Below, piece after piece: positions 1 to 64,000 of a stretch of 64,000 nucleotides of DNA. Positions within the stretch are counted from its first letter, which is position 1; each line of letters starts with the position of its first letter. Under the pieces are notes generated by a model. The model saw only the letters and a program-made list of their open reading frames with translations. It was not told the origin of the DNA and did no database searches. Position numbers and translations under genes: made by a program. The DNA is taken from contig NC_053046.1 in the NCBI RefSeq assembly GCF_003473485.1, forward strand, positions 9,186,001 through 9,250,000, given 5' to 3'. Origin of the DNA: Medicago truncatula (lineage: Eukaryota; Streptophyta; Magnoliopsida; Fabales; Fabaceae).

Positions 1-48
1 TTGGTGATGTTCTATTAGGAACCTCTGATATTTTCAATTTTGTTCTAG

Positions 49-1576
49 GAATGGTGGGGACACTCTTTATGTGACTGGTCTCTCTTCAAGGGTCACTGAG
101 AGAGACCTAGAGGAGCATTTCTCTAAGGAAGGGAAGGTGTGTATCATATTGATTATCTCCTCTTTTTCACTGTATAATAGTCCAATTTTCCTTCATCAGT
201 GATCCCCGAATCTTTGAATGAGAATGTCATGGGTTGATAACTTTATTAGGTTGCTTCATGTTTTCTTGTGGTGGAGCCCCGTACGCGTATATCTCGAGGT
301 TTTGCTTTTGTCACTATGGATACTGCTGAGGATGCAAACCGCTGTATCAAGTACCTCAATCAATCCATTTTAGAGGGCCGCTATATCACTGTTGAGCGGG
401 TAATGTGTATTTTAATTAACTAGTAGTTGATAAAACACTAGCGCTTTTCTTTCTTGACTTGAAGGTTTTGTGCTTACATTCAGAATGCATTGCATCAGCT
501 ATGTTGGCAGCAATCAAAGATGATCAGTTCATCCATGTCAACTTTAGTGAAACAACTTGATCAAATGCAAGCTTAAACAGCTAATCAAATGCGTCTGATC
601 AACTAAACATTAGCAATTATAACGTTCAACAACTTTACAACCTCAGCATTCACTTTCAACTCAACTAGCAATTATAATGTTCAACAACTTTACAACCTCA
701 GCATTCCCTTTCAACTCTGAACTAATCAACGGACATTATTCAACAACTTTCTAATCAGGCCTTTATGGTATCTCACACTTGGCATTGATCATTAGTGTGT
801 GGATATAACTTTATGTTAATCAAACTTTCTTTTAAAGGGCTCTTACTATAATTTGCAAGTGTTCATTTTTACAATTTAATACAACATGATGGATATACCA
901 GATGATTTAATCTGTTTTATGTTCAGCTTTACATGAATGATTGGTGCGAGTTTGTTTATATCAGTGTTGTCGATGGTGGATGGTGGTCCATGGCAGAGAG
1001 CCAAAATCCTGCCTTTTAGGCCGCTTTATGGTGCCTTCATAGTGGCTTATGGCAGAAAAGCTCGCAACATCGGGCGATATTTACCATATCGGAGAGGCCG
1101 AAATCCGCCACCACCGCCATGGCCCATATTCGACAACACTGATTTATATCAACAAAATTCTAAGGATGCAGTTTCTCTATTTATATTTCAGTCAAAGAGA
1201 AAGCGGCCAAGAACTCCCACACCTGGGCACTATCTTGGGCTGAAAAATACTAGAGACTATGGTAAGTGTGAGACACTTCTTTGAATCTTTAATATAATTT
1301 ATTACTTGTTTTATGAAATCTTATTGAACCTTTGTCTTCTGTTGTTCTCAAGGACCTCGTGGTGGTGACCGTGGAAGGCATCAGGGTGGATTTGGTCGTG
1401 ATGATTATCCATATCATAGGTCTCCAAGGCGTTCTCCGTATCGTGGTAGCAGGGATTATTCCCCAAGACACTCTCCTTATGGTGGAAGTGGAAGGTATAG
1501 GAGGGATAGGTCTAGGTCACCTCCTTATGCTCCATATGGTAGCCCAGATAGGAGGTATGCTCGTGGGCCTAGGTGA
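49..1576 (+). CDS. SR45a: SR45a-like RRM/SR-rich splicing factor, 3' part (5' end outside window)
   Basis: Nuclear pre-mRNA splicing factor of the SR45a/transformer-2 type with one RRM. Visible coding exons are 49-136, 250-399, 1192-1261 and 1353-1576; all join in frame across GT-AG introns. The RRM shows RNP2 (LYVTGL) in the first exon and RNP1 (RGFAFVTM) in the second, and ends at ITVER. The third exon encodes SKRKRPRTPTPGHYLGLK, the linker typical of SR45a proteins. The last exon is an Arg/Ser/Tyr/Gly-rich tail of about 75 residues ending in a stop at 1574-1576. That tail is shorter than I recall for Arabidopsis SR45a, so At4g35785-type relatives are an equally good label. Intron 3 of about 790 bp is much longer than intron 1. 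The start codon and N-terminal RS domain lie before base 1. Confidence 0.9.
400..1191 (+). other. Long third visible intron of the SR45a-like gene
   Basis: This intron contains a 55-bp tandem duplication (612-666 and 667-721, few mismatches). At about 960-1135 there is a GC-richer stretch full of CCATGG and GGCCG words that looks like a degraded inserted element. A reading frame with an ATG at 937 runs in the same frame through the acceptor into the third visible exon. In plant SR genes such long introns often carry alternative or poison exons; no cassette exon can be proven here. Confidence 0.5.
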
Positions 1577-2055
1577 TATTTTACATTAGTTTGTTTAGAT
1601 ATTTTAAGTTTGAAGAAGGAAAGCAAAAACTGTGTAATTGCTATGGTACTTTGACTGTTAGATTGTGCCTATAGGTGATGTATGCCCGTTTTGGAGGTAA
1701 TTTGCACTCTGCAAGTATTGATGTATCTTCAAGTACTTTGACTGTTAGATTGTGCCTGTATCGTTTGTTGATGACATTGGAGTTATATTATTATTTCCAA
1801 GTAGTGGAACTTTAGTTTTTAAGCCTAATAAGCGTTATGTCAGCGTTATACTGCCATATTTGCTCCACGTAACATGTCACGTAAGCAAATGACTGCCATG
1901 TCGACATGACCGTTAGAAGTTGGATGTCAATTTGACAGAGAAAGCAAATTTACGTGATTGATAATATAAAAAGATCAAAATTGTGGATTGGTCATGCAAG
2001 GAACCAAAATTGCATTTAAACCAATAATATATTATTGATTTTGTGGTAAAAAAAC
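1577..2055. other. 3' UTR of the SR45a-like gene and spacer
   Basis: AT-rich with no reading frame of note. A 26-bp sentence is repeated at about 1646-1671 and 1734-1759 (period 88) in the presumed 3' UTR. The stretch 1800-2040 looks like eroded MITE sequence. Confidence 0.5.
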
Positions 2056-2454
2056 ACTAGCGATATAATTCTTTTTTGAGCAATGTTATTTGAACATCAA
2101 TTTGGTTGACAACCATATTGACAATCATATTTTACAAAGAAAAGTATGTGTTGGCACAAAAACCAAAGCAATAGAGAGAAAATAAAAATATAATGTGAGT
2201 ATGAAAGAGAAAATTGTCACAAAAGTTGTTAGGAAATGGTTGTACAAATATTATTTCTCTGTTTTTTTTTTTTGCTTTTGCACCGATTTTCGACCCACTA
2301 AAGGTGGACGACTAATCCGGCTCATGCGTAGAGGTATGCGCACTGGCCAAGCGTTGTTCCTCTGGGAATCGTTCTCGGTATTCCCCGGATACGTCTTTGG
2401 AAGGAGTCCTTGCCACTGGAGCTCAAGCAACTTGGTTACTAGCGATATAATTCT
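2056..2454 (-). mobile_element. SINE-like retroposon with 17-bp target-site duplication, interrupted by a MITE
   Basis: The same 17 bp (starting ACTAGCGATATAATTC) stands at 2056-2072 and 2438-2454, a length typical of retroposon target-site duplications. Read on the minus strand, the insert begins right beside the 2438 copy with a tRNA-like head. A degenerate B-box-like word (GAACGATTCCC) follows, and the insert runs to an A-rich tail, seen on the plus strand as the T-run at about 2258-2274. A further T-run at 2072-2077 lies next to the left duplication. The 2078-2259 MITE therefore sits inside the poly(A) tail. The SINE assignment rests on duplication plus tail; the family is not certain. 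Confidence 0.6.
2078..2259 (+). mobile_element. Short TIR element (MITE), family with copies at 60.15 and 60.33 kb
   Basis: The ends are imperfect inverted repeats of about 35 bp built on TGTTATTTGAACA..CAATTTGGTTG at the left and AAATGGTTGTACAAATATT at the right. The interior matches the element at 60325-60494 in reverse complement nearly end to end, including the words AATAGAGAGA, TGTGAGTATGA and TTGTCACAAAAGTTGT. No protein is encoded. Confidence 0.75.
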
Positions 2455-3515
2455 AATGATATAACTATGAGAGTATCATTATTTTATGGGTTAATTATGT
2501 TTAAAGTCCCTATAAATAAGCGAGCTTCCAACATTGGTCCCTATTTAAATTTTAAATTTTTCATCCCCAATGTTTTTTTTCCATTTGTAAGTTTGGTCTT
2601 TGCCGTTTTTCAATGATTTTTTTATACAAGTTTAGAACATTACAAACGGCTCGTTTACTAAAATTTAGAATTTTTTAACATGAAATAAATTAAATTTGAA
2701 TTTTTTTAAAAGACAAAAGTTCAAAATAAAAGTAACAAAAATCTGGACGCAGGAATATAATTTTGAGATAATTTTTTTGCAGATAAACTTTTCGTGATGT
2801 TCTTAATACTTGTTACAAATGCAACTTTTTCAGTGAGTATAGCTTTTTTGGAATATTTATAGCGTCTTTTTTCTATAAATCAGTTTTTTCATCTTTACAA
2901 AATTTGAATTGTAAGATATAAAAAACTTTATATTGATATGAATAGCAGGAAAGTTCAATTAGAAGATCATTTAGTGGTAAAAGTGGACACGAGAACATAA
3001 TCAAACAAAACAATTTTGGTCTTGCACGCTGTACATAAACATGATGATTTTTCTCAGTCAGAGTGAAGACTTGGTTTTTAAGCGGTACAAGAGGTTTTTC
3101 TTTATAGAACTTGGTGTTGTCAATGATAAGCACAACTTTACCAGGTTCACTAATTTTAAAACTGTTGCAAAGGAGAGGGACGACGGCGGCAGATCTGTTA
3201 CTCACAAGTCACAAGTGAGATACGAAGAGAGAAGAGAGGGTGAAAAGAAAAACTTGCAGTTGCTGTTGGTGGTGGTGGTGCGAGTAAGACATGGAGAGGA
3301 AGAGAGAAGGATGATGGAAATTTAGTGTTGAGAGAGTACAGTAACAGTATGGTCTTCAAAAAATTTCAAATACTTCCAATGGTTAATATCTATTTTACAT
3401 GCCAAAAAAAAAAAATGTTAACTCCCCTAAAGAGGTTGCCCACCGTAGCCTTTGCCATTGATATTTGTCAATTAACTTAAATTGGATTTTCCTAACAAAA
3501 AAATATTTTTAAAAC
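2455..3515. other. Spacer with eroded repeat sequence, no gene recognised
   Basis: The stretch near 2490-2560 carries the phrase AAAGTCCCTATAAATAAGCG, typical of the ends of long-TIR legume elements, but no matching right end is found. The open frames at about 2873-3325 on both strands are low-complexity and match nothing I know. Confidence 0.5.
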
Positions 3516-3592
3516 TTTTTTTTTTTGTGATCGGAATTTGAACCTCAAACGTTGCATATTTTATGCATTGTACATGCCAAATGAACTTAAAA
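3516..3592 (-). mobile_element. tRNA-derived SINE fragment
   Basis: On the minus strand a degenerate B box (GGTTCAAATTCC) lies just before an A-run (plus-strand T-run at 3516-3526). The words TGCATAAAATATGCA and TTCATTTGGCATGTACA match the better preserved SINE at 30058-30200. The 5' part is missing. Confidence 0.55.
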
Positions 3593-3605
3593 TACAATAT
3601 TAATT

Positions 3606-5036
3606 GGCTTAATAGGTCATTTGGCCCCTTAATTAATTTCAAGTTTTCATTTTAGTCCCATAATTAATAAAACTCTATGTTTTGGTCTTTTAATTGTCTC
3701 TCCGTCGGTCAAATAAATCCCTGAAGTTAACTTTAACCCCAAATGTCTATAGTGGACCAATATTATAGATGGTCCATCATAGACCGTATTAATTTTTAAA
3801 TTTAAACAGTTTGATTTTTTTAAAGAGAATACTACCATTGAATTATGCAATACTACTTTATGATACGTAACAACACCTAATTTTATTTCCTTTAGTTCAT
3901 CTTCTTCCTTTGCCATTCTTCATAATTCAAGAGCACCTCCATCAATACTCATGAACAAGCAAGAAAAATTTCCAGAAACAAAAGTCAAAACAAACATAAC
4001 ATGATTAACCTCTATCTTTTAAATTCCAATTTCTTATCCTTTCGTTTCAAAGTCATCATTTTCTCTTGCTCAAATTTCTCTCACGTTTCCAATTATTCTA
4101 ATCATATTTTCCCTTTTCTCTTATTCTGAAATTTCCATCAAGTTTTCAGATCTACCTTCGTACCATATCTATGAAAGTTGCTACCTATTTCATTGAAGAA
4201 TAAGGTTTAAAAGAAAAGGCAAAACCACATAACATGAAGACCCATTTTAAGGAACCCATTAATGGCGTTGAAGCTACATTAAAGGTAAACAAGCATGAAA
4301 AAAAAATCTGTTTCACGAGGGTCAAAAATTCGAAGCAAATAATGGGTTTTGCTTGAGTTTTTAAGCCAGTTTGTGTTGTATTTTGGAGAAGAACATCAAG
4401 TTTTTCAAATAAGTGTTTTGAGATTTCTGTGGTGATGTGATTTTTGTATGGATACGGATTGAGAAAGTGATTTTATGATATGGGTTGGTGATGTTGTTCG
4501 ATTGTGATTTTTTTTTTCTTCCAGTTTTATTTTCTGCATAGAGGTTGGAGGTGATGAATGTATGAATATGATGATTTTAAAAAAATTATTTCTTTTTTTG
4601 GGTTTTTTTTTATCATGGGTTTTGTATGAATGTTGATGAATGTGGAGTTGAAGAAATTGAAACCCGTGTGTTTGATTTTGTAGTGGAGAAAATTGAGTTT
4701 CAATAAATTGTTTTGGAAAAAAAAATTCTGGAAAAGGTTGAACCTTTTGAACATGATGAAAGATGATGAAGATATGAGGAAGAAGAAGAGGGAAGAGAGG
4801 GAAGATGATGAAAAGTGAAAAAAATTAAGTGCTGATGGTTTACCATAGATATAATGGACATGCAATCAAATGGTTAAAATGATATAAAAAATATCTGACA
4901 TTAAGAAACTAACATAGTGGACCAATTTAACTAATGAACGTATAATTAAGTGATCGAAATGTAAATTTTTTTAATTATGAGACCAAAATGAAAACTGAAA
5001 ATTAATTAATTGGGGAATCAAATGACCTGTTAAACC
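3606..5036. mobile_element. Long-TIR non-autonomous DNA element (Mutator-like), copy 1
   Basis: The ends are imperfect inverted repeats of at least 100 bp: left GGCTTAATAGGTCATTTGGC, right the complement of GGTTTAACAGGTCATTTGAT, both followed by TTTTCATTTTRGTC. The interior is related in reverse complement to 53266-54592, sharing for example TTTGATTGCATGT and the CTTTTCATCATC tract. No transposase is seen; the minus-strand frame at 4527-4865 is low-complexity. I see no clear target-site duplication. The Mutator-like label rests on the long TIRs only. Confidence 0.65.
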
Positions 5037-5207
5037 TTAAATATCCAATTTACTAAGGTGACAACTAGGCTACCTATGAAAGAATGACAAGTAATTTACC
5101 CAATCAATACACATTAACCACATAAGCACAATTATCTTGACCCCACAAATAAATTGCTCATTTTCATTTGTTGGTGGATAAATTACCCACCATTCTTCAA
5201 AGGTAAT
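5037..5207. other. AT-rich spacer
   Basis: Nothing is recognised between the two neighbouring elements. Confidence 0.5.
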
Positions 5208-5995
5208 TTAGAAAAGGAGAAAACTTAGATGCAGTTCCCTGCATCCTGTAGGTGCTGTTCTCCAATCGACACATGACACGTCAATTATTTTGTCCACGTC
5301 AGATGTTAAGAGATTAACAGTAAACGTTTTGTTCAGTTACTGTTTCTTTCCATCTCCTCTTCAACTAACCTGATCTTCTCTTCGAGAATCAACATACCAC
5401 AGCCACGCACTTTCCCCCTATCGATCTTCCATACCTCCCCCTCTGTAGGGCCACCAACGTATGTGCATCAAAACATGGGACATGATAAAAGCCCAAACTC
5501 TTTGATATAGACAAAACATTGACAACTTATTCTTATATAATCAAACAAAATATCTGTCATGGAGGAGGGTTCAGTTTGTGCTGCAACGGTTTAAGAGGAA
5601 ATTTTACATACGCTCCTGCTTGGATTTTCTTAGATTCTTGTTTCTTTCCAAAATTTCAGCATATATGGTTTCTTCTTTCTTTTACTGTGTTGGTGTTTTG
5701 CTTTCTCTCTTGCATTGAGGGATCTGATTGTTATCTTAAAGTTTAATTACAGGGTGGGGTTTTGCCACTGTTAGTTCTTAGTAGTGATGATTTGACATCT
5801 ATGAGAATGTAGATTGTGATAGAACGCAGATGATCACAACAGTTGCGAAGACGAAACATTGAAACGGAAAGAAATTAACGGACGTTAAATCATATAATTT
5901 AATATAATTAAATATCCAGGTGTCCTATTTTTATTCGTGAACAGTAAAAACTGTGCCTATGCAACTGTACATAAGTTTTCTCCTTTAGAAAAAAC
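5208..5995. mobile_element. TIR element of about 0.8 kb
   Basis: The left end (TTAGAAAAGGAGAAAACTTA at about 5208) is inverted at the right end (TAAGTTTTCTCCTTTAGAA at about 5975-5995). Similarity continues inward for roughly 25 bp. The internal frame 5519-5746 has no recognisable domain. Confidence 0.5.
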
Positions 5996-6135
5996 CATTT
6001 ACTAAATATTACACAACTTAATACAATATCAATTTCTACAAATCTAATTTACTAAATATTACAAAAAATCACAAATTACATCAAAATAAATTTATTATTA
6101 AAAAACCAATTTTTTTTATTTAATCAAGAGCGAGC

Positions 6136-9100
6136 ATGGGGTCATTTGCAACAACAACAATGTTCAATTTTTCCACCCTTGTTCATAATCCTCAACCCCA
6201 AACACTCATCTTCTCTCCATTCCCTTCTTCCACACCTCGCAAGTTTCAATCTTTTCAACCTCTCAAATCCCCCACAAACCGCAACCTCTACAAAATTCTC
6301 TCTTCATCATACCAAAATGACAACAACGACAACGACGAAGAACACATCATCGGAGATTGTCTGGTTTTCGAAGAAGGCATTTTCGAAGACCCCATTTTCC
6401 CAACATCCGACAACAACCTCGTAAACAACAAAAAACCGAAACCAATTTCAAAGAAGAAAAAACAGACAGTGATAAAGTCCGAGAATCTTGTTCCTGGTAA
6501 ATGGAAAGAAGTTCAAGCAGGGATAAACATAACGAAGAAAGAACAGCCTAAGATAGCTCAAGAGATTGAGTTTAATAGTAAAGAAGAACGGCGTAAGATA
6601 GCTCAAGAGTTTGAGTTTAATAGTAAAGAAGAACGGCGTAAGATAGCTCAAGAGTTTGAGTTTAATAGTAATTTTATGAAGAAGAAAAGTGGGTTGGTTC
6701 ATTTGAGGGATATTGATTCGAACGAGTATAAAGCTTATAAAGAAGCTAAATTGGCTCAGTTGACGCCTTTGGTTCTTGATAAGGTTCCGAGTTTTTGTTT
6801 TGCTGAGAAAAAGAAGGAAAGAGAATTAGATGAATTGAGTGATGAGAGGGTAGAGGCTAGGAATCCTAGGTGGGCTGTTTATGGGAAAGGGTTGGAGGAT
6901 GTTAAGGAGTTTTTGAACAGTGAGAGTTATGATCCTGCTGCTAAGAAAATTGGAGGTAATTGGTATTTACAATCTGTTTTGGTTTTATTTTTGTTAATGT
7001 TGTCGAGGATTATTGTGACCTATGTAATAACTTCTAGTCTCTAGATTGAAGGCGTGTCAGGTGCCCCTGACACACAATGGTGTTAGACACAAACACACGT
7101 AGTTACGTTTGGTATCTATGCGTCGGTGTCGTATCCGATGCATGTTTCTGTATTGCTGCTTTGTAGATTATTGTGTTGGGTGTCTGACACATATTGGTGT
7201 TAGACACATACACATGTAGTTACCTTTGGTATCTACGTGTCAGTGTCATATCCGGTATACTTATCTGTATTGCTGCTTCATATATTATTGTTTAGGGTGC
7301 CGTTCATGTGCCTGACACATATCTGTGCCAGACATAGGCGCATGTAGTTACGTTTGGTTTCTATGTGTCAATGTCATATCCGGTATATGTGTCCGTGTTG
7401 CTGCTTCATAGATTATGATTTCTGCTTGTTAGATAACTTTTGGTTCTTTGCAACATGTTCTGATGTAGTGAAAATCAACTTCCTTGGTGATGTGTATTGA
7501 TATTTTAAAAAATAGTTGTGGTTTGCATTTGCTTTTAATTTATGGGAGCTTGTTAGTTAAAATAAATTTATGGGGAAAACCGCTTATAAGTTTACCAGCG
7601 CTTATTGAAAAGTTAAATGAGAGAACTTATGAAAAAGTTGAGATATAGAGGCTAGTTTTAATTTATATGAGAAGCTATTGTATTAAAAACTCATGGTTAT
7701 GTTGAGATTTTGTTTTAGTATTTCTCTTTAGATAAGTGTTCTTGAAGAAGTTTATCCAAAATGGCTCTTAAATTGGTGCTACTTCACAACCTTTGGTACT
7801 TAATGGATGGCAACATAAACAAAGAAATTTGATTGGGATAAAATGGATCATTTTTTCATTGGTGGTTGAGTTCGGGAAGATCTCCATTTTATCCGCTTTT
7901 GGTTCTCATTGTTTGCATATATCTGGTTTTTAAATGTTGGCATTTTGGTTTTCATTCTTTCATACTTGCCTGAATAGGTCTTCCTTTTTTGTTTACCTGG
8001 GAGGAGAGGGATTCGTTGAAAAAGAAAACGCCAGACTTGTCAGTTGCTACTTCAGTAAGTATTCCTCTAATTAATGACTGATATTTCATCATCTCTCGTT
8101 TTCCTTCGTTTGATGTTGAAGTAATTTTTTGTTCCACCGTTGATGTTGTTGAATAATCTTAGTAGCTGTTGGTATTGTAGTTGTTGAGTTATCTTAGTAG
8201 TTGCATTTTTTTCAACGTTGGAATCATGATAGAAGTGTAGGAGAAAAGGGTATTCACTTGTCTGTTACCTTTGGTTAATAATCTCTATATTTATGTTTTT
8301 AATGGATAATACTCATTTTTTGTAGGATAAATGGATTCCTTTGCACACTTTTGCTGCGAGCGGAGAATCTTTCCTTTTAGATACTTTGTTGCAGCATGAT
8401 GTTGATATTAATGCTATGGATAAGGTACATGAATACTAATTTCAACACAGAAGATTATAATGTGTTGAATCCTGTATTTAACTATTGTGATTTGTTTTAC
8501 TTTTTCAAGGATGGTTTGAGCGCTCTTTACAAAGCGATAATTGGAAGAAAGCTTGCCATAACCCATCTTCTCGTGAGAAACTTGGCGAATCCGTTTGTGC
8601 AAGATAATGTGAGTGAAAAATTGTGTTGTGCTGTCATAGTAGCATTCGTAAGCCTTTATTTGTTGATTTTCTTACTGCGATTTATATTTTGTGCTCTTCC
8701 TGCCCTCACTGGAAATTCATCGTTGTTATCATTACATCTTAGGCGCTTATAGCACAAACTCTTGTCATATAAGTGTTTATGCATACATTTTTTTTAGAAC
8801 AAAAAGATAAAGTCAAATCAAATTGTTGCATATAAGCTATAAACTGTTTTCATAAGCTATTCTGGGAGCTTATCGAAAAATGTTGAAAACAACTTATGGA
8901 CATATTTATAAGCTGTTTCCATATGCTCTTTTGAATAGTCTCACGAGCGTTTATGCTAATAGATAAGCTCAAATAAGTCAATCCAAACATGCCCTTAATC
9001 TATTAACATATAGTTATTATATCCTTAGTTACCTGTTGGTATCCTGATATTCTGTGCTGGAAACAGGATGGGGCCACCTTGATGCACTATGCTGTACAAA

Positions 9101-10404
9101 CAGCGTCTGCCCGAGCAATTAAAACACTCTTGTTTTACAATGTGGATATAAATCTTCGGGACAACGTATGATCAATTTTTCCAATCCTTAGCTTATCTAC
9201 CTCTTATTCTTTTGTGGACCAATGTTTGAGAACAAAATTCATTTGCTCTGTCTTAGGATGGCTGGACACCATTACATCTTGCTGTTCAGACTCAGAGACC
9301 TGATATAGTGGAGCTTCTGCTGATTAAAGGCGCTGATCGGACATTAAAAAACAAGGTAATTGTCTATTGATTTCCTATATTAATCTATCAATGTAATAGA
9401 ACCTTGCGTGGTAGATAATGTGGGTTGAATATAGATGCTTTTAATGGGTCATTGGTAAATATCAGTTGTCACTGATATTTAGCTATGAAGCACTGACGCA
9501 GACATTCAACGTTACACTGACACGTAGACATTGATAATAATTTAGAAAATAGAAGTGATTGTATTGGTGTCATGTTGGACATCATACATGCATTCAATCT
9601 GAAGTGTTGGTGCTACACAAGTATTTAGAAGATTTGTCCCGTCCTTAAGAACTGGTTATCTGATTTAAATGATAGGCTAAGAAATTGAGATACTTACTCG
9701 AGATTCTCTCTTTAAACAGGGACGTCTTAAAAGTTGTTAAAAACCATAGTCATTAAAAACCTATCAGTTGAAGAAAAACTTTCCGATTGTTATTTAGGAA
9801 TCATTAGACTTTGCCAATCACTTGCTTCTTTGTTGAACTGTTACGAATCTAGTCACTAGTCCCATGCTTGGATCAAAAAATTAATAGTTTCATTAAAATA
9901 TTGATCTTTAATAGACCGTGATGCATCGATTAGCCAGCATCAGTCCTTACCTAGCAGAAGTGACAAGGCTTGATTGAATTTGTTTTATTTAGAGTCGTGA
10001 TTGATGATTATATATATTTTTTTTGTTTAAAAGCTCTATGGAGTCTAGAGTATTGTTCAATTCGGTGTTGATTTTTAATAGGCATATCATAATATTTTGT
10101 CCGTGGTTTATAAAATTAGAAATACTCTTAAACAATGATTGATTGTTCAAAATATGTTGTCTAGCAGATTAATACTAGCCATTTCTTTTACATTGATATT
10201 TGAATTCAATTTATCTTTTGTTTGTCTCAGGATGGTTTAACTCCACTCGACCTTTGCCTTTACTCTGGTCAAAATGTCAGTACATATGAGTTAATCAAGT
10301 TGTTGAAACAGCTGCCTTATATAGACACGCCTGAGAGACGAGTTAATCAAGTTGTTAAAACAGCCTTAAATAGACACGCCCGACGGAAGTGGATAAGAAA
10401 ATAA
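6136..10404 (+). CDS. AKRP: Chloroplast ankyrin-repeat protein of the AKRP/EMB506 type
   Basis: Plastid ankyrin protein. In Arabidopsis the AKRP/EMB506 pair is needed for plastid differentiation and embryo development (family knowledge). Exons: 6136-6955, 7978-8054, 8326-8424, 8510-8608, 9067-9165, 9257-9355 and 10231-10404, giving 488 aa in one frame. The N-terminus is Ser/Thr-rich and transit-like. An acidic block ([12 protein letters not shown]) and a conserved [14 protein letters not shown] segment follow. Four full ankyrin repeats (about residues 300-431) are each encoded by one 99-bp phase-0 exon, then a final partial repeat ([13 protein letters not shown]). The ATG at 6136 opens the long first exon. 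Length fits AKRP (about 435 aa, recalled) better than EMB506 (about 315 aa). Oddities: 45-bp repeats in exon 1 and a 52-bp duplication near the stop. The paralogue choice is uncertain. Confidence 0.9.
6550..6672 (+). repeat. In-frame 45-bp tandem repeat in AKRP exon 1
   Basis: Units at 6550-6594 and 6595-6639 and a third partial unit from 6640 repeat the peptide [15 protein letters not shown]. The only residue change in the repeated core is I to F in the first copy. Confidence 0.95.
7055..7415 (+). repeat. Three tandem copies of a ~117-128-bp unit in AKRP intron 1
   Basis: The landmark TTGCTGCT recurs at about 7153, 7270 and 7398. Each unit also carries CTGACACA, AGACACA, GTAGTTAC and TGTCATATCC-like words. 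Related GTGTCAGACACC wording occurs at about 50250-50330 and 9460-9550, so the unit is probably derived from a dispersed element. Confidence 0.8.
8743..8999. repeat. Intronic MITE rich in AAGCTTATAAGC-type words
   Basis: The left end GCGCTTATAGCACAAACTC and right end TAAGTCAATCCAAACATGCC match, in reverse order, the element at about 36645-36965 in the kinase gene. It lies inside an AKRP intron and does not touch the exons. Confidence 0.6.
10290..10382 (+). repeat. 52-bp tandem duplication in the last AKRP exon
   Basis: GTTAATCAAGTTGTTRAAAC starts at 10290 and again at 10342, followed in both by a TATAGACACGCC or AATAGACACGCC word. Because 52 is not a multiple of three, the second copy is read in a different frame from the first. 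Confidence 0.85.
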
Positions 10405-10846
10405 ATAAAACTTTTGAAGATCTGGAACAAGTAAGTGAAGAATAGCCATTGCTGAGTTTTTCATGGCAGGTAGCAAGCAGCTCTTCAGCATATGGAAACT
10501 TTAGCTTTAGGACAAGGATGCTATTGTATTAAAAAAAATGCATTCAAAAAATATGATAGGGAAGTAGACTTTTTTGCATTAAAAAAAAAAAAAAAGAAGA
10601 AGGAAAACGACTTGCCATTTTTTAAAAATAAAAATGTGATTTCAAATTTGGACGCCAAACCAGAAAAACGTGAATTTCGTGAAAATAAATATGTGAATTT
10701 TTTAAAGTATAGAGGTAAGAAAAGTTTCTCACTAGCAAAGGGATAGTAGACCTTCTAACACTCCAAACAATTCAACTTGCAATCGTGTATGGAACACATA
10801 CATCATTAAATGAATAAACATAAAAAGTAAATTTTGTAGTTAGAAT
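10405..10846. other. 3' region of AKRP, no gene recognised
   Basis: The Lys-rich frame at 10492-10746 arises from A-runs and is not supported as a gene. Confidence 0.5.
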
Positions 10847-10910
10847 TCACCCCGGTCCCTGCATATAATAATGCATTGTCCTTCCAACTGAGTTATGCTC
10901 ACGGGACTCA
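10847..10910 (-). mobile_element. Truncated tRNA-derived SINE
   Basis: The minus strand reads CCCGTGAGCATAACTCAGTTGG (A-box region), then TGCATTATTATATGCAGGGA, matching the 5' half of the SINE at 30058-30200. The 3' half and tail are lost. Confidence 0.6.
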
Positions 10911-10978
10911 TTTTTTTGTTGATAACATTGACTTAATTATTAAATTCAACAACACGAGAACATAAATAATTAAATTTT

Positions 10979-11293
10979 GGTTTAAATGTGTCATTGGTCC
11001 CTGCACTTTCATCAGATTTTGGTATTGGTCCCTGCACTTGTTTTTGTTTGGCATTGATCCCTGCACTTTGTAAAAATATTTGTAAAAACATTGGTCCCTG
11101 CACCAATACCAATAATTTTACAAAGTGCAGGGACTAATACCAATAGTTTTGTGTATTTTTTTAACAAAAAGTTAACAGAGGGACCAATACAAATATTTTT
11201 ACAAAGTGGAGGGACCAATTCCAAACAAAATAAAGTGTAGGGACCAATGCCAAAATATGATGAAAGTGCAGGAACTAAAGATATATTTAAGTC
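10979..11293. mobile_element. Long-TIR MITE with perfect 9-bp target-site duplication
   Basis: The ends GGTTTAAATGTGTCATTGG and the complement of GACTTAAATATATCTTTAG are imperfect inverted repeats that continue into the phrase GTCCCTGCACTTTCATCA. The 9 bp TTAAATTTT flank both sides (10970-10978 and 11294-11302), which fits the Mutator superfamily. It is non-coding. Confidence 0.8.
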
Positions 11294-11302
11294 TTAAATT
11301 TT

Positions 11303-12779
11303 TAATGCCACCGTATGTACATATTGCTAAATTTTATTCATGATACCATAACCAACCAAAAGCATTAGTATTGTCATATTTTTGCATCAGTTGGGATTAT
11401 TTTTTTGTTGACATAATCAATTTTGGATTAATGTTATTTATATCTCTTCTACAATTTATTTATTGTTACATTTAATTATTGATAAAAAGAACTTTTTGCA
11501 TTAAATATTAATAATTTTTTATTTAAAATATCTAGGAGAGAATATAAAAAAAGTTAACTTGCCACATTTCAGATCAAACGGTGTATCTCCAATAATTGTA
11601 CTTGTTAAGCGTCACAACACTACAACTAGATTATACATGTGGACTCATAACTCATAAGTGATGAACTTCATGATGATATATATATCCAAAATTCTAAACA
11701 GTACATCTGAGTCTGACAAGTGATACTGATAAGAAGGCATGTTCCAAATTGTTTGGTAAAAAATGACAATTAAATCATTTTACGTGGAAACCAGTAGGCA
11801 AAAGAAACATCAACATCGTGGAGAGTCTGAATATGCTTGGGTGCAATGTATACGGTCGGCGTCATAATATGGGATAATGCTTAGGTGACATTGATGACAC
11901 TACCAACCACAATGTTATAAGTGTGCAAAACAATAAAAAAATATTGTGAAAGAAAAAGAAGAAAGTCACATGTGATATTGTGGTTGGCCAATATCACCAA
12001 CCACAATGTCATCCAAGTGCTACCCCATAATATGTTTCGTTTCTATGATTGGAAGTTGGACTTTGGATTATTGGCACCGAAGGAAAGTGGAAATACTGGC
12101 CAACTAGAGGGCAAAGTGGATTTAATACTGGCCAACTAGAGGGCAAAGTGGATTTACCTGGTAACAAAGCACGCAGTTACACGTTCAGCACAATCTGAAT
12201 CATCCAATCTTGATCGGACAGTTCAGAAGATAAACAAATTTAATTTTGTTTTATAACTTATAATTTCTAAATTAAATCTAGAATGTCCACTATCAGATGA
12301 TTCTTGATGTTCGACTGCGTGAATGCGTGCTCTTATTGGTCCACTAAAGGGGAGTTGAAGTGCTTGTCTTGTCTCTATTTTTAAAAAAGTCGTGAACTCC
12401 TTTGTCAGAGAGATATATCTAAAGTGTATATTAAGTGATTTATTGGACGGGTTTATTTACGAAAACAAATCTCATCGATATCTCATTTGTTTTTGTCTCT
12501 CTCATAAAGAGTCCTTCATTCTTATGAGATGAGGTTGATCTTAACCTTTTAGAGGATGTTGAATAACTAAATTAATTTAAGAGATAAATAAGTTAGAGGG
12601 TTCAAGTTCAAATCTAGTGAATGACAAAAATATTAATCTAATGATTAATTATTAAAATTGTTGTTCTTAAAAAAATAATATTAAAGCTGTTTGTTTATTA
12701 AAATAAAAATTCTTAAAAAAAAATATTGATAAATCAAAGCTATGAATAGAAATGATTATATGGGAATTTTTTTAAGGAA
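11303..12779. other. AT-rich spacer
   Basis: No gene is recognised. A 32-bp tandem duplication lies at 12092-12123 and 12124-12155 (AATACTGGCCAACTAGAGGG core). Confidence 0.55.
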
Positions 12780-13613
12780 ATGACTTACTTTATTTCATTC
12801 ATCATAATAGAGTTATTGCAATATGGAATCAAATCAAATATATGATGACTAGCATACAATTTTGATACCATTGCTAATAATGTATGAGAAACATAATTCG
12901 CTTGTCTCTTAACAAAACTTATTTTAAAGTTTAAAAATTATTGTAAAAGTGATCTACAATTAACCAACATATTGCCAAACTCATATTGATTGTTAGTTGT
13001 ATCCATGATGTCTTCCACCACCAGCTTACAATCTAGCTCAATTTACACCATTGATAATCCTAATTCCCCAAGCCAAGATATAACCTCCCTTGATCCCAAT
13101 GCTTCTCATTCTGAAGGAGTAGGAAAGTACTCAAACGTCTTTGTCGATGCTTTGACAAAATGACTTTGAACATTTTGAATATACATCCCAATTCTAAAGC
13201 ATTGTTGATCCCCAAATAGTGTTGCGTCAATATTACACTTCACACACCCATCCAACGGTGGCTGCCATCGCACCTCATGCTGGTTGTTACGCTGATGTTT
13301 TGCCAATTGTGTTGGTCGCGAACTGCGTGCCATTGCAATAAAGAATCTCGCATCATTTGCACAATTAATCAGAGAGGCTGGTACTTGGTCTCCAATACTT
13401 TAACGTTCCTTTGACGCTAAATGCACAATAACATCATTGTTATTTCGTTGCACGCATTGTCCGAAAATTTGTACAAAAAAGAGAGAACGAACACGCTACC
13501 AGACCAACATCATTAACAGTTCCATCACGAATAATATCCCACAAACCCGCCTCTTGCCAAACTCGCTTCGCTTCATCACACCCCACAAATACATTCCGAT
13601 CAATTTTTATTCA
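12780..13613 (-). pseudogene. LINE ORF2 remnant (zinc-knuckle end plus RNase H-like domain)
   Basis: The minus strand reads WQPPLDGCVKCNIDA near 13270-13220 and NFKISFVKRQANYVSHTLL near 12950-12890. These are the start and the conserved end of the RNase H-like domain found in plant non-LTR retrotransposons. Several stops and frame changes interrupt it. Upstream at about 13400-13590 the fragments QEAGLWDIIRDG and NDV fit the preceding zf-RVT region. The 5' side stops at the MITE at 13614. Confidence 0.75.
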
Positions 13614-13940
13614 GGCTAAAATATGGTTTTAGTCCTTGCAAATATGATTCGTTTTGGTTTTAGTCCCTGTAAAAAAAAAATTGATTTTGGTCCCTGCAAA
13701 TTTTTTTGTTTTTGAAAATAGTCCCTAGGGACCTTTTTAAAAAACAAAATATTTTGCAGGGACCAAAAACTATAAAATAGGTTCGGTTATCATGTGCCAC
13801 GTAGGCAAATCATCACAATAATGGGGTCGGAGACTATTTTAAAAAACAAAATTTTTGCAGGGACCAAAAACAATTTTTTTTTTACAGGGAATAAAACCAA
13901 AACGAGGCATATTTGCAAGGACTAAAACCATATTTTAGCC
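13614..13940. mobile_element. Palindromic long-TIR MITE
   Basis: GGCTAAAATATGGTTTTAGT at the left is exactly inverted at the right end. The inverted arms continue through the GGTCCCTGCAAA phrases, leaving only a short centre (about 13765-13825). Flanks TTTTATTCA (13605-13613) and TTTTATTTA (13941-13949) are an 8-of-9 match to a 9-bp duplication. Confidence 0.8.
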
Positions 13941-14557
13941 TTTTATTTATAAATACATACTAGTAGTTCTAATTTATTTTTCTTTACAATAAAATAAAAT
14001 AAAACAATTTTATCTCATATTTTCATTATATTTTTATCTCTTTCTATTGTTTTTGTCTAAAAAAGAGACAAAAATTGTATAGAAAGCATCATTTCTTCAA
14101 TATAATATGTTAGCTGGATAGAAGCTAACATATTTTGATGTTAAACAGGTAAAATCGGATATTTTGAATTGCATTAAGTAGGATAAAAGCAAAGTGCAAA
14201 GTCCATGAAAGGAATCTTGCTTGCGTGTTGTGATCTCGCCTCGTCATCTCTCATCTCTAAACTCTATCAATCGATTATAAAATTTAATAATTTAAAAACA
14301 TAACATAAATAAACCCAACTTAATAGAGTAATTGATATTTAATCAACTACTATCCAATAATAAATTAACTAATTAATTTTACAAAAACATTATAAACATT
14401 GATGTGTTTATCATTCTCGTTCTCATTCTCATCCTTTACATTTTCATTTTCATTTCATATATTCATATCAAATCAAATCAACCACCAACCTTTAATCCTT
14501 TATCTTCATCTTCTTCCCATCATCATCATCATCTTCTGAGCTTCATTATTAAAAAAA
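13941..14557. other. Upstream region of the BFN/UVR gene
   Basis: AT-rich, with TC-rich and ATC-rich tracts (about 14430-14540) that look like promoter and 5' leader. No distinct TATA box can be fixed. Confidence 0.4.
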
Positions 14558-17467
14558 ATGATAAGATCTCGTTTCTCCATGCAACCGATCACCGGCGCTA
14601 CCACCACCATCACGGCCGATCACACAAATGCCGCCACCTCCCGCTCCGTTCCTCACTCTCTCTCCTTCCATTTCTCTCCCATTAACCTCCCTCTTCGCTC
14701 ACGTCACTCTCGCTTCCATAAACCCAGATCCTTTCTTATTTCATGTAATTCATCTCTCAGCAGATCCAATTTCAGCGATCATCACAACAACAACAATGAA
14801 AACGACTTTCTCGAAGCTTCTATTCTTCTCTCAGGTCCTCTTTCTTTCTCTCACTCTTTTTCCTCTTTCATTTCAGATTGTTCTGTTACACTGTTCAATG
14901 TGTTTATAGAAATAATGAAATTTATTAAATAGAACTAAGCATTGATTAGCATATAATAATTTCCTTTTTTTTCCTTTACCTTTATAAATAGAGCGGCAAA
15001 ACTCACACACATTTAACATTGTGAGAGAAGTTCAATTAAGATTACAAGGTGAAATTTAGAGATAAAAATGATAAGCAATAAGTTTGAAGCTACAAGTTAA
15101 TTGAATTATCTCATAAAAAACGCTGTTAGCTAGTAAAATAAGCTATAAATTCATGAAAAAATGACGGTTACCAAACGAGTTTGTTTTTAGTCATACGAGC
15201 TTATAAGCTCTAAGCTCAGACATGTATTTTGAAAAACAGACCATAGTTTTGCATTATTGTTGTTGTTGTTGAGAAAATTTGGAGATGGTGTTACTGTAGT
15301 GTGTATTATAGTAACTGTGGTTCTTTTGATCATTTAGGTAAACTATCCATGATGTCATGTGTATGAATCCCTGAAATTTTGAATTACTTAAACTAGCGCA
15401 GAAACAATAGCACACTATGGAATGTGGAGACATCGTTTTCAATCTGAGTTACAACGTAAATCACCCGTGTTACCATTTCCAGAAAATAGCTCAAGAAGGG
15501 ATAGTAATTTATTCAGACAGGGGTTTCTACAGCGTTTTCAGAATCCCACAATTTTTCTCAAGATTTCTTGTGATGGAGACTATGTTCTGCCTATTGTTGT
15601 AGGTATGTATGCTATGATAGGATAGGATATGCATCAATAATGAAAAGGAGCAAATTCTTGTTTTATTGAACGGTTCTTTTGTTGATGCAGGAAAGATTGC
15701 TATTGAAAAGCTTATAGATGCTGAAGTGGAACAAGAGATCGAGGTAATTTTTTAACCTGTATCTTAATGGTTGTGCACTTGTGCTTTTTTTTATTATGAC
15801 TGATCCTTGTAAAATGTCATATTGTAGGATTGGCCGGATCAGTTCCAGTTTGTGAATAACCTAGTTGAAAGACTAGACCATGAAGTATGGAGCTAAGCAT
15901 TTTTCATTTTATACTGATGCCAATGGACATTCAATCATTGGCTTCATTTTTGTTGTTTCGTTAATATTTTTTGCTGATTCTAATGCTATGTTACGTATAG
16001 TTTAGGCAGTAGTGTTTATGCAAATATCAGCAACAAAGTGTATTTCACAATTCATTACATTATACTATCTTCTTGGTAATTTTGATTCTTATGAACTCTT
16101 CATTTTGACAATGAATAGCTATCACCATGAGAAAGAACTCCCAAAAAAGCTATAATCTCTCATTTCAATATTCAACACGCATGTCCAAATCATACTGTGC
16201 CCATCCACTAGGTCAGAATAAATCAGAAGAAAATCTACACTAGATAAATAGCCTTTATTTAGTCTATTTGCATCATTAGTCCCTCTCAAGGAAATTGTGT
16301 GAGATCATAGCATCAATGCACATTGCGTGTTTATTTTGAGAAGTGCCATACTAAAATAGAAAGAATTATTGGTTTTAAAAAAAGAACAATTTGAATAAAG
16401 TTAAACAGGTCCTCTTGCATGCAAATAATTTCACTTAAGCAATCTTTCCATCCTTATCCTTGTTCTAATGTTTTGAAGCAATAGCAATGTATTTGGTGTC
16501 AAATAATTTATTAAGATGTGTGTTGTTTCATTTTACTCTTTCAGGTGATAATGGTGAGAATTACAGAGCGAGTAGTCAGTACTTACTTTGCCAGATTGTA
16601 CCTTAGCCAGGTATTGACAACTTTTAAAAGATAAATGCCTTTTTGTTATGCTTTTTTATTCGTAAAAGTGCTCATCAAAGTTTATAATTCCTTCAGCCAG
16701 GGAAAAGTGATATTATTAGTGTGGATTTGCGCCCCTCAGATGCCATTAATGTTGCAAATAAATGCAAGGTACAAATTCTTCTATGACCCTGTCAAGAAAT
16801 TTTGATTTTTTAAAGGGGAATCTCTGAATGCTAACATAAGTGTTCTTATTTAGAAATCCTAGTAATATGCATTTTGTGCCAAGAAGTTGGACAAAACCTC
16901 TTTATGATTTTTATATTTGATTTGTGCAGGCTCCAATATATGTAAGTAAAGAAATTGTTTTCACAGACGCTATAAGACTCGGCTATGGAATGGGCAGAGT
17001 GCATAATAAAAAGGCTATTTATGATGTATTGCTTGACAGGTATTGCATAGTTATTGTGTCTTACCGCGTCACCTGTAGCATCCTTGCCACCATAGATTCT
17101 GTGTGCAAGTTTCCTCCTTTACATTCATGCTATATCATTTGAGCTTGAGCACGAACTTCTTTCGTTTGTTACAGTGCCATAGATGGTCCAGATTCGGTAG
17201 CTCAAGAACTAAGTATGATGCATAATATGCATTTAGCTATCAAACAGGAAAGATTTAATGACGCAGGTAAAATATCGTTTGGGTATGACTGTATTCATAT
17301 ATCTTACACATCTGCAAGTATTATGGTCACAATCTGTTGCCTTCTGCAAGCTTGAATACCCAAATCTTGGCATTTTCATGGAATAACCTAAGGCTTGTTT
17401 GTTTACTTTTGCAGCTACATGGAGAAACAAACTTGAAAATCTTCGTAAATCATCTCAGGAGCACTAA
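14558..17467 (+). CDS. Bifunctional nuclease (BFN/DUF151) domain protein with C-terminal UVR motif
   Basis: Wound-responsive BBD-type protein; relatives show RNase/DNase activity in vitro (family knowledge), and the plant role is not clear from sequence. Nine exons: 14558-14834, 15402-15602, 15691-15743, 15828-15884, 16545-16610, 16697-16768, 16930-17039, 17175-17266 and 17415-17467, giving 326 aa with all phases matching. A Ser-rich, possibly plastid-directed N-terminus runs to about residue 80. The BFN core covers about residues 137-270, with ISCDGDYVLPIVVG, TYFARLYLSQPGKSDIISVD and LRPSDAINVANKCKAPIYV. The UVR motif is at about 295-322 (AIKQERFNDAATWRNKLENL). Exon 1 uses a weak donor (CAG|GTCCTC); the alternative would break the conserved LLSET..HYGMWR join. 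Arabidopsis At5g66050 is the likely counterpart (recalled). Confidence 0.9.
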
Positions 17468-18216
17468 TTAGGTTGTTAGGTACATCAAAAATTGTTTCTA
17501 GCCACTTCAAAAGTTGAAATTTGACTTAAAAAAAAATAATCAGTAAACAAAATTTTATGTCTACTTAATTTCACTATATAGTTGTCTAATTATGTCTTGA
17601 AAATTTTCAGGTGATAAGTTCTGAAGAGGAACTTATGGTTATCTTTTCCTGATAATTTTTCAACAGGAATTATTGTGGTATAAGTTGCAGAAATGAAGCA
17701 AAATTATGTGTTGTACAGCTGAATTAGAGAGTCCTTAACCTTAGTTTGTATATATTATCAAATCAAATGTATTAAGGCCTAAAACCTCTGGGAGATTCTC
17801 GCACTTCCACTGGTACTTGGGAATTGCAACACTATCGAGTATGTTTGCAATCCTTGACATGAACATCAATGAAATCATCAAAAGAATTATGGCTTTGGCA
17901 CTTTCTGATGAATGAATGTAATATTGATACTAATGTTGTCCCATACTTCTCATTGTTTTCCTTCAAGCTTCAACTGACTGTCACTTTTCTGATAAAAAAG
18001 AACTTTAAATTGAAATAGTTGGATAATGTCCAAGTTTCGATACATGTAATACATTCAACACACCAGTCTCCAAATGTTAACTCCAAATCCCAGAAGCTCT
18101 CACGGTCGAATATTAAACTTCCAGACCAGCTTTTTTTATTTTTTTTATCCAATTTACTGTTGGCTGGCTGAGCTCAAGCATCTGGAGCAAGGTCACTTCA
18201 TTACGAGCGTATTAGT
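17468..18216. other. 3' UTR of the BFN/UVR gene and spacer
   Basis: No gene is recognised; open frames on the minus strand here are short and featureless. Confidence 0.45.
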
Positions 18217-18225
18217 TTCACTTAA

Positions 18226-18394
18226 GGATTTGTCTAACATGTGTAATATTGCACATGTTAAGGTAACTAAAAGTAGTAACTTTTCATTGAAAACCAATAA
18301 TTATTGATTAAAAACTACATATTTAATATAAAAAACACAAGTTCCAAGTTAAAGTTACTACTTTAAACTTCTTAACATGTGCATAGAAAAACCC
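18226..18394. mobile_element. 169-bp MITE with perfect 9-bp target-site duplication
   Basis: TTCACTTAA stands at 18217-18225 and 18395-18403. The ends GGATTTGTCTAACATGTG and the complement of GGGTTTTTCTATGCACATG are inverted repeats, followed inward by inverted TTAAGG/AGTAGTAAC words. Confidence 0.75.
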
Positions 18395-18403
18395 TTCACT
18401 TAA

Positions 18404-20362
18404 TTTCAGTTTATTGTGAGAATTTAATACAAATAACAATTTAGTTTTCTTTGATGACTTTCACCATAAAAATTTGTCATTACTCTGATTGAAATAAATT
18501 CTGTTCACACTCACGATGTCATCTTGCACGTGATGGAGGATGTAGCTTGTAAGGAAGAGGTTAAGATACGATGGTCAGAAGCTTTAAATTTTAGTTATCA
18601 ACTTTTAGAGTCATGTGTTAAGGGAAATTGCTTGCAAAACATCATCAAAATTATGTGATGGATTAGTTAGAGACTTACCTACGCAAAAAGTTATCTAAAC
18701 ACTACTCCAACGTTTTCTTACCAGGAAACAGTTAGCTTTTCTTTCAGTTGGACTTGCGTATCCAAACGAAGAAAGTTTGCATTAATTATCCACCAACATC
18801 CATCCTCAAGGTCCTCTTCATGGAACCTAGGATTTAATAAATGGCGCTTTTGAGAATATAGATGAAATCCAGATTCCTATATTCCAAAACATTAGTGCAT
18901 GTTTAGAATGGCGTTGAGTGACCTTGATTTTCACAAATTTACGGTGTTGATTTTGATTAGTTAGGATTTATAGATGAGATTAAGTGTATGTTTGGTTTTG
19001 CATAGATAAAATGATTTATGTTTGAATACACTTATGTAGAAGTGAGTTGAACGATAAATTTAAATGTTAAAATCAATTCTAGAACCACAAACTTTAATTT
19101 CTAATTCTAGCTCCTCTAGAAGTGGAACCAAACATGGCTAAGTTGTTTGATTGCCGGGATTTGTTTGCAGTAGAAAAATGCTTCTTACAAATGAAATGAT
19201 ACGTATACATTATGTAAAAACAAATCTTTATTTTTAGCACTAATAATATTTTCTTTACACACATACTGTAACCAAGCCTCAATTTGTTATCATGCAAAAA
19301 CTGTTTTTACCACAACAATGGCAACACTGTTTACAATATCCTAAAACACCTGTTGACAATCATGGTCTGGTCCCTATATAGATGAAACTCCCGACAGAAA
19401 CAGCTATATATATGATGCAAACCAGATTTCCCAACACATCAACAGCTACATAAAATTTATAAATGAGACAAAGAATAGCCTCTGGTTCTCATCATTTTTA
19501 TATAAAATGATTGGGTTCCAACCTCAAATGTTAACAAGTTTTGAACAGATATTTAACAATTAATTAATGATGATCCGGTGGACATAGTTGTAGATTGTAG
19601 ATAACATAATCAAAGGCAGCAAGCAAGTAATATTGATACTGGCTTACATAAAATAACATCTAACCTTTTTTTTTTATGTAGTATTAGAATTTATACTACA
19701 TCATACTAAACATTTTTTAAATATAATAAACTCACGTATAATTTGACTTTGCTCTGCGTGTTGTTTGGGGTTTAATTTATCTTTACACTAAAATATCATT
19801 ATCAATTTCAAAAAAGTAAAGGTTAAAGGGAGCCATAAACACGACTCTTAATACTGTCTCTTTTGTTCATTCTCTTTGGAGTTCTACCCCGTCTTTATAA
19901 AATGGTGGTGTGGATTAAAAACACATAGTATAGCACACATAAAAAATTGACTTTGCCCCTTTCTTAAATTCTATCCAAGTGCTTCTAAATCTCATACCGA
20001 AAAGATTTCTAATGTAAAAAGAATTTTAAAGAATTTCATCGTTCACTTTACAAGTTGATTTTCTAAGAATAACCTAAACCCAATATAAATTTAAATAATA
20101 CAAGGCGTGAGGAAGTTTATTAAGTGATACATGAAAACTCTAAATTTCCTAAATTTATTTTTCCTCAGGTTTTCAGCTAACAATATGAAAAAGAAGAAAA
20201 GAGGGACATGAATTATGCATCAACAGATTCAACAAGAGACAGAACTGTCTCACAAAGCCTGTTCTAGCTAATTATTTATGATACAAAAACAAGAACTGTT
20301 CATTCTTAATGTCGATAGACCAAAAAAGAGAAAAGAAACAAAAAATAAGATTATTCATGATC
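18404..20362. other. Gene-poor spacer
   Basis: A possible MITE with inverted TGTTTGGTT ends lies at about 18989-19136. Otherwise it is AT-rich and no gene is recognised. Confidence 0.45.
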
Positions 20363-20560
20363 TCAATACTTATGATCATATTTATGCCAACAAATTAGAA
20401 TCATTATACATCTTCTAACAATATAGAACCTGGACTTATGCTCCTTTACCATAGCAAAACATCCTCCACCATGCCTTTGTGAATAAACAGATTCTCCTCC
20501 ACCATCACCTCCAACCTCTCCTCCGCTATGAATTTTTCTACGTGATGCACATTGACCCAT
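20363..20560 (-). CDS. DVL/ROTUNDIFOLIA-like (RTFL) small peptide
   Basis: Intronless 65-aa protein. The C-terminal half holds the DVL domain: CFAMVKEHKSRFYIVRRCIM then LICWHKY, with the invariant Cys, KE..RFYI.RRC and CW residues of the family. The N-terminus (MGQCASRRK) starts with a Met-Gly-x-Cys sequence that could be lipidated (inference). DVL/RTFL peptides act at the plasma membrane and restrict polar cell proliferation in leaves, stems and fruits; overexpression alters organ shape (family knowledge). The ATG at 20558-20560 is the only one before the domain. A TATA-like word lies near 20707-20716 on the minus strand. By position between the STY kinase and SR45a-like gene it may correspond to Arabidopsis RTFL6/DVL17 (recalled). 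Confidence 0.88.
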   Translation of the reverse strand: MGQCASRRKIHSGGEVGGDGGGESVYSQRHGGGCFAMVKEHKSRFYIVRRCIMILICWHKYDHKY

Positions 20561-21629
20561 CCAAATGAAATAAAACTATACTATATGAATCACAAATATA
20601 CAATAACTGAAATAAACAAAACAGCTTGATAGCAGATTATGTTTCTTGAACTCTTCTACGTAATTGATTTTATCTTCTTGAGCTTCTATCTATCTATCAC
20701 TTAGTACTTATATGTATCAAAATTTGGAACTTTATAATATACGAATATGATTTGTTATACGCGCCGCATACTTGCGTGTGAATCTACGTGTCGTAAAACA
20801 AATGCCTTTTTTTCTTCATGATTAAGGGTTCTGATGCGGGGTAAAAAGTAACACGTTTTTTCTGGTACAAGGTAAAAAATAACACGTTATTAATACAACT
20901 TTTTTTTAGGGGAAATCAATAACAATTATTATATTGAATAAAAAGTAGTTATATTTCCATAAAAAAAAAGTAGTTATATATTATTTATTAATTTTTTTAC
21001 TAACTTTTTATTTAGGAAATAAGACATTAGCCATCCTTTTGTAAAAAAAAAAAAAAGAAGACATTAGCCAACCTCTCAAAAAAAGGAAATTAAACATATA
21101 TGGAAATTAAGTTATTTGAATCCTATTTCAGTCCAAATTAGTTTTGGGTCGATGCATTGTATATTGGTGTTTGGTAGTGATCACAATATATGTATTATGT
21201 ACCAACCAATTAGAGATGACTTAAAAAAAATAGAGGTGAGAAATTTTTTGAAAAAAAAAAAAATAGGGGCGAGAGTAGGCGGACTAAGGTCCGTTTATTT
21301 GGATTTGTTAAGAGTCTCATATCAGATATGAGATGGTCTCACAAGCCGATTTTGTGGGGTTGTGTTAGACTCAACCACGATTTCTAAGAAGATTCGATAT
21401 TCAATTGTTTAGAGATTAGTTTGTAGAGATTTAAAGCCACTTGAGTTAGTTTGATGGTGTTGACTTGAAACCTAGAAATGTGATCCTTATCAAAATCTCA
21501 AGTTTGATTCTTCCGATGTCAATTTGAGTGGACTAATTTAGCTTCTTCAATTTTATTTTATTTTGTAAAGATTTAAAAAAATAGAAGTTGCAGACCCCCC
21601 AAAAAAAAAATGTATGAGAGTCTTGCCTA
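20561..21629. other. Spacer with an LTR-like scrap
   Basis: At about 21308-21400 the sequence AGAGTCTCATATCAGATATG followed by GATGGTCTCACAAGCCGATT resembles an end of a small LTR retrotransposon (TRIM-like). The rest is AT-rich with homopolymer runs and no gene. Confidence 0.4.
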
Positions 21630-22500
21630 GGAGGGCAGTTTGGCCTTTGTCCTCACCAATGACATGTGTGCTTGTCATGGCAAGTCATCTTCGAGTGTTT
21701 GTCCTATGTGTAATCATAACGTAGAAACTCTTTGCATGGTTGTGGTCATGCCAAGAAGGTATGCATATCGATTACTCATGATATCCAACTAAATTTATTT
21801 TAGTAGTGAAATATTGTCGATTGGTTGAGGATCATTCTTCCTAGTCGTCATCCCTCTCCTTTTAGGGGATGGGTCATGATCTTTGTTGAGACCATTGATG
21901 GCCTCTAGAGACGTCCTAATGATCATATTCTCAGCCAGGGCCCTTATTCAATTAGTATGTACTTGTATTAAAATATCTAAAGAAACTCTTTCAACCACCT
22001 TGCAACCTATTCTAGACACCTCTGTGTGTTCTTTGGCTTCCACTCTCTTATATTGGTTGGTCACTTCCTCCAGATTAAGGTTAGTATATTGGAAAATGCA
22101 TACTGTGAAGGAATATAATTTGTAACAAAAATAGTCATTTTATGGCAGTTTTTGCGTGTAACCTTGATCATGTACTTTTGTTATGGCATGTATCATGGAG
22201 TACATGCTAATACTCAAAGAGGCTTCTCTAAATTATTGTAGCGTGATTCAATGGTAACTGTTAACATGCTACAAGATGGTGTGTCTTGGTGCCACTCTTG
22301 CTGTCTTTATTGGGACACATTCTTGCAATTGTTTCCATAAGAGATGTTCAAATATGGAGACATGTTCTATGAGGAGCAAACCAAGTTGCAGACGTTTTGT
22401 TTACGTATAGTCTTATGTTATAGAGTCGTTTTAATTTTTTATATGTAGTTCTCGATTTTCTAGGTGTTCCTATTTTGGGAGATTTTTCGATAGTATGCTT
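21630..22500 (+). pseudogene. LINE ORF2 remnant (zf-RVT and RNase H-like end)
   Basis: One plus frame reads LTNDMCACHGKSSSSVCPMC followed by NHNVETLC, the Cys-rich zf-RVT signature, at about 21630-21750. Near 22350-22490 another frame reads WRHVLRGANQVADVL, the end of an RNase H-like domain. Stops and frameshifts lie between. It is a dead copy. Confidence 0.7.
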
Positions 22501-22505
22501 CCCTA

Positions 22506-22640
22506 ACACTCTCTCTGATCCTATTTATAAGAGATATTTGAGTCAACAAAAAGTTAATGTATTTGGTCCAAACTCTTGATCAGATGCATCACTTTTTATT
22601 TACTTAAATGCTTCTTATAAATAGGATCGGAGGGAGGGAG
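22506..22640. mobile_element. Stowaway-like MITE
   Basis: CTCTCTCTGATCCTATTTATAAG near 22509 is inverted at 22619-22640 (CTTATAAATAGGATCGGAGG, then GAGGGAG). A TA follows the right end. The CTCCCTCC type of terminus is characteristic of Stowaway/Tc1-mariner MITEs. Confidence 0.75.
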
Positions 22641-22641
22641 T

Positions 22642-22905
22642 AAATTTTAGTGTTTTTTTAGCCTTTCGCTCCTTTTGTTCACAAAAATAGGTAAATAAAC
22701 ACTTTGTTAACTTTTTTTAATGTGTATTATAGAAAAATTTCTCCTTTTGAAGTTTGAAATGGGGACATTACTGGGCAAGTTATATTATGCCAACATTGTA
22801 AAAGAAATGTTTGGTGTGGTCTGTAAACCTTTGAAAGAGAAAAGGACAAAAGAGAATAACGTGATATATTAGTGATGAGATATAAGAGAGGGATAAAGAT
22901 AAAAG
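22642..22905. other. Short AT-rich spacer between two MITEs
   Basis: Nothing is recognised. Confidence 0.4.
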
Positions 22906-22914
22906 GCTTAAATA

Positions 22915-23553
22915 TGTAATCCGTCTCTGTAATTTGGATGCGTTTTGATTTCCGTCCTTGTAAAAAAAAAATAAAAAACATCTCTGCAAAAAAAATTTTG
23001 TTTTAAAAAGATCCATGACCCCACTTTTTTTGCTGACATGGGATGGCTTTGGTCACGTGGCAGTTGCTGACTGTGCAACTTTTACCACGTGGCCCTGACG
23101 TGGCAGTCCACGTCATTAAAAATTTATATTTTTTTAAAATATGAAAATTATTTTTTAAAATTAAAAAAATCATAAAAATGAATTTTCAGATTTTTTTAAT
23201 TTAAAATAAAATGAATTTTCAGAATTTTGAAGGAAAAAAAAATAAAAATCGAAAAATTTAATTTTTCAGTTTTTTTTATGATTTTTATATTTATTTTCAG
23301 ATTTTTTAATTTAAAAAATGAATTTTTAAAATTTTGAAAAAAATAAACAAAAATTAATTATGTGGCACGCCACGTGGCAAAAGTTGCACAGTCAGCAACT
23401 GCCACGTGGCCAAAACCATGCCACTTCAACTGAATAGTGGGGTCAGGGATATTTTTAAAACAAAAAAAATTTTATAGGCATATTTTTAATTTTTTTTTTT
23501 ACACGAAAATCAAAACGCGTCCAAATTACAGAGACGGATTGCATATTTAAGCG
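22915..23553. mobile_element. Long palindromic MITE of ~640 bp
   Basis: Both arms carry GCTTAAATATGYAATCCGTC, TCTGTAATTTGGA, GCGTTTTGATTT and, further in, GCCACGTGGCAAAAGTTGCA with GTCAGCAACTGCCACGTGGC. The centre is A/T-rich. Flanks AAGATAAAA (22906-22914) and AAGATGAAA (23554-23562) are an 8-of-9 duplication. It is non-coding, and a transcript would fold into a long hairpin. Confidence 0.85.
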
Positions 23554-23562
23554 AAGATGAAA

Positions 23563-26200
23563 TAATGTCTTGAATAAATGTAAAAGAATAAGTGGATAAT
23601 TTGCAAGCTAAGGTGGGGTCTTCAACAATTGTAATAGTACAATACCGCCTTTATCCATTCATATTTGGCAGTCCTAACTAATTAAATAATAACAAAATAC
23701 TTTAGTATCTTATATTTTACGTGAAATCTAAAAAATAATAATTGTATTTAACTAATTTTATAGCCCCTATTTTTATAATCGTGGCATATGAGAGTAGCTA
23801 GTGTCCGTCAGCAATACTTAGTAATGAGAATATGTTCAACGATAGTTAAGTTTTACAAGACTTAAGTCTGATCTACCAATCAACTGAAGATATAAGTCTG
23901 ACTTATAGTCAGTGATAAATTTATTTTTTAGGTTTAAGCATAAACTTTTGAAAGCCAGATATGTCATTTTTTTAGAAGAAAGTTTGATATGTCATGTTAG
24001 CTTGTTTACAAGTTTATTTCATATGAACAAATTTAAATAAGTTATCTGATTCATGTTTAAATATATTAACAGACTAATAGAACACTGAGATTAATCTTCC
24101 TTTGGATATTTAACATGACATTTTAGAGAATTTGACTATAGATGATATCATATTTTGGAGAGTATTAATCTTTTGCAGAGTATTCAGTTTTTAGAGAGTA
24201 TAAAGCTTCTTTTCTTTTGGTGGTTCAAAGCTAAATTTGTTGTTTTTAATTATCATAATTGGTGCCAAAATCCAAATGTATGTGTGGGCATTGGCTAATT
24301 GTTGTTTTATACTGTAGAACAACATTGTGTTTTTTTTTGGCTCCTTATTTGGCACACCTTATGCTAGGAAGGTAGTCATATGATATTAATATATTCCATT
24401 TTCATCTCTTCAAAAAAAATTCAATTCTAGTTTATATAATGCATTTAAAGATGTAAAAAATTAATGTAAATTAATAAGCTTAAATTACAGAAAAAGTTTA
24501 AAATTTTAATTTAATCAAAATAAAAATTAATATAATAATAATAAAATAATTTATTCATTTTTTACTTAAGTAGATCGATATGATAGATTTAAAAAATAAT
24601 TTTTATGCCTTGTGGCTTGATATTTTTATCTCGTTAGACTTTTAGAAATTCTTGACCTTCTGTGTTTAAAAAAGAAAGGTCTAATTTGACCAAACTTAGG
24701 TTATGCTATAAGCCGATCCAAGCTATTTCCACCTTTAGCGGTAGTACTTGATTTCATAGCGATGTTACACACTAATGTGAAAATGTCGTCCTCTCATAAA
24801 TATCACAGCAAATTGAGACGTTAAGTGTCTGCAGCCAGATTCCATTTGAAAAATAAAAGGTTGCAGATATTATGGGTATTAATTGTTCCTATAAATACGT
24901 TATTATGAACCCAACCACAAACACTGTTGAGCATGGCATGGTATAAAACAAGATTCCCTATTGAAACAGAGATACTGCTTTGCCATATTGAGCAAACATC
25001 TCAAGTCGTGAAAATGTTTTTCCTTCACTGCAAGGTCAACCCCATCCCAACTTCAAAAATAAAGGTAGTTGTTTCCTCCATTAATGTCTTAAGACACTTT
25101 TTAAGAAGGATTAAAAAGGAAATAAGTCACAAGTTATAGTAGGTAAAATGTGTTAATTTTTAAAATTTCTAAGTGTTTTTTTGTTAAAAATAAATTCAAA
25201 GTGTTAATGCATTATTTTTAAGATAAAATTTTATTTTTAAACTTCTTAATAAATGCTCTTAAGACACTTGTTTTTTTAGAGCAAACTCTAAAGATATTAG
25301 TTATATTTTTTTTTAATCGAGTATACCACCACATGTAAATATATAGACTTTTTTTTGTGAAGGAATGTAAATACATAGACTTATTACTTGAGTCATGTAG
25401 AAGCACAAAGCTGACATAATCCTCCTCGGATACATTCTCATGATTGAATTCAAAATTGTGCATCTAGTTAAGCTAATAAGCTAATTTTGCCACCATTTTA
25501 ACTTTTTAAAACGATCAATGTTAGTATTGTTAGATTTTATGTTAAGGGTGATGATCAAAGTCTTGATCTCTCTTTATCACTTTCTTAACTCTCACTCCCG
25601 CCACCAAAACATCCTTATATTTTCCTCTTCATTTTATCTCATCATGTTTCTCTAATTAAAGTATGATGTTGCTAACTATTTTCTCCAATAAATTTTATTT
25701 TTTTTGTATTGTTATTGTTATTTACTAGTGTCATTTTATTGATTCTATCATCAAAACATGTGTTACTTGTTACTTTGGATAACCAATTCTTTTTTGAATG
25801 ATAAATATTAATATGTTAAATGTTATATTAAAAAATTTCCTTTGAATTTAGCCATAATCATTCCTCATGAGAACAATCACTACACCCACTAAACTATTTA
25901 GTTTGTCACAAGCTTGGAATACTTATATTTGTGTTTTCACTAAAAAGAAATAAGTATTGTCCCACAAAAAATATTGGATAATCTTATTTGTGAATAATCA
26001 AATATGTGAAGGTACTAGAGATGAATTGTTAACTAATTATTTGATCTGCTTAAAGAAATATATTAACCGTCTATAAATCTTAACTCAACCGATAAAAATA
26101 TTGAAATTGTAGTTCATACACTGATTCACCGTTTATACGTGTGACTTTCTAATGATATAAAGAAAATTGTTTATAATGATATTTTTTCCACAAATTAAAA
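23563..26200. other. AT-rich gene-poor spacer
   Basis: No gene or full element is recognised. The frame at 24927-25139 follows a TATAAATA word at about 24892 but has no known domain. Confidence 0.45.
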
Positions 26201-26700
26201 TTTCAGGGTCCGACCCTCTATAACGTCCCAATTAGAGCCAAATGGGTTTTGACAGTTGAAAAGGCAGAGACTCACCTCACCACCTCCCTCACGAGTACGT
26301 TGTGGGTATTAATGTTGCTGTCTGTCGATTTCAGAAAGAGATTCCCTCATTTAATATTTTCCACTCTTTCTGCTAATTTCTCTGCAAAACACAACACAAA
26401 CCAGTTGGGTAGTATCACGATCACCACCACAACACAAAACAAAACAATTTCCCTTTTTTCATCAAACCAAAACTGCCCTTAATTATCACACACTAATACC
26501 CCCATACTATAGGGTTAAATTTGACTTTTAAGCAACCTAGAAACCATGCAGTTTCTCAAAGAGATGCAACATTAAAACTCAATGCCTAAAGGGCATGGCG
26601 TTATGGGTTAAAATAAGGTAAAAAACAGCATGGAGCTAATACTATGGATTTTAATGCTCTGTCCCTTCTTTATGCCTTGGTAGTCGAGTGTTTTAAATGC
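26201..26700 (+). promoter_or_regulatory. Presumed MIR171 upstream region
   Basis: Less AT-rich than its surroundings, with C/A-rich tracts at 26250-26480. It ends at the TATA box of the hairpin transcript. Only position supports a promoter role; no specific factor site is claimed. Confidence 0.4.
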
Positions 26701-26707
26701 TATATAC
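26701..26707 (+). promoter_or_regulatory. TATA box of the MIR171 transcript
   Basis: TATATAC is followed about 30 bp later by a C/A-rich leader (CCTAAGAAACATTCATTCTC) with no ATG until 26850. This is the usual look of a plant Pol II start region. It lies about 170 bp upstream of the hairpin. Confidence 0.6.
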
Positions 26708-26867
26708 AGGCCCTCTCTCTTTTTAAACCTAAGAAACATTCATTCTCATCACACTCACACACAACCATTTATTCTCATCACACAACCATTACCACCCTCT
26801 CTTTTTTTTCTTACTTAAAGCTCAATATTTCAAACAAACTCAACAAGGAATGGTTAATCTCTATTTT

Positions 26868-26998
26868 GTATGAATTAGCTATTGAGATATTGGCTTGGTT
26901 CACTCAGAAGAAACAAAAAATAACACTACTTGTGAATGTTTTGATTTTGATTTTGATTTTGATTGAGCCGTGCCAATATTTCAAATGCTATTTCATGT
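26868..26998 (+). ncRNA. MIR171: MIR171 precursor hairpin
   Basis: The 3' arm carries TGATTGAGCCGTGCCAATATT (21 nt, 26960-26980), the miR171 sequence with a final T instead of the usual C. The 5' arm 26884-26906 (GATATTGGCTTGGTTCACTC core) pairs with it: 16 Watson-Crick pairs, three G-U pairs and two mismatches over the 21 nt. The stem extends outward (26871-26883 with 26983-26995, three further mismatches) and the loop is about 50 nt. The predicted miR171* is about 26888-26908. miR171 guides cleavage of mRNAs for HAM/LOM GRAS-domain transcription factors and so affects meristem and shoot branching; some legume members act in symbiosis (family knowledge). Confidence 0.92.
26960..26980 (+). 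ncRNA. miR171: Mature miR171 (predicted)
   Basis: The 21 nt begin with T and keep the GAGCCGTGCCAATAT core used by miR171 to pair with GRAS mRNAs. The 5' end is predicted from the family; a register shifted by two bases (start 26962 or 26963) also exists in the family. Confidence 0.88.
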
Positions 26999-27030
26999 TT
27001 TCATTCATAGGTTATAGTGTGATGAATTGA

Positions 27031-28544
27031 AGAGAATACAAAGGCAGTTTTTTTTGCAGTTATTTTTATCTATTTTCTTCTATATGAAACTCAAATGCAG
27101 TTACCGACGTATATTGAAAGAGGTTATGTTTTTTTTTGTGATAGACAAAGTTGTCATGTTTAAGAATAATAACCTTTTTTAATGAAGATTAGATGTTTAA
27201 GAATATCCTTTTCTTATATAAATTAAATTTTCGAACATTGCTGTGATTTTTTTCTTGTCTCTCTTTATCTTTGTTTAGCACTAGATTGAAAATTATCTAT
27301 ATATGTTCTACTATCTTCCATGACTTGGTAAACAAAAGTATTAAGTTTTTGAAAAATTTAAGAATAGGTTAGGTGAGTTAAGTTTTGCAAGCCTAATTAA
27401 GCATAATTTGGTCAAGAACATTAAGAGTCTGAGCTATAATATATCAGGAGGGTTTTATTTGTAAGAATCTAGTCATTTTGAAAGTTTGATATGATTGGTT
27501 AGCCTATTTAAGAGTCTATTTCATTTGAATAAATTTAAGTAACATGATCATATGTCTAAATTGACCAAAAAACTAATAAACTGAAATTATTGTGAGTTAA
27601 TATAATAAATTGAAATTACCGAAAAGATTGACAAAATTATAATTTAATCTAAGATAAAAGAGTTTAAAGGTAGTTTTAAAAATAATTTGACACATCAATC
27701 ACAACACATCAATTTGACACATCAGATCATACTTTTCTAAAAATAATTTAAAATTAAATAGTTTTAAAAACCTATTAAACATACAAAACCTATTAAACAT
27801 TAAAACATCAAATTTTAGACGATTTAAGGTCTGTTTGTTACGAATTAAAATAAAATTGATATTGATATTGAATAATATTTTTTTTTTTTAGAGATTTTAT
27901 AACAATTAACAAATCAAAATCTATTACGTGTTGTTGGTGAAGTATAAATTCTAGGGGAGTATAAATTTTATTTTTTAAGGAAGAGAAGTGTATATTTTAA
28001 CTTAAAAGAGGAATGTAATTCAAGTTTCTTTTAGGAGGAGGGGATGTAATTTACTCTTATATTTTTCTATAGCTATTGACGAGATTGAAAATATCAAAAC
28101 AAGATAAAAACATTTATTGATCAAGGGATAATTTTCTAACTTTTCAGTTTTTCTTACTTTTTGGTAAATAGATTTGTTTGAGGTGGTTAAAAATATATTA
28201 CTCAAATCATTCAAGATAAATAAATTTTGGCTGCCGTTTTTTTTTTATCTCTCATGCTTATTGATAGCGGATGAACTTGTTAAATATTTTTTTTTGATAA
28301 AACTAACTTTTGAATTAACTAATAAATATAAAATGACATAATATATATTTTTAAGTAATACTTAAAAAATTCCCTGACCAAAAAAAATAAAAAAAATTCA
28401 ATTAAGATTAATGATAGTAAAACTGAGAGGATATATGATACACCGTTTATAATACTACGAAACTATTGGTACATATATATCATGTTGGTGGATACATTCT
28501 TGTACCGAGCTAGTGAAAACAAATACAAATAAGATAGAATCAAA
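27031..28544. other. AT-rich spacer downstream of MIR171
   Basis: No gene is recognised. The 3' end of the pri-miRNA cannot be placed. Confidence 0.4.
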
Positions 28545-29830
28545 GTTTTTTTTTTTTTAACAAATCAAAATGAAATATATTGCTTTAAAGGAGAGTGATT
28601 CATCCCGCACAAGGCGTGCTAAGAGCGATGAATCACCCAAGATCTGTACAATAAAAAGACACCTGACACATATGTCACCACCAGAAAAAATAAAAAATTA
28701 CACAGCACCAATGCAAAGTAGTGAGTGTCTCCACCAATCATGAAAACCAAACGCAACTGGTACAAAATTCGACGAAAGCCATAAAAAGGAATTCAGCTTC
28801 ACCTTTTCGACTATATTGTGAGGATCAATTACCGCATTTTTGAAGATACAGTTGTTTCTCTCCTTCCAAATTGTCCAAACACAAGCGAGCCAGATAACCT
28901 TAAGAAAAGAGTGAGAAACTCGTGGCAAACCCGCCAAATGAGTAAACCGAAGGTAATGATTTGTAATTGAACCTGGAAACACACAAGAAAAACCAATCCA
29001 ATGACATATTAAAAACCACACGCTCCCAAACAAATCACATCTATGAAGAGATGATCTGCTGTTTCAATGCAACCACATCCTCCAACACACACGTTTTCGT
29101 TAGGTTGGATAACATGTCGTCGCACCAAATTTGATCTTGTCGGAATTCTATCTTTCAAGAGACGCCAAGCAAAGAGAGAAACTTTTGTAGGAACCAATTT
29201 GTGCCACATGTCGTTGTTTGAATCAACGGTCACCTGATCATCCATAGATGTTAGAAAGCGGTACGTCCCATGAACCAAGTATCCATGTATAAGATCAAGT
29301 AACCAACACAAGTGGTCCTGTAAATTTTCCTGCAAAGTAACGTTATTCAATAAAGTCACGCACTCCCTCACACTATCCTCCTCCTACGCCAACAACCGAC
29401 GCTTCCACCCCCCACCCACTACCTCTTTCTTCCCACCCCATTCTCACCATATCCTCTACCAAACACTCCTTATGGACCGACAACTCATAGAGACGGCTGA
29501 ACTGACACTTTAAAGGGACTCTACCTAGAGTTATCATCAAACCAACTTCCTACTCCCGATCCCACCCCTTCCCTGACCTGACACATCATCCTCCACCACC
29601 CAGAAGCACTTCTACCCCCTTCCTTAACTCGGCCTCCTTCCTCCCCATACCTAGCCTTTAAAACTCGGTACCACAACCCTTCCTTATCAACCAACAACCT
29701 CCATCACCACTTCCCTAACAAAGGTAAATTAAATTCCCCTAGCCTCCAAACCTCCAAACCACCACGATCCACAGATAAACAAATTGTATCCCAATTTATC
29801 CAAGCAATTTTTTTAAAGACCTCACAACCC
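28545..29830 (-). pseudogene. 5'-truncated L1-type LINE with poly(A) tail
   Basis: Read on the minus strand it encodes the end of a LINE ORF2. A region with LWYRVLKARYGEE-like and WWRMMCQVREGVGSG pieces lies at about 29700-29540. The zf-RVT domain follows: DMWHKLVPTKVSLFAWRLLK, then DRIPTRSNLVRR and CVGGCGCIETADHLF. The last piece is VIWLACVWTIWKERNNCIF, with a stop near 28700. At least one frameshift near 29020-29035 splits it. A 3' UTR follows, and the plus-strand T-run at 28546-28559 is the poly(A) tail. The C-rich, G-poor look of 29380-29820 on the plus strand is just the complement of this coding sequence. Confidence 0.85.
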
Positions 29831-30057
29831 CCCAATTTTTTTTTTAAAATATAGAAGAGATTGAGGAAGAACATCATAGACTATAGTAACACTTGTAACA
29901 AAAGCTATGACTTCTTGTTCAAAAAAAACAAAAGCTATGGTTTGCTTATGATCTTGCATTGTAAGCTTTGCTATTGATTCATTATGTGAAACATTCATTA
30001 CAATTAACACTATGTTTTCTCCCACTTTCTCTTGTTTTTCTTTGTTTTCTCTCAATC
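29831..30057. other. Spacer
   Basis: No gene is recognised; the minus-strand frame 29822-30055 matches nothing known to me. Confidence 0.4.
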
Positions 30058-30200
30058 TTTTTTTTTTGTCTAGTATCTTAGTGGCTGGAGCTCACACATT
30101 TAAACGTGGAATGTGGAGAAGTGGGTTGTCCGGAGTTCGAACTCCATCCCCTGCATAAATTATGCAATGTCCCTGCCAATTGAACTATGCTCACGGGGAC
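30058..30200 (-). mobile_element. tRNA-derived SINE, near full length
   Basis: The minus strand starts GTCCCCGTGAGCATAGTTCA with an A-box-like word (AGTTCAATTGG). It has a clear B box (GGAGTTCGAACTCC, 30132-30145) and ends in a short A-tail (plus-strand T-run 30058-30067). It is the best copy of a family also seen at 10847-10910 and 3516-3592. Confidence 0.8.
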
Positions 30201-32700
30201 TCACTCTTTAGTTCTCTCAATAGGAGCAAAAGTGAAAAATGTGCATGATAACAACGACAATTTTCCCAATCAAATGTTTTTTTGTATTTGTTTAGTTCTT
30301 TTTCTTTGACTGAGTATTTGTTTAGTTCTTAAGTCTACATATTCGTGGATATTTGTTAACTTGAGTAAAACGTGGGTGTCTGGATGACAATGACAATGTT
30401 TCCAAACAATTATTTTTGTTTTATTTATACGTTGTAGTTCTTAGGTCTACTACGTATTCGTTGATATTCACTAACTCGAGTAAAACGTAAATGTTGTTTG
30501 GTGGTGTAATAAAACTTGAATGTTAATGCAATTGTTGGTGAAGATCTAATACGTGGATGATAGTGACAATGTTTCGAAGTCACATGGTTTTGATTGAGGA
30601 ATCATTTGGTTGGAAGTCACATGGTTTTGATTTATGGAAGTTTAAAAACAAAATTATATTTCAAGAATTGAAGGGATGTTTTTTTTCTTCTTATTTTACA
30701 AAAATAAACGATATTCATTCATTCAAATTGATAGAGTACATTGATATAATATAAATTTAAAATAAAACTAATTTTTAACCTGGGTCAAATAAACAGCGCA
30801 TTAAGACGAAAAATAAAAAACACACTACACAAAGGCGGAAAATAAAAAATACACCGCATAAAGATGGGAAATCAAAACAAACAGTGCTGTGCAAAGACAA
30901 AGAAATCAAAGGAAACAAACGAAATAAGATTAAAAATATGTGAAAATCACTTACTTAATTAAAAAAAGAAAGAAAAACAATTTAAAAAGGTAATTTTGGG
31001 TCAAAATTGATCCTTAATATTCGAGATATGAAGAAGAATAAAAGTGGTGACTATTAGGGTCTCGAAAGGAGAGGAGAGAGAAGAGTATCAATATATTACT
31101 TGATGATATGTTTGTTTCAAGGGATGATTGTTATTATTAGCTCAAAATTGATTTTATTTTTGAGATTATTTGTAGAAAAGTATGCGTAGAAATACAAGTT
31201 TCATTTTTTTTGTTAGTAGTTTCTTTTTAAATAGACAAAATAACAATAGTCATTAAAGTCCTTTTAAAAAAAAAATAGTTATTAAAGATTCACATTTAAG
31301 TACAAAAATCGGAGTTCAAACCATAATCACAACGTCTAATATAAACTATTTTGACATTTTATTAATCGAGTTAGAACCTGCATATTATTATTCTATTTAA
31401 TCCCACCAAATGTGTAATGCTATGTTTAGTAAAAAGTAATGTATAATAGAAAAGTTAGTTAAAACTTCACCTAAAAAACAGCTAGTTAAAACTTGAAGCA
31501 AGTTGTGAATAAGTGAAATGATACTGTACTTAATATATAGCGGACAAATTAGCATATAAAAAAAAAAGTAAACAAAAGTTTGAAGTGTTCGATAAAAGTT
31601 AATTGTTGATTAGTTTCAAATATTAGCAGAATCGAGAATTAATTTGAGAATGATTTAAAAAAAAGGGACCAACTTAATAGTTTACTCCAAAAACAAAAAT
31701 ATGATAAAACTATCGATTGGTTGTTGCTGCATATATAATTGGCTGCTGTACATGTATTATGTTGTGTTGTGTCTTGTTTCTTGTGCATAGGAAAATTGGT
31801 TGCTGCACATGAAAATGAAGATTGGATTGTTGCATTGTGAGCTATTTTTATGCGGGCAAAACTACACGATTGCTATGTGGAAGGGGACAATGTTTCATCG
31901 GCTGAAGATGGAGGCTCGATGGCGGTGTTCAAAGACAATGAATCTGGTTGATGGAATGACGAAGGGGGCAAATGGTGGAGATGAATATGCCCCAACGTTG
32001 TTAATTTCTTTTTTTCCTTCATGTTAATAACACGTGCATCAAACACATAATATGATAAAATAATATTATCATCTTTTTTATCATGTGTGCACCAAGAACG
32101 TATGACATGATAAGTGTCTATCTTATCCCTATCATATCCTATCTTTATTCATTTTTTAATCTTATCATATCTCTTTCATATCCTGCACATCAAACGGATC
32201 CCAAACTTTTAGGAATGCCCGGTATAAGTTTTCTATGAGTATCATGAAGTATTTTGGTCCGTCAAGAAATCTTATTTTTCACTTCTGTCACAGTCACACA
32301 CACACCATGACCCTTTGGCCACACAAAGCTTTTGTGTTTGCAAATCCCTCCTTCGTACACACACGACTTACCTTGTTCCTTCATTCTACACGCGCTAACG
32401 ACAACATGATGGAGAAACATGCAAATTCATACCACAACACACAAGATGAAATATTCCACGCTTGCAACATGAACCTTCATGTTCTTTCATATTAGTCCCT
32501 AAGGACACATCAACAATTTTTGAAAGAGTTAATGTCCAAATTTAACTTCAAGGATGAAAATAACTAACAAAATGTAGATTGGTAGATTATACTTTGCGTT
32601 TTTGTTTGCGTCAGAGATAAAGTTGATAACGAGTTACACTTTTAAGTTTAAAATGATGGTTTGTCTCTATTATTTGTCCACTCTTACCCTTTTTCGTAAT
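30201..32700. other. Gene-poor spacer with degenerate repeats
   Basis: Loose repeats of the words TAGTTCTTARGTCTAC, GAGTAAAACGT and GACAATGTTTC occur at 30300-30580. GAAGTCACATGGTTTTGATT is duplicated at about 30575 and 30613. The stretch 32033-32205 has GCATCAAACACA/GCACATCAAACG words and TATCATATC tracts typical of a MITE. The frames at 31800-32027 and 32235-32495 have no recognisable domain. Confidence 0.45.
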
Positions 32701-32701
32701 G

Positions 32702-32875
32702 AAATTGGAGGTCTAACTCATCCTTAAATACCGGTTTGAATTCAACAGGCTCTTATACCATAATAAAATTTGAGGTCTAACGCATCCTTAAAAACCGATT
32801 CTAAATCGGAAGAAGAGTCTTATCTATCCGATGTGAGACATGAATTTTTCCCAATATTTCTTACAATCCATAAAC
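32702..32875 (-). mobile_element. TRIM-like LTR retrotransposon remnant with primer-binding site
   Basis: On the minus strand an LTR-like segment with TGTCTCACATCGG and CCGATTTAGAATCGG ends at about 32761. It is followed by TGGTATAAGAGCC (32748-32760), one mismatch from the tRNA-iMet primer-binding site TGGTATCAGAGCC. Beyond it (32702-32740) the LTR end is partly repeated (GGATGAGTTAGACCTCCAAT against GGATGCGTTAGACCTCAAAT). Almost no internal region remains. Confidence 0.6.
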
Positions 32876-35145
32876 AATCTTAAAATGAAAGAATACAATT
32901 GAAGTTGTCTTGTCAAATCTCTTATTTTTTAGCACATCAAACATGGCCGAACTCTCAATATTTGGGTTGTAGCTTACACATCTAATTGCTTCATTGGCAC
33001 TTTAAAGTTCGGTTATGGAAAATTTCAAATATCACTTCACAAATATCAAAAAATTAGAAAACAAATAAATAATTCGTTGAAACTTGAAATAGAAAAAGTC
33101 CATCACGAAGAAGCATAAACTCTAAATATTCTCTGCGAAATGGTTAATCAGATTAACTTAATCTAATCTAATATAATAAAATCCTCGTGGTTATTTTCTA
33201 TGTTTTTTTAATTCTTCCCAGCTTACAGTAGTGACTGTGTTATCAAAAGGACCCCAACCCCAACCCCAATTTAGTGGGATGAACCTTCGGTGGTTTGGTA
33301 GGGTCACGTTATACATCTGACAGGATAAGGATTACAGTCACAAATCCATATTCCTGACTAATAATCCTAATATTCAATAGCCACCATGGTCCCCAGATAC
33401 TGTTTCGTATATTAATTTAAAGAAATAGTTCAATTTAGCTTCACTTTCATATTACATAGATAGATCACAAATGTATTTCACAGACCACAATAAATAAATA
33501 AAGAGCATCTTCATTTATTTTAAGTTACAACACCAAATGCACAAAAGAAACATTTAACAATTCCATCAACAAACTTTTCTTTATGAAATCATTTGTATGT
33601 TTTAATGTTTTAATATAGATCAAAGAAACAATTGTAGTATGCTTTTTATAGAACACGGTTTAATTGTGTTTAGATGCTCAACAGCAGCCGCGGTAACATG
33701 TTGTAAATGAGAGTTGACTTTTTATTTGAATAGTTCAATTCTTAAAAATTTAAAATGATTCACAAGTTACATCAACTTTTTTTTTTATAGGATACATGAC
33801 TAACACAAAATTAAGTAATCTAACGTAGAAATTTTATCTTGAAAATTATATATTTAATTTTTTAAAATTGAAAATGTTTTTTCGTAAGACACAAGTTTTC
33901 TTTTCTAAGAATCTTAAGACATCTTTTTTATAAGCAACATTTAATAATGAATGGTTTCTCTCCAACATGTTATGCCATGAGGTTCAGAAGATATATCACA
34001 TTGGTATACTCTTTCTTGAACTTATTGGTTTGAATTTGAACAAATAGAGATTAAGGTTAAACTAGCTTATATTCTTATTTTTCTATAAATTATTTTTACC
34101 AAAATATTCAAACCTAACATCACATTAAGAAAACTCTACAATCTTTTGTGAAGAAGACTCGTAAAAATCTTCACCCTATCATCTATCATCTGCTTGAAAG
34201 TTGGACTAAACAACACTATACAAATTCATTTGTTAGATTATTTAATAGGAAAATTTTATGGTGAAGTCATTAAAATAACTTTTCTGGTGAAGTTAACACT
34301 ATAACATCAAAAGTGTTGTGAGTAACACCCCACAGTTTGTACAGTGACATCAAAAGTTTAGTCCTCTTAGTATCATCAATTCATCATATTAACAAGAATA
34401 CATTTAATCTAATTTTATCCTACCTTGTTTTAAGTGTAACATTCCACAAAGTGTAACACTCACATGATATCAGCAACTCTGTTTGCATGTTAAAGATGCC
34501 AACGATAAAATAGTATCTATAAGTCTAAGATGTTGCAAGCATTACTAGATGAATTACTATTGATCATTAATCAGTAATCAACAATTTAAAAATGAATCAA
34601 AATTTAAAATTAAAATTAATTTTTTCAAAAAAATCAGTTTCATGACTGCACCGTAGAAGCTCCTTAATTAATATTCACCCTAAATTCACTTGTTATCATC
34701 TAACTTATCAATTTATTCATCACTTTCCACCTAACATAACCTTTATATATTCAAAAATATATCCTCACGGTTTTTGAGCTCTCACCATAGCCCCCCAACT
34801 TATAAGACTAACTAATATTAAGTTTTCACACTTCAAATTCATCACCTCACACCTCTTCAAAAGTATACTTTACTATTTCAAGCAAATCAAATGAAATCAA
34901 ACATCCATCCACTAGGCGTTCGAGTATTGCCATGTGACATACACACATGCATTTTATATTATTTTTCATTTTATGTTAACACTTCCATTATAGAGAATTT
35001 TTTAGTCGGCTAAAAGATTAATGAAAACTAATCAAAATTTCTCATGTTCAAAAATCTGAAACAAAGTCAAGAGAAAGTTAATCTTTTAAATTCATTCAAT
35101 AACAAATGAATGTTACTTAGTCTATATTAAAAACTAAATATATTA
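32876..35145. other. AT-rich spacer
   Basis: No gene is recognised. A short tract near 33245-33265 reads as CCCCAA repeats. Confidence 0.45.
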
Positions 35146-35426
35146 CTCCCTCCGTCCTAAATTGTATGTCACTTTAGAAAAAATATTTGTTCCAAATTAT
35201 ATGTCGCTTTACAATACCAATGAAAAATTAATGTTACTTTTCCTATTATATCCTTAACTATTTATTGCTCTCTCTTCTTTCAATTCCTTCATTTATCTTT
35301 CCCATATCATTTATTGAGGACAATTTTGTAAAATAATTCTTTATATCTCTTTCTCACACAATATTAATTACATTTCTTAATATGTGTGAAATACCTAAAA
35401 CATCATACAATTTGGAACGGAGGGAG
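35146..35426. mobile_element. Stowaway MITE
   Basis: It starts CTCCCTCCGTCCTAAATTGT and ends ACAATTTGGAACGGAGGGAG, a near-perfect terminal inverted repeat. TA dinucleotides stand directly outside both ends (35144-35145 and 35427-35428). Confidence 0.92.
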
Positions 35427-35921
35427 TATTTATCGGATGAATGTCATTATACACTATAAAGTTCGGAATTCAATTTCAGATAAAAACGTCCGACCAAACA
35501 ATTTTGACCTTGGCTATATTTTATATTTCCCGGCATTAAGCTAATCCCTTTCCTTAAAAAAAAAAAAAAAAAAAAAAAACTAATCCCTTATCAACAATGA
35601 TATTATAATTTGCCGGGTGTGTCCATTTTGAGCGCAAATTGGGTCCCACTCTGACGTGGATAGCTGAGAACAAACACACTGCGCCGAAGCCAAAATCACT
35701 GAATCAGTACCAATCCAATTCCAAAGCAGCAGCAGCAGCAGCAGCAAAAACCAAAAAACAGTTTCTCGTCAACAACTCAATTCTTAACAAATCTCTTCTT
35801 CCTTTTTCTCTTCTCTTTCTTTCTTTTCTTCAATTTCTCGCGATCTCATTTCTCCTTCTTCTTCTTCTTAACGGTTTTGATCGTGTTTCGTTTGATTCTT
35901 GTTACGCTCGCTCTCTCTCTC
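35427..35921 (+). promoter_or_regulatory. Upstream region and 5' leader of the STY kinase gene
   Basis: It contains a 22-bp A-run (about 35557-35579), a GCA repeat at 35728-35745 and a CT-rich leader. I see no ATG between 35640 and the start codon at 35922. Confidence 0.5.
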
Positions 35922-38900
35922 ATGGTGATCGAGAATGACATTGAGAGTTGCGGAAGCAGAGCGGTGCAATCACACGCGAATCCTCGCCATCACCGCCAGA
36001 AACTTGAAGTATACAATGAAGTTCTTCGTCGAATTCAAGATTCCGATTGCGAAGACGCTCTTGTTCCTGGTTTCGATGATCAACTCTGGCTTCACTTCAA
36101 TCGTCTTCCCGCTAGGTTTTCATTCTCTCATTTTTCTCATCAAAATGTTTTTCTCGCCAAATTACCGTTGAAAATTGATATACGAATTTGTGAATTGCGA
36201 TGTGATTAGCGTTTTTTTAACTCATGTTAATTTAAGTTTCAATTCCTATGAATTATGATGAAATTGAAAAGGAAATTAAAAAGGAAGAAAATAGCTGAGT
36301 GATTTTTTTGTTTTGTTTTGTTTTTACTTTACTTTTGTAAGTGAATTTGCCAGAGTGATTTTGTACGAGTCTTCAATGATTGCTACTACATAGGTATGCA
36401 TTGGATGTGAATGTGGAGAGAGCAGAAGATGTTCTTGCTCATAAGAGATTGCTCGAGCTAGCAGAAGATCCTGCGAATCGTCCTGCATTTCAAGTTCGTT
36501 TAGTACAGGTAAAAAAATCTTCGAAAAAATACTTGTAATTCGTTTTAAATTTAATTACTAGCTGTTATGAACTTGATGTAGATAACTAACTGGTTGTTGT
36601 TATTATTGACATAAGATTTGGAAATTTGGAATCAGCATCTTTATAAGTGGTTTAAATGAATTGTAGCATAGTGGTATGTTCTGTATGGATTGACTTATTT
36701 GAGCTTATCTCCTGGCATAAGTTTTGTAAGACTATTTCGGAAAACTAATGGAAACAGCTTATGACATTGTTCATAAGCTGTTTCCAGCTTATTTTCATAA
36801 GTTCTTCAAGATAACTTATGAAAACAGCTTATTGCTTATATGAAAACAATTTAACTTTATTTTATCTTTTGCTACAGAAATAGCTTATATATAAGCACTT
36901 ATCATGATAAACACTTGTGCTATAAGCTGCAAATAAGATGTTTATCCAAACAGGGCCTTAGATTGATTCATATCTGTATTGTCTTTAATGCAGGTATATC
37001 CTTTTGCTGGTGCAAATCATAACGATTCTTCAGTGCATTCAGATCCTTCTGAGAAAGATGATGCACAAAGTTCTCTTAACTATTCTTTAAAGCAGGGGTA
37101 TGGTTCATACATTGTCTAGTCAGTTTTATTTTCTTTCATTGTGAATTGTGATTGCTCAATAAGAATAATTTTTATCATCCCAACTCTTATTGAATTGGTC
37201 CCATCAATATTATTTTCATTTATGCCACCACTAGTTTATTTTTTTAATGTTATCTCTCTTTTTTTTGGGCAAAAAAGAATTCATCCACCACCTACGTTTG
37301 GTTCTTCCTCTAACCTTGAAGCTCTTGCACTTCATACAAATAAAAATAACATTGAAGATGGAGACAATACTATGGGTGTGACGCCAAATTTTAACAGGTA
37401 TGCATCTTAATAAATTCAGTTTGGACTATTATTCTTCTAGTCAGAATATTGTAAATGTGTTTGCTTTCAGAATATTGTAAATGTGTTTGCTTTATTTCCT
37501 TGTCTTCGGTTAGTGTTGTTAAAAATAGTCTTATATTGATCAAGTAGAAGCAGAAGCAGAAGCATGTGTTTCATGAGTTGATATACAAACAAAGACTTGT
37601 TGAATAAAATCTCACATTTTTTAAGATAATATTTTTCAAGTGCAAGCCTCTTGGTAGGGGAACATTTAGTTCTATTGTCAGGAATGTTCATTACTGTAGT
37701 ATGATGTTTAGAAAAAAAAAATGTAAAATCAGTCAATGTGAAAACTGTATTAATACGACTGACAAGGCTCTTAAAATTGTATATCATGAAGGCTCACTAT
37801 TTTCAGGGGGAAACACTTGTTTGATTGCTTACATTAGCTTATAGCAGTTAATAAATGCTTTACGCTATTGTTGTTTAAAATTTTGACTGGTACTGATCTT
37901 CTCACTTATTACATTTTAGGCCCATGCACGAGATTACCTTTTCAACAATTGACAAGCCTAAACTCCTTAGTCAGGTGATTAATTCTTTCAAATTTCCGTT
38001 ATAATTCTGTAAAATGATGTTTTTAAATCATTGGGTGATATTTCTCTTTAGCATGTATATTCCCCATTTTATTTTATGCTGTATTCTTCGGCATCCAACA
38101 CGATGATAGCAAATAGCTCTTACTTTTCTAGCCTTTTGATTTAGTTGGTGAACTTTATGCAAATTGCTATGCTGGAAGTATTTCTTGCTTGTCATTGCCT
38201 TTTGTATTAATCATGGACATAGCTCTTGCCAATTATTATGGACGCTGCGTCAAACATAGCCATTCAGAAACTAGAGAGAAACTAAGAGTTTTTTTTGTCA
38301 TTTTTTTACCAAGAATAAATTGACCATTTATGAATGTGCAAGAAAGTATGCATGATTGAATACCACTGCCTGGTAATATTTACATGCAACCCCATAGATA
38401 TAAACTCTTATACGGATTCACATTCATGTAAATAAATAATTTTATGCTAAATATAAAATGCTAACGTGGAGTATTCTACTCTTGATCTTTTCTATTTTAT
38501 GTTAAACATAAAAGGCTAAATGTTAAACATAAAAGGCTAAATGTTAAACATAAAAGGCTAAAGATGAGTATTTTACTCTTGATCTTTTTAGGCGATGACT
38601 CCTTTAGTCTATTTTATGCAGAAGTCTAGAAACTTTCAAAGAGACATACATAAGTTTCAAACAATGACAAGAGGACTGCTTCCTGTTCATTTTGCAAATT
38701 GCAGGCTTTACTCAATTATTCATTGAACAAAGGATCAAATTACTTGGAGTTCTGAATGAAATTAATTTTGATGAACTATTAGTGTAAACAAAGTTTGACA
38801 CGCACTATGACGTGGTGTAACTCCATTTAATGAATTTGACAATTTAGACGGTATCAAATCCATTGACTGATGTGACAATATGTTATAGGTGGACAACCTA

Positions 38901-40528
38901 TACCTTTTTTTACACAAACGATGGATTAAAATTCAATTCTTTTTGAATTATATGATAGAGAAAGTGTATTTTATATTATATGCAATTTCTCACCCTTGAC
39001 TATGTATGCATTTCAGTTAACTTCAATACTTGGTGAGATTGGACTAAATATTCAAGAAGCTCATGCGTTTTCCACCTCTGATGGGTTTTCCCTGGATGTC
39101 TTCGTCGTTGAGGGATGGCCTAATGAGGTAGGATAAAAGCGTTGAACTCGTAATAACTCTATCTTTAATTGTATTTTTTATATCCACATAGCATCTTGCT
39201 TTTATTGTCTTTTCCTTTTGTCATTAGGAAACTGAGGAGCTTAAAGGTGTGTTGGAAAAGGAAATTTTGAAGGTTAAGGTATACTCCTCAGTGATTCATT
39301 TCAAAATACAAAGTTCTAGGGTTTTTGGGGATATTTTAATTTTCTTGCTAGCTTTGATATGATGGTACCTATTCAAGATTAAGAAGGGAAGATGATAATC
39401 TGCAGTTTGGCTTGCAAAAAAGGAACTGATAATAATTTGGATGACATGCAAGCAATTGCAACATCTGTTAATATTAGTTGTTCTTTACACTCTTGCAATC
39501 TGCTAAATTCATTTGTGCTGAAGACTTGTTGATATGAAATACCCATTCTGTAGGACCAATATCTGTCAAATCAGGGCACACTTTATTCCTCAAATGATCA
39601 ATACCAGACTAGGATGGAATCCTCCCCTGATTGCATACAAATACCATTTGATGGAGCTGATGTCTGGGAAATTGATCCCAGCCAGCTAAAATATGAAAAC
39701 AAAGTTGGATCTGGATCATTTGGTGACTTGTAAGTTATTTCTGTATGAGAGTATATTAGAAATCTACATCACTTTTTTAGCTGATGCCTCTCTTTACGTT
39801 TTTCACTGGACTTCGTAGATTCAGAGGCAGTTATTGCAGTCAAGATGTGGCTATCAAAGTTCTTAAGCCTGAACGCATAAGTACAGATATGCTGAAAGAG
39901 TTTGCACAGGAAGTTTATATCATGAGGTTTGTCTGTATAGTGGAATATAATTGGTGGAGCTTCTGTTCCTATTACTGAGATTTTTTTTTTCTTGTATGCT
40001 TTCCACCTTTTCTTCTTGCATTTATCCTTTGTTATCTGAGGATAGAAAAGGCAACCTTTAGCAATTAAAGTGTGTATATCTTCCTTTTTCTTGTTTTTAA
40101 TTGTTGATTTTGTAGCGTATCAAATGATAATCTAGCTTGCAGACCCTATAGTTTTATTATAATGTGAAATTAAAAATGTGGACTCATTGTAGATACATCA
40201 TCTTGATATAAATTGTATTGGAGATTCATTATCTGTTGGAAAATTTTAGACATTTCTTCCTAGTTGCAGACAAAAAATCAAACCTCTTGTACTTTATACT
40301 TTCGGAATGTTTTTTCATCTTGTTCATTCTTTTTGAACTATCTGTTGGAAAATCAGCATGCACGGATAGCCTGACACAAATCTTTGTGCTCTGATTACCA
40401 AAGAGATTTTCTCAGGCTCTCGTGCTCTCATGCACCTCTGCAAAGCTGTTCTAACTGCTCATTATTATCCAAACTGAAGCATACTTTGATTGTAATCCTA
40501 ATTCTTTAAGTTTTAAAAAAATCCATGC

Positions 40529-40567
<39 letters not shown>

Positions 40568-43500
40568 CTGCTCATTATTATGCAAATTGAAGCATACTTT
40601 GGTTGTAATCCTAATTCTTTAAGTTTTTAAAAAAATCCATGCATTTCAGATTCAGATATATATAATTCTAAATTGTATGGAAGATTGATTCCCTGAAATT
40701 GGCATTGTAGAATCTAGATTATTAAAATTCCTGGGGTCAAGGATTAATGAGTTTGGCTTAATTTCAATCTTGGAAGGGGCATGAACTTTATCCTTAGAGA
40801 AAAGTATCTATCTTGTCTGCTACGACCGTTCAGAAAGGAGAATGTGTTTATTGAAAATAATATCTCAAATTTTGTGGTATCCTCCATCAAATACTTCTGA
40901 ATGTTTTTGTTTTAAAATATCCGATATTGTTTCTATTTTGACTATTTCGCTAGTTTTTGTAGGAGTCCTTTTTATCCTTGTTAGTTTTAGTAATGTGGTA
41001 TCCTTGTAGATCTACATGACAATTCTTCCTTTACAAATTATGACTTATCTTTGGCTGCAGGAAGATTCGACACAAGAATGTTGTTCAGTTCATTGGTGCT
41101 TGTACTCGGCCTCCAAATCTTTGTATTGTTACCGGTAAGTAGGATAGGATTTTGAGAACTGAAGATTTATGTTTAAGTTTCATACTTTAGTTCAAAGGGT
41201 GAGCTGTGAGCCTTGATGCAAGGACAAGGTTACTACACTGTTACTGTCTCGGAATGGACTCTGGTTTAGCAAAATCTCTTCCGATGGTGGATACTGCATA
41301 CATTTGACTCTCCCACACCCTACAATGTTGGAAGCCCTGTGCACAGCCTCCCTTTCTAGAATTTGTTTGATATCTCCGATGCTATCCATTATTGTTTATA
41401 GATATTTGTAAAAGTAGTCTTTACATTGCTTGAACAATCCTCACCCCTTGAGCTAGCTTTTGGGCTTGGACAGTCCTGAGCATGAGTGTATGTTTTTTCT
41501 ATAAGCAATGTATGTTGAGATTTATGTAATTAGGCCACCCACATTTGTCCATGCTTCAGATATCTAGGCCATACACCTTAGTGTGAGGCGGTTTGATGAA
41601 ACTCATATCAGTTAGAGATATGGCCAAAGTTGTTTTTATAATGCTTGGGCAATCCACCCATTGAGCCAGCTTTTGGGGTTGAGTTAGGACAAAGAATCTT
41701 CAATTTCCTATTTGTATTGCATCGAGTACTTTAATTGCTAAGATGATTTGGTTCCTTGTTCAATAACCTAATAATTCAACTGTGATGCTTATGCGGTCTT
41801 GTTTCAGAGTTTATGTCGAGAGGAAGCTTATATGACTTTCTGCACAGACAAAAGGGTGTCTTTAAGCTTCCATCTTTACTAAAAGTAGCCATTGATGTTT
41901 CCAAGGGAATGAACTATTTGCACCAAAATAATATTATTCACAGGGACCTCAAGACTGCCAATCTTCTGATGGACGAAAATGAAGTAAGTAGACTTCATGA
42001 ATGCACACATTGATACTTCCTGTTGCATTTTCATTTGTTATTGGTCTATGTTTTTGCTTCTTTTGGTAATATTTGGTTACAAATAAATCTATTAATCTTA
42101 TTTCCTCAGTTGCAATCCTATATCACTAATGTATTGCCTATCTCGATTGTTGGCCCATTGCATTTTTTACTTTCCCATGTTCAATTCCTAGTTGATTATA
42201 GAATTTCTTAATCGAGTGTGTGATAATTTACTACTAGAACTATGGCTTTAATTCATTGATAAACCAAAACTGCAACTCATTTTATAGTTTGTATAATTAA
42301 GTTTAAGACGAGTAGTTGCATAATAAGACCCAAAGCACCTCAACATTTTATTTAATATGTACTCAAAGAGCATATCCTTCAACAGTTGGTCAAGGTTGCT
42401 GATTTTGGGGTTGCCAGAGTGCAAACTCAGTCTGGAGTGATGACAGCTGAAACTGGAACGTACCGCTGGATGGCTCCTGAGGTATGATTTTTCTTGAACT
42501 TGATTTTATTCTGCTGCTTGATATTTTGGGTGATATGATTGTGCAAGTGATTGGGTGATAGTTTGGATGATATTTTTCAGCAGTGGAAATAGTGCTTTTT
42601 TTTTTAAATGTATCAGGGGGGGAAGACTTTGTGTGGGGAACAAGCCAAGTAAAATGCAAGTAAAACTGGTATTCAAACTGGAGTTCACAAAATATTGAAA
42701 AGTTTTTATCCTATTCTCTTAAATTAGGTTCTTGGTTTACCCTTAAAAATATTGTCCATGGTGAAGCAGAATTTAAAACTGGTAAAGAAAATAATTTACT
42801 CGTCCACTTTATTTTTATTCTTTCTTGGCAATTTCCTTACCAAGCATGTAATGCATCGTCCCATTATAAGAAAAAACGTAATGCATTGACACTTATTTTT
42901 TAGTTCAACTCACATTCATCAAGCATGCCTTAAGTTTTTAGAGTTTGGATTTCAAAGTGCTTACACGATAATGATATTTGGATTCCTTTTCTGTTTTTCT
43001 TTCTTTCTTTCTTTAGCTGTTTGATATTGCTTCACATTTCTTTCCGTTGATCTGACTTGAAGGTCATTGAACACAAACCATATGACCAGAAGGCAGATGT
43101 TTTCAGTTTTGGAATAGCACTCTGGGAGCTTTTAACTGGAGAGGTGAGCATTTTTGTCTCAAGCAGCAAGCTTTGCTCTGCTTCATCTTTTTATTTGTTT
43201 CTTGTCTCAAACGTTGATCAGTCTTCTACCTGCTAATCCATTCTATATTCTATTTTTTGTAACCAGCTGCCTTACTCTTACTTGACCCCATTACAAGCAG
43301 CAGTTGGTGTGGTGCAGAAGGTCTGTATCCTTTCCTCTTTGCGGATAATTTTATCGTTAACATTTTTCTTGTTTACACACAATAACTCTGGCTTAAATTG
43401 CTATTAGGGTCTACGGCCTACAATTCCCAAAAATACACATCCAAGAATTTCTGAACTACTACAGCGGTGCTGGCAACAAGATCCAAAGGAGAGACCAGCC

Positions 43501-43725
43501 TTTTCTGAAATAATTGAAATTCTCCAACACATAGCAAAAGAGGTAAACTATTAATATTAACGTCATAAAAAAAAGAGGCCAAGTATTAAAGTTTTGAAAA
43601 ATAGCCCCAAGTTAGACCTATTTAACAATTTTCTGTTTCATGTTTGTCAGGTTAATGATGTAGATCGGCATAAAGATAAGTCATCACACGGTTTCCTTTC
43701 ATCACTTAGGCGTGGCCATCACTGA
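35922..43725 (+). CDS. STY17: ACT-domain Raf-like Ser/Thr/Tyr kinase, STY8/STY17/STY46 group
   Basis: Cytosolic kinase; Arabidopsis members phosphorylate chloroplast transit peptides (family knowledge). Sixteen exons: 35922-36115, 36394-36508, 36994-37097, 37278-37397, 37920-37974, 39017-39127, 39228-39278, 39554-39729, 39819-39926, 41061-41134, 41808-41983, 42386-42481, 43063-43143, 43267-43320, 43408-43542 and 43651-43725, giving 574 aa with every phase matching. The N-terminus has [10 protein letters not shown] and [14 protein letters not shown]. The ACT domain spans about residues 180-250 ([20 protein letters not shown]). Kinase motifs: G-loop GSGSFG (302-307), VAIK Lys322, HRDLKTAN Asp416, DFG Asp434, RWMAPE ending at 460. 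It looks intact. The start is the first ATG of the leader. STY17 is preferred over its paralogues by recalled gene order only. Confidence 0.93.
36645..36965. repeat. Intronic MITE rich in AAGCTTATAAGC-type words (STY intron 2)
   Basis: It runs from TGGATTGACTTATTTGAGC at the left to AAGATGTTTATCCAAACAGG then GCC at the right, with many inverted ATAAGCTGTTTCC/GGAAACAGCTTAT words. It is the same family as 8743-8999. Confidence 0.65.
38500..38562 (+). repeat. Three 21-bp tandem copies in STY intron 5
   Basis: TGTTAAACATAAAAGGCTAA starts at 38500, 38521 and 38542. Confidence 0.9.
40453..40650 (+). repeat. 113-bp tandem duplication around an (AT)n microsatellite in STY intron 9
   Basis: AACTGCTCATTATTATSCAA begins at 40453 and 40566 and continues through ATCCTAATTCTTTAAGTTTT to ATCCATGCA. 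The first copy ends in about 17 AT dinucleotides (40532-40566). Confidence 0.85.
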
Positions 43726-45380
43726 CATTGATACCCATATAAGAGCAGTGGTGGTTGAGAATCCAAGAGTATAGCCTTTTTGTCCTGTACAGTCTGACCA
43801 AAGATCAATTGAGTTTGGTTCTTTCTGCTCTTGAAAAATCCAGTTCTACTCTGCTTTTGCCTTTTTTTTTTTTTTCTTTTTTTGTCACAATCTGCGTCTC
43901 TCTTCTTTTGTCTTCTCAACTATTGTTATTCAGAAGCGAGTAGGATGGTTGCAAGAGCAGTGGTGGTTGAAAATTCAAGGCATCATGTAATCTTAAACCT
44001 TTGCTTTGTTTACCACGTTTTTTGAATTGGAGCTTTTACTAAGCAGTCCCCTGTATCCAAAACCACTTTGATATTTACTGGTAAAAACATTATATGACGT
44101 TGAGATGTACAAGGCTTGATAGATTTGGCACATGCTACCGTGTAATTCAATGATTTGGCACATGCTATTGTGTAATTCAATTTCAGAAAGAAAAAAAAAA
44201 GGGAGAAAATTTAAACACAAATGTTGCAACCATTTTATCTTTTCATAACAAATAAAAATATGTATGAACACCACAATGTACTATAATTGGTCTGTGTGCG
44301 TTGATTGTGAAAAATGAAAATATTGTCGACAAGCATGTGTTTGTGTTCACATTGGGTTAGTCAATTGCTGCACCTTATGCAAGAAAACATTTGTTGATGT
44401 GTAACCATACAAATATTAAGGGGACGAGTACTATAAAAACACTCTCTTAACACCCACTTTTTTATTGGGTGAAAACTCATGTATATCTCACTTGAAAAAT
44501 GAATCTCACATTGAGTATTTATATCGACATGAGTTTTATCCAATAAAAGAATGAGTGTTGATATAGAGTGTAATGTTGTAGGACTCGAACCTAAGTCTTG
44601 CTTTAGAGATTAAAGTAATGAATCTCAATCAGCCGGTGGTAAGAAACCGTTGACATTACACATACATAATACATATTGGAATTGACAAACTAAAAACTAC
44701 CCTTGATGTTTTACAAAGATACGTTACTTGTGTAATGGAGTGCTTTTTTAGAGGAGACAATTCACTTGATCAACCTACAATTCAAAAATGGTGGATGTTC
44801 AACTACAGTGCTTTTGATGGTAGTAAATGTGCGTGATGTAATTGACTTTTCATGGCATGTATTCCAGATGTTGAGGTTTTCAAGGGTGTCGTCATTTGAG
44901 GGCGTCTTTATATTAAGACCTTAGAAACTTCCCAATAAATATAATCAATGGTATCCACCCCATTTGAGACTCCCCATTTGCTTTTTTGGGTACAAATACA
45001 ATTGAGACCCCCATTTTACTTAATCCTTTTGTTTATAGTCTGGAAACTCCTATATTACTCCCATTAATTTGCAGAATAATCGGACCATGATTTTTCCATG
45101 ATAAATATATATTAGACGACCTTTTTCCCTTGTAAAATTAAAATGTATCCTATGAAATTTAAACTGAAATAGTATATAAGTCGTATGTAAAATGAATTGA
45201 AGAAAAATGGATGTTAAAATATTCAACCATTTTAATGAACTACCGTATGAAGTCAGTTTGCATCACTAACATTGTAATGGAAAAGAAGCAAGAAAACTTC
45301 GCTGCAATAAAATAAAAGATTGCCACACTTGAAGACAACGGTACAAAATAATAATTTCTCAAACTTTAAAACTATAATTG
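43726..45380. other. 3' UTR of the kinase gene and spacer
   Basis: A 30-bp tandem duplication (GATTTGGCACATGCTA core) lies at 44122-44151 and 44152-44181. GAGCAGTGGTGGTTGA occurs twice (43744 and 43960). No gene is recognised. Confidence 0.5.
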
Positions 45381-45541
45381 GGAGGGGCCGCGCGAACGCA
45401 GGCCCCCACAGCAACAAATTATGATGTAGGCTCCACCACTTGGGTAGACCTTAGGCTAGCACCTCTTCAAAGTGCAATGAAGGTCACTTGCCTAGGCCAT
45501 GGGCCTTCCTGATCACCCATTGACCCCATCCAGGTAAGTAT
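45381..45541 (-). ncRNA. U1: U1 spliceosomal snRNA
   Basis: The minus strand from 45541 begins ATACTTACCTG, the invariant U1 5' end that pairs with 5' splice sites. It continues with GGGGTCAATGGGTGATCAGG (stem-loop I) and TTGCACTTTGAAGAGGTGC (stem-loop II region). The Sm site is ATAATTTGTTG, followed by the terminal stem-loop TGCGTTCGCGCGGCCCCTCC. Length is about 161 nt, normal for plant U1. It acts in the U1 snRNP at 5' splice-site recognition in the nucleus. The promoter elements are intact, so it is probably expressed, though plant genomes hold many U1 copies including pseudogenes. Confidence 0.93.
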
Positions 45542-45565
45542 GTTACAATGTATCACACAATTCTG

Positions 45566-45573
45566 TTTTATAA
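45566..45573 (-). promoter_or_regulatory. TATA element of the U1 gene
   Basis: The minus strand reads TTATAAAA, centred about 28 bp upstream of the U1 start at 45541. Confidence 0.8.
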
Positions 45574-45605
45574 CTCATGCTCCATAACATTCACTATAAA
45601 ACTTC

Positions 45606-45616
45606 CGATGTGGGAC
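45606..45616 (-). promoter_or_regulatory. Upstream sequence element (USE) of the U1 gene
   Basis: The minus strand reads GTCCCACATCG, an exact match to the plant snRNA USE consensus RTCCCACATCG, centred about 70 bp upstream of the start. About 32 bp separate it from the TATA element, the spacing of Pol II snRNA genes (Pol III genes have about 23-24). Confidence 0.88.
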
Positions 45617-46334
45617 TTAGATAATACTATCCAAGTTGCACTCAACAACAGGTCTATATTTTGATTAATATCGGCAAAGTTATGTCATAATCTTTATATA
45701 AAAAGCACATCCAAAACAAAGGTCATGAGTAGATGGACTTGGGTGCTGGTTGTCTAAGACTCCACCCACAAGTGATTATTCAAACTTAAGGTGGATGCAG
45801 CAGGGCCTAATAAGGATGGTAAATGGGAGCTGACCGCAGCGACGCAGGGGGAGTAGTTATCGCTGCAGGTTGCTCGTGTATGCTGCTATTACCAGTATCA
45901 GATGTGGCAGATGGCATGCTAGTGTTGAAAGGGATGGAGCTTGCAAGTACTTGTTGTTCCTCAAGATTAAAGTAGTATCAGACTCATTTATTCTCAAGCT
46001 TTATTTTTAGGAGCAAGAGCTGAAGATTGCAAAGACTCCCATCAAATTTCAATACTTTGAGATTTTTTCTCTCATATTTGCCATGTTGCCAATCAAGCTG
46101 TCGTCTTCTTAGCAAAATTTGCTATTATGTCTTTTATTGATTTTGTTTGGGTTGAAGAAACCCCTCATACTTTTGCTATTGAGGCTAAAAACAATTGATG
46201 AGAATTTGGAAACAAAGATGCTATTAGAAAATCGAGATTTGAAAAAAAAACAATTTTATGAGATAAATTCAAACCAAATATTTTCCAATATTGAATAGGC
46301 TTAATGGTGCAGCCTTGAAAATTAACATTAACAT
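45617..46334. other. Spacer between U1 and U4 genes, with a coding-like scrap
   Basis: On the minus strand 45975-45830 one frame reads without stops. It contains LEEQQVLASSIPFNTSMPSA then TSDTGNSSIHEQPAAITTPP. This has protein-like composition but I do not recognise the source gene. Confidence 0.4.
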
Positions 46335-46347
46335 TTAAACTAAATTG
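46335..46347 (-). terminator. Plant snRNA 3' box of the U4 gene
   Basis: The minus strand reads CAATTTAGTTTAA, fitting the plant 3'-end box CA(N3-10)AGTNNAA, a few bases past the expected U4 3' end. A weaker version (CAATTATAGTTTTAA) follows U1 at about 45366-45380. Confidence 0.7.
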
Positions 46348-46350
46348 TAG

Positions 46351-46500
46351 GACTTTACCCCAAAGGGAGTCCTTCCAGAAATTCTCGAAGGCTTGAGTTG
46401 CCCCAAGCCCAAGAGGGGGTTTGGAAATAGTTTTCAACCAGCAATAGACGCGCCTCGGTTAGAACCTCATTAGCTGCGTCATTGCCCCAAGCGCAAAGAT
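46351..46500 (-). ncRNA. U4: U4 spliceosomal snRNA
   Basis: The minus strand from 46500 starts ATCTTTGCGCTTGGGGCAAT, then GACGCAGCTAATGAGG and AACCGAGGCGCGTC (5' stem-loop with its kink-turn). TATTGCTGGTTGAAAACTAT follows (U6-pairing region), then a 3' domain with a degenerate Sm site (AATTTCTGG instead of AATTTTTGG). Length is about 150 nt; the 3' end is estimated from the downstream box. U4 chaperones U6 in the U4/U6.U5 tri-snRNP. The Sm-site C is the one feature that could mark a variant copy. Confidence 0.9.
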
Positions 46501-46527
46501 GGTTCCTAATAGTGAACAGACCTTGTT

Positions 46528-46535
46528 TTTATATA
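46528..46535 (-). promoter_or_regulatory. TATA element of the U4 gene
   Basis: The minus strand reads TATATAAA, centred about 31 bp upstream of the U4 start at 46500. Confidence 0.85.
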
Positions 46536-46566
46536 GACTTCAACCACACCTTGTTTCTGATACAGG

Positions 46567-46577
46567 CGATGTGGGAC
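46567..46577 (-). promoter_or_regulatory. Upstream sequence element (USE) of the U4 gene
   Basis: The minus strand reads GTCCCACATCG, identical to the U1 USE, about 72 bp upstream of the start and 31 bp from the TATA element (Pol II spacing). Confidence 0.88.
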
Positions 46578-47522
46578 TTCAACCACACTTTTGCCTTCAA
46601 CACATATCCATTATACCTTATTCAACAACCTTTAGACTGAACAAAAACAGTTTAACATCAAGCTAATCATGAATTTACATGTAACGAAAAGGTAGATTGT
46701 AAGAGTCAGATGATAATGAAAGGAAATATAGAAGAAAAAACCATGAGCTTCAGTGCTGCAACGCTGTCCATTATTCTACGTTTTCCATTCTCTGTACTCA
46801 ACAAAAACACATCGAAATCTAGTATTTCATCATACTTTACATATACTAAATGTTGGATCATAAAAGCATCATGATAATGCTATGGACTTCAGTGCTTAAT
46901 AGTTAATAGTAACTTTGTAGTGGTTTGAATGACTCTGCAGAGAAAAGCTTTTCATGGCTGTTTAATTGTCTGATTTAGATAAATTTTTATTGTACTAAGT
47001 CTTTGATTGTTATGTTTTTATATAACGAAGTTGGGTGAGAATGCTTTTGAATATGCCAAGACTTACATGATACTTCATTACTTAATGATATGATACAGTC
47101 ATTTGACTTGCATATCATGATTTCTTTTCCTTCCTATTATTACTGTTATGGAAATTAGGAAGAAATTGAATGGGATTTTTTTTCAAATATGTCGAGCACT
47201 ACATAAATTTCATAGCATTATATAGTGTTGTAGACTTACATGCCATGAATTCTTCTTCTTGGTATCAAACACAGTTGTACTAAGTTATAGCTCTAGCATT
47301 TATTTATTTATTATTAAATATAGCACAGTATGGTTTGAACTTTGAAATGTAAAGATGGGATGACAACGTCAAGCCAAGAGTGGTGTTTCTTCAGAAAGTT
47401 TGATAAATAACCTTCATTAATATCTAAATACATAAAATCATTCCATCCACCCCCTTCCTTTTTATGCATTTACATGATCCAAACAGAATTCTTATTATTT
47501 CTATATACAGCTTTAGGTCCAA
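46578..47522. other. Spacer and 3' region of the rhodanese gene
   Basis: AT-rich; nothing is recognised. Confidence 0.45.
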
Positions 47523-48978
47523 TCATTGTTCTGTAGGAAGTCCATTTTGAGTCCAAGCAGCATAACCACCAGCTATGTCTGTGAGTCCAGTGAACCCCTA
47601 TACAATGCAAAACAGTTGTCACTACACAATCTTTGAGCTTAAAATTTTAAAGAATTTAAGATAATAAAGTATCACTTTGAAATTGGAAAGTAGTACAAAC
47701 TATTTTTGTTTTCTCTATCAGGTTTTGTATCATCTAGCATTCAACAAAAATAATAGGTCCAAAGTCGAACAAGAAGTGAATGGGGGAATTTAAAAGCTGA
47801 ATGAAAGATGACAGTCAAACAAACTAGGAAACTTTTTTCAACTGCAATCAACTACTGCAATGTAAATATTAGCAATTGAAAGAAGAAATGCTTACAGCAG
47901 CTAACAAGTCAGTAGCAGCCATCATAGACCTTTTCCCAAGCTGACAACCCTGCAAAAACAATAACATTAATTTACATTAGCAGATGAATTAAGTTGGAGT
48001 ACTTGAAAATAACATACATAATCTCATGCACTTACAACAATAACTTCATCTTCTTTTCTAAAATGTGAGGAGACCTCTTTAACAAAATTGCTGTTCTTTG
48101 TCATCCCTGAATACATGAGAAAATAATTTACATTAACATCAAACACTATATGAATAGATTAGAGAAAAGGACATTAATGGTCAATGGATTATCAATTTGA
48201 TCTCTTACAATTACAACCTATTCTATCAAACCTCAGTCGTTTGATTGATCTAATGGCTAAGAGTATTATTATATCTCTTAGACTTATGACAATCAACAAT
48301 AATTTAACATAGTGTTTGAGAATTGAATTAGAACCTGATCCAACTTTGTACATATAAGGTATGTTAATTGCACCAGGAGCGTGTCCAGCATTAAACTCTT
48401 CCGTGGTCCTGCACAATCACAATAAACAGGTATGGAAAGTCGTGATTTTTGGCTTCTTCCAAAACATTATCAGTAAGTATATTAATCGGTTACTTTACCT
48501 TACATCCAAATACTTATGGCCAGCTAGAAGAAGCTCGTGAGCTACACGCACTGGCACCGAGGTTGGAACTCCAACAACTTCTTCTAAATTCCCCTTTAAA
48601 CCACACATCGTGCTTCAATATAAAAAAACCATCAACAACGTTACTTACTCAAATAAAAAACAATTTTATTGAACTATGATCAACACTTTGTTTACACTTA
48701 CCGGAAGTTCGAAAACTTTGGTTGAACAACAACACTTCTGTGTACCTTATTAAATTTGGAAGATTTTATAAACGAAAAACTGCACGTACATAATAATAAC
48801 AACACTAAGAATTTGAAAACACATAGATAATAACAAAGTAAACAAAAACATAAAGATATAGAAGAATTGTTTAATTAGAGTGTGACCTTGTTATGGTCGT
48901 GTTCTGCCGTAGAATTTGAGGACGTGTAAGGAAGCATGCGGCGGAGACATCAAACGAAGTTGCTATCATTGTTTTCAT
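47523..48978 (-). CDS. Chloroplast rhodanese (sulfurtransferase) of the SEN1/STR15-STR16 type
   Basis: Single-domain rhodanese; family members transfer sulfane sulfur in vitro, and Arabidopsis SEN1 is induced in dark and senescence (family knowledge). Exons in transcript order: 48978-48887, 48737-48702, 48612-48499, 48408-48335, 48106-48036, 47949-47896 and 47597-47523, giving 171 aa with phases matching. A transit-like N-terminus of about 55 residues precedes VPTSVPVRVAHELLLAGHKY, then LDVRTTEEFNAGHAPGAINI. The active-site loop is CQLGKRS with catalytic Cys131, and the C-terminus is DIAGGYAAWTQNG. Two candidate starts (ATG at 48976-48978 and 48967-48969) are in frame. Synteny favours SEN1 (STR15) while sequence also fits STR16, so no symbol is given. 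It is divergent from LTO1 with 494 bp between start codons. Confidence 0.9.
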
Positions 48979-49472
48979 CGTCACTATTATAGACAAATAC
49001 TATGAAATGCAAACTAGTGGTTATCTTTTTTATGAAATGCTTTGAGGTTGTTATTGCAAAACCGAAGATTTTAATCTCTTACCAATTATAGTACCTCTTT
49101 ATACGTATCAATCGCTTACTAATTTTTTACATTTTTTTATTACAAAAACATATTTTGGATAAAACAGTTCTGACACGTAATGTCTCGTATACAGTGTAAC
49201 AATTGTACACCTACAAGTGGGACACGTCGTAATCTCATCACAAACATTATTGGATTGGATAATGTTTCCACATTCCAATGTGGGTGGAAATCTTCTCATA
49301 CACGTGGCAACACCATCCAACTTATAATGGGCCAACAACATATTTGAACCCAAGCCCGTTACAATGGGCTTTAAATAAAGCCCAAGCCCATTCATAAAAA
49401 AATTGTCCAATACCAGTTAGCAGCAGCATTCTCAATGATGAAGAAAGTAGCCATAGAATTTTCCAATTCTCA
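48979..49472. promoter_or_regulatory. Bidirectional promoter region between the rhodanese gene and LTO1
   Basis: It contains a G-box (CACGTGGC, 49301-49308), common in light-regulated genes. TGGGCC at 49328-49333, TGGGCT at 49365-49370 and the complement AGCCCA at 49385-49390 are site II-type words typical of housekeeping plastid and mitochondrial genes. The frame at 49108-49410 (minus) is judged non-coding. Confidence 0.55.
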
Positions 49473-52400
49473 ATGGCTACCTTCACCCTCACAACACTAT
49501 CACCTTCTTTCTCTTCTCATTTCTTCGCACCGGTTCGGTTCAACCGTTCTCCGAACCTCTTCTACAAGAATCTGCACTTTCCGAAGCTGCAATCTCTCAA
49601 ATGCTCCTCTTCATCTTCGGAACCAGAAACCTCTACAATTGATTGGACATACAAGCTAATCTCAGGAATCGCCGGAATCGGATTCATCGAAACATCGTAC
49701 CTTGCTTACCTTAAGTTCACTGGCTCCGATGTATTCTGCCCCGTCGGCGGCGATACTTGCTCCAGTATACTCAATAGTGATTACGCCGTCGTTTTTGGTA
49801 TCGTCTATGTCCTTAACTAACTAACGTCTATGCATTTTATTTCTTTGTACTTATTTCTTAATTAAGTGCTTATAGGATAACCACTTAACTTATAAGTCAT
49901 TTTATTTAACGAAAGTCAAATTGTTTTCATTTAAGTTGTAAGCTGTTTTCATTAGTTATCCTAGATAGCTTAGAGATAAGCTGCAACATAGTCACACCTT
50001 TCGGTGGGTGGTATGGATTCGGTACTTGGTTAGCCACTCTCGAAGAATTAGGCAGGGAGGGTATTTATAGTTGGCAGTGAGCTTAGAAATAATGATATTT
50101 GGTTAGCCACTCTCAGCGAATTGTGGCCATTTATGAGCTATCACAATTGCTTATATCAAATAAGTTAATTCAAACTGTTCTTAATTATGATGCAACGCGG
50201 TAATAATTTGTGAAAATTGAAATGATTGTACATAATTACATTTGTTTGTGTCATGCCCGTGTCAGACACCGATATGTATTGTGTTGGTGTCAGACACTAA
50301 TACATGTTGGATACTCACACACCTTCAAATGCAAGTTTAGTGCTAAGTGGTCATTTACTCATTTATAACATGCCTTTAAGTTTTAGATAACTATGCTTAT
50401 TCTATTGAATACACAGTGTTGAGTTGTGATCGGAGAATGATAAAAATTTGACACAAAGAACATCACCTATGTTTTATGCTTTTGTTTTTGCTGTTATGTA
50501 CTGCACAAATTGTGTTTCAAATATTGTGTGAATGAAATTGGTTTTGCATCTGGCAGGTGTACCTCTTCCTTTGATTGGGATGGCTGCGTATAGTTTTGTA
50601 GCTGCTCTTAGTCTTCAGTTAACTACAAAGAAGAATTTACCTTTTGGGGTTAACAGATCGAATGCTCAACTAGTATTGCTTGGAAGCACAACCTCAATGG
50701 CAACTGCTAGTGCTTATTTTTTGTACATTCTAACAACAGCGTTTCCTGAATCATCTTGCTCCTATTGCCTACTTTCGGTTCTCTTGTCGTTTTCGTTATT
50801 CTTTCTCACACTCAAGGTGTTCAATGTTAAAAAAACTTTTATTGTCCAACTTTTTCTATTTCCTTTTTGTGTCTGTGTAATTGATACCCTTTTTGAAATT
50901 TCCGTTTTAGGACATTGGATTGCAAGAGAAGTACAAACAACTGGGTTTGCAGTTGGTTATTGCTAGCTTGGTGATTCTTACATTGAACACCTCCTATAGC
51001 AGTGCTAAATCTACCTCAAGGTGAATATTACGGTATAGCACACATATAATGTTCAATCGCTTCATTTTTTTTTACTGTATAGTACAACTGTTTTGTCACT
51101 CGTCAATTGATGCTAGTATTTCACTAGGTTGAACAAATGTAAGGTATATTTTTTCTTTCATGAGATTTTACATTCAGGCTTATAGCTCATGGCTAATATT
51201 TTCTTATCCAATATTCCTTTTTTTCTAAGCTGCTTTCAGTTTTATTCACATTGACTTCGATATGACATGGTAGAATGCATTTAGTCTGGCAATGAACATT
51301 TTGCACTGCCTTCATGTATATTCTGTGCTTTATAACAGAGACCTTTGTTAGTAATAACTTCCCCTTCGCCTGCTCCTTATCTCCTCCCCTATCCCTTCTT
51401 TCAGTTGAATGTTTGCATAGTCAGAACTCACCGTGTTAAGCATAAATGCATAATTAACCCCTGCTGAGTCGAGATTGTAAGATCAGTCAAGCAGGCTAGT
51501 CAAGTACTCCTGTAAGCCTTAAAGAAAAGAGCGCAGCGGATTTGGCACAAATAATAGCAAATGGAAGTAGCAACCCTCAAGTAGTTTTGATAATGTAATT
51601 AATTAGTACAAATGTTGTCAAATAGTGTCGATGGCGCACCATGGCTGATTGTGGTGACAGATTTTTCACCAACGCCTATGACCAATTTTTGAAGGATGGA
51701 AGCACCCTGGCATTTTATTGAGGATTTTGGCTTTCTGCCACGGTCCTCTATCAATAACCCTGACTTGTATAATGTCATCACATTGAACTGTAATATTATA
51801 AGCGAAATATTGACTTGATGAATACCTACAGAATTTTATTCATCGCCATTATGTGGCAGTTAGTTAGCTTTGGTTTTCTTATTCCTATTAGAGATGGAAG
51901 TTAGGTGAATGACTATGCTTGTGAGATACAATTTTAAATTCACAATTTTTTGATGTCTACTTTAGCAGCATGGCTAAAATTGAGCTGCCATATTTTGCAA
52001 CCGAGATTACAACTCCATCAAGCCCCTTTGCTTTGTCTCTAGCAAGGTATTTGCATTCAATAGGAGCTAAAATGTATGGAGCTTTCTGGTGTTCACACTG
52101 TCTGGAACAAAAAGAGGTATGTGATTGATTACTTACAATTCATTTTGAAAAGTTTAGCCTTACTATGTGGAACAATAATCATCATGATCTATGACTACGT
52201 CTTTTATTTGTTTTTGATAGAATTGCCATAACTTTAGTTTGTATTATATCAAAGTAGTTATCAGAATCCAACTTCAGGAATGCATCTTTCAAAAAAGGAC
52301 TCACTCTCTCATGGCTACTCCTTGTGAGGCTATTGCCTTGGTTTCAATTGGATTTGTATAGTTGGCTGTTTACTTCTTCAAACAAACTTTTCTTGTTCTT

Positions 52401-52851
52401 CTCAGTCATCTAATTCCTCTGCTATAGCCCCTATAGGCATATCACAGTAGAGTAACTTCATTTTATTTTTTCAACCTATTTTCTATTCTTGGTAATCTTG
52501 TCTAACATGTCTTCGAGTACAATTATTCACTTTAACTTCTCGATACAGATGTTTGGACGTGAGGCGGCGAAGCAATTGGATTACGTGGAATGTTTTCCTG
52601 ACGGATATCGAACAGGAACTAAAATGATCGATGCATGTTTAGACGCCAAAATTGAAGGTTTCCCTACATGGATTATTAATGGCCAGGTAAAGAATGTCTT
52701 ATGTTGTTAACTAAAATTTTGAACCTCTCTTCTCTCAAATTTGATTTGATTTCATTACATCTTGCATCTCCTTCAGGTTCTGAGTGGTGAAGTTGAATTA
52801 TCGGAGTTGGCACAAGCGTCTGGTTATAGTGAATCTGATCAACCTAGTTAA
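49473..52851 (+). CDS. LTO1: LTO1: thylakoid VKOR-thioredoxin disulfide-forming protein
   Basis: Catalyses disulfide formation in the thylakoid lumen and is needed for PSII assembly in Arabidopsis (family knowledge). Exons: 49473-49797, 50557-50816, 50911-51020, 51966-52116, 52549-52686 and 52777-52851, giving 352 aa. A transit-like N-terminus of about 55 residues comes first. The membrane VKOR domain follows, with Cys89 and Cys96 (CPVGGDTC) and the redox pair Cys176-Cys179 (CSYC). The thioredoxin-like domain has CSHC (Cys274-Cys277), further Cys297 and Cys312, and the cis-Pro segment GFPTW. All catalytic cysteines are present. The exon 4 acceptor is tandem (TTTAGCAG), so a 351-aa form starting at 51969 is equally in frame. 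An out-of-frame ATG at 49435 could act as an upstream ORF. Confidence 0.94.
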
Positions 52852-53265
52852 TGCTTTTGACAGAAAGTAACAAAGATAGTTGTGTAGAAGCATATATATA
52901 CATTGTACAGCTTGTAGAGTTGTTTGTCCTTTTTAGACATACATATGCACATAAATACTGGTATAAAATTCTTTTTTCGTTATATGCTTAAATGTATAAC
53001 ATGCCTATGATACAGATTTTTGGACGTATGAATAATAATTGAATTAGAGTATCATATAATTCAGTGGTGTTAGGCATATTTTGTGTGAATTGCTTAGCAT
53101 ATTTCTATTGGTTATTCTAATTATAGAGAGAAAGATTTGATCTAATTGTGGTGTCCACAATTTCGAATAGTGCTGGAAATAAGTAGTCGAACTTGTTTGA
53201 GCTCGATTCGACTAATTAAATCAGCTTGAAATTCAACTCGATTCAAACTTAAGAAAAACTCAGTT
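52852..53265. other. 3' region of LTO1 and spacer
   Basis: No gene is recognised. Confidence 0.45.
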
Positions 53266-54592
53266 CAACTCAACTTTTGCTCCATTAGTCAATTTGATCC
53301 CCTCCGTTAGTTTTTTAATGTCTAAAATTTTTTATTTGATTTTAACCGTTTGATTGCATGTTCATTGTATTTAATAGTGAACCTTCAACACCTTTTTTTT
53401 TTTTTTTTTCACTTTTCATCATCGTCTCTCTTCTTCCTCTTCATCAGCATTTTCCATAAGCAAATCTTTTTTCAAAAATTTAAATCCATTCTCTATAATT
53501 GAAACTTAAATTCACAAATCCAAACCCAGATTCACAAAATCTAAAAAAACTGCAACAACACCATAACCTTCCCATACTTCTCATCACAAAGCACACTCAC
53601 AAATCCAGAAACACCATCAGATTTCCACCCCTTTTTCAACTTCCAGAAACCTAGTGCTTGCAAAACTTTCTAGAAATTTGTTCAAATTGTTGGAAGCTAT
53701 TGAAACCGTTTCTGAAAACGTGAATTTCAATCGAAAACGTGAATCAGAAAACCCTCTGATGAAGAAGCAATAACTGAATCAAAAACGTGATATCAGAATT
53801 GTGAAATTCAATCGATGAAATTTAGGTATATTGAGAATTCAGAATTGAAGAAAAAATTACCGGAAATTGAGATCTTGGTTTTATGGTTTGTTGAATTGAA
53901 GGAAGAAAAGGGTTAGAGAGCTGACATTGAGAATTTTGCAGGAAACTGTGAAAATAATATTTGGAGAGAGTGGAATGAAGGAGAGGCTGTGGAATGTGTG
54001 TTCGAATGGAACTGAAAATTGAAAGCAGTTACGGAAGTGATGATGATGTTGTTGTTGTTGATGATATGAATGAAATTGTTTTTGCTGGGAAGAAAAAAGG
54101 GAAATCGAAAAAAATGGTGGAGGGTAAGCAGTGGTGGAAGTGTGTTTGCTTCTGGATTTGGAGTGCTTGGGGATGAGGAGGATGTTGATAATAATGATGA
54201 TGATTATGGGTTTAATTATTTTTTTTGGATTTTTTTTTAATGTTGGTGAAGATGATAGGAAGATGATGAAGAAGTTGAGGGAAGAAGATGAAGAAAATGA
54301 ATAAAAAGTTAGGTGTTGGTAATACATCGTATGGTAAAATAGACATGTGTAATCCAACGGTCGTCTTTTAAGGAAAAATCAAACGGTTTAAATTAAAATA
54401 ATTAATAAGATTTATGGGGGACCACTCTTCTTAATGTTGGTCCACCATAGACATTTGAGGTTAAAGTTAACAACGAGGGACTTTTTTGAATAACAGAGCA
54501 AAAGTTGAGGGACCAAAATTCTGATTTCAAGACTTATGGGAACAAAATGAAAACTGGAAATTAGTTGAGGGACCATTGAATTAATTTAGTCA
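53266..54592. mobile_element. Long-TIR non-autonomous DNA element, copy 2
   Basis: It is related to 3606-5036 in inverted orientation. The left end (CTCAACTTTTGCTCCATTAG) corresponds to an internal part of the right TIR, so the outer roughly 60 bp of the left end is missing. The right arm complement reads AATGGTCCCTCAACTAATTT, TTTTCATTTTGTTCCC and GTTAACTTTAACCTCAAATG, as in copy 1. Frames inside (53881-54357 minus, 53994-54176 plus) are low-complexity or unrecognised. Confidence 0.65.
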
Positions 54593-55419
54593 AATTATTA
54601 TAACACACCCTCTTTTACAATATTCTCAATATAGACTTTTATTTTTTTTTTTATTTTTTTTACGAGAGATAGAGAGAAGAAGGGGATAGAGAGGAAGAGA
54701 GAGATATATAAAATCTTAAAAGAAAAAACAATCCTAAGAAATATCATGTTTTCACGAAAGACTTTTTCGTGTTAAAATTTTACTATAAAATCCTACAAAT
54801 TCTAATTCATTAAACAATCCTTAGAAATTTGAATGATTTTGAATATCATAAGACTTTTTTTAAGTGATAAAGAGTCTTGATTGAATATCACAAGACTTTT
54901 TCTAAATGACAAAGAGTTTTGATTGAATATCATATGACTTTTTTTAAGTTGCAAATAGTCTTGATTGAATACCACACGACTCTTTTATAAAAAAGAAACA
55001 CAACTATGAGGCATTAACAAGTCATAAGTCATATATTCCATCAAATAAGTCGCAATTCAATCATTACACTACAAGTGCAGGAATATTACATAAGCAAAAA
55101 GAAATCCAACCATGAGGCATTAACAAGTCATAAGTCATATATTCCATGTTCTTAAATATTAGGGGGCTTAATTTAAACAAGTCTAAATATTACATTTTTC
55201 AAAAGCATAATTTAATCAGCATCAAGTATCACTTCTTTGAAAATCATGAGGTTGTGATAAACTCCATGAACTATGGTTGAGTAGAACTGGATGGCCCATA
55301 ACTTGGATATGTCATTCTAACAACTCCAGGAGCAGTTGGATGTGGTGGAGCAGGCCCCTCACTAATGTTTGCTTAGATTTCTCAGTTGAAATAGTTGGTC
55401 CTCTCATGCCATACCTCTT
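54593..55419. other. Spacer with local repeats
   Basis: Four copies of a 41-42-bp unit (GAATATCATAAGACT type) lie at 54841, 54882, 54924 and 54966. A phrase starting ATGAGGCATTAACAAGTCAT occurs at about 55007 and 55112. On the minus strand near 55275-55400 one frame reads EGPAPPHPTAPGVVRMTYPS and then a stop, perhaps a captured gene end of unknown source. Confidence 0.5.
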
Positions 55420-55825
55420 TGTACTCACTGCTTGCAATGAAATCGATCAAATTGGTCCCTAGATTTCTAAAATTTTCAATCAAATCAGTCCCTAAATTAT
55501 TACGGTTACTGTCAAATTGATCCTTAAAAGAGGGGTAACAGAGGAAAAACAAAAGAAAAAAAAATTGAAAGTAAAAAGTTAAAACTAAAATTTGCAGTGT
55601 TTCCATCAAATTGATCTGTGTATACGTGGATGACATGTGGACAACACAGCACAACATGTAGGACGACACGTCAGCCTCACTAACAGGGGATTGAATGGAG
55701 GGATGAATTTGATGGATGTCTGTTAAATTCAGAAGCTAATTTGATATTTCAAAAAATTGGGAGACGAATTTGACTGATCCTTGCAAATTTAAAGACGAAT
55801 TTGGATATTTACTCGACACAAAAAA
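55420..55825. mobile_element. Degenerate palindromic element
   Basis: GATCAAATTGGTCCCTAGAT and CAAATCAGTCCCTAAATT on the left are loosely inverted at 55690-55820 (GACGAATTTGACTGATCC). The sequence is eroded and exact ends are not placed. Confidence 0.45.
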
Positions 55826-56641
55826 TAGGTGGTAGATCCTATTATTAAATTGGTTACACCATCATTAATAATTTTTAAGATTTTTTATGTTTATATATCT
55901 CTAAGAGGATCTTGACTCCACGTGAGTATGAGCAACTCATTTGATAAATACATCAAATTTTACATGCATGGATTTAAACATCCTACTTTTTTGCCTTAAT
56001 CGGAAATCCAGAGACAAGAACTTGACAAGATAAGTTAGTTTAATATTCAAAACTTGAAATAATCCGAATAATTATTTGGTCAAAAAAATCCAAAAAATTC
56101 TCCTATTCAAGAAAGACGATCACACCAATCCCATACAAGTACAATTATTGCAAGCAGACAAACACAAACCACACTATCGCGACCATGGTTTCCTTAACCA
56201 ATAACCATAATTAAAATCAAAACAAACACGATTAACTAACGCGTAAACCATATCCATCCAAATCGTACCATCGTACGGCTAGGATCGCATCTGCGTACTT
56301 ATCTGCATGCAGTCCAAGATAACTCCCATGTAGACCCCACATTAGCCTCTTAAAATTGGAAGATGCTTTCGAATATTCCCTTTAACCGCACAACCGCAAA
56401 ATCACATTTCTTTTTCATTTATTTTTTCCTCCAATTACTTTCCCTCTTTCTTCCTTTTTCGTTATCTTAATCTCAAATTAATTTTCTGTTTTATTTAATT
56501 AACCCATTCATTACGTTAATTGCATAACTCCTTATAAATTATAATCCCTATCCATCCAAATCCACCATCACAATCATAATCATCACGATTCGATTCACAA
56601 TCACACCTTTTTCTTCTATCACTACGCCAATAAAAAAAAAC
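55826..56641. other. Spacer and promoter of the SEC14-like gene
   Basis: A TATA word (TTATAAAT) lies at 56532-56539, about 100 bp upstream of the start codon. No other gene is recognised. Confidence 0.5.
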
Positions 56642-57641
56642 ATGAGCACCACCATAACTGAACTTGAACAAGAAGAATTGCTTGAGAAATTGGAAGTCTT
56701 CAAGATCAAAGGCAGAGATAAGCATGGCCGCAAGATCCTCCGCATTATCGGAAAATTCTTCCCAGGTAAAAATATATTTCAGTTTTTTTTTTGTCTGTTC
56801 TTTTACCGGTTTTTATGTGATTATTGTTATTAATTTCGATTTTGTGATTTTTTGATTTAGCGCGATTGGTTAGCGTTGAGGTTCTGAAGAAGTTTTTGGA
56901 GGAGAGGATTTTCCCGAAGCTAGGGAAGAAGAAATTCGCTGTGTTGTATATTCACACCGGCGTTCAGAGGAGCGAGAATTTTGCTGGAATTTCTTCTCTC
57001 CGATCGGTTTACGATGCGATTCCGGCGAACGTGAAGGAGAATCTAGAAGCTGTTTATTTTATTCATCCTGGTTTACAAGCTCGCCTTTTTCTCGCTACGT
57101 TTGGCCGTTTTCTCTTCAACGCTGGGTAAGAAACGATGAATTTTTCACGTTAATGTTTTTTGAATTAAATTAAATTTAGTCCTAAATCAGCTTTAAATTA
57201 ATCTTAGTTACAATAGCTTGAATTAAATTCAACGTTACTTGAGAATTAGTCTTATCTTTTTACGCGTTAGAAAAATTAAAATCAGCGTTAATTTTCATTA
57301 TTATAAATTAATGAAGTTGTTTGTAGGTTTCGTTATTAATCGGAAATTTTAATTCTCTCAAAAAAAAAAAAATCGGAAATTTTAATGACTAATATTGGGT
57401 TTTGATTGGGTGTGATAGGTTGTACAGGAAGCTGAGGTACATCAGCAGAATTGGTTATCTATGGGAGAATGTTAGGAGGACCGAAGTGGAGATTCCGGAG
57501 TTCGTATACGACCATGATGAAGATTTGGAGTATCGTCCGATGATGGATTATGGATTAGAGAGTGATCATGCTAGGGTTTATGGTACTGCTCCTGCACTAG
57601 ATTCGCCTGTGACTACTTACTCCATGAGGTGTATCTCGTAG
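56642..57641 (+). CDS. Small SEC14/CRAL-TRIO-like protein
   Basis: Three exons, 56642-56765, 56861-57125 and 57419-57641, give 203 aa. The protein fits a short CRAL-TRIO (SEC14-like, GDAP2-type) lipid-binding fold without the N-terminal CRAL-TRIO helix region. EELLEKLEVFKIKGRDKHGR then KILRIIGKFFPA matches the usual GRDKxGRxxxRI..FP start. VLYIHTGVQRSENFAGISSL and LEAVYFIHPGLQARLFLATF fit the HPxxxxR part. The C-terminal tail after about residue 165 (EYRPMMDYGLESDHARVYG) looks plant-specific. A lipid ligand cannot be deduced. It follows LTO1 in the same orientation; the Arabidopsis neighbour At4g35750 is the likely counterpart (recalled). Confidence 0.88.
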
Positions 57642-58499
57642 GGTCTAGGATTTGGGTTCACTGTAGCCGTTGGATCGGAGTCATTGGATTAAGATGAAAT
57701 GATTTGTATCTTAAGTTCAGTAATGTGAAATATAGGCCGTTTGATCTTTTTATCCAATACCACCGACTTCTTGATTGCATTGTGTTTTGACTGCAGTGAA
57801 TTCAAATCTTTGTGTTTAGTAAAACAGAGCTTTCAAATAGTTATGGAGGGCCATGGTTATTGAGATATAATGTGCAGAAAGAAAAAGATGGAAACAATAG
57901 TTCCATTTTGTTTTCTTTAGGTCTTGTCATGTTTTTTGTTTTCTTTTTTTTAGGTGCTGTCAACATCTTGATATTAATAGTTATGGAAGGATATTTTCAT
58001 TTTTTTGTTGGATAATTCAATGATATATATAGTAATTTTATCGATAATTTTTGCATCCATATCTCTCTGTTTTTGATCCAGCAAAGAGTTTTTTGTTACA
58101 TAAACCATCTCAACCACATACGTAAAATAACAATAATAATTTTCTATAATAAATACATCTAGTTTAGAAAATTATAAGTTGAGATTCTCAACACAACAAA
58201 TAAGTTTTGTCTTTCCACAAGTTTTTTCAATTAGTAAAAGTGTATTAAAAATGTTAGGTCAAATGTTATAAAAAAATTTAAACTACGATTCCTCCACTTA
58301 CGTAAATGAGTTTTCAATTATTAATATCTCGTTTATCAGCCCAAAATAAAAATTGTTCTGGATTTAATCTAACATTATTCTCACCGTAATACATTCAGCA
58401 AAACAAAGAACTTGATGTAGCACCAAACTACAAAAGACAAAAGTGTAAAGAGGATACCACATTACAAAATCAACATTTAATTTAATCCCCTACAAAAGA
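57642..58499. other. 3' region of the SEC14-like gene and spacer
   Basis: The first roughly 200 bp are probably 3' UTR; the rest is AT-rich with no gene. Confidence 0.45.
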
Positions 58500-58980
58500 C
58501 ATTAGGGAATCTCATGCAAGGAGATAGGCCCCTATTTATAGCACCACACTCAACTAAAAATTGAGAGCAACATTTAGTTCCCATAAACTCTCCAATTGGA
58601 ACGAATCAATATGTTGGTTAACAAGTTCCCAAAACGTGAACATTGAATGATTCTTCAACAAGCTGAACTACATGAAGGAATTCAAGAAGTAAATAACACG
58701 TTGGATGCCCAAAGACCAACTAAAGAGCATACCCTAAAAAGCAAGAATTAGGCATGGGTAATATAAAGAATAGTGTTGGCAAAAACCCATGAAGAAAAGA
58801 CCCATTATGGTCTCTAATGATGACACGAAAGCCAACATAATTGAAATCAATAAACACACTTCCATCCGCATTCAAATACCATTCAGATGATGCTGCCACA
58901 AGACCAACCCCTCCATAACAAGGGTCGCAACAAAACAAATAGAGCCAAACGCATAAAATACATGCTTCAACAATGCATGA
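58500..58980 (-). pseudogene. RNase H-like remnant of a non-LTR retrotransposon
   Basis: The minus strand reads SSEWYLNADGSVFIDFNYVG then FRVIIRDHNGSFLHGF, the W.LN.DGS...IRD.NG signature of the RVT_3 RNase H-like domain, at about 58880-58770. Stops and frame shifts follow. No catalytic integrity is expected. Confidence 0.65.
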
Positions 58981-59024
58981 ACAAATCCAAATGCGAAAAG
59001 AACATGCTTCACCAAGGTATTAAT

Positions 59025-59284
59025 TGTTCTATTTAAAAAATTAGTTGATAAGTTAGTTATGTATCTTGCTTGTTAAGAAACAAGTTAATTTGTTAATCAG
59101 GTTACTTGTAAAACAAGTTAGTTTTGAAGTTAGATGTAAACTCCATTTGTATAAGTAACGAGTATACACAATGTAACAATATGCGATAATAATCAAAAGA
59201 AAATTTTGATTTCCTATCATTCACTCTCTCAATTTTCTACAATCCCTAAACCCAATTTTCTCAAAGTAACAAGGTGTTCTATCA
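59025..59284 (+). repeat. Copia-type LTR (260 bp)
   Basis: It begins TGTTCTATTT and ends GTTCTATCA. The primer-binding site follows at once, and it contains CAAGTTAGTT and GTATACACAATGTAAC words typical of LTR U3/R. The partner LTR is absent from the window. Confidence 0.65.
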
Positions 59285-59705
59285 AATTGGCATTGAGAGT
59301 CTGGTTCAATTGATCAAACCTCGAACAAAAGTGTGTGCAATATGTGAAAGACTACATCTTCGAGCTCAAACAATGAAGGGTTTCCGACACATTTACCAGT
59401 TTTCGACGGGAATAACTACGATTAGTGGATCGTAAGGATGAAAGTGATCCTTCAGGCGCAACTAATGCGCAAACCACTACACATGAAAATACAAAGAAGA
59501 AATATGAAAAAAAAACCTATTCTTGATACATCAATGCGCCAATGTCTATCTTTGAGAGTATAATGCATTGTGAAAGTGTAAAAGAGGCATGGGATATTTT
59601 AGAGAAAGTGTATGCTGCAGATGAAAAGTTGAAAAAGGTGAAGCTACATGCATTAAGAAGGCAATACGAGCTTCTTCATACACTTTTCAACTTTTCAAAT
59701 TGGTC
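59285..59705 (+). pseudogene. Copia retrotransposon remnant: primer-binding site and gag fragment
   Basis: TTGGCATTGAGAGTCTG at about 59287-59303 is a mutated tRNA-iMet primer-binding site (TTGGTATCAGAGC). A broken gag follows: pieces near 59390-59520, then an open stretch with CESVKEAWDILEKVYAADEK and LKKVKLHALRRQYELL, the UBN2 type of copia gag. The element is lost after about 59700. Confidence 0.75.
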
Positions 59706-60150
59706 ACCCTTTCACCATTTCTTTGCATCTGGTGTGTTAGGGTAAACAATTTATTTAAGTATTTTAGATAAGTACCACGATGGAGCTATAGATATCAAAG
59801 AAAAACATACGACCAAAATTTAGAACAACGCTATAAAAAGTAAAAAAGTACACATATCTAAAAACATACTATAACTAACCCATAAAATTGTTCAAACATT
59901 ATCATGACCATTAAGCGCCAAATTTACTCATGCATACATGAAACACCTTAGATGTACAGGGTGTTGATTGCTACAACATTATTACATTCTCTTGACTTTT
60001 TAGTTCACAGGAAGTATGTAGAGCAATTTTGGGGCAAAACAATTAGAGTGATTATGCAATAAAAGCCATTGTTTCTCATATTTAGGAAGTTCAATGATTT
60101 GAATCTATATTATGTTTTCTATGAAAAGTGTTAGCAATACTCACACTAAT
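59706..60150. other. Spacer
   Basis: Nothing is recognised. Confidence 0.4.
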
Positions 60151-60152
60151 AT

Positions 60153-60236
60153 GAGAAATGATATTTGTACAACCATTTACCAATGAAAAGTGAGGAAAAA
60201 AGGTTGTCACATTTGGTTGTTCAAATATCATCATTA
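60153..60236. mobile_element. Short MITE copy (same family as 2078-2259), internally deleted
   Basis: AGAAATGATATTTGTACAAC at the left and TTTGGTTGTTCAAATATCAT at the right are the family termini, with only about 40 bp between them. Confidence 0.65.
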
Positions 60237-60324
60237 CTCCGTATTTGTTTATATATCACGACAGAAATGCACGCGAATATACCACATATGTCTGATTTCT
60301 ACTACTTGTATACATATAAATGAA

Positions 60325-60494
60325 AGAGAAATGATATTTGAACATCCATTTAATGACAACTTTCTCTCTCATACTCACATTATTTTTACTTTATCTCTCT
60401 ATTGTTTTGATTTCCGTGCAAATACTTACTTTTTCTTTGTAAATTATAATTGTCACAAAAGTTGTCAACCAAATTGGTTGTTCAAATAACACTC
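60325..60494 (-). mobile_element. MITE, full copy of the 2078-2259 family
   Basis: It begins AGAGAAATGATATTTGAACA and ends TTGGTTGTTCAAATAACACT. The reverse complement aligns with 2078-2259 throughout. Confidence 0.78.
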
Positions 60495-60865
60495 ATGAAA
60501 AAGAAAAAAACAAGATAGACCCACGTCACGTTGTTAAAATATACTGTTCCTAACAACGTCAAAATCACCGCAATAGACACATGGCTCATTGCTAGCATGC
60601 AAAAAATTGAAGCTATATCACTAGTTATGACCAATATTTCAATACTTGGTAGACCAAAGAAGCACACCTGTTAATTTTTTACTCAAAAAACAAATAAAAT
60701 CACTCATGTGTTGTTATGATATGTGTCTTCGTGAAACTTTCGTGATAAATCTTTTCGCTATATTAAGCATTAGCGATTTGTTATACTCTTGTTCCTTGAC
60801 AAAATTTATTAGTCACAACACCTTGTGGCATCCATTTTTAAAATAGTAAAACCTATAAAAAAAAA
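60495..60865. other. Spacer
   Basis: Nothing is recognised. Confidence 0.4.
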
Positions 60866-61154
60866 AGTTAATAGATCTTTATCCCTGTAATATAGGTCAT
60901 TTCTGATTTTTTTCCTGTAAAATATTTTTTTTAATATACCCCCTGTAAAATATTTTTGTTTTGATTTACCTCCCTAATAGGCCAAACAAAAACTAAATTT
61001 ATTTATTTTTTTAAGAAATTTTCATTTTTGTTTAACCTATTAAGGGGGTAAATCAAAACAAAAATATTTTACAGGGGGTAAATCAAAAAAAATATTTTAC
61101 AGGGGGGAAAACCAGAAATGACCTATATTACAGGGGTGTAAAGACCTATTAACC
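60866..61154. mobile_element. Palindromic long-TIR MITE
   Basis: AGTTAATAGATCTTTATCCC, TGTAATATAGGTCATTTCTG and CCTGTAAAATATTTTT on the left are inverted on the right, ending CTATTAACC at 61154. Flanking A-runs hide any target-site duplication. Confidence 0.75.
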
Positions 61155-63504
61155 TTAAAAAAAATGTATTTAATGTTATAGAAAGAAAAGAAAAAATTAT
61201 GGGTTATTTTACAAAAAATAGTATGTTTTATTAAGGATAATTATGGGTTTACACCTTTTTTTTCTCCATACCACTCATATACCATCCCATGTGGCATTTA
61301 TTATTATTTTTTATTTCTCTTCTCATTTATCCTCTCTCTCTCTCTCCGACCATCTTGCCACCCCTCTTTGCTTGTTCGCCACAAGACTCTCCCTCTCTCT
61401 ACCCCTTTCTTCTCTAGCCATCCCTCTAACACATTAAAAAAAGAACGCAAATCCGCAACAAAAGAAACGAAAATCTGAACAAAAACATAGATGGGGTTGT
61501 GAAACGGCACCGATGGTGGTGATATCTTATGGTGAGGACGGGGACAATGTTGTTGACTGTGGGAAACTAGGGTGGTGGACAGAGGGGTCAAGGGTGGACA
61601 AAGAGTGTTAGGTATGAGGCAAACAACGTTAGTGGTGAAATTTGAAGGTAACAACGGTGGCCGACAGTGGTGGGTGCGTGTGTCCGGTGGTGGAGGCAGC
61701 AACAAGTGAGGGGGAAAAGAAAGGGTGGAGAGAGAGAGAGAGTAATGGACAAAACTGCCCCCAATATAATTAACATAAAAAAATCCAGATGGGGGTGTGG
61801 AATTGAGGGTTTACCATATTTGGTGGTCAATGTATCATTACTCTTTATTAATTGTATGAAAAACATAAATTAAAAGAATTGAAAAAAGATAAAATAATAA
61901 ATAGTATAAGACATAATATGAAAATAATGATTAATATTGATATAGTAAAATGATAGGAGTATATAATTTAGAACAAACATATTTTGGTTCATTAATATTG
62001 TAAAATGATATATAATTTAAGACAAACATATTTTATTAGAATTAATGACATATAATTTAAGATAGAATGATTAATGTTGTATTCGTTGCATTAGGACTCT
62101 AACTTTTTTCGGATCTAGATTAATTATGTTTCGATTAATTCCTTGAATAAGACTAAAAGTGATAGTCTGAGATAAAAGGAAAATCAAAAACTTAAAAACA
62201 TTTTTAACTTTTGGTTGCAAATCACAAGATATTTTTTTTATTTTTTAAAGAAGAACATAGTCTTTAATCCTTTAATTTATTGGATAGGTAAAGAGTAAAT
62301 TGATATTTTAATTGTTCATAAATCATATCTCAATTAATGTAAATATCGAAATTGTTAAACTGAACATGATGATCGAAGTTCAAACATCTCGTCCACTTAT
62401 GTATGAGTTTTCAATGGCACTGCCATGCCGTCATCAATTCATTCTCTCGGTCAAACTATTTATTTTGTAAAGAAAAATTAATTTTTTAATTATATAATGT
62501 CAATCAATTCATTCTCTCGGTCAAATTTTTTATTTGACTTTAACAAAGAGCTGGTTTATTTGATAAATTTTCATCAAAACATGTAAAAGATATACCTAAA
62601 TTGTTTTTTCTTGCATCAACACAAGCATAATTCATATACAAATAATTCATATACAAATGTGATGCAAAATTTAATAAAAATACTAAATTAATCAATATTC
62701 TATACGTTTAGGTTTGTTTGATAAGATATGTTTTTGAATTTATAACTTATGTCTTACATGCTCATTTGACTAAAATGACTTGTTTGATTACTATCATTTT
62801 CTTATGAACTTATAACTTTTTTTTTTACTAGTTTACAATGTTTTTTATAAGCTCATTCTAATAGCTTAATCATTATTTATCTCAATTTTACCTTACAATC
62901 GTAAACAAATATAATTAAATATATCATTTTTTCTATCATTTCATATTTCTTAGTTAGCTCAACCGTTAATTTTATCAATCAATATAAATTTAATAAACTA
63001 GTTTATCTATCAGCTCTTACTTTACCCATCAAATGTACACTACTGGTCTATTAACTATTCACTGTTTTTTTCAAACAAAATCTATGACTAAATTAATAGT
63101 ATTCTGATAATATAAGAACTAATTTATCCAAATTTACAATTTAAAAAGTTAAAATACCTATTTTTAAATACTTTTTAATTAAAAAAATGCCTATTTAGTA
63201 TTTATTGATGAATAATTGATTAGGTAAATAAAATAAGTTAACAACTAACAGTCTTACCAGCTTCATCTTAATCTCATCAATCATCATACATATACTGGAA
63301 ACAAGACCGATAGCTTAAATCACGTTCACGATGCGCACTACGCACCCTTTCCAATAAACAGTTAAATTAACAGATTCATATAAATAAATAAAAATCACTC
63401 TCTATCACCTTCACTCATTCATTTTCCCGAGAAAATTCATTTCTACTCAGAAAATTCCATTTTCCCGGGAAATCTCCGATGCAAATCCTTTCCTCCTTCC
63501 GCCG
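61155..63504. other. AT-rich spacer and 5' region of the PAT10-like gene
   Basis: The stretch 61315-61435 is CT-rich and 61640-61745 GA-rich, like an eroded inverted element. GTCAATCAATTCATTCTCTCGG-type wording is repeated at about 62430 and 62500. A TATA word (TATAAAT) lies at 63379-63385, followed by a CT-rich leader. Confidence 0.45.
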
Positions 63505-64000
63505 ATGATGACAATCGTTGATATATGCCGCCCTTCAACTCCCTTTCCGAATCAACCGATGGATCTATGCTTCCGTATTTCTCCTTGCCTCGCTGATCCT
63601 GGTTCGCGCTTAATCGATTTATTGTTTTTAAACTTAATTATAATTATTCTGTTTAATTCGATTTTGCATGCTGAATTGTGAATGTTGTCTGTGATTACTG
63701 TGAGTTTCGATTTTCTGCAATTTTTTTTGGTGTAATTGTTTATTTGTTTGATGAATTTTAGCTCGAAGGTCTTCATCGTGCTTGAAGCTGCTCTTGCTGG
63801 TGGTTCATCTGATTTATGCAGGTGTTCTTTTCTTATTCGATGGAGATTTAATTGAGAAGACTAAGAAAGAACCGTGGTACGTTTTTTCTTGCCTCATTGT
63901 GTATTCTATAATTGAAGCTGCATTTCCTGGATGTTGTTAATTACGTCGCAGTTTAGTGGAAATGCTTGTGAAAAAGGAGATGTGAAATCTTAATAACTGA
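63505..64000 (+). CDS. PAT10: PAT10-type protein S-acyltransferase, 5' part (runs off the window)
   Basis: Exons 63505-63601 and 63762-63880 encode MMTIVDICRPSTPFPNQPMD, then LCFRISPCLADPARRSSSCL and KLLLLVVHLIYAGVLFLFDG, then DLIEKTKKEPWY. This matches the N-terminus of tonoplast/Golgi S-acyltransferase PAT10 (recalled: a DPVRRSS segment, a first membrane helix and an FDAEFIEKTKRDPWY-type stretch). The first membrane segment is the LLLLVVHLIYAGVLFLF run. The DHHC catalytic domain lies beyond base 64000. PAT10 palmitoylates proteins needed for vacuole function and growth (family knowledge). The sequence after 63880 is intron. Confidence 0.85.

Follow-up and report, generated by a model that had tools for sequence, protein, structure and literature searches.

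A MIR171 hairpin read from raw Medicago truncatula sequence is the catalogued mtr-MIR171c with its published miPEP171c reading frame

MIR171 genes of plants are described as acting through DCL1 processing, followed by AGO-guided cleavage of HAM/LOM transcripts (PMC8910752), and the mature sequence of the family is reported to carry the motifs GAGCCG and CAAUAU (PMC10340099). For Medicago truncatula, Table 5 of PMC3359237 prints a 21-mer ending in T as mtr-miR171c, while a peptide table in PMC13205790 lists MVNLYFV as MtmiPEP171c (credited there to Couzigou et al. 2017). The latter table is not free of slips, because the miPEP171b sequence appears in it once under an Arabidopsis name, apparently by mistake. 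According to the passages on this peptide in two reviews (PMC9953219, with which PMC11055055 agrees), MtmiPEP171c consists of 7 residues, and its exogenous application leads to lower LOM1 expression and less mycorrhization. The miR171c mentioned in the relevant parts of PMC4115173, PMC9064118 and PMC4212123 is that of Lotus or rice, and has no bearing on the present locus.

The window analysed here (i.e. the whole stretch of 64,000 nucleotides, positions 9,186,001 to 9,250,000 of contig NC_053046.1) contains a hairpin that is a genuine MIR171 gene, already catalogued as mtr-MIR171c with a published peptide ORF, and hence not the hidden gene that an earlier note on this DNA had taken it for. 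The features of the locus are:

26701-26706, + strand: TATA-box-like TATATA, found in the sequence; putative promoter element
26850-26873, + strand: 7-codon ORF encoding MVNLYFV and a stop, the same peptide as the published MtmiPEP171c
26876-26992, + strand: MIR171 precursor hairpin (Rfam RF00643 match), with a predicted lower stem to ~26869
26888-26908, + strand: predicted miR171c star on the 5' arm, TATTGGCTTGGTTCACTCAGA, from the duplex pairing with an assumed 2-nt 3' overhang
26939-26964, + strand: (TTTTGA)4.3 microsatellite with 100% matches, covering positions 1-5 of the mature miRNA
26960-26980, + strand: mature miR171c on the 3' arm, TGATTGAGCCGTGCCAATATT, from the sequence, the fold and the printed mtr-miR171c

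The hairpin scored 69.8 bits against Rfam MIR171_1 (RF00643), which passes the gathering cut-off of 48. The minimum free energy of 26840-27020 was -50.7 kcal/mol, compared to a shuffle mean of -32.88 (z -4.87), and none of the 200 shuffles equalled it. In this fold the 21-mer at 26960-26980 pairs with 26886-26906 at 19 of its 21 positions, 16 of them Watson-Crick and 3 of them G-U; the other two are 1x1 mismatches and there is no bulge. The stem is predicted to extend beneath the duplex down to ~26869. Folding this stretch had been proposed in the earlier note as a check, and the outcome agrees with what was said there on the miR171-like 21-mer on the 3' arm, the number of pairs of either type (the recount being identical), the continuation of the stem outside the duplex and the star at 26888 (with the overhang assumed above), as well as, together with the Rfam score, on the identity of the gene. 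The raw free energy, on the other hand, is a weak argument, because 72 of the 2128 window tiles (181 bases each, step 30, both strands; 25 groups, the MIR171c hairpin included) match or beat that of the hairpin on either strand. It was therefore dropped as stand-alone evidence, and the case is carried by the comparison with shuffles (z-score), by the Rfam score and by the identities with printed sequences.

The mature sequence is, letter for letter, that printed for mtr-miR171c, it is the sole exact copy found in the window and likewise in the genome search, and it contains both GAGCCG and CAAUAU. The predicted star is one base off the aly-MIR171a* printed in PMC3359237. Arabidopsis miR171a shares the register (UGAUUGAGCC...) and the HAM/LOM GRAS target class (PMC8910752), but differs from miR171c in having C instead of U at position 12 and at the final position. 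That the final U of miR171c might mark a lineage-specific isoform, as had been suggested, was rejected in view of the same U in the printed mtr-miR171c (PMC3359237) and of the banana miR171 primer sequence given in PMC10502232, which includes the identical 21 bases; it is therefore neither new nor clearly lineage-specific.

Upstream of the hairpin, the TATATA that had been noted earlier as a TATA box is indeed present at 26701. The leader had also been called ATG-free, which holds from the TATA to 26849, but not beyond: the ATG at 26850, the first one downstream of the TATA, opens the printed miPEP171c ORF, of which the final 5 bases fall within the predicted lower stem. Nothing else in the leader is as informative as this ORF, which had been overlooked. 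In the genome to which the window belongs, each of the six printed MtmiPEP171a-f peptides, stop included, has its start upstream of a MIR171 hairpin of its own, while all six are absent from the other four of the ten MIR171 loci (2.1-3.1 kb of sense strand read per locus); two of the six peptides, having 5 and 6 residues, weigh little singly. Since the six ORFs, all exact matches, each precede a different hairpin, we infer that the species is M. truncatula and that the locus in the window is MIR171c. Compared with mtr-MIR171c and MtmiPEP171c as published, it has the identical 21-nt mature sequence and the identical 7-residue peptide, with no difference found in either.

It is almost certain that these elements form one MIR171c gene, of which the pri-miRNA would hold both the miPEP171c ORF and the hairpin, and of which the miRNA would silence GRAS transcripts. 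For the present copy, we infer the start site, processing and cleavage as follows: the pri-miRNA would start shortly downstream of the 26701 TATA and bear the short miPEP171c ORF followed by the hairpin, DCL1-type processing of the 3' arm would yield the 21-nt miR171c, and this miRNA would guide silencing of HAM/LOM-type GRAS transcripts. What the locus mainly confirms is that both a conserved plant microRNA gene and the ORF of its peptide are recognisable in raw sequence.

A search of the genome for the miR171c complement with up to 3 mismatches gave 16 places, being nine MIR171 loci, three GRAS genes (two mismatches) and four others (three mismatches), while the reversed control pattern gave 0 matches in the same search. 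The three GRAS genes carry the same site, GATATTGGCGCGGCTCAATCA, which pairs with miR171c without any mismatch and with two G-U pairs, at positions 12 and 21. Because position 21 pairs as G-U at these sites, the final U costs only a terminal wobble. The ORFs that bear the site (625, 726 and 729 codons) contain the GRAS domain PF03514 (E 3.8e-89, 1.1e-93 and 3.3e-94, respectively), so that, as judged from sequence, the GRAS target class named in the earlier note is matched by candidate targets in this genome; two GRAS genes of M. truncatula are reported to have putative miR171 sites (PMC5612761). The weaker sites (L027, L028, L029 and L033) have 3 mismatches each in the complement search, and three of these four fall only in frames of less than 90 codons. 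L029 lies inside a papain-type protease frame, and its pairing with miR171c includes two G-U pairs and a single mismatch.

Across the 430-Mb genome, RF00643 gave 19 matches, 17 of them above the cut-off, at 10 distinct loci. In a small tree of these loci, in which no branch attained the star level of the tool, the closest paralogue of MIR171c was the miPEP171d-bearing locus (support 92/88), i.e. MIR171d (C8:34066718-, named by its miPEP171d ORF). The two are alike in their 117-base Rfam match, in their stars (one base different) and in the placement of the miPEP ORF. They differ in that only 93 of 160 aligned bases are identical, and MIR171d has a mature sequence ending in C, a hairpin without the TTTTGA array and a peptide, MHMYLK, that is unlike the MVNLYFV of MIR171c. 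Elsewhere in the genome, L010 (G000:C4:25623450-25623551 -) is a second locus whose mature sequence is exactly the mtr-miR171b of PMC3359237, with no miPEP171b ORF in the 2.1 kb read. Another locus, L011 (G000:C3:45412771-45412871 +), matched MIR171_1 at 43.6 bits, which is below the cut-off, and has GAGCCGGATCAATATCAC on its 3' arm and a 5' arm resembling the csi-miR479 printed in PMC3359237; our guess would be a MIR479-like gene.

A rival reading is that the hairpin in the window is a decayed copy which is no longer processed, the name mtr-miR171c stemming from homology alone. The microsatellite, which fills the 3' side of the upper stem and loop, would fit such a decay, as would the finding that four common bean libraries contained no read of exactly this 21-mer (PMC3359237), although these come from a different species. 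Against it stand an intact duplex (19 of 21 positions paired), with a lower stem predicted beneath it, and the genome search, which found the miRNA sequence printed for M. truncatula in exact form at this locus only; decay is thus very improbable. It is even harder to believe that the real miRNA gene lies on the minus strand, where Rfam also matches (26874-26990 -): that match, at 49 bits, is barely above the gathering cut-off of 48, whereas the plus strand scores 20.8 bits higher, and the published miRNA and peptide both lie on it. Moreover, 9 of the 10 genomic loci are matched by RF00643 on both strands, as expected for near-palindromic hairpins, and the antisense match is therefore ordinary.

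With the stem base defined by a simple outward walk from the duplex, four of the six miPEP171 ORFs overlap the predicted hairpin (a, c, d and e, by 10, 5, 8 and 49 bases), those of a and e extending into the star arm, while b and f have no overlap. MIR171c and its sister gene MIR171d both have the ORF ending in the predicted lower stem (by 5 and 8 bases, respectively) although their peptides are unlike, from which it might follow that translation and dicing exclude each other on any one transcript, the position of the ORF mattering and not its sequence. This idea is a long shot, but the overlap in four of six loci offers a small, testable point on how one transcript accommodates both miPEP translation and miRNA processing.

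It had further been stated that a coding-frame view would reveal nothing at the hairpin. In fact a 128-codon frame (26644-27030) spans it, yet this frame is probably due to chance, because its start lies before the TATA and Pfam gave no match, at E 0.001, to the stop-to-stop frame over the hairpin; a protein-coding reading of 26644-27030 is accordingly unlikely. A sigma-70 and terminator scan was set aside as inapplicable to plant DNA. The stretch around the hairpin is not wholly empty, because a zf-RVT fragment (29012-29383 -, E 8.6e-14), probably a retroelement remnant, lies ~2 kb downstream. Further along the window, genes for the spliceosomal U1 snRNA (45381-45541 -, 145.4 bits) and U4 snRNA (46351-46500 -, 113 bits) share a strand and are separated by ~810 bases. 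Among the 10 window frames scanned, one with a VKOR domain (49398-50963 +) and one with a CRAL_TRIO_2 domain (56848-57126 +) are probably exons of ordinary protein genes.
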